A DNA stretch of 64,000 nucleotides from Erysipelotrichaceae bacterium (lineage in GTDB: Bacteria; Bacillota_I; Bacilli_A; Erysipelotrichales; Erysipelotrichaceae), in assembly GCA_017442805.1 (NCBI GenBank), contig JAFRZA010000025.1:1-64000 (forward strand). The letters run 5' to 3'. This document shows, piece by piece, positions 1 through 64,000 of this stretch. Below the pieces are notes generated by a model, which saw nothing but the letters and a program-made list of their open reading frames with translations, ran no database searches and was not told where the DNA came from. Position 1 is the stretch's first letter; every line of letters begins with the position of its first letter. Position numbers and translations under genes: made by a program.

Positions 1-618
1 CCCGGTCTTTTCCAGCATTTCACTCATCTGCGCCGTTACCCGCGGCGGTCTTTCCCGGCGTTGGAATTCCATGCCGATGATGTAATGAATGTGCCAGCAG
101 GCGTAATCGAGAAACCTCATGGGTAAACCGCCTTGATACCTGTCAGCAGCCTTTATCAATGCGATATTGCCTTCCTGAATCAGGTCGATCATTTCGATGC
201 CCCGGCGGCGGTACTGTTTGCTGATGAAGACGGTCAGTCTCAGAGAAGCGTTGATGAGCTCATCTCTGGCCTTATCGTCTCCTTCTCTGATCAGCTCTGC
301 CAGTGCTCTTTCCCCTGCGGCGCTGATTGCCGGAATCCGGCAGATATAGTCGAGATATTCCTGAACGGTTTCATATTCTCCCACATGGATAATGCCTGGA
401 TCGGGGAGAATGTATTCTTCATCAAAGTACGGCGGTACTCTGATGCCGATGTCATGCATCCAGATGATGACTTCATCAACATCATCCAGACTCAGTCTTT
501 CATTCCACATCATTTCCGCGATCTTCTGCCGCGTTAACGCGGAATCACTCGCAGCCGCTTCGAAGATTTTCGCTTTAAGCTGCTCGACGGTCAGAAAATC
601 GTCATTTAAGTATGTCAA
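1..618 (-). CDS. rpoD: Primary-type sigma-70 factor, divergent, 3' end outside window
   Basis: Seen: an open frame of 206 codons running off the left edge. It starts with TTG at 618-616, inside the dnaG stop (TTGA overlap), so it is translationally coupled. Residues about 1-75 resemble region 1.1 of primary sigma factors. Residues about 117-165 hold a clear region 2.1-2.2 (INASLRL, IDLIQEGNIALIKA). Region 2.3-2.4 is degenerate: the usual FSTYATWWIRQAI reads FLDYACWHIHYII, and the following ADQARTIRIP-type stretch is not recognisable. The position after dnaG is the normal rpoD locus in Firmicutes. It is either the housekeeping sigma of a divergent lineage or a specialised paralogue. Regions 3-4 are not visible. 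Confidence 0.75.
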   Translation of the reverse strand, partial: MTYLNDDFLTVEQLKAKIFEAAASDSALTRQKIAEMMWNERLSLDDVDEVIIWMHDIGIRVPPYFDEEYILPDPGIIHVGEYETVQEYLDYICRIPAISAAGERALAELIREGDDKARDELINASLRLTVFISKQYRRRGIEMIDLIQEGNIALIKAADRYQGGLPMRFLDYACWHIHYIIGMEFQRRERPPRVTAQMSEMLEKTG

Positions 619-2414
619 TTCTTCTTTCTTACCCTCTCAGATTTCTTACTCTTCAGTTCCCTGATCTGCTGATTGATCTCCTTCTGCTGGCCGACATATT
701 TGGCCTTGACGACTCCGTCGTTGACCATCTTGATCTGTCTGCTGATATCTTCCTTCTGTTTTATCAGTTCATTGATCTTAATTTCAATGACGGCGTCATT
801 AAGGGTCTCTTCGTCAAACTCCTTGCGCAGGATCTCCGTCTCATTGATGTCATACAGCAGTGACTGCATCTCATCGCTGATCTGCGAAGCCAGTTCGCTG
901 ATCACCAGCCTGCCGTGCTGGGAAGCGTAGTCGATGATCTGCATCGCCAGCTCATTAAGGCTGGCGTCAGGCAGCTTGGAAAGCTGCTGCTTGAAGATCT
1001 CAATGCCGCGGTTGCTCTGCAGCATCTGCATGATGATCGTCTTCTGGGCGATCTCCAGTCCGTTGGTCAATATCGGCATCCGCGGACTGACGGGCTGAGG
1101 CTTATCAGCCTTTCTTTCGCCCGGTGCCTCTGCCGCCGACTGCTCAGCGGAGAGCAGGCTGTAATTGACGCCGGTGATCTCGGCAAGGCGGTGCCTGTAG
1201 TTTTCCCGGTCCATTGCCTCGCTGAGCTCATTGATGTGCTTCATGACCGCGCTGATGTATTCGCGCTTGTGGTTGTAGTTGGACAGGTCGTACTGCCGCC
1301 GGAAGTATTCCAGAATGAAATCCATCCAGTTCTTCGGCTTTTCGATCATGGCAGCCAATTCACCCTTGCCGTAGGTATTGATGATCTCGTCAGGGTCCAG
1401 TTCGGTGTTATTGTTCAGAACCGTTACCTGCATTCCCTTCTGCAGGGCCATCTGACCGGTACGGTAGATGGCTGACTGGCCGGCCTTGTCACCGTCATAC
1501 GCCAGTAACAGCCTGTTGGTCAGCCTCTTGATGGCCATGATCTGCTGATCGGTGGTTGCCGTTCCCATGGAACAGACCGCGTTGCCGTAGCCACCTCTTT
1601 CCAGCGCCATGACATCCATCGGGCCTTCGCAGATGATCATGAACTTCTTTTCCCTGACAACCTCTTTTGCTCTGTGCAGGTTGAACAGCACGTTGCTCTT
1701 GCGGAAAACGGGAGTCTCTGAAGTGTTGATGTACTTGCTGTTGGAATCGGGGTCCAGGGTCCGGGCGGTAAAGCCGATCGGGTGTCCCTCGCCGTCATAA
1801 ACCGGGATCATGATGCGGTTGGTGAAGACGTCATGCATGCCGCTGCTGCTCATGCGGCCCAGATTGGCTTCGATGATGTCCTTGTCCTGATAGCCCTTCT
1901 TGCTCAGATAGGCCGTCAGCTTGTCATCAGCCGGATTGTAGCCGATGGCGTACTTATCGATCATTTCATCATCGATATGGCGATTATGGAGATACTCCCT
2001 GAACGGCTTTCCGGCCTTGGTGGTCAGCTCATACTGGCAGAAGGCGATGGTCTCGCGGTTGAGCCGGTGGGTTACGCTTTCCACAAACAGTTTCTTGCCG
2101 GTATCGCCGAAATCGTACTGATAGCCGATCTGCTCGGCGACGATCTTTACGGCTTCCGGGAAGGTGACGTGCTTGTATTTCTCGACGAACTTGAAGACGT
2201 CTCCGGCGCTGCCGTTTTCGGCGGGGCAGGAGAAGCACTTGAACAGCTGCATCGAGACGTTGATGTGCAGGGAGGGATTATGGTCATCATGAAAGGGGCA
2301 ATAAGCGATGTAGTTATTGCCCTGGCGCTGCACGGTTATGTAACTGCCGATGATCTCTTCGATCCGGGCCCGTGAGCGGATGTCATTGATTACTTCCTGC
2401 GGTATGTTGTTCAT
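615..2414 (-). CDS. dnaG: DNA primase
   Basis: Synthesises RNA primers for lagging-strand replication and works with the replicative helicase. A CHC2 zinc site is visible (C39, H42, C60, C63), followed by the primase core and a TOPRIM fold with EGPMDVMAL near residue 262 and a DGDKAGQ acidic motif downstream. The length of 599 residues is normal for the family. AGGA sits 6 bases before the ATG. It lies between glyQS (gap of 8 bases) and the sigma gene (4-base overlap), the usual macromolecular-synthesis arrangement. The zinc site carries a short insertion after the last Cys (CPAENGSAGD instead of the common CGAGGD). Confidence 0.97.
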   Translation of the reverse strand: MNNIPQEVINDIRSRARIEEIIGSYITVQRQGNNYIAYCPFHDDHNPSLHINVSMQLFKCFSCPAENGSAGDVFKFVEKYKHVTFPEAVKIVAEQIGYQYDFGDTGKKLFVESVTHRLNRETIAFCQYELTTKAGKPFREYLHNRHIDDEMIDKYAIGYNPADDKLTAYLSKKGYQDKDIIEANLGRMSSSGMHDVFTNRIMIPVYDGEGHPIGFTARTLDPDSNSKYINTSETPVFRKSNVLFNLHRAKEVVREKKFMIICEGPMDVMALERGGYGNAVCSMGTATTDQQIMAIKRLTNRLLLAYDGDKAGQSAIYRTGQMALQKGMQVTVLNNNTELDPDEIINTYGKGELAAMIEKPKNWMDFILEYFRRQYDLSNYNHKREYISAVMKHINELSEAMDRENYRHRLAEITGVNYSLLSAEQSAAEAPGERKADKPQPVSPRMPILTNGLEIAQKTIIMQMLQSNRGIEIFKQQLSKLPDASLNELAMQIIDYASQHGRLVISELASQISDEMQSLLYDINETEILRKEFDEETLNDAVIEIKINELIKQKEDISRQIKMVNDGVVKAKYVGQQKEINQQIRELKSKKSERVRKKN

Positions 2415-2422
2415 TAATTATC

Positions 2423-3796
2423 CTAGAATTCGATCTTCTCGCTGATGTATTTCTCCAGGTCCTCGACCCTGACGTTTTCCTGTTCCATGCTGTCGCGGTG
2501 TCTGACCGTTACCATGCCGGTCTCGGCAGTGTCAAAGTCAACGGTAATGCACATCGGGGTTCCGATGGCGTCCTGTCTTCTGTATCTCTTGCCGATGGAG
2601 CCGGCTTCGTCATACTGGACGTCAAAGCTCTTGGCCAGTCTGGCGTAAAGCTGCTGGGCTTCTTCGGACTGTTTCTTGGTCAGCGGCATGATGGCAGCCT
2701 TGATCGGCGCCAGCGCCGGATGGAAGTGCATGACTACTCTGCTGTCCTTTTCCAGCTGCTCAACGTCATAGGCGTTGCAGCAGAAGGTGAGGAACAGACG
2801 GTCGACGCCGACAGCCGGTTCGACGCAGTAGGGCACGAACTTCTCATTGGTATAGGGATCCAGGTAGGAGAGGTCCTCACCGGAATGTTCCATGTGTCTC
2901 TTCAGGTCATAGTCGGTGCGGTCGGCAATGCCCCAGACTTCACCCCAGCCAAACGGGAACAGGTATTCGATGTCGCAGGTTCCCTTGGAATAGAAGGCCA
3001 GCTCTTCCGGAGTATGGTCGCGCATTCTCATCTTATCCTGATTCAGACCAAGATCGACCAGCCACTGACGGCAGAAGTTGCGCCAGTAGGGATACCACTT
3101 GTCGTCCTCACCGGGAGCGCAGAAGAACTCCATTTCCATCTGCTCAAACTCTCTGGTCCGGAAGATGAAGTTGCCCGGAGTGATCTCGTTACGGAAGCTC
3201 TTGCCGATCTGTCCGATGCCGAACGGCAGTTTCTTTCTCATCGTTCTCTGAACGTTCTTGAAGTTGACGAACATGCCCTGAGCGGTCTCCGGACGCAGAT
3301 AAACCGTGATCTTGGCGTCTTCCAGAACACCCTGGAAGGTCTTGAACATCAGGTTGAACTGCCGGATGTCAGTCCAGTCGCTGGCTCCGCAGTTGGGGCA
3401 GGTGACGCCGTGTTCCCTGATGTAGCTGACCATGTCTTCGTTTTTCATGGATTCAACAGATACTTCTTCCCTGGCCTGCTGTTCGATCAGCTGGTCGGCG
3501 CGGTATCTGCTCTTGCACTTCTTGCAGTCGATGAGCGGGTCGGCGAAGTTGGCCAGGTGTCCGGTCGCTACCCAGACCTGCGGATTCATCAGGATCGCGC
3601 TCTGGATCCCGACGTTATTGAGATCTTCCTGGATGAATTTCTTCCACCAGGCAAGCTTGATGTTCTTTTTCAGGTTGGCACCCAGCGGACCGTAATCCCA
3701 GGTGTTGGAAAGGCCGCCGTAGATTTCAGAACCCTGGAAGACAAAACCCGAGGTCCTTAAGTGATTAACAATCTCGTCAAATGAAAAATCAGTCAT
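2423..3796 (-). CDS. glyQS: Glycyl-tRNA synthetase, single-chain class II
   Basis: Charges tRNA-Gly. The 457-residue protein starts with the alpha2-type signature ([20 protein letters not shown]). A Cys pair (CPNCGA, with an earlier CKKC) suggests a zinc site in the insertion. The class II core follows, with RPETAQGMF and [19 protein letters not shown]. The C-terminal anticodon-binding domain lies after about residue 360. A GAGGGA ribosome site stands 7 bases before the ATG. It heads glyQS-dnaG-sigma. I found no T-box in the short upstream gap, so regulation is not apparent. Confidence 0.97.
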
Positions 3797-3825
3797 AATA
3801 TCATCCCTCTTCTAATATATAAATA

Positions 3826-3840
3826 CCGCCGCAGACGGCG
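3826..3840 (-). terminator. Short GC hairpin after the SDR gene, possible terminator
   Basis: CGCCG-TCTG-CGGCG on the minus strand between the SDR stop and glyQS. The following run is AT-rich (GTATTTATATATT) but has no clean T tract, so it could equally be a weak terminator or a protein site near the glyQS promoter. Confidence 0.3.
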
Positions 3841-3870
3841 AAAGTAAAATCAAAAACGGATTTTTATTGT

Positions 3871-4614
3871 TTAATAAACGGCTGGCTGGCTTTGAGCCCT
3901 GATGACGGCCTGTTCAAGAGTCAGACCGCAATAGTCCTGCGCCGCGAAGGTACGTCCGTTATGGCCGTCGTTTATGAAGGCGCCGACGATCACTCCGGGC
4001 AGTGCGCTTTCCGGTGAGTTAGGAGCGTGAGGACCTCCCAGATCGGTACGGCACCATCCCGGATCAGTCAGGCTGAGGATGATGTCGCTTCCTTCATATT
4101 TCATTCCCAGATCTCTGGTGACCTTGCTTAAGGCGGCCTTGGCGGCTGAGTAGCCGGCCTGCTGGGGATCAAGGTCAATGCCGCTGGTGGTATTGACGAT
4201 CCGGCCAAAGCTCCGTCTGACCATCGCCGGCAGGAAATGGTAACAGATCATCATCGGCGCCGTCGTATTGACCCGGAAACTGATGTCATAATCGCTGTAG
4301 GGAGTGGCAAGAAAGTCATTACGGTAGGCGATCTGCAGACCAGCGTTGTTCAGAATGATGTCGACGGGCGTTCCGGCTTCATCGATCTGCGTGCACATCC
4401 TTTCGACCTGCTCCATGTCGGCCAGTTCGGCTTCAACGCCATAGGCTTCCACGCCCTGTTGTCTGACTTCTTCAAGAACTTCATTCAGATGTTCCTTCCG
4501 GCGGCTGTGCAGTACCAGGTTGCAGCCCTGCCTGGCCATTTCAATGGCAGCCAGACGGCCGATGCCGCGGCTGGCACCGGTGATCAGCGTCCATTTTCCC
4601 TTAACGTTTATCAT
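3871..4614 (-). CDS. SDR family NAD(P)-dependent oxidoreductase
   Basis: A short-chain dehydrogenase of 247 residues; substrate unknown. Visible motifs are the Rossmann TGASRGIG near the N-terminus, NNAG, the catalytic YSAAKAAL, and a DPGW substrate-loop motif. I chose the ATG at 4614 (MINVKGKW) because GGAGAG lies about 8 bases upstream; an in-frame ATG at 4641 has no ribosome site. It sits alone between the recO terminator and glyQS, interrupting an otherwise conserved block, so it is probably a lineage-specific insertion. Confidence 0.85.
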   Translation of the reverse strand: MINVKGKWTLITGASRGIGRLAAIEMARQGCNLVLHSRRKEHLNEVLEEVRQQGVEAYGVEAELADMEQVERMCTQIDEAGTPVDIILNNAGLQIAYRNDFLATPYSDYDISFRVNTTAPMMICYHFLPAMVRRSFGRIVNTTSGIDLDPQQAGYSAAKAALSKVTRDLGMKYEGSDIILSLTDPGWCRTDLGGPHAPNSPESALPGVIVGAFINDGHNGRTFAAQDYCGLTLEQAVIRAQSQPAVY

Positions 4615-4683
4615 GATTGTTTCTCTCCGTTTCCATAACATGCATTTCCTTTATGTTATCAGCACATTTTCATTCCTTAAAGC

Positions 4684-4707
4684 AAAATGCCTGTTTTCAG
4701 GCATTTT
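4684..4707 (-). terminator. Intrinsic terminator after recO
   Basis: AAAATGCCTG and CAGGCATTTT form a perfect 10-bp stem with a 4-base loop, followed on the minus strand by GCTTT. It ends the phoH-ybeY-cdd-era-recO transcript. Confidence 0.75.
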
Positions 4708-4738
4708 GATCATCAGGCGCTGAATTGTCACGCTGCTT

Positions 4739-5464
4739 TCAGCCGTTAAGACTGACCAGCGAGCGGTAGCTGCGGAAGTCGGCGTCCAGATAGCTTGTCA
4801 GAAAGCTCATCAGATCGCGGGTGATCTGGAAACTGTTGAGTCCCAGTTTCATGATCTTTCCGGCAACGCTGAAATCCGCCTTGTTGATGATCCTGATCTT
4901 TCTCAGGTATTCGGCTTCGTTGACCGGGCGGTGCAGGTGCAGATTGCAGTCTGAACAGATGAAGCCGCCGTCCTCCACCGACAGAGCCACGATTCCTTCC
5001 GTCTTTCCGCACAGGCTGCAGCCGTCGACGTTGACGCCCAGCCCGGCTGCCCTGAGCGCCTGAGCCAGAAACAGATTAAGCACGGTATAGGGCTCATCAG
5101 TCTCATCCAGCAGGTCAAGAGCGCCTTTGAGGTCCTCATAGCCCTGTTCGCCGTATACACTGTCGGCGATCTCGCAGATCAGCGAGGCGATGGCCAGACG
5201 GTCATAATCACCCTTGATGCCCTTGTGTTCGTTTACCAGGGAAGCCGTCTTCAGAGTCTGGAATTTACTGACCGGATTGTAGTCAAAAAGAAAATCCGAC
5301 TCATCAAAGATCTGAGTGGCGTAGACGTTCCTGCTGGTGATCTTCTTATATCCTCTGACATAAAGAGAGATGCGGTCATACTCGCCCGTATAGACGGTTA
5401 TGATGGCATCGTTGTCCTTATAGTCGATCTGTTTTATGACGATTCCTCTTACCTTGTCATTCAT
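4739..5464 (-). CDS. recO: DNA repair protein RecO
   Basis: RecO loads RecA on SSB-coated DNA in the RecFOR pathway. The 241-residue protein begins with the OB-fold pattern (VRGIVIKQIDYKDNDAII) and has a four-Cys zinc element (CSLCG ... CSDC) around residues 150-175, as in Firmicutes RecO. It overlaps the 3' end of era by 8 bases, so the two are translationally coupled, and it is the last gene before a strong terminator. Confidence 0.95.
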   Translation of the reverse strand: MNDKVRGIVIKQIDYKDNDAIITVYTGEYDRISLYVRGYKKITSRNVYATQIFDESDFLFDYNPVSKFQTLKTASLVNEHKGIKGDYDRLAIASLICEIADSVYGEQGYEDLKGALDLLDETDEPYTVLNLFLAQALRAAGLGVNVDGCSLCGKTEGIVALSVEDGGFICSDCNLHLHRPVNEAEYLRKIRIINKADFSVAGKIMKLGLNSFQITRDLMSFLTSYLDADFRSYRSLVSLNG

Positions 5465-6353
5465 CTGTATGCCTGTCGTAATACCCGAACTGGGAAAGCT
5501 GGTACTTCTTGTTGCGCCAGTTCTCTTCCACGGAGACGAAGACTTCCAGGAAGACCTTCTTCTGCAGTCTTTCCTCCAGTTCGCTGCGGGCGAAGCTGGC
5601 GATCTCCTTGAGCTTTTCGCCTCTCTTGCCGATGATGATGCTCTTCTGCGAGGGTTTCTCGCAGACGATCAGAGCGTTGATGACATCCACTTCCTTCTTG
5701 TGCTCAATGTTCTCTATGGTAACCGCGATGGCGTGGGGGATCTCCTGTTCGGTATTGAGCATGATCTTTTCGCGGATGATCTCGCTGATCATGAATTCTT
5801 CCGGATAATCGGATATCATGTCGCTGGGATAGTACTGGACGTCTTCCTTAAGATAGTTCTTGACGGTATTGATCAGTTCCTCGATGTTGCGGCTGCGCAG
5901 GGCGCTGACGGGAATGATCTCGTCGAAAAGCGCCGTATCGACACCGGCTAGCAGGTCCAGCAGTTCGCTCTTGTTCAGCTTGTCGATCTTGTTGACGACC
6001 AGAAACTTCGGGATCTCCATGTCCCTGATCGAATCAATGATCAGCCGGTCAGCCGCGTCCAGCGGCTTGGTGGCGTCAATCAATAACATCAGCATGTCGA
6101 CATCCCTGATGGCGTCATAGGCGTGCTTGACCATCATTTCATTGAGCTTGGCTCTGGGCTTGTGGATGCCCGGGGTGTCGATGAAGACGATCTGGCAGTC
6201 TTCCATGGTAAGAATCCCGCGGATGTTGTCGCGGGTTGTCTGCGGTTTCGGTGTGGCGATGGCGACCTTCTTCTTCAGAATGGCGTTAAGAAGGGTGCTC
6301 TTGCCGACGTTCGGCTTGCCGATGATGGCAACGAAACCTGACTTAAAAGGCAT
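5457..6353 (-). CDS. era: Ribosome-assembly GTPase Era
   Basis: Binds GTP and the 3' end of 16S rRNA during 30S maturation. G motifs are in order: GKPNVGKS (residues 12-19), the TTRDNIRG switch I, DTPGIH, NKID, then a C-terminal KH domain with IIGKRGEKLKEI. The length of 298 residues is normal. The start ATG overlaps the cdd stop (TGATG), and the 3' end overlaps recO, giving a tightly coupled cdd-era-recO run. Confidence 0.97.
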   Translation of the reverse strand: MPFKSGFVAIIGKPNVGKSTLLNAILKKKVAIATPKPQTTRDNIRGILTMEDCQIVFIDTPGIHKPRAKLNEMMVKHAYDAIRDVDMLMLLIDATKPLDAADRLIIDSIRDMEIPKFLVVNKIDKLNKSELLDLLAGVDTALFDEIIPVSALRSRNIEELINTVKNYLKEDVQYYPSDMISDYPEEFMISEIIREKIMLNTEQEIPHAIAVTIENIEHKKEVDVINALIVCEKPSQKSIIIGKRGEKLKEIASFARSELEERLQKKVFLEVFVSVEENWRNKKYQLSQFGYYDRHTDE

Positions 6354-6751
6354 CAGTCAAGGTCCTCTTTGCCGAATGACATGGGCATCAGTTCGCCCAT
6401 CGTCTTGATGACGGTCTCCCTGCCGTTGGAAAGGATGATCGGTGTATACTCATTGAGCAGTTCCGAAAGCACTTGACGGCAGATGCCGCAGGGTGCCGCA
6501 ACGGTCTTGCCGCCGGAAACGATGGCCATGGCGATGATGTCATCCTTGCGGTAGCCGTAGGTATAGGCCGCGAAGATGGCGTTTCTTTCCGCGCAGCTGG
6601 TAGCGCCGTAGCTGGCGTTCTCCACGTTGGCTCCTAGGAAATAGTTGCCGTCCCTGACCAGGACGCAGGCGCCAACCTTATAGTTTGAATAAGGCGCGTA
6701 GGCGTTTTTCATGGCGTTGAAGGCCATGCTTACCAATTCTTTCTGTTCCAT
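6353..6751 (-). CDS. cdd: Cytidine deaminase
   Basis: Converts cytidine and deoxycytidine to the uridine forms in pyrimidine salvage. The 132-residue protein has the short homotetrameric form with zinc ligands and catalytic Glu in CAERNAIF and PCGICRQVL. GGGGGA precedes the ATG. The position between ybeY and era is standard in Firmicutes, where dgkA often intervenes; dgkA is absent here. Confidence 0.96.
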   Translation of the reverse strand: MEQKELVSMAFNAMKNAYAPYSNYKVGACVLVRDGNYFLGANVENASYGATSCAERNAIFAAYTYGYRKDDIIAMAIVSGGKTVAAPCGICRQVLSELLNEYTPIILSNGRETVIKTMGELMPMSFGKEDLD

Positions 6752-6763
6752 AATATTCCCCCT

Positions 6764-7219
6764 CTAATCCTGACGCGATACGATCTCATCGAGGATCCGC
6801 TTCTGATAAGTGATCATTTTCCTTTCATCTTCTTCGTTCTGGTGGTCAAAGCCGCACAGATGCAGCAAGCCGTGGGTAAACAGGAAGGCCGTCTCCCTCT
6901 TTACCGAGTGGCCGTATTCCTCAGCCTGGCGCTGGGCGGCATCGACATTGATGAAGATGTCCCCAAGTTCCGCCGGTATGTAGTCGTTTTCTTCAGTGTT
7001 GTCAGCCAGCGCGAAGCTGATGACGTCGGTCGTGCGGTCAACGCCGCGGTAGTCGCGGTTGATCTGATGCATTCTGCGGTCGCCAACGAAGATGACGCTG
7101 ACGGCGCTCTCCGGCGGCAGATCCAGCACTTCCCGCGCCTTCTCCATGATGGCCAGGAATACTTCACGGTATTTCACCTGCCCCTTGCGGCGGGTGTGAT
7201 TGATGACGTTAAGCTCCAT
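6764..7219 (-). CDS. ybeY: Endoribonuclease YbeY
   Basis: A zinc-dependent RNase needed for 16S rRNA 3'-end maturation. The diagnostic HGLLHLCGFDH motif with three His ligands is near residue 115. The length of 151 residues is typical. It lies 3 bases after phoH and 12 before cdd in the phoH-ybeY-cdd-era-recO operon. Confidence 0.96.
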   Translation of the reverse strand: MELNVINHTRRKGQVKYREVFLAIMEKAREVLDLPPESAVSVIFVGDRRMHQINRDYRGVDRTTDVISFALADNTEENDYIPAELGDIFINVDAAQRQAEEYGHSVKRETAFLFTHGLLHLCGFDHQNEEDERKMITYQKRILDEIVSRQD

Positions 7220-7222
7220 ATC

Positions 7223-8143
7223 CTACTCCACCTTCTCATAGGCATCGATGATCCGCGATACCAGAGGATGTCTGACGACGTCATAGTTGTGCATGTAGAT
7301 GATGCTGATGCCCTCGATTCCTTCGACGATCTTCACCGCCTGCAGCAGACCGCTGGGCTTGAAGGCCGGCAGGTCGATCTGGGTGATGTCGCCGGTGATG
7401 ATCATCTTGGAGTTGAACCCCAGTCGGGTCATGAACATCTTGATCTGCATCGGCGTGGTATTCTGCGCTTCATCAAGGATTACGCAGGCTTCATTGAGCG
7501 TCCGGCCTCTCATGTAGGCCAGCGGCGAGATCTCGATGATGTTCTTCTCGATCATCTTCTGGAGGTTTTCCTGCCCGCACAGCATCTCGAAGGCGTCATA
7601 GATAGGCCGGAGATAGGGGTCGACCTTTTCCCGCAGGTCGCCGGGCAGAAAACCCAGGGATTCGCCGGACTCGACGACCGGCCGGGTGATGATGATCCTC
7701 CGGATGGCTCCCTGCTTCAGCAGCGAATAGGCGTAGCAGACGGCCAGGAAGGTCTTGCCGGTACCGGCGGGACCGATGGCAAAGGTGATGACGTTGTCCT
7801 CAAAGCTGTCATAGAGCCGCTTCTGGCCGGTAGTCCTCAGATAGTACTTCCGGGAACCGGTTCCGGAGACGATGAACTGCTTGTAGTAGCTGTTATGCAG
7901 AAGGGAGATCACGTCCTGGGTCTCGATGCAGCCCTGTGACTGACAGATCAGGATCATGTTCTCCACGATCTTTCTGATCTGATCCGCTGAAGCCTCGTCG
8001 CTGGCATACAGCCGGCCATCGCTGAAGGACAGCGTGCAGTTGAAGAATTCACCGATGAGCTTCAGATTGTCATCGCTGTTTCCCAGCAGTTCGCTTATGA
8101 GTTCGATTCCGTATTGATTGAGATCCAGTATTTCCCTATCCAA
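7223..8143 (-). CDS. phoH: PhoH family ATPase
   Basis: A P-loop protein of 306 residues with Walker A (GPAGTGKT) and Walker B/DEAQ-like (VILDEAQN) motifs. PhoH partners with YbeY in many Firmicutes and is thought to act in RNA metabolism. The start is a TTG at 8143, preceded by AGAGGTAGGA; no ATG fits. It is the first gene of its operon, just after the rpsU terminator. Confidence 0.93.
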   Translation of the reverse strand: MDREILDLNQYGIELISELLGNSDDNLKLIGEFFNCTLSFSDGRLYASDEASADQIRKIVENMILICQSQGCIETQDVISLLHNSYYKQFIVSGTGSRKYYLRTTGQKRLYDSFEDNVITFAIGPAGTGKTFLAVCYAYSLLKQGAIRRIIITRPVVESGESLGFLPGDLREKVDPYLRPIYDAFEMLCGQENLQKMIEKNIIEISPLAYMRGRTLNEACVILDEAQNTTPMQIKMFMTRLGFNSKMIITGDITQIDLPAFKPSGLLQAVKIVEGIEGISIIYMHNYDVVRHPLVSRIIDAYEKVE

Positions 8144-8162
8144 ATTTCCTACCTCTTAGTTC

Positions 8163-8168
8163 ATTATA
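8163..8168 (-). promoter_or_regulatory. -10 element of the phoH operon
   Basis: TATAAT on the minus strand 20 bases upstream of the phoH TTG. The -35 side lies in the rpsU terminator and is poor, so this may be a weak promoter that adds to read-through from rpsU. Confidence 0.4.
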
Positions 8169-8171
8169 CGA

Positions 8172-8198
8172 TAAAAAAAGTGGTTTTTATACCACTTA
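8172..8198 (-). terminator. Terminator overlapping the rpsU stop codon
   Basis: AAGTGGT and ACCACTT form a 7-bp stem with a 6-base loop, followed by a run of seven T on the minus strand. The rpsU stop is inside the 5' arm. Confidence 0.8.
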
Positions 8199-8372
8199 TT
8201 TCTTTCTGGCCTTTCTGGCGGCTTCCTGTTTCAGCTTGCGCTTGACACCAGGCTTGACATAGTATTCTCTTTTACGAGCTTCAGCAAGGGTACCATTTCT
8301 TGAGACCTGTCTTTTAAAACGACGTAATGCATCATCAAGACCTTCGTTATCCTTCACTACTACCTTCGGCAT
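8196..8372 (-). CDS. rpsU: 30S ribosomal protein S21
   Basis: A 58-residue protein beginning [20 protein letters not shown], with the S21 pattern [18 protein letters not shown] and a basic C-terminal tail rich in Lys, Arg and Ala. A strong GGGAGGG ribosome site precedes the ATG. It has its own promoter and terminator, and lies upstream of phoH as in Bacillus (yqeY and its neighbour are absent). Confidence 0.97.
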
Positions 8373-8418
8373 TAACTACCCTCCCTTCTGAAACTGTAAA
8401 AATACTTTTACCGAAATA

Positions 8419-8447
8419 ATATTACACTAAGAAAAAGGGAATTGCAA
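8419..8447 (-). promoter_or_regulatory. rpsU promoter
   Basis: Minus-strand -35 TTGCAA (8442-8447), a spacer of exactly 17 bases, and -10 TAATAT (8419-8424), about 50 bases upstream of rpsU. Confidence 0.65.
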
Positions 8448-8513
8448 CGAAAAATGTGATGATTATGGGAGAAAAAGCGCACATTTTCGGCACATTTCCA
8501 TCTTTCCGAAACA

Positions 8514-8565
8514 AAAACCGTTCTACACGGCACGCCTGCTGCGTCAATGCCGGTACAACGGTTTT
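8514..8565 (-). terminator. Extended hairpin terminator after deoC
   Basis: Outer arms AAAACCGTT and AACGGTTTT enclose a second stem (CGGCA/TGCCG), giving a long imperfect hairpin followed by TTGTTTC on the minus strand. It closes the scpA-to-deoC transcript. The rest of the 8373-8586 gap holds the rpsU promoter and leader and nothing else I recognise. Confidence 0.7.
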
Positions 8566-8586
8566 CTTTCTGTCAATGCGGGATGT

Positions 8587-9246
8587 TCAGCCTCTGGCAG
8601 CGCGGTAGCCTTCAATGATCTTGATTCCGGCGCTGCAGCCGAGTCTCTCGGCTCCGGCATCGATCATCTTCTGAGCGTCTTCGTAGCTTCTGATGCCGCC
8701 GGCAGCCTTCACCTTGCAGACATCTCCGACAGTCTTCTTCATCAGAGCGACGTCATGTTCGGTAGCTCCGGCCGTGGAGAAACCGGTTGAGGTCTTGACG
8801 AACTGGGCACCGGCCCTCATGGCGCACTTGCAGGCTCTGACCTTTTCCTTGTCGGTCAGCAAGCAGGTCTCGATGATGACCTTGACGAGCTTGCCCTTGG
8901 CGGCCTTGACGACAGCCTTGATGTCCTTGGTCACGTATTTCCAGCTGCCTTCCTTGGCGGCACCGATGTTGATGACCATGTCGATCTCATCGGCTCCGTC
9001 CTTGACGGCCTGCTTGGTTTCAAAAGCCTTGGCCTGAATGCTCATGGCGCCCAAGGGGAAGCCGACGACGCAGCAGACATTCACGCCGCTGCCGTCAAGC
9101 AGCTGTCTGCACAGCGGTACGTAACAGGTGTTGACGCAGACGGAAGCGAAATCATTCTCGCGCGCTTCCTGGCACAGCTTGGTGATCTGCTCGCTGGTAG
9201 CATCAGCCTTTAATAAAGTGTGATCAATGTACTTGTTAATTTCCAT
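8587..9246 (-). CDS. deoC: Deoxyribose-phosphate aldolase
   Basis: Cleaves 2-deoxyribose 5-phosphate to acetaldehyde and glyceraldehyde 3-phosphate in deoxynucleoside catabolism. The 219-residue protein has the Schiff-base Lys in [13 protein letters not shown] and the family start [13 protein letters not shown] chose the ATG at 9246 (GGAG 6 bases upstream) over an in-frame TTG at 9261. It overlaps the 3' end of murE by 11 bases, so it is the last gene of a long operon. Confidence 0.95.
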
Positions 9247-10693
9247 TCTTATCTCCTTCAAGCATGTTCTTCAGAATGTCTCTGCATGCTTCATCATCAC
9301 CCATCCAGTCGACTTTTCCGTCGCCGATCTTGAAATAGCGCTCGTCCGCCTTGCCTAAAACGCAGACGGTATCGCCGCTGTTGGCCAGCTCGATGCCCTG
9401 TCTGATGGCATCGTAGCGGTCTTCAATGTATACATAGGAATGCTCGGTTATGCCGGAACCGATCTGCCGGCAGATCTCCGCCGGATCTTCCCAGTGATTG
9501 TCTTCGGAACAGAGAATGATGACGTCGGAATTCTCATCAGCGATCTTGCCAATCATCGGTCTCTTGGCATGGTCTCTGGCGCCGTGGGCGCCGAAGACGG
9601 AAATGATCCGCTTGCCTTCCGGAGTGATCTTCCTGACATAGTCATAGATCTTCTCATAGCCATCCGGTGTATGGGCGTAGTCAACGAGAACGTTGAAGTT
9701 CTGTCCCATGTCGATGCGCTCAGCCCGGCCCAGTACCTGCGGTATGGTGGCCAGATAAGCGTTCAGTTTCTCCATCGTATAGCCGTCTTCCAAAAGCGTT
9801 GCCAGAACGCCCAGCAGGTTATAGACGTTGAAGCGGGCTACCAGATTGGTATAGACCGGCAAGCGCTCTTCGCCGTGCACCAGGGTGAATTCGGTATGAT
9901 CGCCGAATTCCTGAATGTCTTCCGCCATGTAGTCGGCCTTTTTGTCAATGCCGTAGGTTACTACCCGGCAGGATGTATCGCTGATCAGCCTTTCGGCATA
10001 CTCGTCGTCGATGTTGATGACGGCGGTCTTGTCGGCCGGCATGTTTCTGAACATCTTGGCCTTGGCCTGATAGTAGTTTTCCATGGTCAGATGGTAATCC
10101 AAGTGGTCATGGGTCAGGTTGGTGAAGATGGCGTAGTCGAAATCGACGGTTTCCACCCGGCGCATGTCGATGCCCTGGGAAGAAGCTTCGATGGAAATGG
10201 AACGGCAGCCGTGGTTGTAGATCTGCTTGATCATCTTGTGAATGACGTTGACTTCCGGAGTGGTCAGGAAGCTGTCTCTGATGTCCTCATCCCACATATA
10301 GCCGATGGTTCCGATGTAGCCGCACTTCTTATAGCGGGAGACCAGGTATCTGATGATCCAGGCGATCGTCGTCTTGCCGTTAGTGCCGGTCACGCCGTAG
10401 ACCTTCATCTTTCTGGTGACGTTGCCGTAGAAGGCGGCGGTGAAGATGTTCAGTGCTCCCAGGGTATCCTCGACCTGAATGTAGGTGGTACCTTTATGAT
10501 ACTCTTCCAGATTCCTGGAATGAACGATGCAGATGGCGCCGTTTTCAATGGCCTGGTCGATGAAGTCATGACCGTCATTTACCAGTCCGGCAACGCAGAA
10601 AAAGATGGCGTTCTTCATCTTGACGCGAGAGTCCGTCATGATGTTCTTGATTTCCAGTGACGGTGCGTTTTCAAATATCGTTGAAATATTCAT
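9236..10693 (-). CDS. murE: UDP-N-acetylmuramoyl-tripeptide synthetase MurE
   Basis: Adds the third amino acid to UDP-MurNAc-L-Ala-D-Glu in peptidoglycan synthesis. The 485-residue protein has the Mur ligase ATP loop ([10 protein letters not shown]) and later [10 protein letters not shown] and ADYMAED blocks. The specificity loop reads DNHWEDP rather than the DNPR of meso-DAP enzymes or the DNPA type of some Lys enzymes, so the amino acid added cannot be read off. Neighbours are rRNA and tRNA modification genes rather than other cell-wall genes. Confidence 0.93.
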
Positions 10694-10702
10694 ATTGTCC
10701 CC

Positions 10703-11977
10703 TTAAATGATGTGTCCCCGCAGTTCTTCTTTTTCAAGACTGTCAACGCGGACACGGCAGATCTGACCGAGCAGATCCTCTTTTCCCTCCGCAGCGACCA
10801 TGATGTATTCGCTGCTGTGACCCTTGAGCAGCCCGTTTTCGCACGTTTCAAAAAGGACTTCGACCTCCCTGTTGAGATAGCTGCTTACATAATCATTATA
10901 TAGTTGCCCGCGGAGTTTAGTCAAACTCGCGGCCCGCTCTTTTTTCACGTTTTCCGCCACTTGTTTAAGGGTGGCGTCATAGGTATGTTCCTTACGGGCG
11001 TAGGGGAAAACATGCAGGAAGGAGAGCCGGCATTTTTCAATGAATTTCCTGGTTTCTTCATGTTCTTCATCGGTTTCCGTGGGCAGTCCGGCGATGATGT
11101 CCGAAGAGATCGAAATGCCGGGAAGCCGCTCTCTTATCTCGCCGATCCGCTGATAATACTGCTCAGTGGTGTACGGCCGGTTATTAAGCTTCAGCAGCCG
11201 GTCATTTCCGGTCTGCAGCGGGATGTGCAGGTGACGGGCAATGCGCCTGTCAGCGGCCATCAGTTCAATCAGCCGGTTGCTGACTTCGGTCATCTCGATG
11301 GAGGAAAGCCTGATCCTTTCGAGGCCTTCGACTTCATCAAGCAGCGCCTGCATCAGATCAGCCAGATCATGGCTGTCATCATGCCATCTGCCGGTATGAA
11401 TGCCGGTCAGAACGATTTCCCTGTGACCGTTTTCCACCAGCCTGCGGGCGTTTTCAATCACCTTTTTCAATGGCAGGCTTCTTTCCCGGCCGCGGGCCAG
11501 GGGAATGGTGCAGTAGCTGCAGAACTGATTACAGCCGTCCTGGATCTTCAGGTAGGCTCGGGTCTGATTGAAGCGCGTCAGCGCAATTTCCTCAAAGGGA
11601 CAGCTTTCAAACGGTCCGACATCGATGATCTTCTCTCGGGTAGCGATGAACTGCTCGATATACTCCGGCAGTCTGATCTTGTTTCTGGAACCGACCAGAA
11701 TGTCGCAGTCCGCAAAGATATCTTCATTGCGGTACTCCAGCTGCACGTAGCAGCTTACCACCGCGATGATGGCCTCGGGATTCTTCTTACGGGCCCTGTG
11801 GATCATCTGCCGGCTCTTGGAACCGGCGGTGTTGGTCACCGAGCAGCTGTTGATGATGTAGATGTCGGCCTTCTGGCTGAAATCCACTTCCTCATGGTTA
11901 ACAGCCAGCTGTTCAGCGTACCAGTTGGCTTCGTAGTTATTTACCTTGCATCCCAGATTACAGATGGCAAACTTCAT
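10703..11977 (-). CDS. mtaB: tRNA methylthiotransferase MtaB
   Basis: A radical-SAM enzyme that converts t6A37 of tRNA to ms2t6A. The 424-residue protein has an N-terminal cluster-binding domain (CNLGCKVN), the radical-SAM triad in CNQFCSYCTIPLARG, and a C-terminal TRAM-like region. It overlaps rsmE by 4 bases. The rsmE-mtaB pair is conserved in Firmicutes (yqeU-yqeV in B. subtilis). Confidence 0.95.
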   Translation of the reverse strand: MKFAICNLGCKVNNYEANWYAEQLAVNHEEVDFSQKADIYIINSCSVTNTAGSKSRQMIHRARKKNPEAIIAVVSCYVQLEYRNEDIFADCDILVGSRNKIRLPEYIEQFIATREKIIDVGPFESCPFEEIALTRFNQTRAYLKIQDGCNQFCSYCTIPLARGRERSLPLKKVIENARRLVENGHREIVLTGIHTGRWHDDSHDLADLMQALLDEVEGLERIRLSSIEMTEVSNRLIELMAADRRIARHLHIPLQTGNDRLLKLNNRPYTTEQYYQRIGEIRERLPGISISSDIIAGLPTETDEEHEETRKFIEKCRLSFLHVFPYARKEHTYDATLKQVAENVKKERAASLTKLRGQLYNDYVSSYLNREVEVLFETCENGLLKGHSSEYIMVAAEGKEDLLGQICRVRVDSLEKEELRGHII

Positions 11978-12684
11978 AGCGTGCTCCTTCTGGCGTCTAT
12001 AACAGCCAGAGCGTACAGGCAGGCGGTTTCAGCCCGCAGGATCCTTTCTCCCAGCGAGCAGCTGACAAAGCCCAGCGAATTGAGGAATGCGGCTTCCTCT
12101 TCCGCAAAGCCGCCTTCGGGTCCTAAGACGATGGTCATGTTTCTTTCATCAGCGAGTTCGATGATATTTCTTCCCTGCCGGTCCTCATAGGCCAGCAGGT
12201 TGTTTTCCGACATGTACTGTCTGATGTCTTTCAAATCGATCGGATCTTCAACAGTGCAGACGCTGGTGCGGTTGGACTGCTGGCAGGCTTCCAGCGCGAT
12301 CTTGTTCCAGCGCTGACTCTTCTTTTCCGCTTCTCTTTCATCGATGTGAACGATCGTGCGTTTGGAGATCAGCGGCACGATCCGGTCAGCTCCCAGTTCA
12401 GCAGCCTTCTGGATCAGCATCTCCCACTTTTCTCTCTTTATCAGACAGGCGCAGACGGTAATTCTTCCATTAACTGATCCTGCTTCCAGTTCTTCCGTGA
12501 TCAGCGCCCTGACCGATCCGTCAACGCTCAGCTGCGCAAGAAAAAGGCGGCTTCCGGCATCGACCAGCCTGATCATCTCGCCGCTTTTCATTCTTAAGAC
12601 GTTTCTGATATGATGGGCGGTCTCGCCGTCAAGCTCAACGGTGCTTCCGCACTGCAGGTTCTCCCTGACAAAATACTGGCGCAT
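11974..12684 (-). CDS. rsmE: 16S rRNA m3U1498 methyltransferase RsmE
   Basis: A SPOUT methyltransferase of 236 residues with an N-terminal PUA-like domain and the C-terminal knot motif LGPEGGF followed by LGERILRAETA. The stop of rluB and the start of rsmE share one base, and its 3' end overlaps mtaB. Confidence 0.95.
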   Translation of the reverse strand: MRQYFVRENLQCGSTVELDGETAHHIRNVLRMKSGEMIRLVDAGSRLFLAQLSVDGSVRALITEELEAGSVNGRITVCACLIKREKWEMLIQKAAELGADRIVPLISKRTIVHIDEREAEKKSQRWNKIALEACQQSNRTSVCTVEDPIDLKDIRQYMSENNLLAYEDRQGRNIIELADERNMTIVLGPEGGFAEEEAAFLNSLGFVSCSLGERILRAETACLYALAVIDARRSTL

Positions 12685-13415
12685 CAGTCAGCCTTTCCTT
12701 CCTCAGCCATCTGCCTGAGTGACTTGATCTCATGGGGACGCAGCCTCCGGTAGCTGCCGGAAGGTATCTGGTCATCGGTAACCGTGCCGAAACGGGTGCG
12801 GTGCAGACGCGACACTTCATAGCCGAGGGCTTCGATCATTCGTCTGACCTGGCGGTTGCGGCCTTCGTATATCGTGATGTCGATGGTGCACTTGTCGGCT
12901 TCCCGGTCATAGTTCACCATCTGGACTTCCGAGCGCATGGTCTTGACGCCGTCATCCAGGACGACTCCCCTTCTCAGCGCCAATAGGTCGTTCTTGTCAA
13001 GGACGCCCTTGATGGTGACATGATAGGTCTTGGGAATGTGATACTTCGGATGCGTCAGCATGTTGGCGAACTCACCGTCATTAGTTAAAATCAGTAAGCC
13101 GCTTGAGTCATAATCCAGCCTGCCCACGGGAAAGATCCGCTCCGGGCAGTCGATCAGGTCGGTGACCTTGGCCCGGCCGTGTTCGTCATCAGCGGTTGAA
13201 ATGTATTTTCTGGGCTTGTTGAGCAGGTAGTAGACCAGTTCTTCCCTTCTGATCGGCTTGTCATCGACGGTGATGATGTCGCTGTTACAGACCTGGCTGC
13301 CGAGCTTGTCGACGGTTACGCTGTTAACCTTTACCCGGCCCTGCGTGATCAGTTCTTCAGCCTTGCGCCGGGAAGCTACTCCCGCCCTGGCAATGACCTT
13401 CTGCAGTCTTTCCAT
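12684..13415 (-). CDS. rluB: 23S rRNA pseudouridine synthase, RluB type
   Basis: An S4 domain (residues 1-55) followed by the RsuA-family catalytic domain with GRLDYDSSGLLILTNDGE holding the catalytic Asp. The 243 residues match RluB, which modifies U2605 of 23S rRNA. It sits directly after scpB, as in B. subtilis, with single-base overlaps at both ends. Confidence 0.94.
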   Translation of the reverse strand: MERLQKVIARAGVASRRKAEELITQGRVKVNSVTVDKLGSQVCNSDIITVDDKPIRREELVYYLLNKPRKYISTADDEHGRAKVTDLIDCPERIFPVGRLDYDSSGLLILTNDGEFANMLTHPKYHIPKTYHVTIKGVLDKNDLLALRRGVVLDDGVKTMRSEVQMVNYDREADKCTIDITIYEGRNRQVRRMIEALGYEVSRLHRTRFGTVTDDQIPSGSYRRLRPHEIKSLRQMAEEGKAD

Positions 13416-13963
13416 CAGTCGAACAGTTCTCCTTCCTCCGTTACCTTCTGGTAATCGGGCAGTGCCGGCAGTTCCGCCAGTGACTTCAGCGAGAAGGTGT
13501 CCATGAACTGATCAGTCACTTCGTAGGTATAGGGCAACCCGGGCGTGTCAAGCCTTCCGGCTTCCCGGATCAGGCCGCGGGCCTGCAGCTTCTTGAGCAT
13601 CATTTCGCAGCTTACGCCTCTGATATCCTCGATCTCCACCCGGGTGACCGGCTGATTGTAGGCGATGATGGCCAGGGTTTCCAGAGCGGCCTGGGAGAAC
13701 TGAATGGTGGTATCCTGTTCAAAGAGCTTCTGGACATAAGGATGGCAGAGTGCCTTGGAGACCAGCTTGTAGTGATGGCCGAAATAGACGGCTTCCATGC
13801 CGCGCTCTTCCTGCTGATTGTATTCCATGATGTATTCATCCATCATCGGCTGCAGGCTTTCCTGACTGATGGTCAGAATGTCGGCCAGCTGAGCCAGGGT
13901 GACGCCTTCGTCGCCGCAGACGAACAGGATTCCTTCAATGATCGCTTTCAGTTCGTTATTCAT
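13415..13963 (-). CDS. scpB: Segregation and condensation protein B
   Basis: A kleisin-associated winged-helix protein of 182 residues that joins ScpA and SMC in the condensin complex. Family pattern seen: ETLAIIAYNQPVTRVEIEDIRGV. It overlaps scpA by 8 bases and rluB by 1. Confidence 0.95.
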   Translation of the reverse strand: MNNELKAIIEGILFVCGDEGVTLAQLADILTISQESLQPMMDEYIMEYNQQEERGMEAVYFGHHYKLVSKALCHPYVQKLFEQDTTIQFSQAALETLAIIAYNQPVTRVEIEDIRGVSCEMMLKKLQARGLIREAGRLDTPGLPYTYEVTDQFMDTFSLKSLAELPALPDYQKVTEEGELFD

Positions 13964-14687
13964 AATTCACACCTTTTTTAAAATATACTTCGTCCTTGTC
14001 GACCGCAAAGACCAGATAGCTGTTGTTGACCATGTTGAGCACGGCCAGGAAGGTGACCACGACGTCATAGACGTCCCGGCAGTCTTCCATCATCTCCGTC
14101 AGGGTGAAGGACTGCTTGTGGTCGTATTTGCGGTAGCGTCTGACCAGCTGCTTTTCCCTTTCTTCAGCAGTGGTGCGCTGAGTGGTAACGGAAACTTCAT
14201 AGGGATTGGCCATGGCATAGCGGTTGAGCACCCGTTTCATCGCCTTGATGAGCTCATAAGGCGAAGTGTCCTTATAGCTGCTTTCGCCGCTTATCCAGTC
14301 ATTGGCGATCTCCGACTGCACCTTGTCGTGCATTTCCGCTCTCTGCTTGTACATCTGGTCAAACTGAGCGGTGATCTCCTTGTACTTCTGATACTCGATC
14401 AGACGTTCCACGAGGTCCTTCTTCTGTTCTTCGTAATCGTCGATCAGTTCGCTCTCCTGCGCCGGCAGCAGTTTTTTTGACTTATATTCGATCAGCAGAG
14501 CCAGCTCCACGAGGTATTCGGAAGCCACGTCCAGATGCATCTGCTGCATCTGATGGATATAGGCGATGTACTGATCGGCCAGTTCCGCGATGTCCAGTTC
14601 AAAAATGTCCAGATTCTTCTCCTTGATAAGGTGAATCATCAGATCCAGCGGTCCGTCAAACTGATCGATCGTCACAACAAAAGACAT
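13956..14687 (-). CDS. scpA: Segregation and condensation protein A
   Basis: The kleisin subunit of bacterial condensin. The 243-residue protein starts with the ScpA signature (FDGPLDLMIHLIKEKNLDI) and ends with a winged-helix domain. I chose the ATG at 14687 (MSFVVTID), with GAGG about 9 bases upstream. A longer in-frame start at 14717 would overlap the promoter. It heads the scpA-scpB-rluB-rsmE-mtaB-murE-deoC operon. Confidence 0.94.
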   Translation of the reverse strand: MSFVVTIDQFDGPLDLMIHLIKEKNLDIFELDIAELADQYIAYIHQMQQMHLDVASEYLVELALLIEYKSKKLLPAQESELIDDYEEQKKDLVERLIEYQKYKEITAQFDQMYKQRAEMHDKVQSEIANDWISGESSYKDTSPYELIKAMKRVLNRYAMANPYEVSVTTQRTTAEEREKQLVRRYRKYDHKQSFTLTEMMEDCRDVYDVVVTFLAVLNMVNNSYLVFAVDKDEVYFKKGVNYE

Positions 14688-14707
14688 AGGGTTTACCTCG
14701 CCTAAAA

Positions 14708-14716
14708 AGTATAGCA
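14708..14716 (-). promoter_or_regulatory. Extended -10 promoter of the scpA operon
   Basis: TGC-TATACT on the minus strand, 21 bases before the scpA ATG. The -35 region (TTTAAT at a spacing of 17) is weak, so this reads as an extended -10 promoter. Confidence 0.5.
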
Positions 14717-14751
14717 CATTTATCTGACTGATTAAACAGCCAATCCGAAGT

Positions 14752-14782
14752 AAAAAGGGTCATCCGTTTACCGGATAACCCT
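14752..14782 (-). terminator. Terminator after the lysoplasmalogenase gene
   Basis: An 11-bp stem (AGGGT.ATCCG with CGGAT.ACCCT, one mismatch) and a 5-base loop, followed by TTTTTA on the minus strand. Confidence 0.8.
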
Positions 14783-14793
14783 AACTGATAAGC

Positions 14794-15456
14794 TTACAAA
14801 GCGGTGCTCAGCGCGATCAGCAGCAGGCCTACGAAGTAGGTCAGGCTGTTGGCGCGTATCAGCCACTTGTTCTCACCGAAGACGTAGTTGTAGAGGGTGA
14901 GAATGATGTCGGAGATCATGAACAGGAAGGAACCAATGCCCATGACCGTGAATCTGGTACCCGGAAGCAGCAGCGCCATGAACAGGCCGGTGATGCCGTG
15001 GGTGTAGATCGATGAAAGATAGAAGGTCATCAGCCATCTCATCTTTCCCAGCCTGAACTTCTCCGGCCAGCGGCCGCAGGCGTAGATGAAGCAGCTCAGC
15101 ATCAGGGCGACGACGGCGAAGATCCAGCACAGCTGGCTGAAGTTCTTGCCGTGCTCAACCATTACCATCAGCTCGTAGAAGATGAAGCAAAGGTTGCCGG
15201 CCAGAAAGAAATCGCCACCTCTTCCGAAGTCAAATACCAGGAAGATGTCGCCGAACCAGGCCAGTATGAACGCGACGATCAGCATCGTATGATAGCTGAC
15301 AAAGGTCTGCCGGGCGGCGGTATGACAGATGCCGTAGATCAGATACATGGTCGCCATGATGTACTTGTTGACGGCCCGGTATTTCTTGGTCCTGGAAGTT
15401 CTGGTAAAGAAGTAACAGAACAGGGCGATCAGATACAGGATGATGAAGATAATCAT
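14794..15456 (-). CDS. YhhN/TMEM86 family integral membrane protein, likely lysoplasmalogenase
   Basis: A 220-residue polytopic membrane protein of about eight hydrophobic segments. The family hydrolyses or binds the vinyl-ether bond of lysoplasmalogen in characterised members. Family-like features are the conserved acidic residue in AWFGDIFLVF and a late segment SFLFMISDIILTLY. I chose the ATG at 15456, preceded by GAGG; a longer frame would run into the upstream gene. It is the last gene of a four-gene operon whose other members also look lipid-directed. Function is inferred from family, not shown. Confidence 0.75.
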   Translation of the reverse strand: MIIFIILYLIALFCYFFTRTSRTKKYRAVNKYIMATMYLIYGICHTAARQTFVSYHTMLIVAFILAWFGDIFLVFDFGRGGDFFLAGNLCFIFYELMVMVEHGKNFSQLCWIFAVVALMLSCFIYACGRWPEKFRLGKMRWLMTFYLSSIYTHGITGLFMALLLPGTRFTVMGIGSFLFMISDIILTLYNYVFGENKWLIRANSLTYFVGLLLIALSTAL

Positions 15457-15466
15457 GATTCTTACC

Positions 15467-16618
15467 TCACAGATCAAAGATGGGAATTTCAATCTCCATG
15501 TCTGACAGCGGATAGCAGCAGCACGGATGGATGTAGCCGAACTTGCGGTCAGCCTGTCGGCGGAAGTCATCTTCCGGCTTCAGGTAATACTCCCCGCTGA
15601 TCAGCCGGCTGTGACAGAATCCGCAGACACCGCTGCGGCAGCGTACCACCGCCGGTATGCCGGCTCTTTCCAGAGCGGTAATGACCGTCTCATCATTTCT
15701 GGCCGTAAGCGCATAGACCTCGTCGCGGATGTGAACGGTAAGACGGTATATTTCCTCTCGGTCCACCCGGCGGTCAGTGACGCAGTTGCGCTCTCTTCTG
15801 ATCCGGGTAACGCCCAGCTTGTTTAGTTCATGAGTCACAAAGTCATACATGGCATCAGGTCCGCACATGAAGACGCTGCTGTCCTGCTCAATGAACTGGC
15901 TGAGGATGTCGGCGTTGATGAAGCCGTTGTAATAGCCTTCAGCCTGCTGGTCAGAGAGAACCGGAACGATGCTGATCCTTTCATCCTGATAGTCAGCCGG
16001 ATCGATCAGCAGATGTTCTCTGGTCCTGACGCCGTAAACCAGCGTCAGCCGGAAATCTTCGCTGCCTTCCCTGATGGCCTTCATCATTGAGATGAACGGG
16101 GTGACGCCGCTGCCGCCGGCAACGGCCAGCACATGTCCGCGATCCCGGATGTCATCATGACAGAAATCGCCGGACGGCTCGCTGACGGTAATGATGCTGC
16201 CGCTGCGGGCTTCATCGATCAGCCAGGATGAGAAAACGCCTTTTTTCTGTACGATGATCTCCAGTCTGCCATCCCTGGCCTGTTTTGGTGATGAGGCGAT
16301 TGAGTAAGGACGGCTGATGAAGGAGTCGTGGACCTCTGAGGACAGGGTCACAAACTGTCCGGCGCGGAAGAACGGAAAACTGCCGTCTTCCCTTAGGGAT
16401 TTCAGCGTTATCTTCCAGCAGTCAACACCGACTGGCTGTTTATCAGTGATTTTCGCCTTCAGCGTTCCCGGGTGCAGCGAGGCAGCCAGGCGGTTGACGC
16501 CGTAGACGGCAACGGGAATGTCCGCGGGACTTTCGGCAATCAGCTGACGGCGCTTCTGAGGCATTTCCAGACCGCGCTTGATGTCCTCTCCGGGATTATT
16601 GCTTCTCTTGAAAGTCAT
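15467..16618 (-). CDS. FNR-type flavoprotein reductase with C-terminal [2Fe-2S] ferredoxin domain
   Basis: A 383-residue electron-transfer protein: about 50 residues of unknown N-terminus, an FAD domain with RPYSIASSP, an NAD(P) domain with GGSGVTPFISMMKA and CGPDAMYDF, and a plant-type ferredoxin domain with Cys ligands in CRSGVCGFC and a final Cys in HPCCCYP. It would carry electrons from NAD(P)H to a partner oxidoreductase. The upstream gene is an FAD-dependent CrtISO/RetSat-like enzyme with 1 base between them, so that is the likely partner. Start supported by GGAGGG. Confidence 0.85.
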   Translation of the reverse strand: MTFKRSNNPGEDIKRGLEMPQKRRQLIAESPADIPVAVYGVNRLAASLHPGTLKAKITDKQPVGVDCWKITLKSLREDGSFPFFRAGQFVTLSSEVHDSFISRPYSIASSPKQARDGRLEIIVQKKGVFSSWLIDEARSGSIITVSEPSGDFCHDDIRDRGHVLAVAGGSGVTPFISMMKAIREGSEDFRLTLVYGVRTREHLLIDPADYQDERISIVPVLSDQQAEGYYNGFINADILSQFIEQDSSVFMCGPDAMYDFVTHELNKLGVTRIRRERNCVTDRRVDREEIYRLTVHIRDEVYALTARNDETVITALERAGIPAVVRCRSGVCGFCHSRLISGEYYLKPEDDFRRQADRKFGYIHPCCCYPLSDMEIEIPIFDL

Positions 16619-16619
16619 C

Positions 16620-18152
16620 CTAGCAGCCCTCCTTTTCCATGTCTCTGAGCGTCCTTGAGGCTTCGTTATAGCCGGACTTGTAACTGCTGGGGTAACCCAG
16701 CAGTCTTTCGCCGAAACCGCCGCCGATTCTTAAGCCGTCGACGCAGCGGTCTTCCTCGACCATCTGGATGCGGTTCATCAGACCGTCATAGTACTGCGAC
16801 TCATAGCCGTAGATGGTGCCCTGCGGATGGCCGCAGTAGCGTGCGTAGGTCTGCGGCGTGGCGATGGCGATCTCCTCGATGTGATCGTGTATGCTGGTGC
16901 CGGTAGCCTGCTCGAATCTTTCGATCATGGCCTTCGCTACCTTGTTCTTCATTTTGAAGTATTCTTCATCGCTTACCTGGCTCCAGACGTCGTCGGTAAA
17001 CAGCGTGGTCATGTAGAGAATGGCCGTCCCCGGTGGTGAGCACTGCGGATCAGCGTTATTCAGGCAGACCGTCGCCTGAGCGGCGGTGTTGCCGAACTTC
17101 TTCATGGCTTCATACTGCGCGACGCTGTCGCAGGTATCGTAAATGAAGTAGTTATGATCCTTAATTCCCAGTTCTTCCGCGGACTTATTCAGGCCGAGGA
17201 AGACAGTAAAGCCTCTTCCGGCCAGCTTGCGGTAGTTGGTCAGCCGGCGGGCCTTTTCGGGCACCGCTTCCGGCTTCATCAGCCTGCCGTAGACAACGTG
17301 CGGCGAGATGTCGGCAATGACGTGCCGGCTTTCGATGACCCGCCCGTCCCTGAGTCTGACGGCGCAGACGTGTCCGCTGTCATCGGTCAGGATCTCGGTC
17401 ACTTCGCTGTTGAACCAGATGTCGCCGCCCAGTTCGTGGATGCGCTGCTCAAAGGCCAGTGACAGTTCATGGGAACGGTGTTTGGGAATGGCGGCGCCCT
17501 TGCTGTAGTAGCTGTAGATCATGTTGGCGTAATGCAGGAAGCTGAGGTTATTGCCGTCAGATCCCAGGTAGCACCAGTAGGAATTCAGGTTATCGACGAT
17601 CTCCTTCGGATAGCCCAGGGCTTCGAAGGCTTCGTTAACGGAATAGGGACTGCAGGCCAGATAATCTGGATACTTCTCCATCATCACCTGCGGATCCGGC
17701 TTGCCCTTGGAAACGCTGAGGTATTCCATGGCGTCGCGGATCTGCTGACAGAGAGCGAAGAAATCACGGATGTATTTCTCGCCTTCCGGATGGATTCTGT
17801 TATTCGCCTTGGCGAATTCTTCATAACCAAAGGGCATGACATAGTCATAGCCTTCCTTGCGGGAGATCAGATGATAGGCGTCCTTAAGCTGGATCCATTC
17901 GATCTTGTCGGCCACTCCCAGCTGTTCAAACAGCTGGCGGGTGCTGCCTGGCTGCTCGGGAGTTCCGATGCCGTTGAATTCATGCAGAGAGGCCTCAAAC
18001 TCAAAGCGTCCCCTGACGAAACTCGTGACAAAACCGCCGGGTATGTTGTGCTTTTCACATACCAGACAGCTCTTTCCGGCCATCAGAACGCGGACGGCAG
18101 CGGCCAGACCGCCGTTACCGGCGCCGATGACGATCACATCGTACTTATTCAT
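16620..18152 (-). CDS. FAD-dependent oxidoreductase, phytoene desaturase/CrtISO/RetSat family
   Basis: A 510-residue flavoprotein with an N-terminal Rossmann motif (VIGAGNGGLAAAVRVLMAGK) then IPGG, and a C-terminal GGGFGERLLGYPSSYKSG block. Family members desaturate, isomerise or saturate polyenes and retinol. No other carotenoid genes are nearby, so a lipid or isoprenoid substrate is likely but unknown. The ATG at 18152 is one base after the lipid-kinase stop (TGAAATG). A GTG at 18161 is an alternative. The coupling to the kinase and the ferredoxin reductase suggests one pathway. Confidence 0.82.
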   Translation of the reverse strand: MNKYDVIVIGAGNGGLAAAVRVLMAGKSCLVCEKHNIPGGFVTSFVRGRFEFEASLHEFNGIGTPEQPGSTRQLFEQLGVADKIEWIQLKDAYHLISRKEGYDYVMPFGYEEFAKANNRIHPEGEKYIRDFFALCQQIRDAMEYLSVSKGKPDPQVMMEKYPDYLACSPYSVNEAFEALGYPKEIVDNLNSYWCYLGSDGNNLSFLHYANMIYSYYSKGAAIPKHRSHELSLAFEQRIHELGGDIWFNSEVTEILTDDSGHVCAVRLRDGRVIESRHVIADISPHVVYGRLMKPEAVPEKARRLTNYRKLAGRGFTVFLGLNKSAEELGIKDHNYFIYDTCDSVAQYEAMKKFGNTAAQATVCLNNADPQCSPPGTAILYMTTLFTDDVWSQVSDEEYFKMKNKVAKAMIERFEQATGTSIHDHIEEIAIATPQTYARYCGHPQGTIYGYESQYYDGLMNRIQMVEEDRCVDGLRIGGGFGERLLGYPSSYKSGYNEASRTLRDMEKEGC

Positions 18153-18153
18153 T

Positions 18154-19005
18154 TCAGACACCGGTCTCGACGGTATAGGTCAGAACATCTTCAATGACGT
18201 CGCCGTCGATCTGCAGAGCGCACGGTTCATCGAACGATACGGTCACCTTGCGGCCTCTTCTGACCGTTACCCAGTCGCTCTTTTTGACATGCTCGCCCTT
18301 ATTCAGAGAGGGGAAGCGCATCAGGGTGATCAGTCTGCTCTTCTTGTAGATGGTAACGGAGGAGACCAGACCTTCCTTTTCGAAACGGTCCTGATCCGGA
18401 GCGACCATCAGTCCGCCGCCGTAATAGCGGCCCTTCATGGTGGAAGCCAGCCAGACGTTTTCGAATTTCTGAGTCTCACCGTCAACCGTGACGGTTGCTT
18501 TCTTCAGTTTATATCCGCCTAACAACAGCTTAATGGCGATGTTGGAATAGTTCACCGGCTTGTCGGAAGTTGCTCTCTGAATGTCACCGACCCTGCAGGT
18601 CTCACCGTCAAGGCCATAGCCGATGCCGTTGAGGAAACGCCTCTGAATGCCGTTAACGGTGATCAGCGGCAGATTCTTCAGAAACGGCTTGAGGTCAAGC
18701 TTGCCGTCAACCACGTACTTCTCATTATCGCGGTAGAAGTCGTTTCCGCTTCCGCACTTGACATAGTACAGCGGGTTCTTGAATTCATAGCCATAGACAT
18801 CATTGGCGAAATGATTGATGGTTCCGTCTCCGCCGGTCAGGATGACCTCGTCATCCTTCTTAAGTCCGTCAAAGAAGGCCTTTAGATCCTTGATGTCCAG
18901 CAGGCTGGTAAAGGCGCAGTCAACATTGTGCTCGCCAGCCCATGCTCTGGCGTCACTTTCTCCGCGGGAATTATCGGCCAGCGGATTAAACAGTAAGTAA
19001 ATCAT
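18154..19005 (-). CDS. Diacylglycerol kinase family (YegS/LCB5) lipid kinase
   Basis: A 283-residue protein with the catalytic GGDGTINHFAND motif near residue 58 and the two-domain DAGK layout. Family members phosphorylate diacylglycerol or related lipids. GAGGAG lies 5 bases before the ATG at 19005 (MIYLLFNP); a longer in-frame start at 19020 lacks a site. First gene of the lipid operon. Confidence 0.86.
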   Translation of the reverse strand: MIYLLFNPLADNSRGESDARAWAGEHNVDCAFTSLLDIKDLKAFFDGLKKDDEVILTGGDGTINHFANDVYGYEFKNPLYYVKCGSGNDFYRDNEKYVVDGKLDLKPFLKNLPLITVNGIQRRFLNGIGYGLDGETCRVGDIQRATSDKPVNYSNIAIKLLLGGYKLKKATVTVDGETQKFENVWLASTMKGRYYGGGLMVAPDQDRFEKEGLVSSVTIYKKSRLITLMRFPSLNKGEHVKKSDWVTVRRGRKVTVSFDEPCALQIDGDVIEDVLTYTVETGV

Positions 19006-19093
19006 AATTTCTCCTCTCACAGGCCTTAAGCCTGCATCATTGTCATTTTTACAGCCGCCATCACGGACAGCGGACTGATGATTCTCTACTAAT

Positions 19094-19102
19094 ATATTAC
19101 CA
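19094..19102 (-). promoter_or_regulatory. Extended -10 promoter of the lipid operon
   Basis: TGG-TAATAT on the minus strand, about 90 bases before the kinase start, with no good -35. The leader between it and the gene carries a small hairpin (CAGGC/GCCTG, 19020-19034). Confidence 0.4.
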
Positions 19103-19146
19103 CATATGCACTGGTTTTAATCGCTTCATTATCTCGTAAGGCATGG

Positions 19147-19168
19147 AAAAAGCCGCCGCAGCGGCTTT
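19147..19168 (-). terminator. Terminator after the small membrane-protein gene
   Basis: AAAGCCGC and GCGGCTTT form an 8-bp stem with a 4-base loop, then TTCC on the minus strand. Confidence 0.75.
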
Positions 19169-19183
19169 CGCAGATATTTCGTT

Positions 19184-19573
19184 TCAGTGCTGACTTTCCA
19201 GCATCTCAATGACGCCCGTGATCTTCTTCCAGCTGATCTTCTGCTTTTCCGTTTCCATCTGTTTCCGATAATCTTCATCGTTTTCGTAGAGACGGGAAAG
19301 GACATAGGCGTGATAGTAACGGCCGAAGGCTTCATACTGGGAAGCGTCGACCTTCAGTTCATCCTCGGCGTACCTGTTTGACAGGGTGTAGACATAAACC
19401 TTGTGGTATTCACCGTTGCTGAAGGCTTCGTCCAGTTCGCTGAGACCATAGCTGCGGTTTCCATAACTGACATCCTTGCGGATCTCCACAAACAGCGCCA
19501 GGGCGTTGAAGAACAGCACGATGGCGAAGAATACGATGGCTATCCGGGCCAGTGATTTCCATTTACTTTTCAT
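19184..19573 (-). CDS. Single-pass membrane protein of unknown function
   Basis: 129 residues. One hydrophobic segment at about residues 8-28 (IAIVFFAIVLFFNALALFVE), then a charged, Tyr-rich domain predicted outside or peripheral. I do not recognise a family. The start overlaps the upstream zinc-ribbon gene by 11 bases, so it is the third gene of a three-gene transcript with it and the next zinc-ribbon protein. Confidence 0.7.
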   Translation of the reverse strand: MKSKWKSLARIAIVFFAIVLFFNALALFVEIRKDVSYGNRSYGLSELDEAFSNGEYHKVYVYTLSNRYAEDELKVDASQYEAFGRYYHAYVLSRLYENDEDYRKQMETEKQKISWKKITGVIEMLESQH

Positions 19574-20282
19574 AGCCTAACCTCTCATTCATGAGTATCA
19601 GCAGCGCTGATGAACTCAGATCACTGATTTTGGCGATGTCTTCATCAGTAAAATTCAGATATACCTTAAGCACCCTGTTGACTTCGTCATTGATCTTCTC
19701 AGCATAGCCGGTCATTTCTATGCTGAGTTCTCTGGACTGCGCATATCCGTAGCTTTCCTTGAACTCACCGATGTTCTGACAGAGTCTGACCAGCGGATCT
19801 TCATAGTTACTGGTACCGTAATAATAGTTATTCACGCTTTCCAGGATCCTGCTGTAGCTGTCAGCCAGTGACTCTATCGTCAGATAATCACGGTACTTCG
19901 CGTATGAGAGAATGAACTTGTCGGTAAAGACCTTGAATTCAATGAATTCGCCCTTTTTGAGAAGTTCATCCATTCTGGCGGTTATCTCTTCGTCAGACAT
20001 CCGGGAAGCGATGATCCTTTCGGCAATCTCATAGCTGGCAGAGTGCAGAGGAACCAGGATCAGATTGGCCAGTAACAGGATCGCCAGAATGACCAGCAGC
20101 GAATAGCCGCTTCTGACTTTCCTTACTTCCTCCCTGACTTCGTTTCGGGCGGATGCGTAATCCTTTTCCAGTTTCTTCAGTTTTCTGAGGTGTTCCTGAG
20201 CTTCCGGGTTAGGCGTTCCGCAATGCGGACATACGCTGTCCTTCAAAGTCAGGGGAGCGCCGCAGTTCTTACAGTTGACCAT
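19563..20282 (-). CDS. Zinc-ribbon membrane protein, unknown function
   Basis: 239 residues. An N-terminal zinc ribbon (CKNCG ... CPHCG, residues 4-22), a charged helix, one membrane segment around residues 60-80 (LLVILAILLLANLILVPL) and a C-terminal helical domain. The layout matches its upstream neighbour (zinc ribbon, basic helix, one membrane span, helical domain), suggesting duplicated or partner proteins. Gap of 1 base to that neighbour. Confidence 0.8.
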   Translation of the reverse strand: MVNCKNCGAPLTLKDSVCPHCGTPNPEAQEHLRKLKKLEKDYASARNEVREEVRKVRSGYSLLVILAILLLANLILVPLHSASYEIAERIIASRMSDEEITARMDELLKKGEFIEFKVFTDKFILSYAKYRDYLTIESLADSYSRILESVNNYYYGTSNYEDPLVRLCQNIGEFKESYGYAQSRELSIEMTGYAEKINDEVNRVLKVYLNFTDEDIAKISDLSSSALLILMNERLGYEK

Positions 20283-20283
20283 C

Positions 20284-21006
20284 TTAATCCCCCTCTACAT
20301 ACTTTTCCAGGGCATCGGTATCGATATAACCCTGCTTATCGCTGTTTTGCTGGTAGATCGTCTTCAGCTGATCTTCGCTGAAGCCCTTCTCTTCAAGCAT
20401 TTCCAGGATCTTCTGCCGCTGCTGCTGATACTTCTCCATGTCAGCGCTTTTCATCCGGTCACGTCCGGTGAAATACTCCGGCCAGTACAGGTAGTACAGC
20501 ATCCTCTGCAGCTGATACTTGTTGAAGCGGGTATCGCCGCTTATCTGCTCGAATTCATCAGCCAGCGCATAATCAGGATAGTGGCTCCATTTCATGACGA
20601 CGGTTCCGTTTTCGTAATAGAGCTTCTTTATGGCCTTCAGATCGCCTTCACGGTAGTATTCTTCCAGCTTATCGATGTTGGCTTCATACCACTCGATGTT
20701 CTCCAGCGTCTTCTGGTCATACTCATAGTCATTGTGATAATTCACATTGAATCTAAGCGATATCAGATAAGCCGCCGCAACGATCACCGCCACGATGATC
20801 AGCGAGCGGATCAAAGCTGATACGATCGAGCGGCTGACCGACTGGTGCGCTTCCTGCTTCATTCCCAGCATCCGGTCAATGAATCCGGCGACTTTCTGGC
20901 GGAAGCCCTTATAGGCGCCTTTCTTGTTCATGGTTCCGCAATAGGGACAGTATTCCGTGTCTTCACTGTAGGCTGCCCCGCAGTTTTTGCATATTATTTC
21001 CTTCAT
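20284..21006 (-). CDS. Zinc-ribbon membrane protein, unknown function
   Basis: 240 residues. Zinc ribbon at the N-terminus (CKNCGAAYSEDTEYCPYCG), a basic linker, one membrane segment around residues 65-85 (ALIRSLIIVAVIVAAAYLIS) and a Tyr-rich helical C-terminal part. The ATG at 21006 has GGAG upstream; an in-frame start at 21042 lacks support. It has its own strong promoter, separate from the TPM-protein transcript above it. Confidence 0.8.
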   Translation of the reverse strand: MKEIICKNCGAAYSEDTEYCPYCGTMNKKGAYKGFRQKVAGFIDRMLGMKQEAHQSVSRSIVSALIRSLIIVAVIVAAAYLISLRFNVNYHNDYEYDQKTLENIEWYEANIDKLEEYYREGDLKAIKKLYYENGTVVMKWSHYPDYALADEFEQISGDTRFNKYQLQRMLYYLYWPEYFTGRDRMKSADMEKYQQQRQKILEMLEEKGFSEDQLKTIYQQNSDKQGYIDTDALEKYVEGD

Positions 21007-21057
21007 ATTCTCATTTCTCCGCTGAAAAAGTACCCATGGCATTTTCTAACCTGTTTT

Positions 21058-21086
21058 ATTATATGGTCGGAGTCACTGACGGTCAA
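21058..21086 (-). promoter_or_regulatory. Promoter of the three-gene zinc-ribbon membrane operon
   Basis: -35 TTGACC (21081-21086), 17-base spacer, -10 TATAAT (21058-21063), about 50 bases before the start at 21006. One of the best promoter matches in the window. Confidence 0.75.
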
Positions 21087-21115
21087 TAACTGCTTAATAA
21101 AGATTGTAACAGCCA

Positions 21116-21150
21116 GAAAAAAGACAACCTTCACAGGGAAAGCTGTCTTT
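21116..21150 (-). terminator. Terminator after the TPM-domain gene
   Basis: AAAGACA and TGTCTTT arms with an inner CC/GG pairing, followed by a T run on the minus strand. It separates the two zinc-ribbon transcripts. Confidence 0.7.
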
Positions 21151-21162
21151 CGAAACAATAAA

Positions 21163-22248
21163 CTAGAATCCTCTTCGTCCGCCGCCGCCATGGGTAGCGC
21201 CGGATGATGAGGTGTGGGTCGAAGAACCGCCGGAGAATGATCCGCCGTGTCCTCCGCCGCCTGAAGAGCCTGAACTATGTGTTTCACGCGGCCGGGCCGT
21301 GCGGCTGGTCTTCGAATACATGTAATGATCGTGGTAATTGGTCAGATTGAAACTGCCCCTTTCCACATAGCGGTCGGCCTCGTACTTGCTGTGAACGGAC
21401 CTGTTCTTGGCCTTCATGATGCTGCATCCGATCAGCGCTGCCAGAATGCCGCTGCTGCTGGAAACGGCTCCGCCGGTGAGCAGATCATACGGTGCTCTTT
21501 CGGCTACCATGCTGATGTCGTATTCTTCGGAACCGCGTACGGTCACATCTGCCGGACGATTGTACTTATCGGTAATGTTATCGCACCTGATGACATATAC
21601 CGCGTTGGTATCTTCCGTTCCGATGTCAACATAACCTTCGCCGCGGTCAACATAAATCATGGTTATGTAGTCGCCGTTAGCGTCATAGACAGAGAAATGG
21701 CCGTTCAGGGGATTTCCCTTTTCGTCGTTCAGGTGAATGTAGAGACGGTTATAGTAGAAGTCGATCGGCTTGTCCGTGATAGCCGCATTGATGTACCGGT
21801 CACAGAGTTCGACGTATTTGGCTACAGCCACTTCAATATTGCCTGGCAGGAAAACATACACTTCATCAGCAATCGTTTCCAGACCGTAATCGGTAAAGTA
21901 GTCAATGCACTTTCCTCTGGTACTCAGATACATTTCCCGGCCGTTCATGTCAATGACCATGATTATTCCTGACCTCTCCGCTCCCCGGCCATAGCCGTTG
22001 TAGTCGAAGTAATCATCCGCAAAATCCACGATGTCCTTACCGTCGGTGTCAGCCGCGATGACGGCGATGACATCAACATCGTACTTGTCGCTGACCATCT
22101 GCAGCTGCTGCTGGCATATCTCCAGCCGCTCAGGTGCAAGTTCGCCGGTTTCATCAACGATCAGCGCGGTGTCTGCCGATGTACTGAGAGGCACGCTCAT
22201 CATAAACATCACTGCCAGGATGGTAAATAACTTAATAATTCTCTTCAT
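21163..22248 (-). CDS. TPM-domain secreted/membrane protein, YdjH-like
   Basis: 361 residues. A signal peptide at residues 1-25 (MKRIIKLFTILAVMFMMSVP), then a TPM fold (residues about 27-155) with LIVDETGELAPE, an extracellular stretch, a hydrophobic segment around residues 255-275, and a C-terminal tail of Gly, Ser and His. TPM proteins are membrane-linked and in B. subtilis YdjH works with YdjG and YdjI in placing PspA at the membrane. Here the neighbours are YdjG- and YdjI-like proteins, which supports the same role; no PspA gene is in view. Confidence 0.82.
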   Translation of the reverse strand: MKRIIKLFTILAVMFMMSVPLSTSADTALIVDETGELAPERLEICQQQLQMVSDKYDVDVIAVIAADTDGKDIVDFADDYFDYNGYGRGAERSGIIMVIDMNGREMYLSTRGKCIDYFTDYGLETIADEVYVFLPGNIEVAVAKYVELCDRYINAAITDKPIDFYYNRLYIHLNDEKGNPLNGHFSVYDANGDYITMIYVDRGEGYVDIGTEDTNAVYVIRCDNITDKYNRPADVTVRGSEEYDISMVAERAPYDLLTGGAVSSSSGILAALIGCSIMKAKNRSVHSKYEADRYVERGSFNLTNYHDHYMYSKTSRTARPRETHSSGSSGGGGHGGSFSGGSSTHTSSSGATHGGGGRRGF

Positions 22249-22260
22249 TGTCCTACCCTC

Positions 22261-23349
22261 CTAAAACAGTTTCAGCAGATATGTCGCCGCAAATACCAGT
22301 GCGCTTACCCCGGCCGCAATGATCGCAAAGTAGCGGGCATACAGACTGCCGTCGGTGGGCAGATCGCCGATCATCTTGCCGGTCTGACCGTTCATGGCAA
22401 AATAGTACTTCTTGCCGTTATAAGTCGTTACCAGCAGCCATACCGGCAGCAGGCAGTACTTGGCGTGTTCGCTTAAAAGCCGCATGTGCATGCCGGCTTC
22501 GCGCACGGATGTATAGCCGCTTACCGTTGATTCGATGGAGTTAGCCGTGGTGTTGCGGATGCGCTGGTTGGCCTTCTTGCCGCTTTCATCGGCGGTGATG
22601 TCGAATTTGTCGGCAAAATAGCCGGCCAGATAATTCATGTTGAAGTCAACCGCCTGACGCATGTCAAACGGCTCAATCGATTCCATCATCGCGGTATTCA
22701 TCTTGCTTGAGCCGTTGGCGGGAACATCATCAAAGCTGATGTCGCCATCGCGGAAGACATTGTAATACCGGGTTTCGGTATAGTCGTAATCATGGTCGGA
22801 CCAGCTTCTGGTCCTGGTGGCCACGTATCTGGCCTTGGCATGGACATCGGCGTCATACAGCCAGAAGGGGACGTAGACACCCTTGATCTCCTGCATGTGC
22901 TTTTCGGCCTTGAAGGCGGCCGGTGCCAGCGGCTTGTCCGAGACGTGTTCGCGGTACTTCTGAATGGCCTGCTGCTTGCTGAACTTGAAGGGGATGACCT
23001 TGTCAGGTCTTAAAGACCCCCTGAACTGATCGACCATGACGACGGGATTGCCGCAGTACGGACAGCTGGAAGCCGCAGTGGTTTCATCGGTAATGATGTC
23101 ACCACCGCAGCTCTTGCATACATACTCACGGATATTCTGCTTCTCCTGCTGACTCCATTCGCCATCGGGCTGGGCAGTCCAGCTGAGTTCGTTATTAACC
23201 GTTTCAGCAATATCCTCGTCATACTGCTTGATCATGTCAACGTCAAATTCAGAATGACAGAACGGGCATTTCAGATTCTGTGTAGATGAGTCGAATACCA
23301 GTATCCCACCGCAGTTAGGACATTTGTATTCCTTTAATCCATCACTCAT
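22261..23349 (-). CDS. TFIIB-type zinc-ribbon membrane protein, YdjG-like
   Basis: 362 residues. Two zinc ribbons (CPNCG ... CPFC at residues 10-33; CKSCG ... CPYC near 75-100), a long soluble domain containing PFWLYDADVHAKARY, and a C-terminal membrane segment (residues about 335-358). The family is common in Firmicutes, and YdjG of B. subtilis matches the layout. Spacing of 12 bases to the TPM gene. Confidence 0.82.
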   Translation of the reverse strand: MSDGLKEYKCPNCGGILVFDSSTQNLKCPFCHSEFDVDMIKQYDEDIAETVNNELSWTAQPDGEWSQQEKQNIREYVCKSCGGDIITDETTAASSCPYCGNPVVMVDQFRGSLRPDKVIPFKFSKQQAIQKYREHVSDKPLAPAAFKAEKHMQEIKGVYVPFWLYDADVHAKARYVATRTRSWSDHDYDYTETRYYNVFRDGDISFDDVPANGSSKMNTAMMESIEPFDMRQAVDFNMNYLAGYFADKFDITADESGKKANQRIRNTTANSIESTVSGYTSVREAGMHMRLLSEHAKYCLLPVWLLVTTYNGKKYYFAMNGQTGKMIGDLPTDGSLYARYFAIIAAGVSALVFAATYLLKLF

Positions 23350-23364
23350 TTGTAACCTCCCGTA

Positions 23365-23386
23365 ACAGCTGACAGGCGTCAGCTGT
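23365..23386 (-). repeat. Intercistronic hairpin
   Basis: ACAGCTGAC and GTCAGCTGT form a perfect 9-bp stem with a 4-base loop between the DUF4428 and YdjG-like genes. No T run follows on the minus strand, so it more likely affects mRNA stability or processing than termination. Confidence 0.5.
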
Positions 23387-23394
23387 CAAACTTT

Positions 23395-24237
23395 CTAAAG
23401 CTTGTGTCCGCAGCTGGGACAGAACTTGGTGTCGGCGTCGGTTATCTTGGTTCCGCATTCCGGACAGAATCTGTTGACTTCCGCTACCGGCTTGGGTGCT
23501 CCGCAGGCACGGCAGAACTTGCCGCCTTCGTTCTTGGTTCCGCACTTCATGCAGTACCAGACTTCGACTTCTTCCTTCTTTTCCTCCTCTTCGGTGAATT
23601 CGACGCCGTTCTTGTAGTAGGCAAATTCCTTCCGCGGATCTTCCCAGCCTCTGCTAGTCAGCTTGGTGCAGATCTGATTGGCCATTTCGGCGTATTCCTT
23701 ATAGAGGTCGCTTTCCGGAGAAGTCGGTCTCTTTTCCGTCAGTTCGAAGTTCAGGTCATCGAAGAAGTCATTTCTGACCTGGATGCAGACATTGAACTTG
23801 TACTCGTATTCGTACTTGGGCGGATTGAAGGAGACCTTCTTGCCTTCGCTGTCCTCGTCGTACTGCTCATCAACATCCTCGTCAACCGTGATCTTGACGC
23901 CCAGGACATCGCTGTAGCTGATCATGTCCGGATTGGCGCTGCGGAAGTTGGATGAGGCGGATACCAGGACCTTCTTGAGATTGTCGTCGAAGTAGACCTT
24001 ATATCTCTTGCCGATGATTTCCGTGGGGGCAAAGTTCTTCAGAGCGGACTCATTGGCCTCTCTGTACTGCAGCTGCTGCTTGATGGCAGCTACGGAAGTA
24101 TGTCTTCTGCCGGTAAACCAGGGAGAAAGCTTGGAGGCGCAGTCCTTGCACATGTTGCCGTCATCAAGCTTGCGGTTACCCAGCAGTTTGATTTCCTTAC
24201 CGCAGATGTCGCAGTATTTCTTATCGAATAAACCCAT
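23395..24237 (-). CDS. DUF4428-like protein with C-terminal double zinc ribbon
   Basis: 280 residues. An N-terminal four-Cys unit (CDICG ... CKDC) followed by WFTGRR is the DUF4428 type; a middle domain (residues 60-215) has beta-rich, charged sequence; the C-terminus carries two zinc ribbons (CMKCG ... CRACG; CPECG ... CPSCG). No enzyme motif is seen, so an adaptor role is plausible. It lies 11 bases downstream of the SPFH gene, so they are co-transcribed. Confidence 0.8.
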   Translation of the reverse strand: MGLFDKKYCDICGKEIKLLGNRKLDDGNMCKDCASKLSPWFTGRRHTSVAAIKQQLQYREANESALKNFAPTEIIGKRYKVYFDDNLKKVLVSASSNFRSANPDMISYSDVLGVKITVDEDVDEQYDEDSEGKKVSFNPPKYEYEYKFNVCIQVRNDFFDDLNFELTEKRPTSPESDLYKEYAEMANQICTKLTSRGWEDPRKEFAYYKNGVEFTEEEEKKEEVEVWYCMKCGTKNEGGKFCRACGAPKPVAEVNRFCPECGTKITDADTKFCPSCGHKL

Positions 24238-24248
24238 AGCGTCACCGC

Positions 24249-25334
24249 CTATTCAGGCTTCTTGGTTCCGCAGACTGAGCAGAAGTTACCGTTGCAGCCG
24301 GCACCGCAGTTGGGGCAGTACCACGAATACTGCTGAGTCTGAGCCGGAGCGACACCGGCGTTCAGGCCCGCCTGCTGAGCCATGTTGACACCGTAGTAAG
24401 CCATGGCCGGTCCATTGGGATTCTTGGCAGCGTCCTTCATGGCGGTGATGGTAGCGTCAGTTAAGCCGGCATCCTTGATGTACGGATTGGTGTACATGGC
24501 GGCCTTCTGAGCATCGGTGATGAGTTTCTGATCTTCTTCGGTCAGAGATACGGTTGCCAGAGCGACGTTGACGACCTGAATGCCCCGCAGTTCATTCCAC
24601 TTGGCATCCAGAGCTTCGTTGAGAGCGTTCTCCAGTTCGGTATTGTGAGCGATGATCTCGCTGGGTCTCAGTTCCATCGTTGACAGCTTGGCTAATGCCG
24701 GCTGTAAGGCGGAAACGAATTCGATCCTCAGCGTGTCTTTCAGCTGATCTACGTAGTAAGCCTCAGCGACGTTGCCGCAGACATTGACATAGAACAGGAT
24801 CGGGTCAGTGATCTTGAATGAATAGGTGCCGGCGCATCTGATCTGAATGTCGACATCCAGGTTGATGCGGGAATCAACTACTCTGAACGGTACCGGCGTA
24901 CTGGTGCCGAACTTGTTGTCGAGAATTTCCTTGGTGTTGAAGTAGTATACTCTCTGATCCTTGCCGGCTTCACCACCGTAGGTGAAACGCTTCTTGAAGG
25001 TCTCAAAGCTCTTCAGCAGGCCCTCGCCCAGAGAACCGGCGAAGATTGACGGTTCGGATGAAGAATCGAAGGTGTACAGGCCCGGTTCGGCGCAGACTTC
25101 AACGATCTTGCCATCCTCAACGATGATCATGCACTGACCGTCAGCGACGGCGATTCCGGATCCGCTGGTGATGATGTTGTCATTGCCGCGGTTGCCGGCG
25201 AACAGACCGGAGACTCTCTTGTGTCCCCTTTCAACCAGGACATTGCTGTCCATGGCTTCGCAGTAGAAGTATTCCTTCCACTGATCGGCGATTGTGCTGT
25301 TAAGCGCTTGTAATCCACTACTAATTAAACCCAT
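24249..25334 (-). CDS. SPFH-domain protein, YdjI-like, with C-terminal zinc ribbon
   Basis: 361 residues. The N-terminal two thirds (about 25-270) are an SPFH/virion-core-like domain with GLYTFDSSSEPSIF and RINLDVDIQIRCAGTYSFKI; residues 270-335 are Ala/Gly-rich; a zinc ribbon ends the protein (CPNCG ... CSVCG). Soluble, with no membrane segment, as in YdjI, which binds YdjG/YdjH at the membrane. AAAGGAG precedes the ATG. First structural gene after the HTH-Panacea regulator. Confidence 0.86.
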   Translation of the reverse strand: MGLISSGLQALNSTIADQWKEYFYCEAMDSNVLVERGHKRVSGLFAGNRGNDNIITSGSGIAVADGQCMIIVEDGKIVEVCAEPGLYTFDSSSEPSIFAGSLGEGLLKSFETFKKRFTYGGEAGKDQRVYYFNTKEILDNKFGTSTPVPFRVVDSRINLDVDIQIRCAGTYSFKITDPILFYVNVCGNVAEAYYVDQLKDTLRIEFVSALQPALAKLSTMELRPSEIIAHNTELENALNEALDAKWNELRGIQVVNVALATVSLTEEDQKLITDAQKAAMYTNPYIKDAGLTDATITAMKDAAKNPNGPAMAYYGVNMAQQAGLNAGVAPAQTQQYSWYCPNCGAGCNGNFCSVCGTKKPE

Positions 25335-25394
25335 AAATAACTCCTTTCGTTAATTAATAACTTCTGTATTCTCAAGCCCGCAGGCTTTGATACC

Positions 25395-26321
25395 TTACTG
25401 ATAGATCCGGGAGAAATACTCCCTGATCTCATTTCTTTCGATGCGCTCATCGATCTTCTTATTGGCGCAGGGCGGCTCGCTCTTACAGATGGACACCAGC
25501 AGAAGCAGTTCCAGCTGCCCATAGGACTCAATGACCGTATCGGCAATCTTGTGCAGGCCATTGCTGAGGTAAACCTCATCGTTTTCCTCCAGACGCTCCT
25601 TTCTGCCGTATTCGTGGCTGATCTCGGGAACATACGGGCCCAGTTTGCCCAGGTAGATGTCATTGGTGAAGGCGCTGCGCTGATAGATACACAGTGAGAG
25701 TGCTTCGACGAAGTACAAAAGCAGCTGCAGCTTGGCCGGGGTGATCATCACCGTCTCGACATCAAGCCAGTCATACTGATGGTTGTACTTCTTGATCATG
25801 TAGCGAGCGACGTCCAGAACACTGGTAGCCGTCAGGGTGAGATTGGTGAATTCGCTCATCTCGAAGCGGGCGATACGGTTACGCTGCAGTTTCTGCAGTT
25901 CCCTGACCGTATCCATCAGCCTGACGAAGTTCTCCTCTCTGAAGCAGTCGCGGTTGTTGTTGAGAAGTTTGTACATGTCATTGGCGTCCGCGCTCAGACG
26001 CATGATCTCATCATCGGCGTAGGACTGAATGCTGCCCTTTTCAAAGCGGTGGACGGTGATCTCGCCGAAACCAAGAGCCAGGGCATATTCCTTCTGAGTC
26101 ATCTGATAACGGCTGCGGATGTCCTTGATGTCCTGAGAAGTCAGCAGACCCTTCAGTTTCTTATAGCTTTCAATCATGCTGGCGCGGTTTTCCGCGACGA
26201 ATTCCTTGAGGTAGACCTCTTCATGACTGGCCGGATCAAAAGCATACTTCTCGTCGTACTCAACCAGTTCGTTACGGAACAGCTTGCTGGATTTTCTGAT
26301 TCTGATCTCGTAGTCAGGCAT
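25395..26321 (-). CDS. HTH regulator with C-terminal Panacea (SocA/DUF4065) domain
   Basis: 308 residues. Residues about 62-110 hold a Xre/MqsA-like helix-turn-helix (RYQMTQKEYALALGFGEITV, then HRFEKGS). Residues about 165-250 hold the Panacea pattern: KLQLLLYFVEALSLCIYQRS, then GPYVPEISHEYG. Panacea domains are antitoxins that neutralise diverse toxins, but no toxin gene is adjacent. It is 60 bases upstream of the SPFH gene with no terminator, so it probably heads that operon. The inverted repeats upstream suggest it controls itself. Confidence 0.8.
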   Translation of the reverse strand: MPDYEIRIRKSSKLFRNELVEYDEKYAFDPASHEEVYLKEFVAENRASMIESYKKLKGLLTSQDIKDIRSRYQMTQKEYALALGFGEITVHRFEKGSIQSYADDEIMRLSADANDMYKLLNNNRDCFREENFVRLMDTVRELQKLQRNRIARFEMSEFTNLTLTATSVLDVARYMIKKYNHQYDWLDVETVMITPAKLQLLLYFVEALSLCIYQRSAFTNDIYLGKLGPYVPEISHEYGRKERLEENDEVYLSNGLHKIADTVIESYGQLELLLLVSICKSEPPCANKKIDERIERNEIREYFSRIYQ

Positions 26322-26346
26322 TCGATCACCTCACTTTACTGATTTT

Positions 26347-26374
26347 ATTATAGTTTCTTAACAAAAATTATCAA
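26347..26374 (-). promoter_or_regulatory. Promoter of the Panacea-SPFH operon
   Basis: -35 TTGATA (26369-26374), 16-base spacer, -10 TATAAT (26347-26352). The -35 lies inside the proximal arm of the large inverted repeat, so a bound protein would block it. Confidence 0.75.
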
Positions 26375-26411
26375 GTGATAGCCGTCTTAAAACTATCAAT
26401 TGATAATTTTT
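26363..26411. promoter_or_regulatory. Paired palindromes, likely operator of the HTH-Panacea regulator
   Basis: Two 19-base arms (26363-26381 and 26393-26411) are inverted repeats of each other with one mismatch, 11 bases apart. Each arm is itself a palindrome: TATCAATTGATA (perfect) and TATCAAGTGATA (one mismatch). That is four half-sites, fitting two dimers. Placement over the -35 implies repression. Inference: the operon's own HTH protein binds here. Confidence 0.65.
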
Positions 26412-26427
26412 CGTTAATATGCACAAT

Positions 26428-26441
26428 CTTAACGCGTTAAG
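26428..26441. promoter_or_regulatory. Perfect 14-base palindrome
   Basis: CTTAACGCGTTAAG sits 10 bases before the flavin reductase stop codon region and upstream of the paired operator. Without a loop or T run it is a poor terminator; a protein site is possible. Confidence 0.3.
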
Positions 26442-26450
26442 TTGAAATAA

Positions 26451-27008
26451 TCAGATAAGCTTCTTTCCAACGCTGAAAGCTTCAGCAACGCTCTCTCCGA
26501 GAATCAGATACCGGTTATTGACCGCATCAAAGCTGATAGGTTTCAGTTTTTTGACATCTACCTTGCCGTCAGTCAGCACCGATTCGTCAATGGATATGCC
26601 GACGATCTCGCCGACCAGCCGCGGCTCATCTTCATAATAGGCTACCAGTTCACATTCCAGGGTAAAAGGAAGTTCTCTGAACAGCGGGGCGTTGACCTTC
26701 TCGCTTCTTACCGGCGTAAAGCCGGCTCTTTCCGTCTTGTCTTCTACCGCATTTCCGGAGGCCATGCCGACATAGTCGCAGCCGGCGACCGTATCGGCGG
26801 TGCCGACGGAAACGGTGAAGGCTTTTCTTTCAAGGATGTTCTTGGTGGTCTTATGGTAGTTGGATATGCAGATGGAGATCTGGGTATCATTGGAGATGCC
26901 TCCCCAGGCAGCATTCATCAGATTGGCATTGCCTTCTACGTCATACGAGCCGATGATCAGCACCGGCATCGGATACAGCCAGGCTTCAGGTTTGAATTCT
27001 TTGCGCAT
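26451..27008 (-). CDS. Flavin reductase family (flavoredoxin-like) protein
   Basis: 185 residues of FMN-binding split-barrel type, with the family start MPVLIIGSYDVEGNANLMN and ISNYHKTTKNILERKAFTVS. Members bind FMN and pass electrons in anaerobes. It follows mnmM by 13 bases and may be co-transcribed with it. Confidence 0.82.
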   Translation of the reverse strand: MRKEFKPEAWLYPMPVLIIGSYDVEGNANLMNAAWGGISNDTQISICISNYHKTTKNILERKAFTVSVGTADTVAGCDYVGMASGNAVEDKTERAGFTPVRSEKVNAPLFRELPFTLECELVAYYEDEPRLVGEIVGISIDESVLTDGKVDVKKLKPISFDAVNNRYLILGESVAEAFSVGKKLI

Positions 27009-27021
27009 GTACTTCTTCCTT

Positions 27022-27573
27022 TCAGTTATTAATAAGTATTATTTCCGGAGGACAGTTGTCCTGATTGGGCATTGACAGATAAGTGATATGGTACTCTCCG
27101 GGATCCAGCTGCCGGCAGTATTCCAGCACCGCTTTTCTTTCAGTTTTGCCCTGAGGATGACCCCAGTAGAGGGTCATGCTGATGGTACCGTGAGGCTTAA
27201 GAATCCCCAGAGCAGCTTTCAGACCTTCCAGAGTTTCCTCGGCTGATGTGGTGATGTCCTTATCTCCACCGGGCAGATAGCCGAGGTTGAAGACGATGAC
27301 GTCCGCCCCTTCTTCAACATATTCTTCCATTTTTGCGAAGGAACAGTTGAAAAGCTGATAGTTGGTCACGCCGTTTTCTTTTAACAATGCCTCAGTATTG
27401 TCAATCGCCTGCTTCTGGATGTCAAAACCATAGACCTTCTGACAATGCTGAGCCAGAAAAAGGGTATCCCTGCCATTGCCGCAGGTAGCGTCAACCGCCA
27501 CCTTATCTTTATCACAGCAGTTTTCAAGAATGAGCTTATTGAATTCGGTTATTCTTCTCAGATTGTACTTCAT
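27022..27573 (-). CDS. mnmM: tRNA (mnm5s2U34)-methyltransferase MnmM (YtqB family)
   Basis: A 183-residue class I SAM methyltransferase. Motif I reads DATCGNGRDTLFLA; the family-specific NLGYLPGGDK follows. YtqB/MnmM makes the last methylation of mnm5s2U in tRNA of Gram-positive bacteria. Ribosome site AAAAAGGTGAAG before the ATG; extended -10 promoter upstream, divergent from the phosphatase gene. Confidence 0.85.
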   Translation of the reverse strand: MKYNLRRITEFNKLILENCCDKDKVAVDATCGNGRDTLFLAQHCQKVYGFDIQKQAIDNTEALLKENGVTNYQLFNCSFAKMEEYVEEGADVIVFNLGYLPGGDKDITTSAEETLEGLKAALGILKPHGTISMTLYWGHPQGKTERKAVLEYCRQLDPGEYHITYLSMPNQDNCPPEIILINN

Positions 27574-27591
27574 CGCTTCACCTTTTTCTCA

Positions 27592-27600
27592 ATTATAACA
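27592..27600 (-). promoter_or_regulatory. Extended -10 promoter of mnmM
   Basis: TGT-TATAAT on the minus strand 19 bases before the mnmM start; no recognisable -35. Confidence 0.5.
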
Positions 27601-27619
27601 AATTACCAGTCATCAGGCT

Positions 27620-27648
27620 GTAACAGAAGCAGCTTATTGCCTTATAAT
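27620..27648 (+). promoter_or_regulatory. Promoter of the histidine phosphatase gene
   Basis: -35 GTAACA (27620-27625), 17-base spacer, -10 TATAAT (27643-27648), 25 bases before the ATG at 27674. Confidence 0.55.
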
Positions 27649-27673
27649 GTAACCGGAACAGGAGTCATTGCCT

Positions 27674-28315
27674 ATGAAAACCGTCAGATTCTTCTACGTC
27701 CGCCATGGACAGACCATCTTCAACCTCACCGCCAAGGCTCAGGGCTGGAGTGATTCGCCTCTTACTCCCCTGGGAATTCAGCAGGCTGAAGAAACGGGAG
27801 AGAAGCTGAAGGACATTCACTTTGACCGCTGTTACTGCTCCGATTTCACCAGAGCAAGGGAAACCTGTGAGATCATCGCCAGATATCATGACTGTCCGAT
27901 AATTCCTGACAAAGGACTGAGAGAGTTCAATTTCGGTCTGAAGGAAGGCGAGCCCTATACCCACGCCTACATAGACGGGGTAAGGGTCAGATGGAGCAAG
28001 CTGGATTATACTGACATCTATGGGGAAAATCCGGAGATCTTCGACAAACGCATCCGCAAGACACTGGACAGTTTCGTCGAAGAAGCCGCTGACGGCGATC
28101 AGGTCCTGCTGGTGGGCCACCGCGGTTATAGTACCGAGATACTGGAGCTGCTCTTCAAAATCGATATTACCCGATATGAGGAAATGTGCCGTCAAAGAGA
28201 TGTGGAGCCCATCCCCAACGGGTCCGTCATGATCTTCGAAAACACCGACGGTGTCTATTCTCTTAAGCAGATCCCGGGACTGGAAGACGTTCCAGCCAGC
28301 CAGCTGCAGAAATAA
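27674..28315 (+). CDS. Histidine phosphatase (phosphoglycerate mutase-like) family protein
   Basis: 213 residues. The catalytic RHG motif with FYVRHGQTIFN at residue 9, a second Arg in SDFTRARETCEI, and the GHRGYSTEI C-terminal His block. It could be a cofactor-dependent phosphoglycerate mutase relative, but the sequence fits the broad phosphatase branch rather than GpmA. ATG at 27674 has AGGAG 9 bases upstream. One of four plus-strand genes. Confidence 0.85.
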   Translation: MKTVRFFYVRHGQTIFNLTAKAQGWSDSPLTPLGIQQAEETGEKLKDIHFDRCYCSDFTRARETCEIIARYHDCPIIPDKGLREFNFGLKEGEPYTHAYIDGVRVRWSKLDYTDIYGENPEIFDKRIRKTLDSFVEEAADGDQVLLVGHRGYSTEILELLFKIDITRYEEMCRQRDVEPIPNGSVMIFENTDGVYSLKQIPGLEDVPASQLQK

Positions 28316-28332
28316 TTATTAATCTTAAGCGC

Positions 28333-28360
28333 ACGAAAGCCAGGTTGCCCTGGCTTTCGT
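28333..28360 (+). terminator. Bidirectional terminator between phosphatase and hydA
   Basis: ACGAAAGCCAGG and CCTGGCTTTCGT form a perfect 12-bp stem with a 4-base loop, followed by TGTTT on the plus strand. It can serve both the phosphatase gene and the convergent hydA. Confidence 0.8.
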
Positions 28361-28380
28361 TGTTTAATGGTTTGGATTTT

Positions 28381-30156
28381 TTACTTGATCTCGTTGAATC
28401 CTTCTCTGGCTGCATAGGTGGTATGCAGTAATTCATGAGCCTTATGGGAGTTCGGTTCACCCAGGAACTTGTCATACAGTTCAATGATCTGAGGATTGTT
28501 GTGAGACTGACGGATGACCTGACGCTCGTCCTCGGAATACAGAGCCTTGGCTCTCTTTTCCTTATAGGTGTCGATGATGTCCAGATCTTCGTTAGGCATC
28601 AGAGTCGGCTTGATGAACGGCTGGCCGCCGCCATTGATGCAGCCGCCCGGGCAGCCCATGATCTCAATGAACTGATACTTGGACTTGCCTTCGCGGATCT
28701 GATCGAGCAGCACCTTGGCGCTCTTCATGCCGGAAGCGATGGCTACATTGACGACCGTGCCGTTGATGTCGATGGAGGCTTCTCTGATACCGGCATCGTG
28801 ACCCTTGACTTCGTCAAAGGTGATCTTGTCCTTTTCCTTGCCGGTCAGCTTGAAGTAGACGGTACGTAAGGCGGCTTCCATGACGCCACCGGTAACACCG
28901 AAGATGACGCCGGCGCCGGTGTAATCGCCCATGATGTCCTGATCCCAATCTTCATCAGGGAGCTTGTTGAAGACGATACCGGAACGCTTGATCATCTTGG
29001 CCAGTTCTCTGGTGGTGATGACGGCATCGACATCTTCCAGGCCGTTGACCTTGAGCTGCTCTCTCTGTCTCTCAAACTTCTTGGCAATGCAGGGCATGAC
29101 GGATACGACGAAGATGTCCTTCGGATCAATGTCATGCTGCTGAGCCCAGTAGGACTTGATGATGGCGCCCTGCATCTGATGCGGGGACTTGCAGCTGGAA
29201 AGATGCGGCAGCAGATCGGAATAGTTGTATTCAGCGTAGTTGACCCAGCCCGGTGAGCAGGAAGTGATCATCGGCAGCACGCCGCCTTCAGTCAGGCGGT
29301 GCAGCAGCTCGGTGCCTTCTTCCATGATGGTCAGGTCAGCGCCGAAGTTGACGTCGTAGACTCTGTAGAATCCCAGTCTTCTCATGGCGGCGATCATCTT
29401 GCCGGTGACCGGAGTACCGACCTTGTAGCCGAACTCTTCACCTAAGGCAGCTCTGACAGCCGGAGCAGCCTGGATGATGACGTACTTGCCGTCTCTGAAG
29501 GCCTTGTCAACAAGGTCGATCTGAGAATGTTCCATCAGAGCGCCGGTCGGGCAGACGTTGACGCACTGACCGCACTGGATGCACGGTGAATCGGCAAAGC
29601 TTCTGTTTTCCGCCGGGGAGACGAAGGTCTTGAAGCCTCTGTTCTCGAAGCCGAGGATGCCTAAGCCATGGGCATTTGAGCATCTGGCAATGCAGCGGCC
29701 GCACAGGATGCACTTGGAAGTGTCTCTGACCAGAGCCGGAGCAAGCTGGTCAATGTGAGTTTCAGAGCGGACACCGGCGAAGGCGCCTTCTCTGGCACCG
29801 GTCAGCTGAGCGACATGCAGCAGCTCGCAGTGACCGTTTTTCTCACACTGCTGGCAGTTCATTGAGTGATTGGAAAGCAGCAGTTCAACACTTCTTCTTC
29901 TGGCTTCGGTAGCCTTCGGAGTGGAGATTCTGATCTCCATGCCTTCGGAAACCGGATAGACACAGCTGGCAACCAGTCCTCTGGCGCCGGTAGCTTCTAC
30001 CAAGCAGACACGGCAGGAACCCTGATTGCATTCGCCATGATTGAATGTACATAAGGAAGGAATTTCGTAGCCACACTGTCTGGCGGCTTCCAGGATGGTC
30101 AGCGAGCTGTCAACCTGATAGGGAACGCCTTCAATCTTGATATTTACTAATGACAT
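28381..30156 (-). CDS. hydA: [FeFe] hydrogenase catalytic subunit
   Basis: 591 residues. N-terminal [2Fe-2S] domain (C36, C48, C51), a His-Cys [4Fe-4S] stretch (HSMNCQQCEKNGHC), two 4Fe-4S ferredoxin sites (CILCGRCIARC, CIQCGQCVNVC), then the H-cluster motifs TSCSPGW, MPCIAKKFE and IEIMGCPGGCINGG. A C-terminal small-subunit-like tail follows. This is the HndD/HydA layout of multimeric NAD(P)-linked bifurcating hydrogenases: H2 formation or uptake using reduced ferredoxin and NADH together. Third gene of hydC-hydB-hydA. Confidence 0.95.
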   Translation of the reverse strand: MSLVNIKIEGVPYQVDSSLTILEAARQCGYEIPSLCTFNHGECNQGSCRVCLVEATGARGLVASCVYPVSEGMEIRISTPKATEARRRSVELLLSNHSMNCQQCEKNGHCELLHVAQLTGAREGAFAGVRSETHIDQLAPALVRDTSKCILCGRCIARCSNAHGLGILGFENRGFKTFVSPAENRSFADSPCIQCGQCVNVCPTGALMEHSQIDLVDKAFRDGKYVIIQAAPAVRAALGEEFGYKVGTPVTGKMIAAMRRLGFYRVYDVNFGADLTIMEEGTELLHRLTEGGVLPMITSCSPGWVNYAEYNYSDLLPHLSSCKSPHQMQGAIIKSYWAQQHDIDPKDIFVVSVMPCIAKKFERQREQLKVNGLEDVDAVITTRELAKMIKRSGIVFNKLPDEDWDQDIMGDYTGAGVIFGVTGGVMEAALRTVYFKLTGKEKDKITFDEVKGHDAGIREASIDINGTVVNVAIASGMKSAKVLLDQIREGKSKYQFIEIMGCPGGCINGGGQPFIKPTLMPNEDLDIIDTYKEKRAKALYSEDERQVIRQSHNNPQIIELYDKFLGEPNSHKAHELLHTTYAAREGFNEIK

Positions 30157-30168
30157 TTCGATACCCTC

Positions 30169-32052
30169 CTATCTCTTTGAAATAGCGCCGAACTTACATG
30201 ATGAGATACAGGTTCCGCACTTTACGCACTGGCTGGGGTCAATCTTCATGGAAGCGAGCTTATGACCCGGAGCCGTGTAATCGGTTCTGGTAATGCAGTT
30301 AGCCGGGCAGTTGCGCTGGCACATGCCGCAGCCGATGCACTTTTCGGGATCGATGTAGTATTCCATCAGGTTCTTGCAGACGTGAGCCGGGCACTTCTTA
30401 TCAACGATGTGAGCAATGTACTCATCCTTGAAGTGAGTCATTGTGGAAGTGATCGGGTTGGATGAAGTCTGACCTAAGGCACACAGTGAGTTGGCCTTGA
30501 CGGTCTGGCTCAGTTCTTCGAGTTCGTCGAAGTCCTTCATGGTGCCCTTGCCTTCGGTAATGCGGGTCAGGATCTCCAGCATTCTCTTGGTGCCGATACG
30601 GCACGGCGTGCACTTGCCGCAGGATTCATCGCAGATGAATTCCATGTAGAACTTGGCAACGTCAACCATGCAGTTGTCTTCGTCCATGACGATGGCACCG
30701 CCGGAACCCATCATGGAGCCCTTGGCTACCAGGTTATCGAAGTCGATCGGTTCATCGAGGTATTCCTCAGTCAGACAGCCGCCTGACGGACCGCCGGTCT
30801 GAATGGCCTTGAATTTCTTGCCATTGGGGATGCCGCCGCCGATATCGTAGATCAGTTCTCTTAAGGTCGTGCCCATCGGTACTTCAACCAGACCGACGTT
30901 GTTGACCTTACCGCCTAAGGCGAAGACCTTGGTGCCCTTGGACTTCTCAGTGCCTACTGACGCGAAGGCATCAGCGCCGTTTCTTAAGATGTAAGGAACA
31001 CAGGCCAGAGTTTCAACGTTGTTAACGCAGGTCGGCTTGCCCCATAAGCCCTTGACTGCCGGGAATGGAGGTCTCGGTCTGGGCATGCCGCGCTTGCCTT
31101 CGATGGAGTTCAGCAGAGCTGTTTCTTCACCGCAGACGAAGGCGCCGGCGCCTAAACGGATATGGCAACGGAAACTGAAGTCAGTTCCCAGAATGTGGTC
31201 GCCTAACAGACCAACTTCAGTTGCCTGCTTGATGGCAATTTTCAGACGCTTTACAGCGATCGGATACTCAGCACGTACATAGAAATAGCCTTCGGTAGCG
31301 CCGAACGCATAGCCGGCAATGACCATGCCTTCGATGACGGCCAGCGGGTTGCCTTCCAGAATGGAACGGTCCATGAATGCGCCCGGGTCGCCCTCGTCAC
31401 CATTACATACAACGTATTTCTGATCAGCATCGACATTTAAGGCAAACTGCCACTTGCGGCCGGTCGGGAATCCGCCGCCGCCGCGTCCGCGTAAACCGCT
31501 CTTTGATACTTCATCGACGACTTCCTGCGGAGTCATGGTCAGAGCCTTCTTGAGGCCTTCAAAGCCGCCCATGCCTAAGGCTTCGTTGATGTCTTCAGGA
31601 TTGATGACACCGCAGCCGTGCAGGGCAATACGTCTCTGCTTCTTATAGAAGTTGATTTCATCCTGTTTTGAGACCTTGGCCTTGGTAACAGGATCAACGT
31701 ATAACAGTCTTTCAACGACCGTGTTGTTGATGATGTCGCTTTCGACGATCTCTTCAACATCTTCGATCTTAACCATTCTGTATAAGGTATCTTCGGGGTA
31801 GATCTTGACGAACGGTCCCTGTGAGCAGAAACCGAAACAGCCTACCTGATTGACAGTGGCTCTGTCTTCGACACCCTTTTCCTTTAATACTTCTTCGAAT
31901 CTGGCCTTGATCTCATCGGAATGGCTGGACAGACAGCCGGTACCGCCGCATAAGACGATGTGACGCTTGCCGTCCGTGCCATTGATCTTGGTTTCGAGAT
32001 TAGCAGTACAGAGAGCCTGCTGGGCGTTTAATTCTTCTACAGTTCTAATCAT
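30169..32052 (-). CDS. hydB: Hydrogenase NADH/FMN subunit, NuoF-like
   Basis: 627 residues. An N-terminal thioredoxin-like [2Fe-2S] domain (CGGTGC ... CFGFC), the NuoF core with the FMN/NADH loop GRGGGGFPTGRKW near residue 190, the cluster motif ESCGKCTPCRIG, and two C-terminal 4Fe-4S sites (CIGCGMCQRNC, CVKCGTCISSC). It takes NADH or ferredoxin electrons to the hydrogenase subunit. The start overlaps the end of hydC by 4 bases (ATGA). Confidence 0.94.
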   Translation of the reverse strand: MIRTVEELNAQQALCTANLETKINGTDGKRHIVLCGGTGCLSSHSDEIKARFEEVLKEKGVEDRATVNQVGCFGFCSQGPFVKIYPEDTLYRMVKIEDVEEIVESDIINNTVVERLLYVDPVTKAKVSKQDEINFYKKQRRIALHGCGVINPEDINEALGMGGFEGLKKALTMTPQEVVDEVSKSGLRGRGGGGFPTGRKWQFALNVDADQKYVVCNGDEGDPGAFMDRSILEGNPLAVIEGMVIAGYAFGATEGYFYVRAEYPIAVKRLKIAIKQATEVGLLGDHILGTDFSFRCHIRLGAGAFVCGEETALLNSIEGKRGMPRPRPPFPAVKGLWGKPTCVNNVETLACVPYILRNGADAFASVGTEKSKGTKVFALGGKVNNVGLVEVPMGTTLRELIYDIGGGIPNGKKFKAIQTGGPSGGCLTEEYLDEPIDFDNLVAKGSMMGSGGAIVMDEDNCMVDVAKFYMEFICDESCGKCTPCRIGTKRMLEILTRITEGKGTMKDFDELEELSQTVKANSLCALGQTSSNPITSTMTHFKDEYIAHIVDKKCPAHVCKNLMEYYIDPEKCIGCGMCQRNCPANCITRTDYTAPGHKLASMKIDPSQCVKCGTCISSCKFGAISKR

Positions 32053-32540
32053 GCTGCTGCACCTTCCTTTGCCTTCAGATCCTCAACGATCTTAACAACC
32101 TGGTCGACGCTCATCTTGGGATGGACCTGGCCGTTGATGCTTACTGCCGGAGCGATGCCGCAGGCACCGATGCAGCGTAAGGCGTCAAGCGTGAACAGGC
32201 CGTCAGCTGAAGTCTCACCCGGCTTGATCTTGAGAACATCGGAGAACTTGTCAATGATCTGCTGAGCGCCCTTGACGTAGCAGGCGGTGCCCAGACAGCA
32301 ACCAATGATGTACTTTCCCTTCGGTGTCAGGGAGAAGAATGAATAGAAGGTAACTACACCGTAGATCTCGGCAACGGATATGCCGGTACGGGCAGAAACC
32401 AGTTCCTGCACTTCCAGAGGAATGTAGCCGTATTCATTCTGAATATCACTTAAAATCATCATTAACGGAGTTTTCTCATCCGTGTAACGGTCGCAGATTT
32501 CAAGGATCTTAGCAACTGCATTTGCACTGAGTTTTGCCAT
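32049..32540 (-). CDS. hydC: Hydrogenase [2Fe-2S] subunit, NuoE-like
   Basis: 163 residues of NuoE/HndA type: a helical N-terminus (PLMMILSDIQNEYGYIP) and a thioredoxin-like fold with Cys ligands in CLGTACYVKG and CIGACGIAP. The small electron-carrier subunit of the trimeric hydrogenase. AAAGGAAAGG precedes the ATG. Confidence 0.94.
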   Translation of the reverse strand: MAKLSANAVAKILEICDRYTDEKTPLMMILSDIQNEYGYIPLEVQELVSARTGISVAEIYGVVTFYSFFSLTPKGKYIIGCCLGTACYVKGAQQIIDKFSDVLKIKPGETSADGLFTLDALRCIGACGIAPAVSINGQVHPKMSVDQVVKIVEDLKAKEGAAA

Positions 32541-32577
32541 AAATATTCCTTTCCTTTAAACGCAAATATACAGATAT

Positions 32578-32583
32578 ATTATA
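32578..32583 (-). promoter_or_regulatory. -10 element of the hydrogenase operon
   Basis: TATAAT on the minus strand about 38 bases before hydC; the -35 side (TTTAAT at 17) is weak and abuts the terminator of the ABC operon. Confidence 0.4.
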
Positions 32584-32603
32584 AGTAAAAACGAACACAA
32601 ATT

Positions 32604-32648
32604 AAAGCACTTTCGCTAAAGTGTTATAACTTCTGCCGAAAGTGCTTT
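32604..32648 (-). terminator. Terminator overlapping the end of the ABC ATPase gene
   Basis: AAAGCACTTTCG and CGAAAGTGCTTT form a perfect 12-bp stem with a 21-base loop that holds the stop codon. The T run after it is short (TTTAATTTG), so termination is plausible but not certain. Confidence 0.6.
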
Positions 32649-33155
32649 TACTTCATCAAGTGAATGCGTTGATATCAGTGTCGGCTTGTTCTGACTTTTG
32701 ATTATCTCAGCCGCTTTTTCAATTAATTTCCCATCCATTCCCTTGAACGGTTCATCCATGATCAGCATGTCGCTGTCAAACAGCAGACACCTGATCAGCG
32801 CTACTCTTCTGGCCATGCCGCCGGAGAGTTCGCTGATCTTAAGATCACCGTCGATCTCCAGCCGGCTGAGCAGTTCATCCGCTTCCTTATGCTTGTCAGT
32901 GACCAGAAGAATGTTGTCTCTGACCGACAGCCATGGAAGCAGGCGGTCTTCCTGGAACATGAAGGAGATCCGCTTGTATTCATTCTCAATCGTTCCCTTC
33001 TGCGGCTCGAGCAGTCCGGCGATCAGCTTGAGCAGCGTGGTCTTGCCGATGCCGCTTTCTCCCATCAGGCAGGTAATGCCGTCACTGATCTCCAGATTCA
33101 AGCCTTCAAAGATGGGCTTGTTTTCATAATTGAACCATAAATCACTTATTCTCAT
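32616..33155 (-). CDS. ABC transporter ATPase, SsuB/TauB type, short
   Basis: 179 residues: Walker A GESGIGKTT, signature LSGGMARRVALIR, Walker B LIMDEP. It lacks the C-terminal 50-70 residues common in SsuB/TauB-type ATPases (usually about 240). The 3' end is intact, so the short form looks real. Start overlaps the permease by 14 bases. Confidence 0.88.
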   Translation of the reverse strand: MRISDLWFNYENKPIFEGLNLEISDGITCLMGESGIGKTTLLKLIAGLLEPQKGTIENEYKRISFMFQEDRLLPWLSVRDNILLVTDKHKEADELLSRLEIDGDLKISELSGGMARRVALIRCLLFDSDMLIMDEPFKGMDGKLIEKAAEIIKSQNKPTLISTHSLDEVKALSAEVITL

Positions 33156-33900
33156 GACTTACACCTCTGAAAAGCAGGAATCTTATTATCTTTTCAATCA
33201 GCATGCTCAGGATGACGACCACGGCCGTCCAGGCAAACAGTTCCGGAGTTTCCAGATAAAGTTTGGAGTAATACAGATTAGAGCCGATGGCCGCCTTGGG
33301 CTGGGACAGCACTTCAGCCGCAATACCGCTCTTCCAGGCCAGTCCCATGGCCGTCAGGCAGCCGGAGAGAAAGCCCGGAAAGGCGGAAGGTACATAGATA
33401 TAACGGAACTTCTTCCAGTCAGAAAGCCTATAGGCCTGAGCCATTTCAATCAGGTTCTTATCAGTAGCCTTATATTGGGCCGTGATGTTCTCCCATACTA
33501 CCGGGATGACCATCAGCATGGACATCAAAACGGGAACATTGCTCTTGCCCATCCATAACAAAGCCAGAATGATGAAACTGGCTACCGGCGTGGCTCTTAC
33601 CACCCGAATAACCGGAGAAATCAAAGTGTCGGCGGTCTCATAGCGACAGGTCAGTATTGCCAGAATGACCGCGCTGATGACACCGAGCAGATATCCGGAA
33701 ATGATCCTGATGATCGTGGTGACCGTATTGATCCAGAATCCGGACTGCGCTGCCAGATTAACCAATGCCTTAACAACGGCAAAAGGGCCGGGAAGGATGA
33801 GTTCCTTTCCAACCTTTAAGGCGCACAGCTGCCAGACAGACAGCCAGAACGTCAGTGCCAGAATTCTTTTGAGATGCCTATTCACCAGGATAGAAATCAT
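33142..33900 (-). CDS. ABC transporter permease, SsuC/TauC type
   Basis: About 252 residues, with five or six membrane segments and the EAA-like loop LIEMAQAYRLSDWKKFRYIYVPSAFPGF. I chose the ATG at 33900 (MISILVNR), overlapping the substrate-binding gene; a longer frame reaches 33996 but would lie inside it. The start is the least certain in this operon. Confidence 0.85.
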   Translation of the reverse strand: MISILVNRHLKRILALTFWLSVWQLCALKVGKELILPGPFAVVKALVNLAAQSGFWINTVTTIIRIISGYLLGVISAVILAILTCRYETADTLISPVIRVVRATPVASFIILALLWMGKSNVPVLMSMLMVIPVVWENITAQYKATDKNLIEMAQAYRLSDWKKFRYIYVPSAFPGFLSGCLTAMGLAWKSGIAAEVLSQPKAAIGSNLYYSKLYLETPELFAWTAVVVILSMLIEKIIRFLLFRGVSHENK

Positions 33901-34858
33901 CACCGGGCATGCTGCCTCCAATTGACTTTGGATTGGCGTCAAACAGAACCTTGTAGTAGCCTTCAATGGCCGGTCTGATGTCCTTGCCGGATACAAAGAT
34001 CAGGTTGGCATCGGGGATGGCCTTGGCTGCGATTGCTGCTGACGGTACGATCTCATACTTTTCGCACAGCGCAGCGGCTTCGCCGACATTGGCCTTTACA
34101 TAGTTGATGGATTCCTCATATTCCTTAAGGAACTGGTCTACAGCAACTTTGTTATTCTCATAGAACTCGCTTCTGACCGCAATGCAGCCCATGGTCAGAA
34201 GGCTGCCGTTATTCAGCTTATCCCACTCTTCGGAAAGATTGAGAGCTGAACGCATTTCGCTGTTCTTGGCCAAGACGGTCGTGGCAGCCGGTACCGGAAG
34301 CATGCATACTTCAACATTGCCGCTGGCAGCCTTGGTGGTCAGCTCAGCGCTGTCCAGGAATTCTACAAAGACATCAGTTCCGACCGTCAGACCGTTCTGA
34401 GTCAGGATGTAATTAAGTACATATTCAGGATTGGATCCCTGGCCGACAGCATAGATGGTCTTATCCTTGAGATCAGCGATGCTGCTTACCGCATTGCCCT
34501 TTTCCAGAATGTATAGAACGCCGGCGGTGTTCAGAGCAATGATCTTGACTCCGCCATTGGTCTTGGCATACAGAGAGCTGGCAACATTAGTCGGGACAGC
34601 GGCCATATCCAGTTCACCGGAAGCCAGCAGGGAAACCATTGCGGTTGCCTCGGCTTCAACAGTGACGGCGTAATTGTTCAGTGATTCGCCAGTGCTGTTT
34701 TTCTCCAGCAGATAGCTGGCGCCGATGCCGGTCGGGCCCTTCAGGACGCCGAGCTTGACGTCGTATCTGACCGGATCAGGATCCTTTTTGGCGGTGCATC
34801 CGGCAAAAAGTGTCATTGTCATCAATAAGGTAATAAGTGCGATTAATGTCTTTTTCAT
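33878..34858 (-). CDS. ABC substrate-binding lipoprotein, SsuA/THI5-like
   Basis: 326 residues. Signal peptide with lipobox LFAGC (Cys21), then a two-lobe periplasmic-binding fold of the nitrate/taurine/thiamine-precursor group, with KGPTGIGASYLL and VEAEATAMVSLLASGELDMA. The ligand is not evident from the sequence. AGAGGGG precedes the ATG. Encoded 16 bases after a Crp-type regulator, with permease and ATPase downstream. Confidence 0.87.
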   Translation of the reverse strand: MKKTLIALITLLMTMTLFAGCTAKKDPDPVRYDVKLGVLKGPTGIGASYLLEKNSTGESLNNYAVTVEAEATAMVSLLASGELDMAAVPTNVASSLYAKTNGGVKIIALNTAGVLYILEKGNAVSSIADLKDKTIYAVGQGSNPEYVLNYILTQNGLTVGTDVFVEFLDSAELTTKAASGNVEVCMLPVPAATTVLAKNSEMRSALNLSEEWDKLNNGSLLTMGCIAVRSEFYENNKVAVDQFLKEYEESINYVKANVGEAAALCEKYEIVPSAAIAAKAIPDANLIFVSGKDIRPAIEGYYKVLFDANPKSIGGSMPGDDFYPGE

Positions 34859-34874
34859 TTTTAACCCCTCTTTT

Positions 34875-35561
34875 CTAACTGTTTTTCAAGGCTTCCTGAT
34901 TAAGAAGCATAATGTTGCGTCCGTCCCGGCTGATGATTCCCCGGCTTTCCAGATCATCAAGCGCCCGGTATAGCGAACTGCGTCCCATGTTGAGATTTCT
35001 GGCCAGCTGAGTGTAGGAGACATCCAGACGGAAAGTCTCACCGAAGCGGCTGGCTGCGTTGGCCAGGTAGCCGATCAGGCTGTTTTCCGAAGAACTGTTT
35101 GCCAGCAAGCTGATCTTGCGGTTCAGGAAGCGGATCCGGCTGCCCAGAAAGCGGACATAGTTCATCGCAAATTCCGCATTCTCTCTGATGCACTGTTCTA
35201 CCATTTCTTCTTTGAAGAAGATGATCTTCATGTTCTTGACAGCCCTTATCTCGGTGACATATCTTGTCTCTTCGTTAAACAGAGCGGCTACCCCGAAGAA
35301 GCTGCCTTCTTCAATACGGCGCATCGGAAACTCGTCACGGTCAGCCATCAGCATGGAGATAGTTGCCGTTCCCTTCAGGATATAGGCCAGAGACCTGCTG
35401 TACTGTTCCGGTTTGAAGACGGTTTCTCCCTTGCCGTATTGCCGGCAGAGGACTCTCTCATCCTGCAGTATGGACTGGACCGTCTTGTGCTCCATATTTT
35501 CAAACAGGAAGGTTTCGCATATTTCTTTCAGCTGGTTTTTCGTTACTTCGTTAAGTTTCAT
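34875..35561 (-). CDS. Crp/Fnr family transcription regulator
   Basis: 228 residues. cNMP-binding-like domain at about 25-130 (YILKGTATISML, EEGSFFGVAALF), dimer helix, and a C-terminal winged HTH (QLARNLNMGRSSLYRALDDL). No Fnr-type N-terminal Cys cluster is seen. The ATG at 35561 has no clear ribosome site. It leads the ABC transporter operon, and a palindrome sits in its promoter, so it likely autoregulates. Confidence 0.88.
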   Translation of the reverse strand: MKLNEVTKNQLKEICETFLFENMEHKTVQSILQDERVLCRQYGKGETVFKPEQYSRSLAYILKGTATISMLMADRDEFPMRRIEEGSFFGVAALFNEETRYVTEIRAVKNMKIIFFKEEMVEQCIRENAEFAMNYVRFLGSRIRFLNRKISLLANSSSENSLIGYLANAASRFGETFRLDVSYTQLARNLNMGRSSLYRALDDLESRGIISRDGRNIMLLNQEALKNS

Positions 35562-35571
35562 ACGCTATTCT

Positions 35572-35585
35572 GTCCCATTTGGGAC
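35572..35585. promoter_or_regulatory. Palindromic operator in the crp-like gene leader
   Basis: GTCCC-ATTT-GGGAC, a perfect inverted repeat 12 bases downstream of the -10 and just before the gene. Placement near the start of transcription suggests repression by a bound regulator. Confidence 0.6.
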
Positions 35586-35597
35586 TATTTCGATAAT

Positions 35598-35626
35598 ATT
35601 ATCTGTTTATTTCCGGCATTTGTCAA
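35598..35626 (-). promoter_or_regulatory. Promoter of the Crp-ABC operon
   Basis: -35 TTGACA (35621-35626, perfect), 17-base spacer, -10 GATAAT (35598-35603). The strongest consensus promoter in the window. Confidence 0.8.
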
Positions 35627-35660
35627 TTTTAATGCCCGAGATTTCCTATTAACCGCAAGA

Positions 35661-35681
35661 AAAACTGCCACAGGCAGTTTT
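35661..35681 (-). terminator. Terminator after the HAD phosphatase gene
   Basis: AAAACTGCC and GGCAGTTTT, 9-bp stem with a 3-base loop, followed by TCTTG on the minus strand. Confidence 0.75.
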
Positions 35682-35688
35682 CATTAAT

Positions 35689-36459
35689 TTAAATCAGTTT
35701 CAGATGCTTCAACGCCCTGTAAATGCCGTCATCGTCGATATCCGGAGCGACATAGTCAGCAACTTTCTTCAGTTCCTCAACCGCATTCCCCATGGCAACG
35801 CCATAACCGGCTGCCTTCAGCATGCTTTCATCATTGAAGCTGTCGCCGAAGGCCATGGTTTCTTCTCTGGAAAGATTATGCTTACTGATGTACTTCTCAA
35901 TGGCTTCCGCCTTGCCTCCGGCATTATAGACGATGTCGACCGCATAGGGATTCCAGCGGGCAAAGACAGCGTTGGGAAGATACTGCCTGATCTGTTCCTC
36001 CTCTTTTCTGCTTACATAGGCCACCCCGTTAAGCAGTCTTTCTCCATTATAGGTACCTACCACCCCGGTGGGAATGTCAAGCTCATCAGTGACCTCAAGC
36101 ACCTGTTTGCTGAAACAGTTCAGGATCAGTTTTTCCGAGGTCGCCAGCATGGTCGGAACGATCTTCATGTTGAAGAAACTGACCAGCTCCTGAGTCTGCT
36201 GTTCATTCAGATAGTCTATCTCTACCGGATTCAGTTCTTCATCGAAATAACCCTGGCCGTTATCAGTATAGTAACCGTCAAAATCCAGATCGAATTCTTT
36301 AATGCCTTCCATCTCGCCGATGTTTCGCCCCGTGCAGCAGATCCTCTTTATGCCCTTTTCCTTAAGAAGGCGCAACGCTTCCCTGGTGGAATCCAGCACC
36401 GGCACGCCGGTATGGGAAAGGACCGTTCCGTCCAGATCAAAGAAGATGACCTTAATCAT
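35689..36459 (-). CDS. HAD-superfamily phosphatase, Cof type
   Basis: 256 residues. Motif I FFDLDGTVLS at the N-terminus, motif II CCTGRN, motif IV GDSFNDESML. Type IIB cap. Cof-type enzymes hydrolyse sugar phosphates or cofactor phosphates; the substrate is unknown. ATG at 36459 has AAGGAAGA upstream and overlaps the end of the methyltransferase gene by 8 bases. Confidence 0.87.
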   Translation of the reverse strand: MIKVIFFDLDGTVLSHTGVPVLDSTREALRLLKEKGIKRICCTGRNIGEMEGIKEFDLDFDGYYTDNGQGYFDEELNPVEIDYLNEQQTQELVSFFNMKIVPTMLATSEKLILNCFSKQVLEVTDELDIPTGVVGTYNGERLLNGVAYVSRKEEEQIRQYLPNAVFARWNPYAVDIVYNAGGKAEAIEKYISKHNLSREETMAFGDSFNDESMLKAAGYGVAMGNAVEELKKVADYVAPDIDDDGIYRALKHLKLI

Positions 36460-37666
36460 GACGATCTTCCTTTCTTTCAATCTGCAGAACATAGAACTTC
36501 AGGTATTCGGTTTCGCCGTTGCACCTCAAGACCGGATGGTCGGGACTCTGCGAGCCGACATGTATCGTCTTAAAGCTTATGCCTTCCATTTCCGCCGCTT
36601 CCCTGAGCATTCTTTCGAAGTTTTCCTTCTCCATGAAGCGCGAACAGGAACAACTGATCAGATAACCGCCGTCTTCCAGCAGTTTCATGGCCTTGCGGTT
36701 GATCTCCAGATAGCCGTTATAGGCGTGATCGATGGTTCTTCTGCTTTTGGTGAAGGCGGGAGGGTCAAGAACGATCAGATCGTATTCTCCTCTTTTACAT
36801 TTATTAAGATAATCAAACACATCATCCTGGATAAAGGTGATTTTCTTTTCCAGTCCGTTCATCAGGGCATTCTGATAACCCTGATCCAGGGCGGTCCGGG
36901 AAACGTCGACGGCAGCCACCTCTTTGGCACCGCCCTTGGCCGCATTGAGCGCAAAGCCGCCGGTGTGACTGAAGCAGTCCAGTACCTTTAATCCCTCAGC
37001 CATCTTCTGAAGATAAAGACGGTTGAATTTCTGATCGAGAAAATAGCCGGTCTTCTGACCGTTGGCGTAGTCCACGCCTATTCTGATGCCGTTTTCGGTT
37101 ATGACCGTTGAAACAGGCAGATCGGCATTGCCGTAAAAACCCTTATGCAGCGGCAGGCCTTCCTTTTCTCTTGCTCTGATGTCATTGCGTTCGTAGACGG
37201 CTTCAATCAGCACGTTTCTTTTCTGATACTCTTCATTGAGCAGTCGGTAAAGAAGCTGTTTTCTCATTTCCACCCCGGCACAACTGATCTGACTGACCAG
37301 CACATTGTTGTAGCGGTCAGCCGTCAGTCCGGGCAGACCGTCGGCTTCGCCGTAGATCACCCGGCAGTTATCCTGCGAGCCCGCCATCTTCTGCTCTCTC
37401 ATGCTGATGGCCTGAGCGATCCGGTTACGGAAGAAGTCTTCATCGATGGTCTGATTCTGATCAAAGGTCAGAATGCGGACCGCGATGTGGCTGACAGCCG
37501 AATAAAAGCCGGAGGCTACAAAAGCGCCGTCTTCGCTGATGATGTCAGCGATGTCACCGTCCCGGATCTCCTCATCGGCAGAGATCAGGTTATTGCGGAA
37601 CATCCACAGCTGACCGTTTTCCAGATATTTTCTTCCCGTATCGGATACCGTTACTCTTCTGTTCAT
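36452..37666 (-). CDS. 23S rRNA (cytosine) methyltransferase, RlmI/RlmK-like
   Basis: 404 residues. N-terminal PUA domain, then an EEHEE-like linker and a Rossmann SAM domain with VLDCFSHTGGFALNAA near residue 225 and the LDPPAF motif. RlmI makes m5C1962. The exact target is inferred. The start at 37666 was chosen because the first ATG at 37702 lies inside the -10 element. Confidence 0.86.
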   Translation of the reverse strand: MNRRVTVSDTGRKYLENGQLWMFRNNLISADEEIRDGDIADIISEDGAFVASGFYSAVSHIAVRILTFDQNQTIDEDFFRNRIAQAISMREQKMAGSQDNCRVIYGEADGLPGLTADRYNNVLVSQISCAGVEMRKQLLYRLLNEEYQKRNVLIEAVYERNDIRAREKEGLPLHKGFYGNADLPVSTVITENGIRIGVDYANGQKTGYFLDQKFNRLYLQKMAEGLKVLDCFSHTGGFALNAAKGGAKEVAAVDVSRTALDQGYQNALMNGLEKKITFIQDDVFDYLNKCKRGEYDLIVLDPPAFTKSRRTIDHAYNGYLEINRKAMKLLEDGGYLISCSCSRFMEKENFERMLREAAEMEGISFKTIHVGSQSPDHPVLRCNGETEYLKFYVLQIERKEDRHD

Positions 37667-37690
37667 TTCCGTGTCTTTTCTTTCCCTGTC

Positions 37691-37720
37691 ATTATAAACC
37701 AATTACCCTGATTGTTTGAA
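37691..37720 (-). promoter_or_regulatory. Promoter of the RlmI-like/HAD pair
   Basis: -10 TATAAT (37691-37696), spacer of 18, weak -35 TTCAAA (37715-37720). The 14 bases TTGGTTTATAATGA are shared exactly with the nfnA promoter. Confidence 0.5.
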
Positions 37721-37725
37721 AAGAA

Positions 37726-37747
37726 AAGGTCTGCACTCACAGACCTT
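37726..37747 (-). terminator. Terminator after nfnB
   Basis: AAGGTCTG and CAGACCTT form an 8-bp stem with a 6-base loop, followed by TTCTTTTC on the minus strand. Confidence 0.75.
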
Positions 37748-37754
37748 AGCATTC

Positions 37755-39143
37755 TTATTTCCCGGAAAGGTATTCGTCAATGCCTCTGGCTGCCGTCTTT
37801 CCGGCACCCATGGCCAGGATCACGGTCGCGGCGCCGCTGACGGCGTCGCCCCCCGCGAACACTCCCTTTCTGGTCGTCTCGCCGTTTTCCTCTCTGGCGA
37901 TAATGCAGCCATGGGAATTGACTTCCAGGCCCTGCGTCGTTGAGGTCAGCATCGGATTGGGCGAAGTTCCCAGCGACATGATGACGGTATCGCAGTCAAT
38001 GACATATTCCGAACCCGGTACCTCTACCGGTCTTCTTCTGCCGGAAGCGTCCGGTTCGCCGAGTTCCATTTTGATGACCTTCATACCCCTGACCCAGTCG
38101 TTTTCATCAGTCAGTATTTCAATGGGATTCTGTAACAGATCAAAGATGACGCCTTCTTCCCTGGCGTGGTGTACCTCTTCCCTGCGGGCCGGCAGTTCCG
38201 CTTCACTGCGGCGGTAAACGATGTGCGTCTCCGCGCCTAAGCGCAGGGCCGTACGGGCGGCGTCCATGGCGACGTTGCCCCCGCCGACCACAACTACCTT
38301 CTTGCCGCATCTGATCGGGGTATCGGAATCCTGACGGTAAGCCTTCATCAGGTTATTGCGGGTCAGAAATTCATTGGCGGAATAAACGCCGTTGGCTATT
38401 TCTCCCGGTATGTTCATGAACTTGGGTAGCCCGGCGCCGGTGCCGATGAAGACGGCGTCATAACCCTGCTCGTCGAGCAGTTCATCAATGGTTATGGAAC
38501 GTCCGACGATGACGTTGGTTTCAAATCTGACGCCCAGCTTTCTGATCTTTTCAATCTCCGGCTTGACGACCGCGTCCTTGGGCAGACGGAATTCGGGAAT
38601 GCCGTAGACCAGCACGCCCCCGGGCTGATGGAAGGCTTCAAAGACGGTTACCTGATAGCCCATCAGCGCCAGATCGCCGGCGCAGGTCAGTCCGGCCGGA
38701 CCGGAACCGACAATGGCGACCTTCTTGCCGTTAGGCTCACCTGCCTTGGCAGCCTGATAATCGTTATTTCTGGCCCAGTCAGCCACGAATCTTTCCAGTT
38801 TGCCGATAGAAACGGGTTCACCCTTGATGCCGCGGATGCACTTGCCTTCGCACTGGGTCTCCTGCGGACATACCCGGCCGCAGATTGCCGGTAAGGCGCT
38901 GGCCTGCGCGATCACATCAGCGGCAGCCTCGAAGTTTCCTTCTCTGATCTGCCTGATGAAGGCGGGAATGTTGATGGAAACCGGGCACCCCTGCTGACAC
39001 AGGGGATTTCTGCAGTTAAGGCAGCGCGATGCTTCGGCAACCGCTTCTTCTTCATCATATCCCAGGCAGACTTCATCAAAGTTGGTGGCTCTTGCCCTGG
39101 GGTCCTGCTCACGGACCGGTACTCTCTTGGTCAGATCCATCAT
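37755..39143 (-). CDS. nfnB: NADH-dependent ferredoxin:NADP+ oxidoreductase, large subunit (GltA-like)
   Basis: 462 residues. N-terminal 4Fe-4S Cys clusters (CLNCRNPLCQQGC, CGRVCPQETQCEGKC), two Rossmann motifs (VGSGPAGLTCAGDLALMGY, VVGGGNVAMDAAR) and FAD sites. Alone it resembles the GltD-type glutamate synthase small subunit, but pairing with an FNR-like gene directly upstream is the NfnAB arrangement: electron bifurcation between NADPH, NADH and ferredoxin. Confidence 0.87.
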   Translation of the reverse strand: MMDLTKRVPVREQDPRARATNFDEVCLGYDEEEAVAEASRCLNCRNPLCQQGCPVSINIPAFIRQIREGNFEAAADVIAQASALPAICGRVCPQETQCEGKCIRGIKGEPVSIGKLERFVADWARNNDYQAAKAGEPNGKKVAIVGSGPAGLTCAGDLALMGYQVTVFEAFHQPGGVLVYGIPEFRLPKDAVVKPEIEKIRKLGVRFETNVIVGRSITIDELLDEQGYDAVFIGTGAGLPKFMNIPGEIANGVYSANEFLTRNNLMKAYRQDSDTPIRCGKKVVVVGGGNVAMDAARTALRLGAETHIVYRRSEAELPARREEVHHAREEGVIFDLLQNPIEILTDENDWVRGMKVIKMELGEPDASGRRRPVEVPGSEYVIDCDTVIMSLGTSPNPMLTSTTQGLEVNSHGCIIAREENGETTRKGVFAGGDAVSGAATVILAMGAGKTAARGIDEYLSGK

Positions 39144-40021
39144 GCTGCCTCCTTCCTATCACAACAGCCGCAGTGATGCTCTTCGTATTCATGCATAGCA
39201 GCTGTTTCCTCTTCCTTATACTGTCTGGCTCTCTTCATGGCCAGATCATAATCAACCAGATGACCGTCGAATTCCGGACCGTCGACGCAGGCGAACTTCA
39301 CCTTGCCGTCAACGACGATGCGGCAGGCGCCGCACATGCCGGTTCCGTCGATCATGATCGGATTCATGGAGACAACGGTGGGAATGCCCAGTTCCTTGGT
39401 GCACAGACTGGTGAACTTCATCATGATCACCGGTCCGATGGCGACGCAGCGGTCGTAATGCCTTCCTTCTTCACTGACCAGTTTTCTGACCATGTCGGTG
39501 CCCACACCCTTCATGCCGTAGGAACCGTCATCGGTCGTGATGAAGACGTTTTCGGCCACCGAGCGCATCTGTTCTTCATAGAAGATAAGATCCCTGCTGC
39601 GGGCCGCCATGATGACATCGCATTTAACACCATGCCGGGACAGCCACTTGACCTGCGGGTAGACCGGGGCAATGCCGACACCGCCGCAGACAAACAGATA
39701 ATGCATCTTCCTCAGTTCTTCAGGATCCTCATTGACGAAATCCGAGGGACGGCCCAAAGGACCGACAATGTCAGTCAGGCATTCGCCTTCCTTCAGTTCG
39801 CTTAACCGGGCGGTGGAAACGCCGACGACCTGGAATACGATGGTTACCGTCTCCTTCTCCCTGTCATAATCACAGATGGTCAGCGGAATTCTTTCCCCCA
39901 TTTCGCCGGTGCGGACGATCAGAAACTGACCGGGCTGGCACCGTCTGGTGATGTAAGGCGCTTCGATCTCCATCAGCCAGTTCTTTTCCGACAGATGTTG
40001 TACTTTCAGGATTCTGTACAT
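39140..40021 (-). CDS. nfnA: NADH-dependent ferredoxin:NADP+ oxidoreductase, small subunit (FNR-like)
   Basis: 293 residues. FAD domain (RIPLTICDYDREKETV), NAD(P) domain (FVCGGVGIAPVYPQVKWL) and C-terminal [2Fe-2S] ligands (CGACR ... C). Matches the NfnA/SudB type; sulfide dehydrogenase is an alternative name for related pairs. It overlaps nfnB by 4 bases, and AAGGAG precedes the ATG. Confidence 0.87.
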   Translation of the reverse strand: MYRILKVQHLSEKNWLMEIEAPYITRRCQPGQFLIVRTGEMGERIPLTICDYDREKETVTIVFQVVGVSTARLSELKEGECLTDIVGPLGRPSDFVNEDPEELRKMHYLFVCGGVGIAPVYPQVKWLSRHGVKCDVIMAARSRDLIFYEEQMRSVAENVFITTDDGSYGMKGVGTDMVRKLVSEEGRHYDRCVAIGPVIMMKFTSLCTKELGIPTVVSMNPIMIDGTGMCGACRIVVDGKVKFACVDGPEFDGHLVDYDLAMKRARQYKEEETAAMHEYEEHHCGCCDRKEAA

Positions 40022-40050
40022 TATTCCTCACTCCTTGTCATTACTCAATC

Positions 40051-40056
40051 ATTATA
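40051..40056 (-). promoter_or_regulatory. -10 element of nfnAB
   Basis: TATAAT 30 bases before nfnA; no good -35. It carries the same TTGGTTTATAATGA context as the RlmI-like promoter. Confidence 0.45.
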
Positions 40057-40113
40057 AACCAAACACACCGCCATTCCCATTGCTTCACACTGTTCAAGGA
40101 CCGCTATTTACAG

Positions 40114-40119
40114 TAAAAT
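40114..40119 (+). promoter_or_regulatory. -10 element of the flavodiiron gene
   Basis: TAAAAT 26 bases before the ATG at 40146; the -35 is not clear. Confidence 0.35.
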
Positions 40120-40145
40120 GAAAGTACCTGATAGGAGGATAATCA

Positions 40146-42152
40146 ATGCATAATACTAGAAGAGTTCTCGATGATCTGCTCTGGGTCGGAGCGGATGACC
40201 GCAGACTGTCCTGTTTTGAAGGCGTCTATGACGTCCCCAACGGCGTATCCTACAACTCATACTTACTGCTGGATGAAAAGACGGTGCTGTTTGACACCTG
40301 TGACCACGCCGTGGAAGTCCAGTTTCTGGAAAACGTCGCCTACGGTCTTAATGGCCGCAAGCTCGACTATCTGGTCGTCCATCACATGGAACCCGACCAT
40401 GCCGCCACTCTGGAAGCCTTATATCTGCGCCATCCGGAAGTCACCATCGTCTGCAACGCCAAGATCGCCACGCTGATCGACCAGTTCTTTGAAACCGACA
40501 TGTCGGCGCACATAAAGACCGTCAATGAAGGTGACATTCTGAATACCGGAAAGCATGAACTGACCTTCGTCAATGCACCAATGGTCCACTGGCCGGAAGT
40601 CATGTTCAGCTATGACAAAACTGACGGCATTCTCTTCTCGGCTGACGCCTTCGGTACCTTCGGAGCTCTGAACGGGCATCTGTTTGCCGATGAAGTCGAC
40701 TTCTTCCGCGATTATGTCGATGAAGCCAGAAGATACTACACTAACATCGTCGGCAAGTACGGTCCGCAGGTCCAGAATGTCCTTAAGAAGGCCGGATCGC
40801 TGGACATCCGGTACGTCTGCCCGCTGCACGGCTTTGTCTGGAGAAGAAACTTCGCTGACTTCCTGGAGAAATACGACGCCTGGAGCAGCTACCGTCCGGA
40901 GGTAAAGGGCGTCTGTCTGGCTTACGCATCTGTATACGGTCATACCGAAAACATGATCAACATCCTGGCCGGCAAGCTTTCCGAGAAAGGCATTCCGGTC
41001 GAGATGTTCGACACTTCCGTCATCCCGGCCAGCCACATTCTGTCAGCCTGCTTCAAGTACAGCCACCTGGTCTTTGCCTCAACGACCTATAACGCCGGCA
41101 TCTTCGTGACCATGGAAGCCCTGATTCACGACATCGTCAATCACTCATTGCGCAACCGCCGCATCGCCTTACTGGAAAACGGCTCCTGGGGACCCACCAG
41201 CGGCAGGCTGATGCATGAGCTGCTGGAGAAACTTCCGGGTGTCAGCTTCATCAATGAACCGCTGACCATCAAGTCAGCCGTCAAACCTGAAACCCTGGAT
41301 CAGCTGGAAGCGCTGGCTGAAACCATCGCAGAAGAAATCAGACCCAGCCGCAAGGCCGAGTCAGCACCGGCTCCGGTCATCAACAATACCCTGGAAGTCG
41401 CCAATGAAGCCTTCTTCAACTTCACCTACGGCGTTGAGATCGTCACTACCAGAGTCAACGGTACTGATTACGGCTGCGTCATCAACACTGCCATGCAGGT
41501 AGCCGCCGGTGATGAGAAGAAAGTCGCCATCTCGGTGATCAATCAGAACCATACCAGAAAGATGATCGAAGAATCCGGTGTTTTCAATGTCTCCGTGCTG
41601 ACCGAGGAAGTGCCCTTCTCCCTGCTGGAGCGCTTCGGCTTCCATTCCGGCAGAGACACCGACAAGTTCGAAGGCCTGGATTACGATAACCGCACTGCCA
41701 ACGGCGTGCGTTACATTCCAGAATACACCAATGCCATCTTCAGCTGCGAAGTCATTCACAGCGTTGACCTCGGCGCCTCCACTCTGTTTGTCGGCAAGGT
41801 CATTGAAGCGGTTAAACTCTCCGATAAGCCCAGCTGCACCTACGGCTATTACCACGCTCACATCAAGCCGAAGAAAAAGGCCGAACCTGAACAGAAGGAA
41901 GGCTGGCGCTGCAAGGTCTGCGGCTACTTCTATGAAGGCAAGGATCTGCCGGAAGACTTCATCTGCCCGCTGTGCAATCACGGAGCTGAGGAATTCGAAT
42001 ATGTGCCGGCCGTCACCGTAAAGAAAAAGAGAGGCTTCATCTGCCAGGTCTGCGGACACTTCGAGGAAACGGACGCCGACAGGCTGCCTGATGATTACCT
42101 CTGCCCGATCTGCAATCACGGTCCCGAGGACTTCGAGCCGGCAGAACAGTAA
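40146..42152 (+). CDS. Flavodiiron protein with flavin-reductase and two rubredoxin-like domains
   Basis: 668 residues. The N-terminal beta-lactamase-like diiron domain holds the ligands (HHMEPDHAATLE, then MVHWPEVMF, SADAFG, CPLHGFVW). A flavodoxin domain follows (about 258-395, YASVYGHTENM), then a flavin-reductase-like domain (about 415-570), and two short rubredoxin-like domains (CKVCG ... CPLC; CQVCG ... CPIC). Reduces O2 to water or NO to N2O in anaerobes; the extra domains would let it take electrons directly. AGGAGG ribosome site. Faces nfnAB from across a divergent promoter region. Confidence 0.92.
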   Translation: MHNTRRVLDDLLWVGADDRRLSCFEGVYDVPNGVSYNSYLLLDEKTVLFDTCDHAVEVQFLENVAYGLNGRKLDYLVVHHMEPDHAATLEALYLRHPEVTIVCNAKIATLIDQFFETDMSAHIKTVNEGDILNTGKHELTFVNAPMVHWPEVMFSYDKTDGILFSADAFGTFGALNGHLFADEVDFFRDYVDEARRYYTNIVGKYGPQVQNVLKKAGSLDIRYVCPLHGFVWRRNFADFLEKYDAWSSYRPEVKGVCLAYASVYGHTENMINILAGKLSEKGIPVEMFDTSVIPASHILSACFKYSHLVFASTTYNAGIFVTMEALIHDIVNHSLRNRRIALLENGSWGPTSGRLMHELLEKLPGVSFINEPLTIKSAVKPETLDQLEALAETIAEEIRPSRKAESAPAPVINNTLEVANEAFFNFTYGVEIVTTRVNGTDYGCVINTAMQVAAGDEKKVAISVINQNHTRKMIEESGVFNVSVLTEEVPFSLLERFGFHSGRDTDKFEGLDYDNRTANGVRYIPEYTNAIFSCEVIHSVDLGASTLFVGKVIEAVKLSDKPSCTYGYYHAHIKPKKKAEPEQKEGWRCKVCGYFYEGKDLPEDFICPLCNHGAEEFEYVPAVTVKKKRGFICQVCGHFEETDADRLPDDYLCPICNHGPEDFEPAEQ

Positions 42153-42160
42153 ATGACAAA

Positions 42161-42188
42161 AGAAAGATGTGGAACTCCACATCTTTCT
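42161..42188 (+). terminator. Bidirectional terminator between the flavodiiron and aldolase genes
   Basis: AGAAAGATGTGG and CCACATCTTTCT, perfect 12-bp stem with a 4-base loop. The plus-strand side is followed by TCATA, so termination is best for both convergent genes by stem strength. Confidence 0.75.
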
Positions 42189-43061
42189 TCATATCTGAGG
42201 TTCAGAGAACAGCGTGATGGCTGATCTTACTTTTTCTCTGACCGCTTCCCTCATCAGCACGGCCAGTTCATGGACTTTCCAGAATTTCACCGGGTCGCTG
42301 GCAAAGGCGCCCTTTACGGCGTTGGAAGCCGCCAGCGAGGCATAGGTGTAGTAATTTATCTTACGCACGCCGTTTCTGATGACCTTGGCGTAGTCTTCTT
42401 CGTTGATCCCCGAAGATCCGTGCATGACCAGCGGTATGCTGGTCTTTTCGGCGATTTCATGAAGCAGTTCAATGTCCAGTACCGGTGGTTCCTTGTAGAT
42501 GCCGTGGGCATTGCCGAAGGAACAGGCCAGCATGTCCAGTCCGGTTCTGGCCACGAAATCGCCCGCCTGATCGGGATTGGTATAGTTTTCCCGCTTGACC
42601 AGGCGTTCTTCCATTATCATGTCATTTCTCAGGGTATTGCCGGCCATCTTGCCCAGTTCGCCTTCCACCATGACATTATATTTGCGGCCCATCTCCACCG
42701 CCTTTAATGTATTGGCAATGTTTTCCTCGTAGGGAAGCGCCGAGCCGTCATACATGATGGAGGTAAAGCCGATGTCGATGGCCTTCTTAAGATAATCCAG
42801 GTCAACGCCATGGTCCAGATGCACGGCTACCGGCACTTTGGCTCTCTCGGCGTACTGCATCATCACCGGGCCGATCTCATCCAAGGTCACGATGCCCCTG
42901 GTTTCATGAGAGGTCGCAAACTCAATAATGATGCCCTGGTTGACGTCTTCCGCCGCCAGGATGATCCCCTGCAGCATGGACAGCGTCGTGACATTGAAGG
43001 CACCGACACCGATGTGCTTTTCAACGGCGTTATCGATCAGTTCTCTTGTGGTTACCAGCAT
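42189..43061 (-). CDS. Class II fructose-bisphosphate aldolase family
   Basis: 290 residues of the zinc-dependent class II type: VPVAVHLDHGVDLDYLKKAI with the zinc His and DH pair, VMVEGELGKM, and SFGNAHGIY. Could be fructose- or tagatose-bisphosphate aldolase; sequence alone does not decide. It has its own promoter and shares a terminator with the flavodiiron gene. Confidence 0.88.
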   Translation of the reverse strand: MLVTTRELIDNAVEKHIGVGAFNVTTLSMLQGIILAAEDVNQGIIIEFATSHETRGIVTLDEIGPVMMQYAERAKVPVAVHLDHGVDLDYLKKAIDIGFTSIMYDGSALPYEENIANTLKAVEMGRKYNVMVEGELGKMAGNTLRNDMIMEERLVKRENYTNPDQAGDFVARTGLDMLACSFGNAHGIYKEPPVLDIELLHEIAEKTSIPLVMHGSSGINEEDYAKVIRNGVRKINYYTYASLAASNAVKGAFASDPVKFWKVHELAVLMREAVREKVRSAITLFSEPQI

Positions 43062-43088
43062 AACAATTTTCTCCGTATTTCTGATTTG

Positions 43089-43097
43089 ATTGTATCA
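43089..43097 (-). promoter_or_regulatory. Extended -10 promoter of the aldolase gene
   Basis: TGA-TACAAT on the minus strand 28 bases before the start; weak -35. Confidence 0.4.
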
Positions 43098-43119
43098 CAT
43101 ATCATTAATGGATACCCGA

Positions 43120-43791
43120 TTACCTGAGGGTCTTCAGATATTCCTTGTGTTCATCAGTCACCCGGAAGCTCTCAATGGCTTTCTGAATGGCCTTCTTATG
43201 GCACCAGTCGTCAAGCCGGTGCTCTTCAAAGACGCCGATGGCAGCGTCGTACTGCTTGGCCAGCGCTGTGGCGAAGTACCAGGCGATCATCATCTTCAGG
43301 TAGTAGTCATCACCCTCTTTGGATGCTACCCAGTCGAGATACACCGGCTTGAAATCATCATCCAGAAATTCATTCATCAGCATTCTCATTCCAAATCTTG
43401 AGGTATAGACATGATCGGAATCGATCCATTTTCGAATCAGCGGCAGCAGTCTTTCATGGTTCTTCTTGAAGGACTTGGGAGAAGACTGGTCGCAGACCGG
43501 CCAGCAGTCGATGTAGGGAAGAAAGCATTCAGTCTCCCTGACGCATTCATCGAAGTCCTTTATCTGGGCGATCAGAAAGAAATGAACGAGGTTTTCCTCG
43601 TAATACTGATGCGGCAGTTCTTCCATGAACTCTTTCCCTTCTTCGGTTCCGAAGACTTCTTTCGCAATCTTTCTCATCTCCGGAGTCCGCACTCCCAGTA
43701 TCCTGTCCCTGGAAATGTTGGGGACGAGATTACTCTGGAAGTCCCGGTATTCATCATCCTTATGCTCAATCAGTCTTTCGTATACCGTCAT
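43120..43791 (-). CDS. DNA alkylation repair-like protein (AlkD/HEAT family)
   Basis: 223 residues of HEAT-like helical repeats, with the family start NLVPNISRDRILGVRTPEMR and WPVCDQSSPK then a repeat of WIDSDHVYTSRFGMRMLMNE. AlkD-type proteins remove alkylated bases; not all members are glycosylases. AAAGGAG precedes the ATG at 43791. Confidence 0.8.
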   Translation of the reverse strand: MTVYERLIEHKDDEYRDFQSNLVPNISRDRILGVRTPEMRKIAKEVFGTEEGKEFMEELPHQYYEENLVHFFLIAQIKDFDECVRETECFLPYIDCWPVCDQSSPKSFKKNHERLLPLIRKWIDSDHVYTSRFGMRMLMNEFLDDDFKPVYLDWVASKEGDDYYLKMMIAWYFATALAKQYDAAIGVFEEHRLDDWCHKKAIQKAIESFRVTDEHKEYLKTLR

Positions 43792-43828
43792 AGTCTTCTC
43801 CTTTCCGAAGAATCGCATATCTGGTTAA

Positions 43829-43837
43829 ATTATAACA
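43829..43837 (-). promoter_or_regulatory. Extended -10 promoter of the AlkD-like gene
   Basis: TGT-TATAAT on the minus strand, followed by the leader to the ATG at 43791. A small inverted repeat (TGTCC-CTGT-GGACA, 43845-43858) lies directly upstream. Confidence 0.5.
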
Positions 43838-43938
43838 GTTTCAGTGTCCCTGTGGACATTGCTTAGCGGTCAAGGCATGATCAGCGTTACACACTGTTAT
43901 TTATGATATGATATTAGCAGACAAGGAGGGTATGGATT

Positions 43939-44757
43939 ATGTACCGTGTACTGGCCTGCGATCTGGACGGCACCCTGCTCAGAGACGACAAGACGATTTC
44001 TGAAGAAACCAAGGAAGCCTTAAGAAAGATTACCGAAAAAGGCGTGATCTTTCTGCCTTCGACCGGCCGTACCCACCGGGAACTTCCCACCATTCTCAGG
44101 GACCTGCCCTTCTTACAGTATGCTCTCTGCTGCAACGGCGGCTCGGTCTACGATTACCGGAAGGACTGCTACATCTATGAAGACGCCATTCCCCATGATC
44201 TGGCTCTGGAGGTCCTGCAGTTCGTCAAGACGCTGCCGGTCTATGAAACCGTTGTCGTCAACGGCGCCAGGATCGTCAAGGGTGACGAAAACGACGAGAT
44301 CTGCGATTACATCCGCCAGGTCGCCGTCAAGGGACTGCTGTTCAACTTCACCGGCGCTCATGATGTTAAGGCGGCTTTTGCCAAGACGGAAATGGATGCC
44401 CAGAAGTTTCTGCTTTACCTGGCTGAAGGGGCCGACCGCGATCAGGTGATGAGCCAGCTCAGTGAACAATTTCCGCAGCTGCTGGTTTCCTCTTCCGGCC
44501 CCAAGTTCATTGAAGTGAACATCAGGGGCGTTGATAAGGGCAAGGCCTTAATCAGATTCTGCCAGCTGATGAATGTTCCCATCGAGGAAAGCATGGCCTT
44601 TGGCGACGCTGAGAACGACATCAGCATGCTGGATGCCGCCGGCAGAGCCGTCGTAATGGAAAACGGCACGCCGGAAACCAAGAAGCATGCCGACATGATC
44701 TGCCCTTCCAACAATGACGACGGGGTCCGCAAGGTCATTGAAGAGATCTGGCAGTAA
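43939..44757 (+). CDS. HAD-superfamily phosphatase, Cof type
   Basis: 272 residues. CDLDGTLLRDD, STGRTHRE, and FGDAENDISMLDAAG are the HAD motifs; the C2-type cap lies between. Similar in type to the HAD gene at 36 kb but not obviously a duplicate. AAGGAGG lies about 10 bases before the ATG. Confidence 0.87.
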   Translation: MYRVLACDLDGTLLRDDKTISEETKEALRKITEKGVIFLPSTGRTHRELPTILRDLPFLQYALCCNGGSVYDYRKDCYIYEDAIPHDLALEVLQFVKTLPVYETVVVNGARIVKGDENDEICDYIRQVAVKGLLFNFTGAHDVKAAFAKTEMDAQKFLLYLAEGADRDQVMSQLSEQFPQLLVSSSGPKFIEVNIRGVDKGKALIRFCQLMNVPIEESMAFGDAENDISMLDAAGRAVVMENGTPETKKHADMICPSNNDDGVRKVIEEIWQ

Positions 44758-44779
44758 TACTGATTGCTTATAACAGAGA

Positions 44780-44810
44780 AAAACATCCAGCCTCATGGAC
44801 TGGATGTTTT
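44780..44810 (+). terminator. Bidirectional terminator between the HAD and LURP-one genes
   Basis: AAAACATCCAG and CTGGATGTTTT, 11-bp stem with a 9-base loop, T-run on both strands (TTG on plus, TTTTTC on minus). Confidence 0.8.
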
Positions 44811-44813
44811 TTG

Positions 44814-45320
44814 TTAATGATGTGAGTGGCTGCCTGATGAGCTGTGCGAAGCGGCGGAGAGATCCTTGTCGTACTGGTTTATGGCCAGCAGCACCAGCAT
44901 GATCAGCTCTTCGCGGCTTTCGTCAAGGACATCCACGCAGTAGTGTCTGGTCAGATGGAACAGTTCCTGGTCAACCTCGCAGATCAGGCGGTCAGTTTCG
45001 TCGTAGATCTTATAGTTCAGAGCCAGCCAGTCCCCTCTGATGGTCCAGCCCAAACGCTCCAGCACCAACTCCTGACGGAAGAAGGTGAACTGCTGCTGCA
45101 GGGAATCGACCACACTGTCATTAAGAACGATGTCATAATTTCTGAGAAAGAAGGTAAAGTTCTTCTTGACGTGGCCGATCTTCTCACCGTACTTGTACAG
45201 GTCGATCTGCGGCAGAAACAACGTCTGGTTCTCATAGGTATATACCGGCAGTTCGTTTTCATCATACATGGTACCGTCAGCGTACAGCAGACGGAAGTTT
45301 TCTTTGAAATAGTACTTCAT
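44814..45320 (-). CDS. LURP-one-related (YxjI-like) protein with His-rich tail
   Basis: 168 residues. The tubby-like LURP-one fold is suggested by LYKYGEKIGHVKKNFTFFL and YKIYDETDRLICEVDQELF; a Ser/His tail (SHSSSGSHSHH) ends the protein. Function unknown; family members include membrane-lipid-binding-like folds. The ATG at 45320 has GGGAGG 8 bases upstream; an ATG at 45326 is too close to it. It follows the flotillin gene, and the tail could bind metal. Confidence 0.72.
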   Translation of the reverse strand: MKYYFKENFRLLYADGTMYDENELPVYTYENQTLFLPQIDLYKYGEKIGHVKKNFTFFLRNYDIVLNDSVVDSLQQQFTFFRQELVLERLGWTIRGDWLALNYKIYDETDRLICEVDQELFHLTRHYCVDVLDESREELIMLVLLAINQYDKDLSAASHSSSGSHSHH

Positions 45321-45329
45321 TATCATTAC

Positions 45330-45365
45330 CTCCCTTCAGGGAGCCAGCCCCCTAAGGGGCTGGCT
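45330..45365 (-). promoter_or_regulatory. Two hairpins between flotillin and LURP-one genes
   Basis: A 10-bp GC-rich stem (AGCCAGCCCC/GGGGCTGGCT, 45342-45365) is followed by CTCCC-TGAA-GGGAG (45330-45343), whose 3' arm is the GGGAG ribosome site of the LURP-one gene. On the minus strand no T run follows the first, so a read-through transcript with reduced or controlled translation is likely. Confidence 0.5.
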
Positions 45366-45375
45366 TTATTATACA

Positions 45376-46857
45376 TTACTTGTTGTTTTCCAAGCCGGTC
45401 ACGTTGATGTTCTTGGTGACCTTGGCGTCATAGGTGTTGGCCTTCATGATCTCTCTCAGATCCACGCCGGTAGCTTCCGACATGGTGTCAAACACCTGCT
45501 TCATGATCACCGGCATGTTGCCTGAGACCTGAGCCACGCCGCTTTCGCCACCTGAGCCCTCATAAATGGTCACCTTGTCGATGGCGCTGATGGGCTTGGC
45601 GATTTCGGCAGCCAGCTGCGGCATGATCCTGATCATCATTTCCGCCATGGCGGCACCGTTGTACTTCTGATAGGCTTCAGCCTTCTTTTCCATGGCTTCG
45701 GCCTCGGCCATGCCCTTCAGGCGGATGGCTTCCGCTTCGGCCTTGCCCTTGGCCTCGATGGCCTCAGCTTCGGTCTGAGCCTTATGCAGGTTAGCCTGTG
45801 CTTCGGCTTCACCCCTGGCCTTGATAGCGTCAGCCTCCATCTGCGCGATGTAGCGCTTGGCTTCCGCGTCCTTCTTGGACTGGATCAGATCAGCCTCGGC
45901 TTTCTGCTCCTTGGCATATCTGTCGGCATCAGCCTGCTTCTCAATGGAAGCGGCCAGTTCCTGGGTGCGGATCTCAACTTCCTTCTGCTTCAGCTCGGCC
46001 TCGCGGTCAGCCTTTGCGATCTGCGCATTTACGGTAGCCGTCTGGATGGTCTTTTCCTGTTCCTGCTTCTGGATCTCATAGGCGGCATCGGCCATGGCGA
46101 TCTTCTTGTCGCTTTCCAGCTTCAGTTCCGCCTTCTGAATGGCCAGTTCATTGTTCTTCTTGGCCATCTCCGTTTCCGCAGCCACCCTGGCGTCATTGGC
46201 AGCCTTGTCAGCCAACGCCTTGGCAATGGCGACATCTCTGTCAGCCTCGGCTCTGGCGATCTGAGCGTCCTTCTTGATCTTTGAAGTGTTGTCCATGCCC
46301 AGATCATTGATCAGGCCGTTTTCGTCGGTGACGTTCTGGATGTTGCAGGAGAGGATCTCAATTCCCAACTTCTCCATGTCCTTGCTGGCCTTGGCCATAA
46401 CCTGATCGGAGAATGAATCACGGTCGGTATTGATGGTCTTGAGGTCCAGTGTACCGATGATCTCACGCATGTTGCCCTGCAGAGAATCCTGCAACTCAAA
46501 GGCAATTTCTTCAGGTCTCTTGTTCAGGAAGTTCCTTTCGGCCTTCAGCATGCCCTCGGGGCTGGTGTCAATACGCACCTTGGCGATGGCATCGACCTTC
46601 ACATTGATGAAGTCATTGGTCGGAATGTAGGAATCGGTCTTGATGTCCACGGAAATCTGACCCAGATGCAGGTAGTCGACCTTCTCCAGGAAGGGAACCT
46701 TGATACCGGCCCGACCGATCAGCACCCGGGGCGTTTTGTTAAGCCCGGAGATGATCACGGCGACGTCCGGTGAAGCCTTGACATAGCCTGACATCAGAAT
46801 GACAATCACCGCTACTGCGATTACCGCAGCGATGATGTAGGGAATAAATCTTTCCAT
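45376..46857 (-). CDS. Flotillin-like SPFH protein
   Basis: 493 residues. An N-terminal membrane anchor (residues 5-23), an SPFH/Band 7 domain (about 28-190), a long Ala/Glu/Lys-rich coiled coil with repeated EAEA units (about 200-400), and a C-terminal flotillin segment with YNGAAMAEMM. The layout matches YuaG/FloT, which scaffold membrane microdomains. No NfeD partner is in view. The leader carries a yybP-ykoY-type riboswitch and two terminators, with GGAGG before the ATG, so expression is likely controlled at termination. Confidence 0.9.
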   Translation of the reverse strand: MERFIPYIIAAVIAVAVIVILMSGYVKASPDVAVIISGLNKTPRVLIGRAGIKVPFLEKVDYLHLGQISVDIKTDSYIPTNDFINVKVDAIAKVRIDTSPEGMLKAERNFLNKRPEEIAFELQDSLQGNMREIIGTLDLKTINTDRDSFSDQVMAKASKDMEKLGIEILSCNIQNVTDENGLINDLGMDNTSKIKKDAQIARAEADRDVAIAKALADKAANDARVAAETEMAKKNNELAIQKAELKLESDKKIAMADAAYEIQKQEQEKTIQTATVNAQIAKADREAELKQKEVEIRTQELAASIEKQADADRYAKEQKAEADLIQSKKDAEAKRYIAQMEADAIKARGEAEAQANLHKAQTEAEAIEAKGKAEAEAIRLKGMAEAEAMEKKAEAYQKYNGAAMAEMMIRIMPQLAAEIAKPISAIDKVTIYEGSGGESGVAQVSGNMPVIMKQVFDTMSEATGVDLREIMKANTYDAKVTKNINVTGLENNK

Positions 46858-46904
46858 AGTAAGTTCCTCCTTTAATTTCTTTCAAAGAACGGTACCCTTT
46901 TGCG

Positions 46905-46936
46905 TAAAAAGGATACGGCAGTACTGCTGTATCCTT
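46905..46936 (-). terminator. Second terminator in the flotillin leader
   Basis: Arms AAGGATAC and GTATCCTT around GCAG-TAC-TGC, followed by TTTT. About 55 bases before the flotillin start. Confidence 0.75.
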
Positions 46937-46942
46937 GTCTTT

Positions 46943-46975
46943 TAATAAAAACTCATACAGCAATACTGCATGAGT
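46943..46975 (-). terminator. Riboswitch expression-platform terminator
   Basis: ACTCATGCAG pairs with CTGTATGAGT (one G-U), then a TTTTTATT run. Its 5' arm contains the ACTCAT that also closes riboswitch stem P1, so aptamer folding and termination exclude each other. Confidence 0.75.
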
Positions 46976-47051
46976 CTCACAGTTCAATGTTCGCCGGGCA
47001 TTTCTGCCGACTGACGGCTTCACAACACTTACGTGCCTGTTACTCCCTCAT
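46970..47051 (-). ncRNA. yybP-ykoY family manganese riboswitch, upstream of flotillin gene
   Basis: Minus-strand RNA of about 82 nt. P1 is AUGAG (5') with CUCAU (3'), flanking GGAGUAAC and GAGA, matching the family's GGGGAGUAG and GAGACC around a P1 with a covariant exchange. A second internal loop has GCCGUCA, a GGCA-GAAA-UGCC hairpin and CGGC, in the order and spacing of the family's CGUCA-hairpin-CGGC. Known members sense Mn2+ and turn genes on. A flotillin target is not one I know of. Assignment is by eye. Confidence 0.8.
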
Positions 47052-47060
47052 TGGAAGATT

Positions 47061-47088
47061 ATTATAACACTTCTGCAGGGGTTGTAAA
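47061..47088 (-). promoter_or_regulatory. Promoter of the riboswitch-flotillin transcript
   Basis: -35 TTTACA (47083-47088), 16-base spacer, -10 TATAAT (47061-47066), about 10 bases before P1 of the riboswitch. Confidence 0.7.
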
Positions 47089-47170
47089 GTACTTTCTTAA
47101 CGATTTTTAAGCGTTTTCTGAGGCTTTTTGCCCCTCAGAGGTTTGTTTATACCTCCTCATATGCTTTTAA

Positions 47171-47184
47171 GGCCCAGCAGGGCC
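47171..47184 (-). terminator. Possible terminator after the hypothetical gene at 47.2 kb
   Basis: GGCCC-AGCA-GGGCC stem with TTAAAAG after it on the minus strand. Weak. The rest of the 46858-47209 gap holds the riboswitch, its terminators and promoter. Confidence 0.3.
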
Positions 47185-47209
47185 GCTGGTGTTCCAAACG
47201 CAGCCACTG

Positions 47210-47767
47210 TTATTTCGGCAGGCAGAAGGCAAAATACTGAAAGGCCACCTCGTCTGCATCATCATTAATCAAAGCAGCGTGGAGCTTCGGACAATTCTCT
47301 TGTTCAAATGTCTCAAATTGCCTGCTCTTGTAAGGCTTCAGAGCGTCATAGAGATGCTCGGCAAAGCGGTCGATGTTCACTTCCTCGTAACCGTCAACGG
47401 CGGTTGAATATTCCCCATTACGTTGTTTAACCAGTTTTCCGGCACCACTCAGAAGCAGATACCTTCCATCCGCACAGATGACCGCACTGTCAGTGGTGTA
47501 CCAGCCCTCTCTGGAGTCCCAGCGCCGCAGATGAACGCACTTGATGGTTTCCTTCCGCCTTACCAGAAAGGATTTCTGTTCATGCTCATACACCTTCCAG
47601 ACATCGTTTCTGACCAGCGCCTGGTAAAACTCGGGAAGCGCTCTGATGAAGGCAGCGACATAGCGCGCCTTAAGCTCATCGGCTTCCAGTTCCTTCTGCG
47701 TATTGCCGGCTATCTGATCCGCTTTCTCTTTGCGGTTCTGATCGATCAGTTCATCATATCTTGACAT
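47210..47767 (-). CDS. Hypothetical protein
   Basis: 185 residues, charged, with a single coherent frame and no membrane segment. N-terminal third is Lys/Glu-rich and probably helical; a beta-rich middle has HLRRWDSREGWYTTDSAVIC. No family recognised. It follows the small membrane-protein gene by 24 bases and is probably its operon partner. Confidence 0.65.
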   Translation of the reverse strand: MSRYDELIDQNRKEKADQIAGNTQKELEADELKARYVAAFIRALPEFYQALVRNDVWKVYEHEQKSFLVRRKETIKCVHLRRWDSREGWYTTDSAVICADGRYLLLSGAGKLVKQRNGEYSTAVDGYEEVNIDRFAEHLYDALKPYKSRQFETFEQENCPKLHAALINDDADEVAFQYFAFCLPK

Positions 47768-47791
47768 AACTTACCTCCAAATCCTTAATGC

Positions 47792-48268
47792 TTATCTGCC
47801 GCTGCGCTGAGTCCTGCTTCTGATTACCATTACCAATAACGAAAGATCCACAATGAAGATCAGCGGCATGTAAACCCTGGGTATTTCGAAATGTTCAAAC
47901 ATCAGCATGTTTATCTCATAATGATGCCTTAAGGCCATAAAGGCCAGAAAAGCGTCCAGAATCATCAGAACAATGGCCGTACCTGAATAACCTGCTAAAC
48001 CGATGATTATCGGTAAGACCATTCCCGCAACTTCCAGACAGATGTGCTCCCAGAACGCTCTGGCGCTCCAGAAGCGGCAGTAGATCTGATACCAGTTATA
48101 ATACGGTATCAGTGCCTTTTTCCGGTCCAGGCCCAGCGAGGGAAACAGCTGATGGAAAAACAGCATATCCAGCATGATGACCAGCGCGGTCACGATCAGA
48201 ACCGTTTCCTCAACGACTTCCCAGAAACCCAGGAAATTAAGCTTTCCAAAGAAATGAAGAATGTTCAT
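47792..48268 (-). CDS. Small membrane protein, DUF5684-like
   Basis: 158 residues with four hydrophobic segments and the motif GLDRKKALIPYYNWYQ typical of DUF5684-type proteins. Function unknown. It lies directly after the truncated antiporter gene and probably uses the same promoter. Confidence 0.65.
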   Translation of the reverse strand: MNILHFFGKLNFLGFWEVVEETVLIVTALVIMLDMLFFHQLFPSLGLDRKKALIPYYNWYQIYCRFWSARAFWEHICLEVAGMVLPIIIGLAGYSGTAIVLMILDAFLAFMALRHHYEINMLMFEHFEIPRVYMPLIFIVDLSLLVMVIRSRTQRSGR

Positions 48269-48301
48269 CCTTTATCCTCACCGTTATGAATCATAACTTT
48301 T

Positions 48302-48610
48302 CTATGACTCCAGCAGCATGATCGGCTTGATATTGGAGATGAACCGGGAAAAATGAACCTTGCTGGCTCCGGCAAACAGCATGAAGCACAGAACCCCTTC
48401 CAGCAGAAATTCTTCCAGGTCAACTTCCGTAATCAGTGAGACATCCCAATTCCACCAGCCTAATCGGCCGGGAACGGTCAGCAGGATGCCGACGATCAGT
48501 GAGAAGGCGACCAGAGCGATGTCTGACGGCATGTGAAAGAACCGGTTGTTTATCATGCCGATCACAACGATCAGACTTAACAGAATCACCAACAGCAGCA
48601 GTAATTCCAT
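48302..48610 (-). pseudogene. Truncated CPA1-type cation:proton antiporter
   Basis: 102 residues that read like the first two to three membrane segments of an NhaP-like antiporter (hydrophobic start, FHMPSDIALVAFSLIVG, then FLLEGVLCFMLFAGASKVHF), which is normally 400 residues or longer. The frame stops after MLLES, and the next gene starts 33 bases downstream with no antiporter remnant. Promoter and ribosome site are intact. Confidence 0.6.
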
Positions 48611-48642
48611 GATCCTTCCTCCTTAACCGTCAATATAAGAAA

Positions 48643-48651
48643 ATTATATCA
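48643..48651 (-). promoter_or_regulatory. Extended -10 promoter before the antiporter remnant
   Basis: TGA-TATAAT on the minus strand, about 30 bases before the start, followed by AAGGAGGAAGG. Confidence 0.45.
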
Positions 48652-48690
48652 TTATTCCGGTGCCTGCTTCGATTAAATCTGCCAAACAAA

Positions 48691-48708
48691 AACTGCCTTT
48701 CGGCAGTT
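48691..48708 (-). terminator. Terminator of the thyA-folA operon
   Basis: AACTGCC and GGCAGTT, 7-bp stem with a 4-base loop, followed by TTTGTTTGG on the minus strand. Confidence 0.75.
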
Positions 48709-48721
48709 GTTAATAACGGAC

Positions 48722-49150
48722 CTATGATTTACCGGCTTTCTCCAATGCTTCATATGTCTCCGAAAGCCACTCATTGTAGTGGTCATAGGGAGTCCTGGTC
48801 CACCAGTCCAGAAGTTCATTCAGGGTATTGACGTCTTCTTCAATGCTGGTGCAGCCGTACTGCTGAGGATCGCGGTTGACCGTCACATGATGATTGCCGT
48901 CTTCACTGAAGTCGATCCGGTAGATGCAGTAGCCTGTCCAGCTGCGATGAGCCCAGAGGGAATCATTTTCCATATACCAGAACCACTTGTCTTCCATGGC
49001 CTGGGGAATGTTGCCGCGGCGCAGCGCGTCCATTTCCTCAGCGCTGAAAGACCGGTTGAGCACGAAAGTTTCATGCTGATCCGGCATGGGTTCTGTTTTC
49101 CAGTCACTGCGCTGAGCTACGCGGATTTGGTTTTCACTTTCTTCCGGCAT
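48722..49150 (-). CDS. Hypothetical protein
   Basis: 142 residues, acidic, with aromatic-rich motifs (EDKWFWYMENDSLWAHRSWT, then GYCIYRIDF). I recall similar sequences beside or fused to macro-domain or ADP-ribose hydrolases, but cannot confirm that here. It is 9 bases after folA, so it is the third gene of thyA-folA. Confidence 0.6.
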   Translation of the reverse strand: MPEESENQIRVAQRSDWKTEPMPDQHETFVLNRSFSAEEMDALRRGNIPQAMEDKWFWYMENDSLWAHRSWTGYCIYRIDFSEDGNHHVTVNRDPQQYGCTSIEEDVNTLNELLDWWTRTPYDHYNEWLSETYEALEKAGKS

Positions 49151-49159
49151 GGTTTGCGT

Positions 49160-49630
49160 TTATCCTCTTCTTCTTACCAGTTCCCGGTAGATGAATTCTT
49201 CATACTCATCTTCCCTGGTTATGAACCAGTCATCAAAATCGAATACCTCGAAACGGGTATCGACTTCATATTCCTTCTTCACGAATGATATGTAAGCCTT
49301 CTTACAGTAAGGATAGCTCTGACGGTAGATGGAAGCTCCGCCGCAGATGAAATATTCTTCCTCGTCATCCTGATGCTCTTTCAGAAAGGGAATCAGGTCT
49401 CTGACGATGGAGACTTCATCGTCATGGTAGTTTTCGTCGTTGGAAACAACGAAGATCCTGCGGTCAGTCAGCTTGCGGGGCAGATTCTCATAGGTTGTCT
49501 GACCCATAACGATGTTCTTTCCCAGGGTATTCTGCTTGAAGAGCCTGAGATCATCCCTGATGTGCCAGGGCAGTGAACCCTTAATGCCGATTCCCTGCTT
49601 GGGGTCAAAGGCAACGATGAAGCTCAGCAT
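49160..49630 (-). CDS. folA: Dihydrofolate reductase
   Basis: 156 residues. Reduces dihydrofolate to tetrahydrofolate with NADPH. Family pattern: IVAFDPKQGIGIKGSLPWHI, KNIVMGQTTYENLP, and FICGGASIYRQSYPYC. Its first base overlaps the thyA stop. Directly supports thymidylate synthase, which oxidises the folate cofactor. Confidence 0.95.
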   Translation of the reverse strand: MLSFIVAFDPKQGIGIKGSLPWHIRDDLRLFKQNTLGKNIVMGQTTYENLPRKLTDRRIFVVSNDENYHDDEVSIVRDLIPFLKEHQDDEEEYFICGGASIYRQSYPYCKKAYISFVKKEYEVDTRFEVFDFDDWFITREDEYEEFIYRELVRRRG

Positions 49631-50502
49631 CAGACGGATACCTTTCCGGCGATCTTCGGCCAGGGATCGTAACCCTCAAGGGTAAAGTCCTCATAGGTGA
49701 AGTCTTCGATGTTCTTTACTTCCGGATTGAGGATCAGTCTGGGGAGCGGTCTGGGCTCTCTGGTCAGCTGCTCCTTGATCAGGTCAACATGGTCGTTGTA
49801 GATGTGCAAATCACCGAAGGTATGAACCATTTCATAGGGCTCATATCCGCATACCTGCGCGACCATCATCAGAAACAGGGCGTAAGAGGCGATGTTGAAG
49901 GGAACGCCCAGGAAAGTATCGGCGCTTCTCTGATAAAGCTGCAGAGACAGTTTCTTCTTATCAGCGCTGACATAGAACTGCACGAAGGCGTGGCAGGGCG
50001 GCAAGGCCATCTTATCGACCTCAGCCGGGTTGTAGGCCACCATGATATGACGGCGGGAGAAGGGGTCATTCTTCAGGTTTTCAATCACGTTCTTCAGCTG
50101 GTCGACGCCGAAGAAATCGCGCCACTGTTTGCCGTAAACCGGACCCAGGTCACCGTATTTGGCTGCGAACTGGTCGTCTTCAACGATCCGGGCAACGAAT
50201 TCATCGACCGTTTCGCCATGATAGTCTTCGCTCTTGCAGAACTTGGCGTAGGGCCATTCGTTCCAGATGCGTACCTTATTCTTTACCAGCGGCTGAATGT
50301 TCGTGGAACCGCTGATGAACCATAACAGCTCATAGGCAATTGATTTGAAGTGTACTTTCTTGGTCGTTAATAAGGGGAATCCTTCTTCCAGATTGTATCT
50401 GGTCTGATAGCCAAAGGTTGAAATCGTGCCGGTACCGGTTCTGTCGCCGCGGGGAATGCCGTTTTCCAGAACATGTCTGCACATGTCAAGATATTGTTTC
50501 AT
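49630..50502 (-). CDS. thyA: Thymidylate synthase
   Basis: 290 residues. Methylates dUMP to dTMP using methylene-tetrahydrofolate. Catalytic Cys in [19 protein letters not shown]-type motif reads [20 protein letters not shown]. The ATG at 50502 (MKQYLDMC) has AGAGGTGAA upstream; a longer in-frame start at 50547 is in the promoter region. Confidence 0.96.
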
Positions 50503-50523
50503 GCTGTTCACCTCTTGATAACT

Positions 50524-50552
50524 ATTATAAGTGAAACAACCGGTCAACTCAA
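50524..50552 (-). promoter_or_regulatory. thyA promoter
   Basis: -35 TTGAGT (50547-50552), 17-base spacer, -10 TATAAT (50524-50529). Confidence 0.6.
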
Positions 50553-50627
50553 TCAGAATGAAAGTTTCAACCGGGTAATCAAGGACTCTGAAGACCGAAC
50601 TGCTAATACTATAAGCAGGGAGGTATC

Positions 50628-50945
50628 ATGTTTAATCAGATAGTCATCGTCGGCCGAATTGAGGAACTGCAGGCCGATTACAGCGAAGACCGGCTCAACG
50701 GCATGATCAGGATCGCCGTGGAAAGGGAATTCCCCGAAAGCAACAGCGAATACCTGACCGATCATTTCAATGTCCGCCTCTGGCGGGGCATGGTAGAAAC
50801 CATTAAGGAGAACTACGGTGCCGGTGATCTGATCGGCATCAACGGCCGCATTCAGACGGAGCCGGAGACCGGACTGCCGCTGATCATCGCTGAAAAGGTC
50901 TCGCTGATCCGGCGGGCCGGAAAAAAAGAGCGTCCGGTTAATTGA
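50628..50945 (+). CDS. Short single-stranded DNA-binding-like protein
   Basis: 105 residues with an SSB-type start (MFNQIVIVGRIEEL) and OB-fold pattern, but lacking the usual C-terminal flexible region and acidic DDDIPF tip. Plus-strand gene convergent with tsf, sharing a terminator. AGGGAGG precedes the ATG. May be a specialised SSB paralogue; the principal SSB would be elsewhere. Confidence 0.72.
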   Translation: MFNQIVIVGRIEELQADYSEDRLNGMIRIAVEREFPESNSEYLTDHFNVRLWRGMVETIKENYGAGDLIGINGRIQTEPETGLPLIIAEKVSLIRRAGKKERPVN

Positions 50946-50954
50946 CGCTCTTTT
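50924..50954 (+). terminator. Bidirectional terminator between the SSB-like gene and tsf
   Basis: AAAAGAGCGTC and GACGCTCTTTT, perfect 11-bp stem with a 9-base loop; the stop codon of the SSB-like gene is inside the loop. A T run follows on both strands. Confidence 0.85.
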
Positions 50955-50976
50955 TTCTTAAGTCAGTTTAAATCTC

Positions 50977-51864
50977 TTAGCTGTTTAAGGCTGCCTGGAC
51001 CTCTTCGACCCAGTTGTCAACCTTCTTTTCAATGCCTTCGCCAACGCCGTATCTGACGAATCTGGCAACGGACATGCCGTTGTTGGCCAGATAGGTCTTG
51101 ACGGTCATGCTGGGATCCAGCAGGTAATCCTGTTCAACCAGACACATGTCCTTCAGGCTCTTGGAGATCTTGCCTTCAACCATCTTGGCGATGATGTTTT
51201 CCGGCTTGTTGGCGTTCTTTTCGTCGTTCTTGACGATTTCAGTCTGAACGGCTCTCTCGTGCTCGACGATGTCGGCGGGCATGGAGTCTCTGTCAACATA
51301 CTGAGCGTTCATGCCGACGATCTGCATGGCTACGTTCTTGGCAACTTCTTCCTTGTCGCCGTTGAGGACAACGACGCAGGCCTTCTTGCCGTCGAAGTGA
51401 ACGTACTGACCGAAGATCTGATCATCGTTCTTGGTGACTTCTTCGAATCTTCTTAAAGTCATCTTTTCACCGGTCGCAAAGGACAGGGCGGCGATGGCTT
51501 CGGAAAGCTTGCCTTCGGCAGTCGGCAGATCCAGTGCTTCTTCCAGAGTTTCCGCATGGTTCTTCAGTAAGGTATTGGCGACCAGATCGACCAGTTCCTT
51601 GAACTTTTCGTTTCTGGCGGTGAAGTCGGTCTCAGAGTTGACTTCGACGATGACGGCCTTATTGCCGTCGACCAGGACCTTGGCCAGGCCTTCAGCAGCA
51701 ACTCTGCCGGCCTTGGCAGCGCTCTTGGCGATGCCCTTTTCTCTTAACCAGTCAATGGCCTTTTCCAGGTCTTCGCCGGTTGATTCAAGAGCCTTTTTGC
51801 AGTCGGCAAAGCCGGCACCGGTTCTCTCTCTTAATTCCTTAACTAATTCGATTAAACTTGCCAT
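50977..51864 (-). CDS. tsf: Translation elongation factor Ts
   Basis: 295 residues. Nucleotide exchange factor for EF-Tu. N-terminal UBA-like motif LRERTGAGFADCKKALE, then VIVEVNSETDFTARNEKF. I chose the ATG at 51864 with GGAGGAA upstream; the long upstream extension of the frame is antiframe to rpsB and not real. One base after the rpsB stop. Last gene before the terminator; pyrH does not follow. Confidence 0.97.
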   Translation of the reverse strand: MASLIELVKELRERTGAGFADCKKALESTGEDLEKAIDWLREKGIAKSAAKAGRVAAEGLAKVLVDGNKAVIVEVNSETDFTARNEKFKELVDLVANTLLKNHAETLEEALDLPTAEGKLSEAIAALSFATGEKMTLRRFEEVTKNDDQIFGQYVHFDGKKACVVVLNGDKEEVAKNVAMQIVGMNAQYVDRDSMPADIVEHERAVQTEIVKNDEKNANKPENIIAKMVEGKISKSLKDMCLVEQDYLLDPSMTVKTYLANNGMSVARFVRYGVGEGIEKKVDNWVEEVQAALNS

Positions 51865-51865
51865 A

Positions 51866-53074
51866 CTATTCCTCCACGGCGGCAGCTGCTTCTTCAACAG
51901 CTTCCTTGACTTCCTCAACTGCCTTCTTGGTTCTTCTGACCGTCTTCTTGACGGGCTCAGCAGCGGCTTCAACTGCTTCTTCAGCAGCTTCCTTGACCTC
52001 TTCAGCAGCCTTCTTGGTTCTTCTGACGGTCTTCTTGACGGTTTCGGCAGCGGCCTCAACGACTTCAGCGGCAGCTTCCTTGACTTCTTCGACGACAGCG
52101 GGAGCTTCCTCAGCGACAGCGGCAACAGTTTCCCTGACTTCTTCAGCAACAGCCGGAACTTCCTGGACTACGGCTTCAGCAGCAGCCGGGGCAGCTTCTT
52201 CAGTCTTCTGTTCAGCAGGTCTTTCTCTTCTGGTGAACGGACGGCGCTGACGGTTGTTCATCTGCTGACGTCTTTCTTCATTGCGCTGTTTTCTTCTTCT
52301 CTCGTTCTCAGCGTTCTGCTGATCAACGGCGATGATGACATCACTCATGGTGACTTCCGGAAGTTCATCCTCAGTATAGGCAACTTCCAGGACCTGTCCC
52401 TTGGCTTCCATGATGGCGTCGGCCATTAAGGATACCAGCAGCTTGATGCTCTTGACGGCATCATCATTGCCCGGGATGGCATGATCGACTAAGGCCGGAT
52501 CACAGTTGGTATCGCAGATACCGAATACGGGGATGCTCAGCTTCTTTGATTCCAATACAGCATTGTAGTCTTCCTTGGGGTCAACTACGAATACGGCATC
52601 GGGAAGCTTCTTCATTTCCTTGATTCCGCCTAAGAAGTTTTCCAGCTTGGCAGCTTCCTTCCTGATCAGAGCGATTTCCTTCTTCGGATAATTCTCGATC
52701 GTTCCGGTTTCTTCCATCTGTTCGATCTCAATGAGTCTTCTGATTCTCTTCTGAATCGTGCGGTAGTTGGTCAGAGTGCCGCCCAGCCATCTCTGATTGA
52801 CATAGAAGGAACCGCTTCTTAAGGCTTCTTCCATGACGACGGCCTGAGCCTGCTTCTTGGTACCGACGAACAGTACTCTTCCGCCCTTTTCGCTGATGGC
52901 CTTCAGTTCGTTGTAGGCAGCATCAACTGCTTCCTGGGTCTTTTCCAGGTTGATGATGTGGAAGCCGTTCTTGACGGTGTAGATGTTGGGTTTCATCTTC
53001 GGGTCCCATCTTCTGGTCTGATGACCGAAGTGAACGCCAGCCTCTAACAATTTGCGCATGGTAACAACTGACAT
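51866..53074 (-). CDS. rpsB: 30S ribosomal protein S2 with long repeat-rich C-terminal tail
   Basis: 402 residues. Residues 1 to about 235 are S2 ([40 protein letters not shown]). Typical S2 is 230-260 residues. The extra 165 residues start with an Arg/Gln-rich stretch (residues about 255-275), then Ala/Glu/Val-rich sequence and two 29-residue repeats containing [11 protein letters not shown]. The tail is in frame, with a continuous codon pattern, and tsf follows with a normal 1-base gap. Core function is certain; the role of the tail is unknown. Confidence 0.96.
51884..52057 (-). repeat. Two tandem 87-base repeats in the S2 tail
   Basis: Residues 340-368 and 369-397 share [11 protein letters not shown] followed by EEVKEA. 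At DNA level the copies are 87 bases apart and differ at scattered positions, so the repeat is not recent. Confidence 0.8.
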
Positions 53075-53183
53075 TAAATAAATCCTCTCTTTCCGTTGTT
53101 TCCTCCACCATTTCGAAGATCAATAACACCTTTCGATGCACGGAATGACCCATCCATGGTGTGTGTAATTGCTCACAAAGAGC
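53075..53183 (-). promoter_or_regulatory. rpsB leader, possible structured region
   Basis: An approximately 110-base leader with a GCTC/GAGC hairpin and a partly repeated UCGAAA-GGUG stretch. Long for a simple leader and suggestive of S2 autoregulation, but not matched to a known family. Confidence 0.3.
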
Positions 53184-53189
53184 CTTTAT

Positions 53190-53217
53190 AATTCTACCAT
53201 AAAAAAGACAGTAATCA
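53190..53217 (-). promoter_or_regulatory. rpsB promoter, overlapping the glgA terminator
   Basis: -35 TTGATT (53212-53217), 16-base spacer, extended -10 TGG-TAGAAT (53190-53195). The -35 lies in the terminator stem and loop. Confidence 0.5.
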
Positions 53218-53240
53218 AGGGAAATTTCCTTTACTGTCTT
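53204..53240 (-). terminator. Terminator after glgA
   Basis: AAGACAGTAA and TTACTGTCTT, 10-bp stem with a 17-base loop, followed by TTTT on the minus strand. Confidence 0.75.
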
Positions 53241-53268
53241 CTGTTTTTACAATGTCCCGTTAAGGTGT

Positions 53269-55083
53269 TCAGTCTTCCGCTTTTCCCAGCAGATTGCGCA
53301 GCTTAGCGCCCATGGAAATGTTGCCTTCAACCTTCATCTGCCCGTTGACGAACAGCTTGTCGGCTGAGACGGCTCCGGTAGCCATGTTGAACAGGTTGTC
53401 CAGGCTGGTGGCCAGTTTGACATCAGCGTCATCATAGCTGTAAGGCTGCATCTCCAGACCCTGCTTATTGACTTTCACATAGAAGGTTCCCTCACCGGGA
53501 CCGACAATGCGGATCTGAGCGACGACACTGAAGTCATCAGGCTGTCTGGCCAGATATTCGTTGCGGCTGATCTCCAGGTCCTCGTAGACGACCTTCAGGG
53601 CGTCATAGGCATCCTTGAAGGTGACGTTAGGATCGTGCTGAGATGAAGCGATGTCGGAATACATCTTGATGTAGGTCTGAGCTGACTTGTCCCAGGAGAA
53701 GTCCTTCTTCATGCAGCGCTCTCTCAGCTTCTTGAAGGTCTTACGCTCGGCGAAGTAGATCTTAATGGCTTCGTCGATTGCCAGCATCAGTGCCTTGGAA
53801 TTATATTCGGTGAAAGAGAAACCGTCACCGATGCCGTCGAAGTCGGAATACGGTCTGACGGTATCCTTCAGACCGCCGGTTTCATGAACGACCGGCACGG
53901 TACCGTAGCGCATGGCCATCATCTGCGACAGTCCGCAGGGTTCAAATTCAGAAGGCATCAGGTAGAGGTCGGCACCCGCAAACACCTTGGCGGCCATCTC
54001 TTCCGAATAGTCATCAGAGAAGCCCAGCTGACCCTGATAGACCTGAGTGTAATGGCGGAAATGATCGGTATATTTCTTTTCTCCCTGGCCGAAGATGATC
54101 AGCTGAATTCCCTTCTTCATTAATTCGGGAAGCAGTTCCATGATCAGGTCAACACCCTTCTGGGGAACCAGACGGGCTACTACCGTGAACAGAGGCCAGT
54201 GATTTTCCTTGCGCAGGCCGAAGAAGTCCTGCAGATAGTGCTTGCACTCCAGCTTACCGGCCATGTCATCAACCGAGAAGTTGGCTGGAAGTCTCTTGTC
54301 CTTGGAGGGATCGTAGTGGTCGGGATCGATGCCGTTGATGATTCCGTACATTTTGTCTTCGACCATGTCGGCCACCCCCTGCAGTCCCTTGCCGAACTTC
54401 GGGTTATGCAGCTCACGGGCGTAGGTCGGCGAGACCGTGGAAACGGCGTCGCTCATCAGCATGGCGCCCTTCATCAGGTTAACGTCGTGACGGCCTTCGT
54501 ATTCATAGCCCAGTCCTCCGGCGTACCAGCCGGGATCAAGGGCGAAGGTAGTGGTCAGCTGATCAGCGCCGTACTGGCCCTGATAGGCGATGTTATGGAT
54601 CGTATAAACCGTTCTGATGTTGCGGTATGTGGTATAAATGGTCTGATGATCACGCAGATAAATGATCGCCAGAGCGCTTTCCCAGTCGTTGCAGTGGAGA
54701 ATGTCTGGTACGAAATCAAGTAAGCGCAGGACGTCGATGACGGCCTTGGAGAACCAGGCGAAACGGAACTTGTCGTCGTCATAGCCATAGAGCCTGTCGC
54801 GGTTGAACAGATCCTCATTGTCGATGAACCAGACCTTGACGCCGTTGAGCTCACCCTTCAGCAAACCGCAATACAGCGTCGCCTGTCCCAGAGTCACGGT
54901 CGTGCTGGTGACCGGGGTGATCTGGGAGCCGAAACGCTCCTTGGCGCACTTGTAGTAAGGGGTGATGATCTGAATCTCCTCACCCTCTCTTTTCAGAGCG
55001 GGAGGCAGAGAAAAGGCCACATCGGCCAGGCCGCCGGACTTGGAGAACGGCGCGCATTCACTGGTAACAAACAGAATCTTCAT
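53269..55083 (-). CDS. glgA: Glycogen synthase fused to a C-terminal SCP2-like domain
   Basis: 604 residues. Residues 1 to about 485 are a GT5 glycogen synthase (ADP-glucose): KSGGLADV at the N-terminus, HCNDWESAL, and ESFEPCGLSQ-type motif reading SEFEPCGLSQMMAMRYG. Standard length is about 480. The last 110 residues resemble an SCP2 sterol-carrier domain, with ADKLFVNGQMKVEGNISMGA close to its C-terminus. The gene is alone between the xerC-side operon and rpsB; no glgC or glgB is adjacent. AGGAG is 9 bases before the ATG. Confidence 0.92.
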   Translation of the reverse strand: MKILFVTSECAPFSKSGGLADVAFSLPPALKREGEEIQIITPYYKCAKERFGSQITPVTSTTVTLGQATLYCGLLKGELNGVKVWFIDNEDLFNRDRLYGYDDDKFRFAWFSKAVIDVLRLLDFVPDILHCNDWESALAIIYLRDHQTIYTTYRNIRTVYTIHNIAYQGQYGADQLTTTFALDPGWYAGGLGYEYEGRHDVNLMKGAMLMSDAVSTVSPTYARELHNPKFGKGLQGVADMVEDKMYGIINGIDPDHYDPSKDKRLPANFSVDDMAGKLECKHYLQDFFGLRKENHWPLFTVVARLVPQKGVDLIMELLPELMKKGIQLIIFGQGEKKYTDHFRHYTQVYQGQLGFSDDYSEEMAAKVFAGADLYLMPSEFEPCGLSQMMAMRYGTVPVVHETGGLKDTVRPYSDFDGIGDGFSFTEYNSKALMLAIDEAIKIYFAERKTFKKLRERCMKKDFSWDKSAQTYIKMYSDIASSQHDPNVTFKDAYDALKVVYEDLEISRNEYLARQPDDFSVVAQIRIVGPGEGTFYVKVNKQGLEMQPYSYDDADVKLATSLDNLFNMATGAVSADKLFVNGQMKVEGNISMGAKLRNLLGKAED

Positions 55084-55124
55084 GTTTATGCTCTCCTGTA
55101 TTAATGTTATTGCTTCTTTATTTC

Positions 55125-55133
55125 AGTATAGCA
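55125..55133 (-). promoter_or_regulatory. Extended -10 promoter of glgA
   Basis: TGC-TATACT on the minus strand, 42 bases before glgA. Same form as the scpA promoter. Confidence 0.45.
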
Positions 55134-55146
55134 CAACCCGAAGGAA

Positions 55147-55175
55147 AAGGCCGCCATCGATTGGATGACAGCCTT
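55147..55175 (-). terminator. Terminator after xerC
   Basis: AAGGC...GCCTT with inner CATC/GATG, imperfect hairpin, followed by TTTCC on the minus strand. Confidence 0.55.
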
Positions 55176-55180
55176 CATTA

Positions 55181-56077
55181 TTAACGGTTTTCAAAAGCCT
55201 TGTCATAACTCTCGCGCAGATGCTCGGAAGTTATGTGGGTGTAGATCTGGGTGGTCGAGAGATTGGAGTGACCCAATAGTTCCTGCACGATTCTGATGTC
55301 CGCTCCCTTGTCCAATAGATGGGTGGCAAAGGAGTGCCTCAGGGTATGGGGATGTACGTGCATGGGCAAGTTATTGTCCAGTACCGTCTTTTCCAAGAGA
55401 TACTGCACGCCCCGAGGAGTCAGTTTCTTTCCGTTCTTATTGACGAAAACATAATCATGCTCTTCCTTAAGATAACGGGGCCGGATGTTATTGAGATAAT
55501 TTCTTAACAGCTTTCCGATCATGTCATAGAACGGAACCAGACGCTGCTTTGAGCCCTTGCCGGTGATTCTTAACAACCGGTTGGAAAAGTCGATGTCGCC
55601 GATCTTCAGGTTGCAGGCTTCGGAAAGACGCAGTCCGCAGCCGTACATCGTCTCAAAGATGGTCCGGTTGCGGTAGCCCATGTCGTCATGGAGATCAAAG
55701 CAGCCTAACAGGGTATCAACTTCATCTTCAAACAGATAGTCGGGCAGCCGGTTCTTCTCAACCTTGATCTTCACCGCGGTAAAGGGATTGCCTTCGGCGA
55801 TCTTCATCTCATTGAGATAGCGGTAAAAACTCCGCAAGGCACTCAGATTACGGGCAATCGAGCGGTTGGAAATGTCGGAAAACTGCTTGTCAGTCCGCAG
55901 GTAGTTCAGATAGCCCAGTACCACCGTCCGGTCAGCGTCCGACCAGCCGGTTATTCCCTGCTGCTTCAAATAGGAAAGATAGCGCTGCAGATCCCGGCCG
56001 TAGGACTTGCGGGTATCTTCAGAGCCGCTGTTGACGTTTACGATGTAATCCAGGAAATTCTGAACATCCTGATCCAT
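55181..56077 (-). CDS. xerC: Tyrosine recombinase XerC-like
   Basis: 298 residues. SAM-like N-terminal domain, then a catalytic domain with the C-terminal HTLRHSFATHLL, LGHSNLSTTQIYTH, catalytic Tyr at YTH. Resolves chromosome dimers at dif. In the order topA-trmFO-xerC, as in Firmicutes, where hslVU-codY follow; those are missing here. Confidence 0.93.
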   Translation of the reverse strand: MDQDVQNFLDYIVNVNSGSEDTRKSYGRDLQRYLSYLKQQGITGWSDADRTVVLGYLNYLRTDKQFSDISNRSIARNLSALRSFYRYLNEMKIAEGNPFTAVKIKVEKNRLPDYLFEDEVDTLLGCFDLHDDMGYRNRTIFETMYGCGLRLSEACNLKIGDIDFSNRLLRITGKGSKQRLVPFYDMIGKLLRNYLNNIRPRYLKEEHDYVFVNKNGKKLTPRGVQYLLEKTVLDNNLPMHVHPHTLRHSFATHLLDKGADIRIVQELLGHSNLSTTQIYTHITSEHLRESYDKAFENR

Positions 56078-56080
56078 TTG

Positions 56081-57370
56081 TTACCACTCCTGAGCGTACT
56101 GTTCGATGATGGGAAGGGACTGTTTGCTGTAGGCTTCCTTGCGGTCCTGCTTGCGGACGAAGCCTTCCAGTAGGAAGATGCCGAAGTTGGCGTTCATCGG
56201 CTGGAAGTTCTCTCCGGCATGGGTGATGTAATGGGCCATGGCTCCGATCATCGTGGCCTGAGGCATGATTAAAGGCTCTTTGCCTTCCAATAATAATGCC
56301 ATGTTATGACCGGCCAGCAGACCGCTGGCGGCGGATTCAATGTATCCTTCCACTCCGGTCATCTGACCGGCGAAGAAGAGGTCGTCTCTTCTGATCGTCT
56401 GATAAGTCGGCCTTAAGATCAACGGCGACTTCAGATAGGTGTTGCGGTGCATGACTCCGTAGCGGACGATCTCGCAGTTTTCCAGTCCGGGGATCAGGGA
56501 GAAGACGCGCTTCTGCTCACCCCACTTCAGATGAGTCTGGAAACCGACGATGTTGTAAAGGGTATCAACAGCGTTGTCCTGCCTTAACTGGACGACCGCG
56601 TACGGTCTTTCCCCTTCCCGGCCCAGGCCTACCGGCTTCAGGGGGCCGAAGGTCAGGGTCTGGGGGCCACGCTTGGCCATGACTTCGATAGGCATGCAGC
56701 CTTCGAAGTAGATTTCCTTATCGACGCCGTGGACCTCGGCGGTCTCGGCGTTTATAAGTTCATTGTAGAAAACGTCAAACTGTTCTCTGGTAAACGGACA
56801 GTTGATGTAGTCGGCATCACCCTTGTCGTAGCGGCTCTTGTAATAGGCAACATCCATGTTGATGGATTCCTTGGTCACGATCGGAGCGGCCGCGTCAAAG
56901 AAATACAGGCTGTCCAGATTGAAGTAATCTCCAATCGTCTTAGCCAATGAATCGGAAGTCAATGGTCCGGTGGCGATGATGGTCGGTCCTTCCGGTATCT
57001 CGCTGACTTCTTCATTGATGACTTCCACGTTGGGGTCGTTTCTCAGAAACTCAGTGACGTCGTTGGCAAAGTTTTCCCGGTCAACGGCCAGCGCCGAGCC
57101 GGCGGGCAGGGCATTGCGGTCAGCCATCTTCATTATCAGGGAGTCCAGCAAGCGCATTTCCTGCTTCAAAAGCCCGACCGCATTAGTCAGGGCATTGGAG
57201 CGCAGGGAATTGGAACAGACCAGTTCGGCGAACCGGTCGGTATGATGAGCGCCGGTCGAAGAAACCGGACGCTGTTCGTAAAGTCTTACCTTGAAGCCCT
57301 TGCGGCTTAACTGCCAGGCGGCTTCACTGCCGGCCAGACCGGCACCGATGACGTTGACGGTCTTATTCAT
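56081..57370 (-). CDS. trmFO: tRNA m5U54 methyltransferase TrmFO
   Basis: 429 residues. Folate- and FAD-dependent methylation of U54 in tRNA. N-terminal FAD motif [19 protein letters not shown], then [11 protein letters not shown]. It overlaps topA by 8 bases and is 3 bases before xerC. Confidence 0.96.
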
Positions 57371-59513
57371 CCTTGGCCTTTTCCGCCTTCTTACGGCCGC
57401 TTGGCTTGATGTAGCGGCATTTGGGATAATTGGAACAGCCGATGAAGTCCTTGCCGTAGCGGGACTTACGCTTGACCAACGGCGAGCCGCATTCGGGACA
57501 CAGTTCTCCGGTCTCTACCGGAGCGGCTTTTTCCTTCTTCTGGATGTACTTGCAGGTCGGATAATTCGAACAGGCGATGAACTTGCCGTACTTGCCGCGC
57601 TTTTCCACCAGGGGGTTACCGCACTGCGGGCAGGTTCCGTAGTCCTTTTTTTCCTGCTGAGCGTTTTCGTCTTCCTTGTCCTCATGATACTTGCACTTGG
57701 GATAGTTGGAGCAGGCAATGAAGACGCCGTACTTGCTTTTGCGTTCGACCAGTTCGCTGCCGCACTGCGGGCACAGTCTGCCGACCTTGACGGGAGCGAT
57801 CTTCTCCATGTTCTCCTTGGCGTTGTCGACCAGCTCCATGAAGGGATCGTAGAACTGATTGAGGGAATCCAGCTTGGCCAGTTTGCCCTCGGCGATGTCG
57901 TCAAGCTGCTTTTCCATGTCGGAAGTGTATTTGACGTTGATGATGGAACTGAAGTATTCATCCAGTTTCTCCGTCGTCAGAATTCCCTGTTCGGTGGGTA
58001 CGAAGACTTTGATGCGGGAACCTTCGTTGCTTTTCTGCAGGGAGACGTATTCTCTCTTGATGATGGTATCGATGATGGTGGCATAGGTGGAAGGACGGCC
58101 GATGCCGTTTTCTTCCATTGCCTTGATCAGCCGGGCTTCGGAATAGCGTAAGGGCGGTTCGGTGAAGTGCTGGTCAGCCTTCACATCCTGAGCCTTCAGC
58201 CTTTCATCCTTTTCCAGTAACGGCAGTTCTTTATCCTCAGCGCTTTCGTAATCCTTATATACCTTTAAATAACCGTCAAAGATCAGCGTGCGGCCGCTGG
58301 CGGTGAATTCATAGTTAAGGCAGTCCAATCGGGCAGTACGGCTGTTGAACAGCGCGTCCGCCATCATGGCGGCCAGCGTGCGGTAGTAGATCATCTTATA
58401 GAGCTTCAGCTCATCATTGGTCAGATGGGAAGCAATCTTTTCCGGGGTGTTTTCCACGTTGGTGGGACGGATGGCTTCATGAGCGTCCTGGGCGTTCTTG
58501 TCGACCTTCTGATGGAAATAGCCGCAGTACTTCTCGCCGTAGTTTTCCTTGATGAATTCTCTGGCCTGAGCCATGAACACCGGCGACAGACGGGCAGCGT
58601 CGGTACGCATGTAGGTGATCAGACCGGTAGTGGTGGAGCCGATGTTGACGCCTTCGTAAAGACGCTGGGCGATGGACATGGTCTTCTTGGAAGTGAAATT
58701 AAGCTTATTGGCGGCATCCTGCTGCAAAGTTGAAGTGATGTAGGGAAGCTTGGGCTTGCGGTGCTTGACTTCCTCACTGACTTCGCCAACGGTAAATTCA
58801 TTATTAAGACAGTCGTCTCTGATCTTCAGAGCCTCCTGTTCATGAGCAATCTCAGCCTTCTGACCGTCGATCTTGGTCAGCTGAGCCTGGAAATCCTTCT
58901 TGTCCTTCAGGAAATCAGCGGTGATCGTCCAGTATTCCTCCGGAACGAAGGCGGCGATCTCCTTTTCCCGGTCGACGATCAGCTTCAAGGCCACCGACTG
59001 CACGCGGCCGGCGGACTTGGACTTGATCTTGCTGTTGAGCAAGGTGGAAAGCTTGAAGCCGATGATCCTATCCAGCATCCTTCTGGTCTCCTGGGAGTCG
59101 ACCAGATCCATGTCAACCTGACGCGGTTCACTGATGGCCTTCTGAACAGCCGGCTTGGTTACTTCGTGGAAGACGATGCGGTTGTCCTGATCCAGCGGGA
59201 TGTTAAGGGTGTTGGCCAGATGATAGGCAATGGCCTCGCCTTCCCGGTCCGGGTCGGTGGCCAGTAAGACGTTATCGGCCTTCCTGACCTCGTCCTTAAG
59301 CTGCTTGACAATGCTCTTCTTGGCACTGGAAATGGTATATGTAGGGGTAAAGCCGTTTTCGACATCAATGCCCAGATGTCCCTTGCCGCTGGTCGCCAGG
59401 TCGTTGATGTGACCCTTGGAAGCGACGACTTCGTAGTCCTTACCCAGGTATTTTTCAATTGTGCTTGCCTTGCTCGGCGATTCTACAATTACTAAATTCT
59501 TGATCTTATTCAT
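57363..59513 (-). CDS. topA: DNA topoisomerase I
   Basis: 716 residues. N-terminal TOPRIM ([18 protein letters not shown]), catalytic Tyr in [12 protein letters not shown], and three C-terminal zinc ribbons (CPQCG...CSNYPKCKY repeats). Removes negative supercoils. I chose the ATG at 59513 (MNKIKNL) because AGGTGG lies 10 bases upstream; the first in-frame ATG at 59522 abuts that site. Confidence 0.96.
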
Positions 59514-59554
59514 AGTTTTCATCCACCTGTGATATATTCTTTACCATTTATCCT

Positions 59555-60292
59555 TTATTTGTCAACTGCCTGTTTTTCCCTGCCGAAGCCTTCGATGTTC
59601 AGCATCAGGGCCCCATCGGCGATCAGCTGATTACAGCCCTGACCGCTGGCATCATCATAGGGATAGACCAAGGCGTGGACTCTGCGTCCGAGTTTCAGGG
59701 CTTCACTTGCGGTCAAAAGTGAGCCGGAATGAACCCCGGCCTGCATGACCACGGTATCTTCGGAAAGGGCCGCGATCAGCCGGTTGCGGAAGGGAAAGTG
59801 ATAGCGCTGAGGCCTTACGTCAAGAGGGTATTCACTGATCAGTAACTGCTTCTCTCTCATGTACTGATACAGGGAAGCGTTACAGGCCGGATAGTCATAG
59901 TTCAAGCCGTTTCCCAGTACCCCGATCGTCCTTTCGGCGTTGCGGTGAACGATGGCGTCAATGCCTCTGGCCATGCCCGAGACCAGGGTATATCTTTCCC
60001 TGACCTCATTTACCAGCTGCTCGGTGGCGTGAATGCCGTAATACGAAGGCTCTCTGGTTCCCACGATGGACAGGCATTTGCTTTTCAATAATGAAATATC
60101 GCCGATGTAAAACAGCACGTAAGGCGGATACTTCAGATCCCGCAGGCTCTGGGGATACTCTTCATCCAGAACGGTAAGAGCCCGCTGGATCCTGATGGTT
60201 TCATCAGGCTGTTCATGCTCCTTAAGTGCCCTGGTTATGGCTCCGTACTGACCCGAATACTGAATGGCCAGTCTGATCAGCTGATTGCGCAT
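59555..60292 (-). CDS. dprA: DNA-processing protein DprA, short form
   Basis: 245 residues. RecA-loading protein of natural transformation. Family motifs: VGTREPSYYGIH, SGMARGIDAIVH, GVLGNGLNYDYPA, and FPFRNRLIAALSE. Shorter than the usual 290-360 residues; a C-terminal winged helix is not evident. The ribosome site AGGAGG is part of a hairpin. Confidence 0.88.
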   Translation of the reverse strand: MRNQLIRLAIQYSGQYGAITRALKEHEQPDETIRIQRALTVLDEEYPQSLRDLKYPPYVLFYIGDISLLKSKCLSIVGTREPSYYGIHATEQLVNEVRERYTLVSGMARGIDAIVHRNAERTIGVLGNGLNYDYPACNASLYQYMREKQLLISEYPLDVRPQRYHFPFRNRLIAALSEDTVVMQAGVHSGSLLTASEALKLGRRVHALVYPYDDASGQGCNQLIADGALMLNIEGFGREKQAVDK

Positions 60293-60298
60293 AAAGAA

Positions 60299-60328
60299 AA
60301 CCTCCTGACTGATATTTCGCCGGAGGCT
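60299..60328 (-). terminator. Hairpin spanning the dprA ribosome site
   Basis: On the minus strand AGCCTCC pairs with GGAGGTT (7 bp, one G-T) over a 16-base loop, followed by TTCTTT. The 3' arm is the dprA ribosome site, so it could be a weak terminator after rnhB or a translation control. Confidence 0.45.
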
Positions 60329-60338
60329 TGTCTCTTTC

Positions 60339-60947
60339 CTAAAACAGCTTGCCCTGCATCACGTCAATCACCGGCTTGTAGGAGCGCCGGTGGATCTCCA
60401 GTACCCCATACTTTTCCAGAGCTTCCAGGTGTTCCCTGGTGGGATAGCCTTTATGCTTCTTAAAGCCGTATTGCGGATAGATCTCATCAAGGCGGTACAT
60501 GATGTGATCCCTGGTCACCTTGGCCAGAATCGAACCGGCGGCGATGCTGACGGACTTCTGGTCACCCTTGACGATGTCGATGACTTTCTTGTCGATGTAA
60601 AGTTTCATGGCGTCGGTCAAAACGACTTCTACCGGTGCCTTCAGAGCGATGGTGCTCATCGCCTGGCGGGTCGCCTCCAGGATGTTGAGACGGTCGATGG
60701 TTTCGACATCAACGATCTCGATGTCATAGAAGACGGCATCCTTAATGATCTGGGGAAACAGTTCTTCCCGCTTCTTTTCCGTCAGCTTCTTGGAGTCGTA
60801 AATGGCTTCGGAAACATAATCCTTGGGAAAAACGACCCCGGCGACCACCAATGGTCCGGCCAAAGGGCCTCTTCCGGCTTCGTCGATCCCTACAACCAGC
60901 TTATTCTGCTCCCAGAACAGCTTTTCAAACTCATTGGCTGTCTGCAT
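60339..60947 (-). CDS. rnhB: Ribonuclease HII
   Basis: 202 residues. Removes RNA from RNA-DNA hybrids. Catalytic DEAGRGPLAGP near residue 22 and the GSILAKVTRDH motif. Start lies inside the end of rbgA (overlap of 17 bases). Standard order rbgA-rnhB-dprA. Confidence 0.95.
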   Translation of the reverse strand: MQTANEFEKLFWEQNKLVVGIDEAGRGPLAGPLVVAGVVFPKDYVSEAIYDSKKLTEKKREELFPQIIKDAVFYDIEIVDVETIDRLNILEATRQAMSTIALKAPVEVVLTDAMKLYIDKKVIDIVKGDQKSVSIAAGSILAKVTRDHIMYRLDEIYPQYGFKKHKGYPTREHLEALEKYGVLEIHRRSYKPVIDVMQGKLF

Positions 60948-61806
60948 CTTCCGGTTTCTCCCAGGATATGCCGCCCAGCTGGCTGTCGCGGATGTCCTTC
61001 AGAATCAGCGCATAGATGCGCTTGTAGTCATAGACTCCATCAGCGCTCAGGCAGCCCCTGGCTTCGCCGATCCTGTCTATTACCTCAACGGCATAACCGC
61101 TTACCTCAATGCCATAACGCTGCTCCAGTTTTTCGGGATGGTTGACGATAAGTTCGCCAACAGCGTAACGCACGACATCCTCCACCGGTAATATGTCATC
61201 ATTGATGGCGCCGGTAATGGCCAGATTCAGAGCGGTCTTTTCATCTTCAAACTTCGGCCATAAGACGCCCGGGGTATCCAGCAATGCGACATCGCTGCTG
61301 ATCTTGATCCACTTCAGGCTTCTGGTAACCCCCGGCCTATCAGCCGTCTTGGCCGCCTTCTTCTGGGCGACCGCGTTTATCAGGGTGCTCTTGCCGACAT
61401 TGGGAATGCCGACGACCATGGCCTTGATCTCGACGTGCTTCATGCCCTTGGCCTTGTATTTATTTACCTTGTCAGCCATGATTTTCAGACAGGCGTCGGA
61501 GATCTTCTTGCTGATGGACTTGTCGGCGATCAGATTCAGGGCAATGGCTTCTTTTCCCTGAGCGCGGAAATATTCGATCCATCGGGCCGTCACTTCGTCT
61601 TCGGCCTTGTCCTTCTTGGAAATGACGATCAGCCGGGGCTTGTTGCCGGCGATCTCCCGTAACAGGGGATTTTCCGAACTGGCCACGATGCGGCCGTCCC
61701 TGATCTCAATGACCATGTCGACGTATTTGATGTTTTCGCTCATTTCCCGTCTGGCCTTGGCCATGTGACCGGGAAACCAGTTGATGTTGGTCTTGGTTTC
61801 GCTCAT
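60931..61806 (-). CDS. rbgA: Ribosome biogenesis GTPase RbgA (YlqF)
   Basis: 291 residues, circularly permuted GTPase of late 50S assembly. NWFPGHMAKA N-terminus, G4 SKKDKA, G1 GIPNVGKST, G3 DTPGVLWPK. AAAGGAGG ribosome site. Confidence 0.95.
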   Translation of the reverse strand: MSETKTNINWFPGHMAKARREMSENIKYVDMVIEIRDGRIVASSENPLLREIAGNKPRLIVISKKDKAEDEVTARWIEYFRAQGKEAIALNLIADKSISKKISDACLKIMADKVNKYKAKGMKHVEIKAMVVGIPNVGKSTLINAVAQKKAAKTADRPGVTRSLKWIKISSDVALLDTPGVLWPKFEDEKTALNLAITGAINDDILPVEDVVRYAVGELIVNHPEKLEQRYGIEVSGYAVEVIDRIGEARGCLSADGVYDYKRIYALILKDIRDSQLGGISWEKPEDADSQ

Positions 61807-61846
61807 CGTCCTTTCCTCCTTTCCGCTGATTAAAACTATCAGATTG

Positions 61847-62653
61847 TTATTCGATATCCAGATTCAGTCCTACGCCGACTTCCTGTATGTTCAGTTGTTT
61901 TCCCATTTCCACTTTCGCCTTCAGGGAAACGCAGTGGCAGGGATATAGCAGCGGTATCTGATTGTCCTTAAGATATTCAATGGTCTTATGCAGCCGCTCA
62001 TCCACCTCAAACAGATGGAAGCCACCGATTACGCCCACGATCCTGTCTTCGTGACAGATCTTTTTGGCGTGCTCAATGATGTTGCAGATGCCGGAATGGG
62101 AACAGCCGGTGATCACAAACAGACCGTCCTTTCCCCTGTAAACCAGCGCTGAATCATCATAGATGTAATCATCCTGCAGTTCACCCTTGATCAGCGACCT
62201 GCCGATGCGGTAGCGGGGTTCAAAGTCCAGGTACTGCGGTATCTCACCCAGATAGGTCAGATGTTCGCTGACCGCTGCCGGTTCCCTGCTCAGCTGCAGA
62301 GAGGCTTTTTCTTCCAGATCCATTCTGTTCAGGGGTGAGGAAATGGCCAGGCCCTCGTCATCCTGACGGTAAAGGAAACTGTCAGGATGGGTGATGATGG
62401 TTGCCCAGCGGTTGATCTCAAGCAGATGCCTCAAACCGCCGGTATGGTCATTGTGACCGTGGGAGATCACGACCTTGTTGACGGTCTTCAGTTCCAGGGC
62501 CATCTTGCGGGCGTTGATCATGAAGGCGTCGGAATAGCCGGTATCAAAGAGGATGCGGTCCCGGCCGTCCTCCAGATAAAAGCTGAGAGCCGGTTCGCCC
62601 AGATAATACATGTCAATATAGGTGTTGTTGTCCACCAGAACCTTCAGTTTCAT
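61847..62653 (-). CDS. MBL-fold metallohydrolase, unknown substrate
   Basis: 268 residues. HxHxDH motif at SHGHNDHTGG, then TGCSHSGICNI. Resembles the group that includes 7,8-dihydropterin-6-methyl-4-aminobenzene phosphate synthase-type proteins. Not usually in this operon; sits between lepB and rbgA. Confidence 0.82.
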   Translation of the reverse strand: MKLKVLVDNNTYIDMYYLGEPALSFYLEDGRDRILFDTGYSDAFMINARKMALELKTVNKVVISHGHNDHTGGLRHLLEINRWATIITHPDSFLYRQDDEGLAISSPLNRMDLEEKASLQLSREPAAVSEHLTYLGEIPQYLDFEPRYRIGRSLIKGELQDDYIYDDSALVYRGKDGLFVITGCSHSGICNIIEHAKKICHEDRIVGVIGGFHLFEVDERLHKTIEYLKDNQIPLLYPCHCVSLKAKVEMGKQLNIQEVGVGLNLDIE

Positions 62654-62707
62654 GTCAATTCCTCTTACCTTATATATTATCTTACCACATTGTTTAGGCC
62701 GTAAAAA

Positions 62708-62729
62708 ACTCCACCGTCTCAGGTGGAGT
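62708..62729 (-). terminator. Terminator after lepB
   Basis: ACTCCACC and GGTGGAGT, 8-bp stem with a 6-base loop, followed by TTTTT on the minus strand. Confidence 0.85.
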
Positions 62730-62745
62730 CTTAATCTGATTGCGG

Positions 62746-63354
62746 CTAGTCCCTGACACCGCCGAAATGGTCGAACGGCCAGAGAACGAAGACGCTCTTG
62801 GCGACGATCTGCTCGGCTTTGAATGGTCCGTAGCTGCGGGAGTCAATGGAGACGATGCGGTTATCGCCCAGGCAGTAATACTCATCATCAGCCAGAGTTA
62901 TGACCTCGGTGTTGCCGGTGAAGTTTTCCCGGCTGTACTTGTTTTTCTGCTGCTGGACGTAGACCGGATCAAAGAATTCCTCGCTGACCGGTGCGCCGTC
63001 TACATACAGAGTATCGTTCATGTACCAGATGGTTTCCCCGGGCAGACCGACGACTCTCTTTACCAGGTTTTCCTCTTCATCGTTGAGCTTGATGATGACG
63101 ATGTCGAAACGCTCGATGTCGTCAAAGCGGCGGGAGATGATGCTGGAAAAGCCGACGGACTTGTTCTCGATGGTGGGATACATGCTGGTACCGTCAACAC
63201 GGACCGGCATGAAGAAAAAGTTCGTGACCACGAAGCAGACCGCTACCGTGATCAGTCCGGTAACCACCAGGTCAATGATGTCATCCAGATCCATCATGAT
63301 CTTCAAAATGAGGGTGCCGAAGAAATCGGCAATCTTGATCTTCAGTTTTTCCAA
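62746..63354 (-). CDS. lepB: Signal peptidase I
   Basis: 202 residues. One N-terminal membrane segment (about residues 35-55), then the catalytic Ser motif DGTSMYPTI, the Lys motif VKRVVGLPGE and the LGDNR ... SIDSRSYGPF box. Type I leader peptidase of the Sec pathway. TTG start at 63354 with AAGGAG 6 bases upstream. A TTG-containing longer frame at 63372 has no site. Confidence 0.93.
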   Translation of the reverse strand: MEKLKIKIADFFGTLILKIMMDLDDIIDLVVTGLITVAVCFVVTNFFFMPVRVDGTSMYPTIENKSVGFSSIISRRFDDIERFDIVIIKLNDEEENLVKRVVGLPGETIWYMNDTLYVDGAPVSEEFFDPVYVQQQKNKYSRENFTGNTEVITLADDEYYCLGDNRIVSIDSRSYGPFKAEQIVAKSVFVLWPFDHFGGVRD

Positions 63355-63372
63355 TTGACACTCCTTAAACAA

Positions 63373-63392
63373 AAAACTGGTTACCCAGTTTT
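63373..63392 (-). terminator. Terminator after rplS
   Basis: AAAACTGG and CCAGTTTT, 8-bp stem with a 4-base loop, then TTTGTTT on the minus strand. It sits just before the lepB start, so lepB may depend on read-through. Confidence 0.8.
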
Positions 63393-63743
63393 TTATCTGC
63401 GTTTTTCAACAATTCTGCTTGCTTTACCAGAACGGCCGCGTAAGTAGTAGAGCTTGGCTCTTCTGACCTTACCAAAACGAACAACTTCAATCTTATCAAT
63501 GATTGGTGAATGAACTGGGAATGTTCTTTCAACGCCGACACCGCTTGACATCTTTCTGACGGTGAAGGTTTCGGCAATACCTGAACCATTGATTGCGATG
63601 ACGACACCTTCAAATACCTGAATACGTGTCTTGTCGCCTTCCTTGATCTTGACATGGACCTTTACGGTGCAGCCAGGTTCGAAGTAGGGGATGTCGTTCT
63701 TCATCTGGGCCTTGGTAATCTGCTTAACAAGATTCAAATTCAT
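63393..63743 (-). CDS. rplS: 50S ribosomal protein L19
   Basis: 116 residues. Family pattern: [50 protein letters not shown] at 63743 has AAAGGAG upstream; an in-frame ATG at 63773 lies in the leader hairpin. Order trmD-rplS is standard. Confidence 0.97.
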
Positions 63744-63772
63744 AACTTTCTCCTTTTCCATGCATGTATTCA

Positions 63773-63804
63773 ATAGTTCATGAACCGATGGCCAGCGGAA
63801 CTAT
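63773..63804 (-). promoter_or_regulatory. Leader hairpin of rplS, possible L19 leader
   Basis: ATAGTTC and GAACTAT arms (7 bp) with an inner CCG/CGG pairing, within the leader from the rplS promoter. Firmicutes L19 leaders are known, but I could not confirm a match. Confidence 0.4.
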
Positions 63805-63822
63805 CTCAGCTAACGCCTAATC

Positions 63823-63851
63823 ATATTAACATAGTAATACTCAATAATCAA
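63823..63851 (-). promoter_or_regulatory. rplS promoter
   Basis: -35 TTGATT (63846-63851), 17-base spacer, -10 TAATAT (63823-63828). Confidence 0.7.
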
Positions 63852-63867
63852 CAGGTTTTTTCCGGCT

Positions 63868-64000
63868 TTACTGCTGAGCATTCTGCTCGGCAATTTCCAG
63901 TTTGATGTCATCAAGCATCCGCTCCTCTTCCTTAGTCAGCTGCCGGTTTTCCAGCAGATCGGGCCGGTTGAGATAGGTGAGCTTGAGACTTTCGTATAAC
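63868..64000 (-). CDS. trmD: tRNA (m1G37) methyltransferase TrmD, C-terminal end
   Basis: The last 43 codons of a gene entering from the right edge. The peptide matches the TrmD C-terminus (SLKLTYLNRPDLLENRQLT), and rplS follows, as in Firmicutes. The stop TAA is at 63868-63870. Confidence 0.85.
   Translation of the reverse strand, partial: LYESLKLTYLNRPDLLENRQLTKEEERMLDDIKLEIAEQNAQQ

Follow-up and report, generated by a model that had tools for sequence, protein, structure and literature searches.

A second glycogen synthase with a C-terminal SCP2 domain defines a distinct GlgA clade in Erysipelotrichaceae and Clostridia

Introduction

What could a bacterial glycogen synthase do with a domain of the lipid-carrier type? 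The question is raised by a gene on the minus strand (53269..55083) of a 64,000-nt stretch of DNA from an Erysipelotrichaceae bacterium, which was analysed as a whole and is referred to here as the window. An earlier note, made from the sequence of the window, had proposed that GlgA, which normally ends near residue 480, is here extended by an SCP2 tail of about 110 residues, and that this joining of polysaccharide synthesis to a hydrophobic-ligand domain could tie glycogen granules to membrane or lipid.

Domain composition of the fusion protein

The gene is read from the ATG at 55083 down to 53269 (stop codon at 53271-53269) as an unbroken frame of 604 aa, and the same frame is present in 47 loci. 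The Pfam analysis of the window protein identified Glyco_transf_5 (aa 2–237, 255 bits), Glycos_transf_1 (aa 291–448, minus strand 53740..54213, 69.7 bits), which contains R304, K309 and E381, and SCP2 (PF02036, aa 521–599, minus strand 53287..53523, 48 bits, E-value 1.7e-12), the last with a score above the curated gathering cut-off of 21.3 bits. The NCBIfam model TIGR02095 (glgA) matches aa 1–477 with 522 bits (cut-off 328.45) and, together with phmmer (E-value 8e-81) and Foldseek, assigns aa 1–478 (minus strand 53650..55083) to GlgA (family GT5), with the GT-B fold. A short linker follows (aa 479–488, minus strand 53620..53649), in which the AlphaFold2 confidence drops below 50 at aa 481–485, and then the SCP2 domain as delimited by the predicted fold (aa 489–602, minus strand 53278..53619). 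Both the end of GlgA near residue 480 and the SCP2 tail thus stand as the note had proposed, with the PF02036 match lying inside the segment it had named (aa 490–604). In the source genome (1.82 Mb, 47 contigs) this protein is the only one with a match to PF02036.

Sequence, fold and conservation of the C-terminal domain

Scored on its own, the tail gives 51.7 bits with Pfam SCP2 and 19.9 bits with Alkyl_sulf_C (PF14864), the latter below the cut-off of 27, as is the score of the full-length protein (16.6 bits); the NCBIfam model of UbiT (NF047962) likewise stays below its cut-off of 46.9, with 33.2 bits. The comparison of the tail sequence profile with solved chains identified the fatty-acid-binding SCP2 from Yarrowia as the nearest (4jgx, E-value 3.3e-8), and rabbit SCP2 was also found (1c44, E-value 1e-7, profile positions 42–140). 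At the sequence level the tail leans toward the ligand-binding SCP2 proteins.

The AlphaFold2 model of the fusion protein, built on a 44-row alignment (A2), has a mean pLDDT of 86.6 and a pTM of 0.76, and the tail modelled alone (aa 459–604, 33-row alignment A3) has a pLDDT of 80.4. In the predicted structure two α-helices (aa 489–501 and 504–512) are followed by four β-strands (519–526, 532–539, 542–546 and 555–559), two further helices (561–569 and 574–579), a strand (583–587) and a C-terminal helix (589–598). A Foldseek search of the PDB with the tail model returned 47 matches with E-values of 0.001 or lower, with SCP2 proteins and alkylsulfatase domains of SCP2-like fold at the top. In pairwise superpositions (VIA-align) the top score belongs to the alkylsulfatase Pisa1 (2yhe: Z 13.7, 102 aligned residues, rmsd 2.1), followed by human SCP2 (2c0l: Z 11.8, 114 residues, rmsd 3.5) and the fatty-acid-bound 1pz4 (Z 11.1, 111 residues, rmsd 3.9), with Eis acetyltransferases at Z of about 10–11. 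The SCP2 fold of the tail is therefore well supported by the model, and structure prediction, which the note had recommended as a check, yields the complete fold.

Since an alkylsulfatase scores highest and the Eis acetyltransferases come close to Z 11, the fold by itself is no proof of lipid carriage. This is the point at which the main competing explanation has to be weighed, namely that the SCP2 fold has a structural role in the enzyme without binding lipid, as a dimer contact or as a lid or scaffold covering the GT-B cleft. This may also apply to other enzymes with an SCP2-like domain at the C-terminus, such as alkylsulfatases and Eis-type acetyltransferases, in which the fold does not necessarily carry a lipid. 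We consider this explanation possible, though rather unlikely. Alkylsulfatases and Eis-type acetyltransferases equal or beat the lipid carriers in the comparison above; on the other hand, Alkyl_sulf_C is a poorer sequence match for the tail than Pfam SCP2 and the fatty-acid and sterol carriers of known structure, and the substrates of alkylsulfatases are themselves aliphatic, which means that even this precedent is not lipid-free.

With the SCP2/nonspecific lipid-transfer proteins (4jgx, 1c44, 2c0l, 1pz4) the tail shares the complete fold and the sequence signature; the difference is that here the domain is fused to a glucan synthase, and its ligand binding is putative. The alkylsulfatases SdsA1, SdsAP and Pisa1, which give the highest fold scores, are likewise bacterial enzymes with an SCP2-fold domain at the C-terminus, but their catalytic domain has the metallo-β-lactamase fold and their C-terminal domain belongs to Alkyl_sulf_C. 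Such a C-terminal SCP2-like fold is described for alkylsulfatases in the SdsAP paper (PMC5426288). In the Ubi system, according to two reports (PMC6747719, PMC9499169), the SCP2 domains of UbiJ and UbiT serve enzymes with lipid substrates. This is a precedent for the role proposed below for the fusion, but UbiJ and UbiT are separate proteins in a complex and are not fused to a glycosyltransferase.

The domain is well conserved. In a 48-row alignment the core positions of the tail remain hydrophobic, P547, D562, G581, G587, N588 and R596 are identical in all 48 rows, and Q523 is found in 47. The dN/dS values, calculated according to Nei and Gojobori for 14 close pairs of fused genes, amount to 0.03–0.27 for the SCP2 part (14/14 pairs), 0.01–0.07 for the glycosyltransferase part and 0.04–0.24 for the linker region in the pairs where it is defined. 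Because the values for the SCP2 part are this low in every pair, we conclude that the domain is retained by purifying selection.

The GlgA part and its signatures

E. coli GlgA is the closest solved structure (2qzs: Foldseek E-value 9e-44, TM-score by target 0.89); aa 1–478 of the fusion align with the E. coli enzyme (2qzs, 3cop) over the full length, at 33% identity by Foldseek. K15, R300, K305 and E377 of the E. coli enzyme, which we take to be the catalytic residues of GlgA, correspond to K15, R304, K309 and E381. An E377A mutant is named in the title of the E. coli structure 3cop. R304, K309 and E381 are found in all 46 fused proteins compared and K15 in 45, the remaining one having a gap at this position.

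The fused proteins also carry signatures of their own. His400 (minus strand 53884..53886) is invariant in them (46/46), against arginine in 70/70 ordinary GlgAs; F368 (46/46) takes the place of a tyrosine (70/70); and three additional residues are present at 191–193. The window protein misses the cut-offs of the NCBIfam GlgA equivalog models (the best, NF001898, gives 571.4 against 603, and the other GlgA models shown also fall short), which is consistent with a separate GlgA subfamily.

The histidine invites the idea that the enzyme no longer makes glycogen and instead transfers glucose to an acceptor bound by the SCP2 domain, either a lipid or a lipid-linked molecule, given that the arginine it replaces is invariant in ordinary GlgAs. 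We regard this as improbable, as the catalytic residues and the TIGR02095 score are those of a glucan synthase; the glg gene content of the fusion genomes bears on it too and is given below.

Ancestry of the fused clade

In a tree of the glycosyltransferase part of 46 fused proteins and 70 ordinary GlgAs, made with a quick method and with SH-aLRT as the sole measure of support, all 46 fused proteins lie on one side of a single branch (support 100, stem of 1.23 changes per column). Seven ordinary loci (L137, L140, L144, L147, L148, L161 and L164), which were unrecognised by the start-motif rule, and two short fused rows (L059 and L074) are absent from this tree. Within this part, any two fused proteins share 62% identity or more, whereas their identity to the 70 ordinary GlgAs never exceeds 46%. 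The divergence of the glycosyltransferase part together with the fusion, with its long stem and the invariant R400H, Y368F and 191–193 insert, would be expected if the two domains touch, and counts in favor of the structural explanation considered above.

Across 35 pairs of Erysipelotrichaceae and Clostridia genomes, the fused glycosyltransferase parts share on average 65% identity and the ordinary GlgAs 44%. Along with the patchy distribution of the fusion, these pair identities suggest transfer of the fused gene between lineages; the higher identity is also compatible with a fused enzyme under tighter constraint.

Distribution of the fusion

The earlier note had advised looking for the fusion in related genomes, where it was indeed found. 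A three-row alignment of the tail (A1) served to define two peptide patterns, with which the contigs of 84,980 species genomes were scanned; such a scan may miss distant fusions and, being based on the tail, cannot alone show the absence of unfused kin. It returned 55 loci, of which 47, located in 46 genomes, span the SCP2 domain, whereas eight (L089–L096) match the end of GlgA only, over 19 to 72 residues, and were excluded from the count. According to the record titles, 31 of the 47 come from Erysipelotrichaceae, Solobacterium or, once, an unclassified Firmicutes bin, and 16 from Lachnospiraceae, Oscillospiraceae, Clostridiales, Clostridia or Candidatus Ventricola; the sources are metagenome bins, many of them from ruminant rumen or gut. 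Two of the loci (L042 and L049) are the same genes, at the same coordinates, as in genomes G003 and G029, and are not independent of them. One Clostridia bin (G599) has two fusion genes (L081 and L085) on separate contigs, with unequal identity to the window protein.

GlgA sequence and tail share one reading frame at every one of the 47 loci, four of which are truncated by contig ends. The 43 uncut loci and the window protein make up the 44 rows of alignment A2, and PF02036 (at E-values of 0.01 or lower), Glyco_transf_5 and Glycos_transf_1 are all matched in 44/44 of these proteins. An artefact (misassembly, a frameshift joining two genes, or contamination) might be suspected in a source assembly of 47 contigs with 4.5% contamination, but we consider it extremely improbable: the fusion keeps one frame in 47 loci of 46 genomes and is under selection throughout, and the gene lies on a 167-kb contig (C1) with the same gene order in L042. 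An error joining two genes was rejected on the recurrence of the frame in independent assemblies, and a contaminating contig is unsupported given the length of C1 and the matching gene order.

Of 272 genomes of the source family, 46 have a listed fused copy (full or cut by contig ends; one with an internal TGA), and these genomes represent 4 of the 59 genera (codes g1, g3, g24 and g50). For the other GlgAs among the matches listed for this family, identity reaches no more than 43%, and the alignments stop near residue 480, except for two that end at 503 and 536. No unfused member of the fused clade is present among the matches listed. Samples of the source class (296 genomes) and phylum (392 genomes) contain, beyond the source genome, a single weak match in the class sample (E-value 8.8e-4, 25% identity), which we judge to be due to chance. 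Among 291 sampled genomes of the class of Candidatus Ventricola, the fusion was found in the Ventricola genome (G602) only. Among the matches listed for plasmids and phages (8 of 553 plasmid records, 5 of 16 phage records) are GlgAs with about 39–43% identity that cover 79–80% of the query, and carriage of the fusion by plasmids or phages was rejected on these matches.

A PF02036 match occurs in 9 of 145 relatives of the source organism, and most are without one. Apart from the fusions, the PF02036 proteins among these relatives (L035 and L037–L041) have about 538–586 aa and read as a flavodoxin-like reductase followed by an SCP2-like middle part and C-terminal membrane segments.

Genomic neighborhood

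The ORFs flanking the fusion gene in the window share its strand and look, from their sequences, like xerC (55181-56077) on one side and rpsB (51866-53074) on the other. The rpsB-like ORF encodes 402 aa with a long, repeat-like C-terminal tail of Ala, Glu, Lys and Val; this tail is reduced in L003, a close relative whose ORF has 359 aa, upstream start included. Promoter-like signals (4, against 2.1 in shuffled sequences, sd 1.2) and terminator-like signals (1 against 1.9, sd 1.4) do not clearly exceed the shuffles.

Clustering of the ORFs around the 47 loci and the window revealed no conserved partner gene. The largest neighbor cluster comprises just 6 loci, and a conserved operon partner was rejected on this count; weak partners could be missed, as a long antisense ORF displaced the fusion gene in ORF picking at 10 loci. 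Two esterase-like genes and one ATP-grasp-like gene (by reading) lie beside the fusion gene at L086 and are absent from the other loci.

The neighborhood bears on a further alternative, in which the SCP2 domain is a sensor: by binding acyl-CoA or a fatty acid it would turn the synthase on or off and so match carbon storage to lipid status. A domain that is linked in cis, kept by selection and placed on a storage enzyme alongside a normal GlgA in most genomes would suit such a role, but no regulatory neighbor is conserved among the 47 loci and the window, and we regard a sensor as unlikely.

Ordinary GlgA and other glg genes in the same genomes

The source genome encodes an ordinary GlgA (472 aa) on another contig (C27), right after genes that read as glgC (match at C27:34114-35178) and glgD. 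Because the usual glgC-glgD-glgA copy is located elsewhere in the genome, the fused GlgA is an additional paralogue. A separate match to ordinary GlgA, in some cases partial, is present in 42 of the 46 fusion genomes and was not found in G577, G589, G600 and G603. In G577 a glgC-glgD pair leads into a 31-residue GlgA match (E-value 5e-4) and in G600 glgC lies at the start of a contig, so that in these two genomes the absence may reflect an assembly gap. The ordinary GlgAs of five Clostridia fusion genomes (L167, L168, L169, L170 and L183) have 517–538 aa, about 40–60 residues over the usual length.

In a set of 49 genomes that includes duplicates (G003/G560 and G029/G567), glgC was found in 45 and glgB in 47. 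G603, which carries locus L086, has no match to ordinary GlgA, glgC or glgB, which argues against a simple glycogen role in this metagenome bin, although the bin may be incomplete. The case of G603 favors the glucosylation of a lipid acceptor discussed above, but the frequency of glgC and glgB in the set, and the possible incompleteness of the bin, speak against it. Upstream of the fusion gene in G603 there are genes that look like those of phage structural proteins.

Proposed function

Two domains in one frame form one old clade that keeps the known catalytic residues, and in which SCP2 is conserved and under selection; the pairing of polysaccharide synthesis with a domain of the hydrophobic-ligand type, claimed in the earlier note, is real. 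As to its role, we tentatively prefer the explanation that the protein is a second, lineage-specific α-glucan synthase (GlgA, GT5), in which the C-terminal SCP2 domain tethers or localises the active enzyme to lipid or membrane. A second GlgA would have permanently acquired the domain. As an ordinary GlgA with glgC and glgD is encoded elsewhere in the source genome, the fused copy would have been free to specialise. The fused enzyme would move glucose from ADP-glucose to α-glucan, for which the occurrence of glgC in most of the genomes searched is circumstantial evidence, and the SCP2 domain may hold a lipid in its cavity or meet a membrane surface. This would place the synthase, or its acceptor, at lipid, separately from the ordinary enzyme that the glgC-glgD-glgA operon encodes. 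A plausible use would be to start or hold glucan particles at a membrane or lipid body, and the tie of glycogen granules to membrane or lipid suggested by the note thus remains a plausible, and the leading, reading. Against placement at lipid counts that no lipid-metabolism neighbor is conserved across the 47 loci and the window.

A bolder version, in which the SCP2 domain supplies the GT-B active site with an acceptor that is a lipid or is linked to one, so that α-glucan chains start on a lipid primer and membrane-nucleated particles result, seems to us improbable. We know of no bacterial GlgA that uses such a route of polysaccharide initiation.

A parallel to the preferred reading, localisation of a second synthase at lipid, is offered by starch synthase 4 (SS4) of plants, for which one study (PMC8793873) describes association with plastoglobule fibrillin and an SS4-FBN1a interaction. 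SS4 is also a starch synthase linked to lipid structures, but through a partner protein and not through an SCP2 domain in the same chain. Compared with bacterial GlgAs, the fusion has the extra SCP2 domain, histidine at 400 and phenylalanine at 368 where the others have arginine and tyrosine, a clade of its own and a gene outside the glg operon. No description of a GlgA-SCP2 fusion was found in the full-text literature searched, which includes few subscription papers; an uncommented entry for the architecture may exist in domain databases. What appears to be new is not the GlgA or the SCP2 family, each of which is known separately, but their fusion as a distinct GlgA clade.

This fusion amounts to a hidden subfamily of glycogen synthases that occurs in dozens of species from gut and rumen and couples the synthesis of a storage polysaccharide covalently to a domain of the lipid type. 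Should this domain bind lipid, the site at which bacterial glycogen is started and the placement of glucan synthesis would become testable with one protein and a deletion of its tail.
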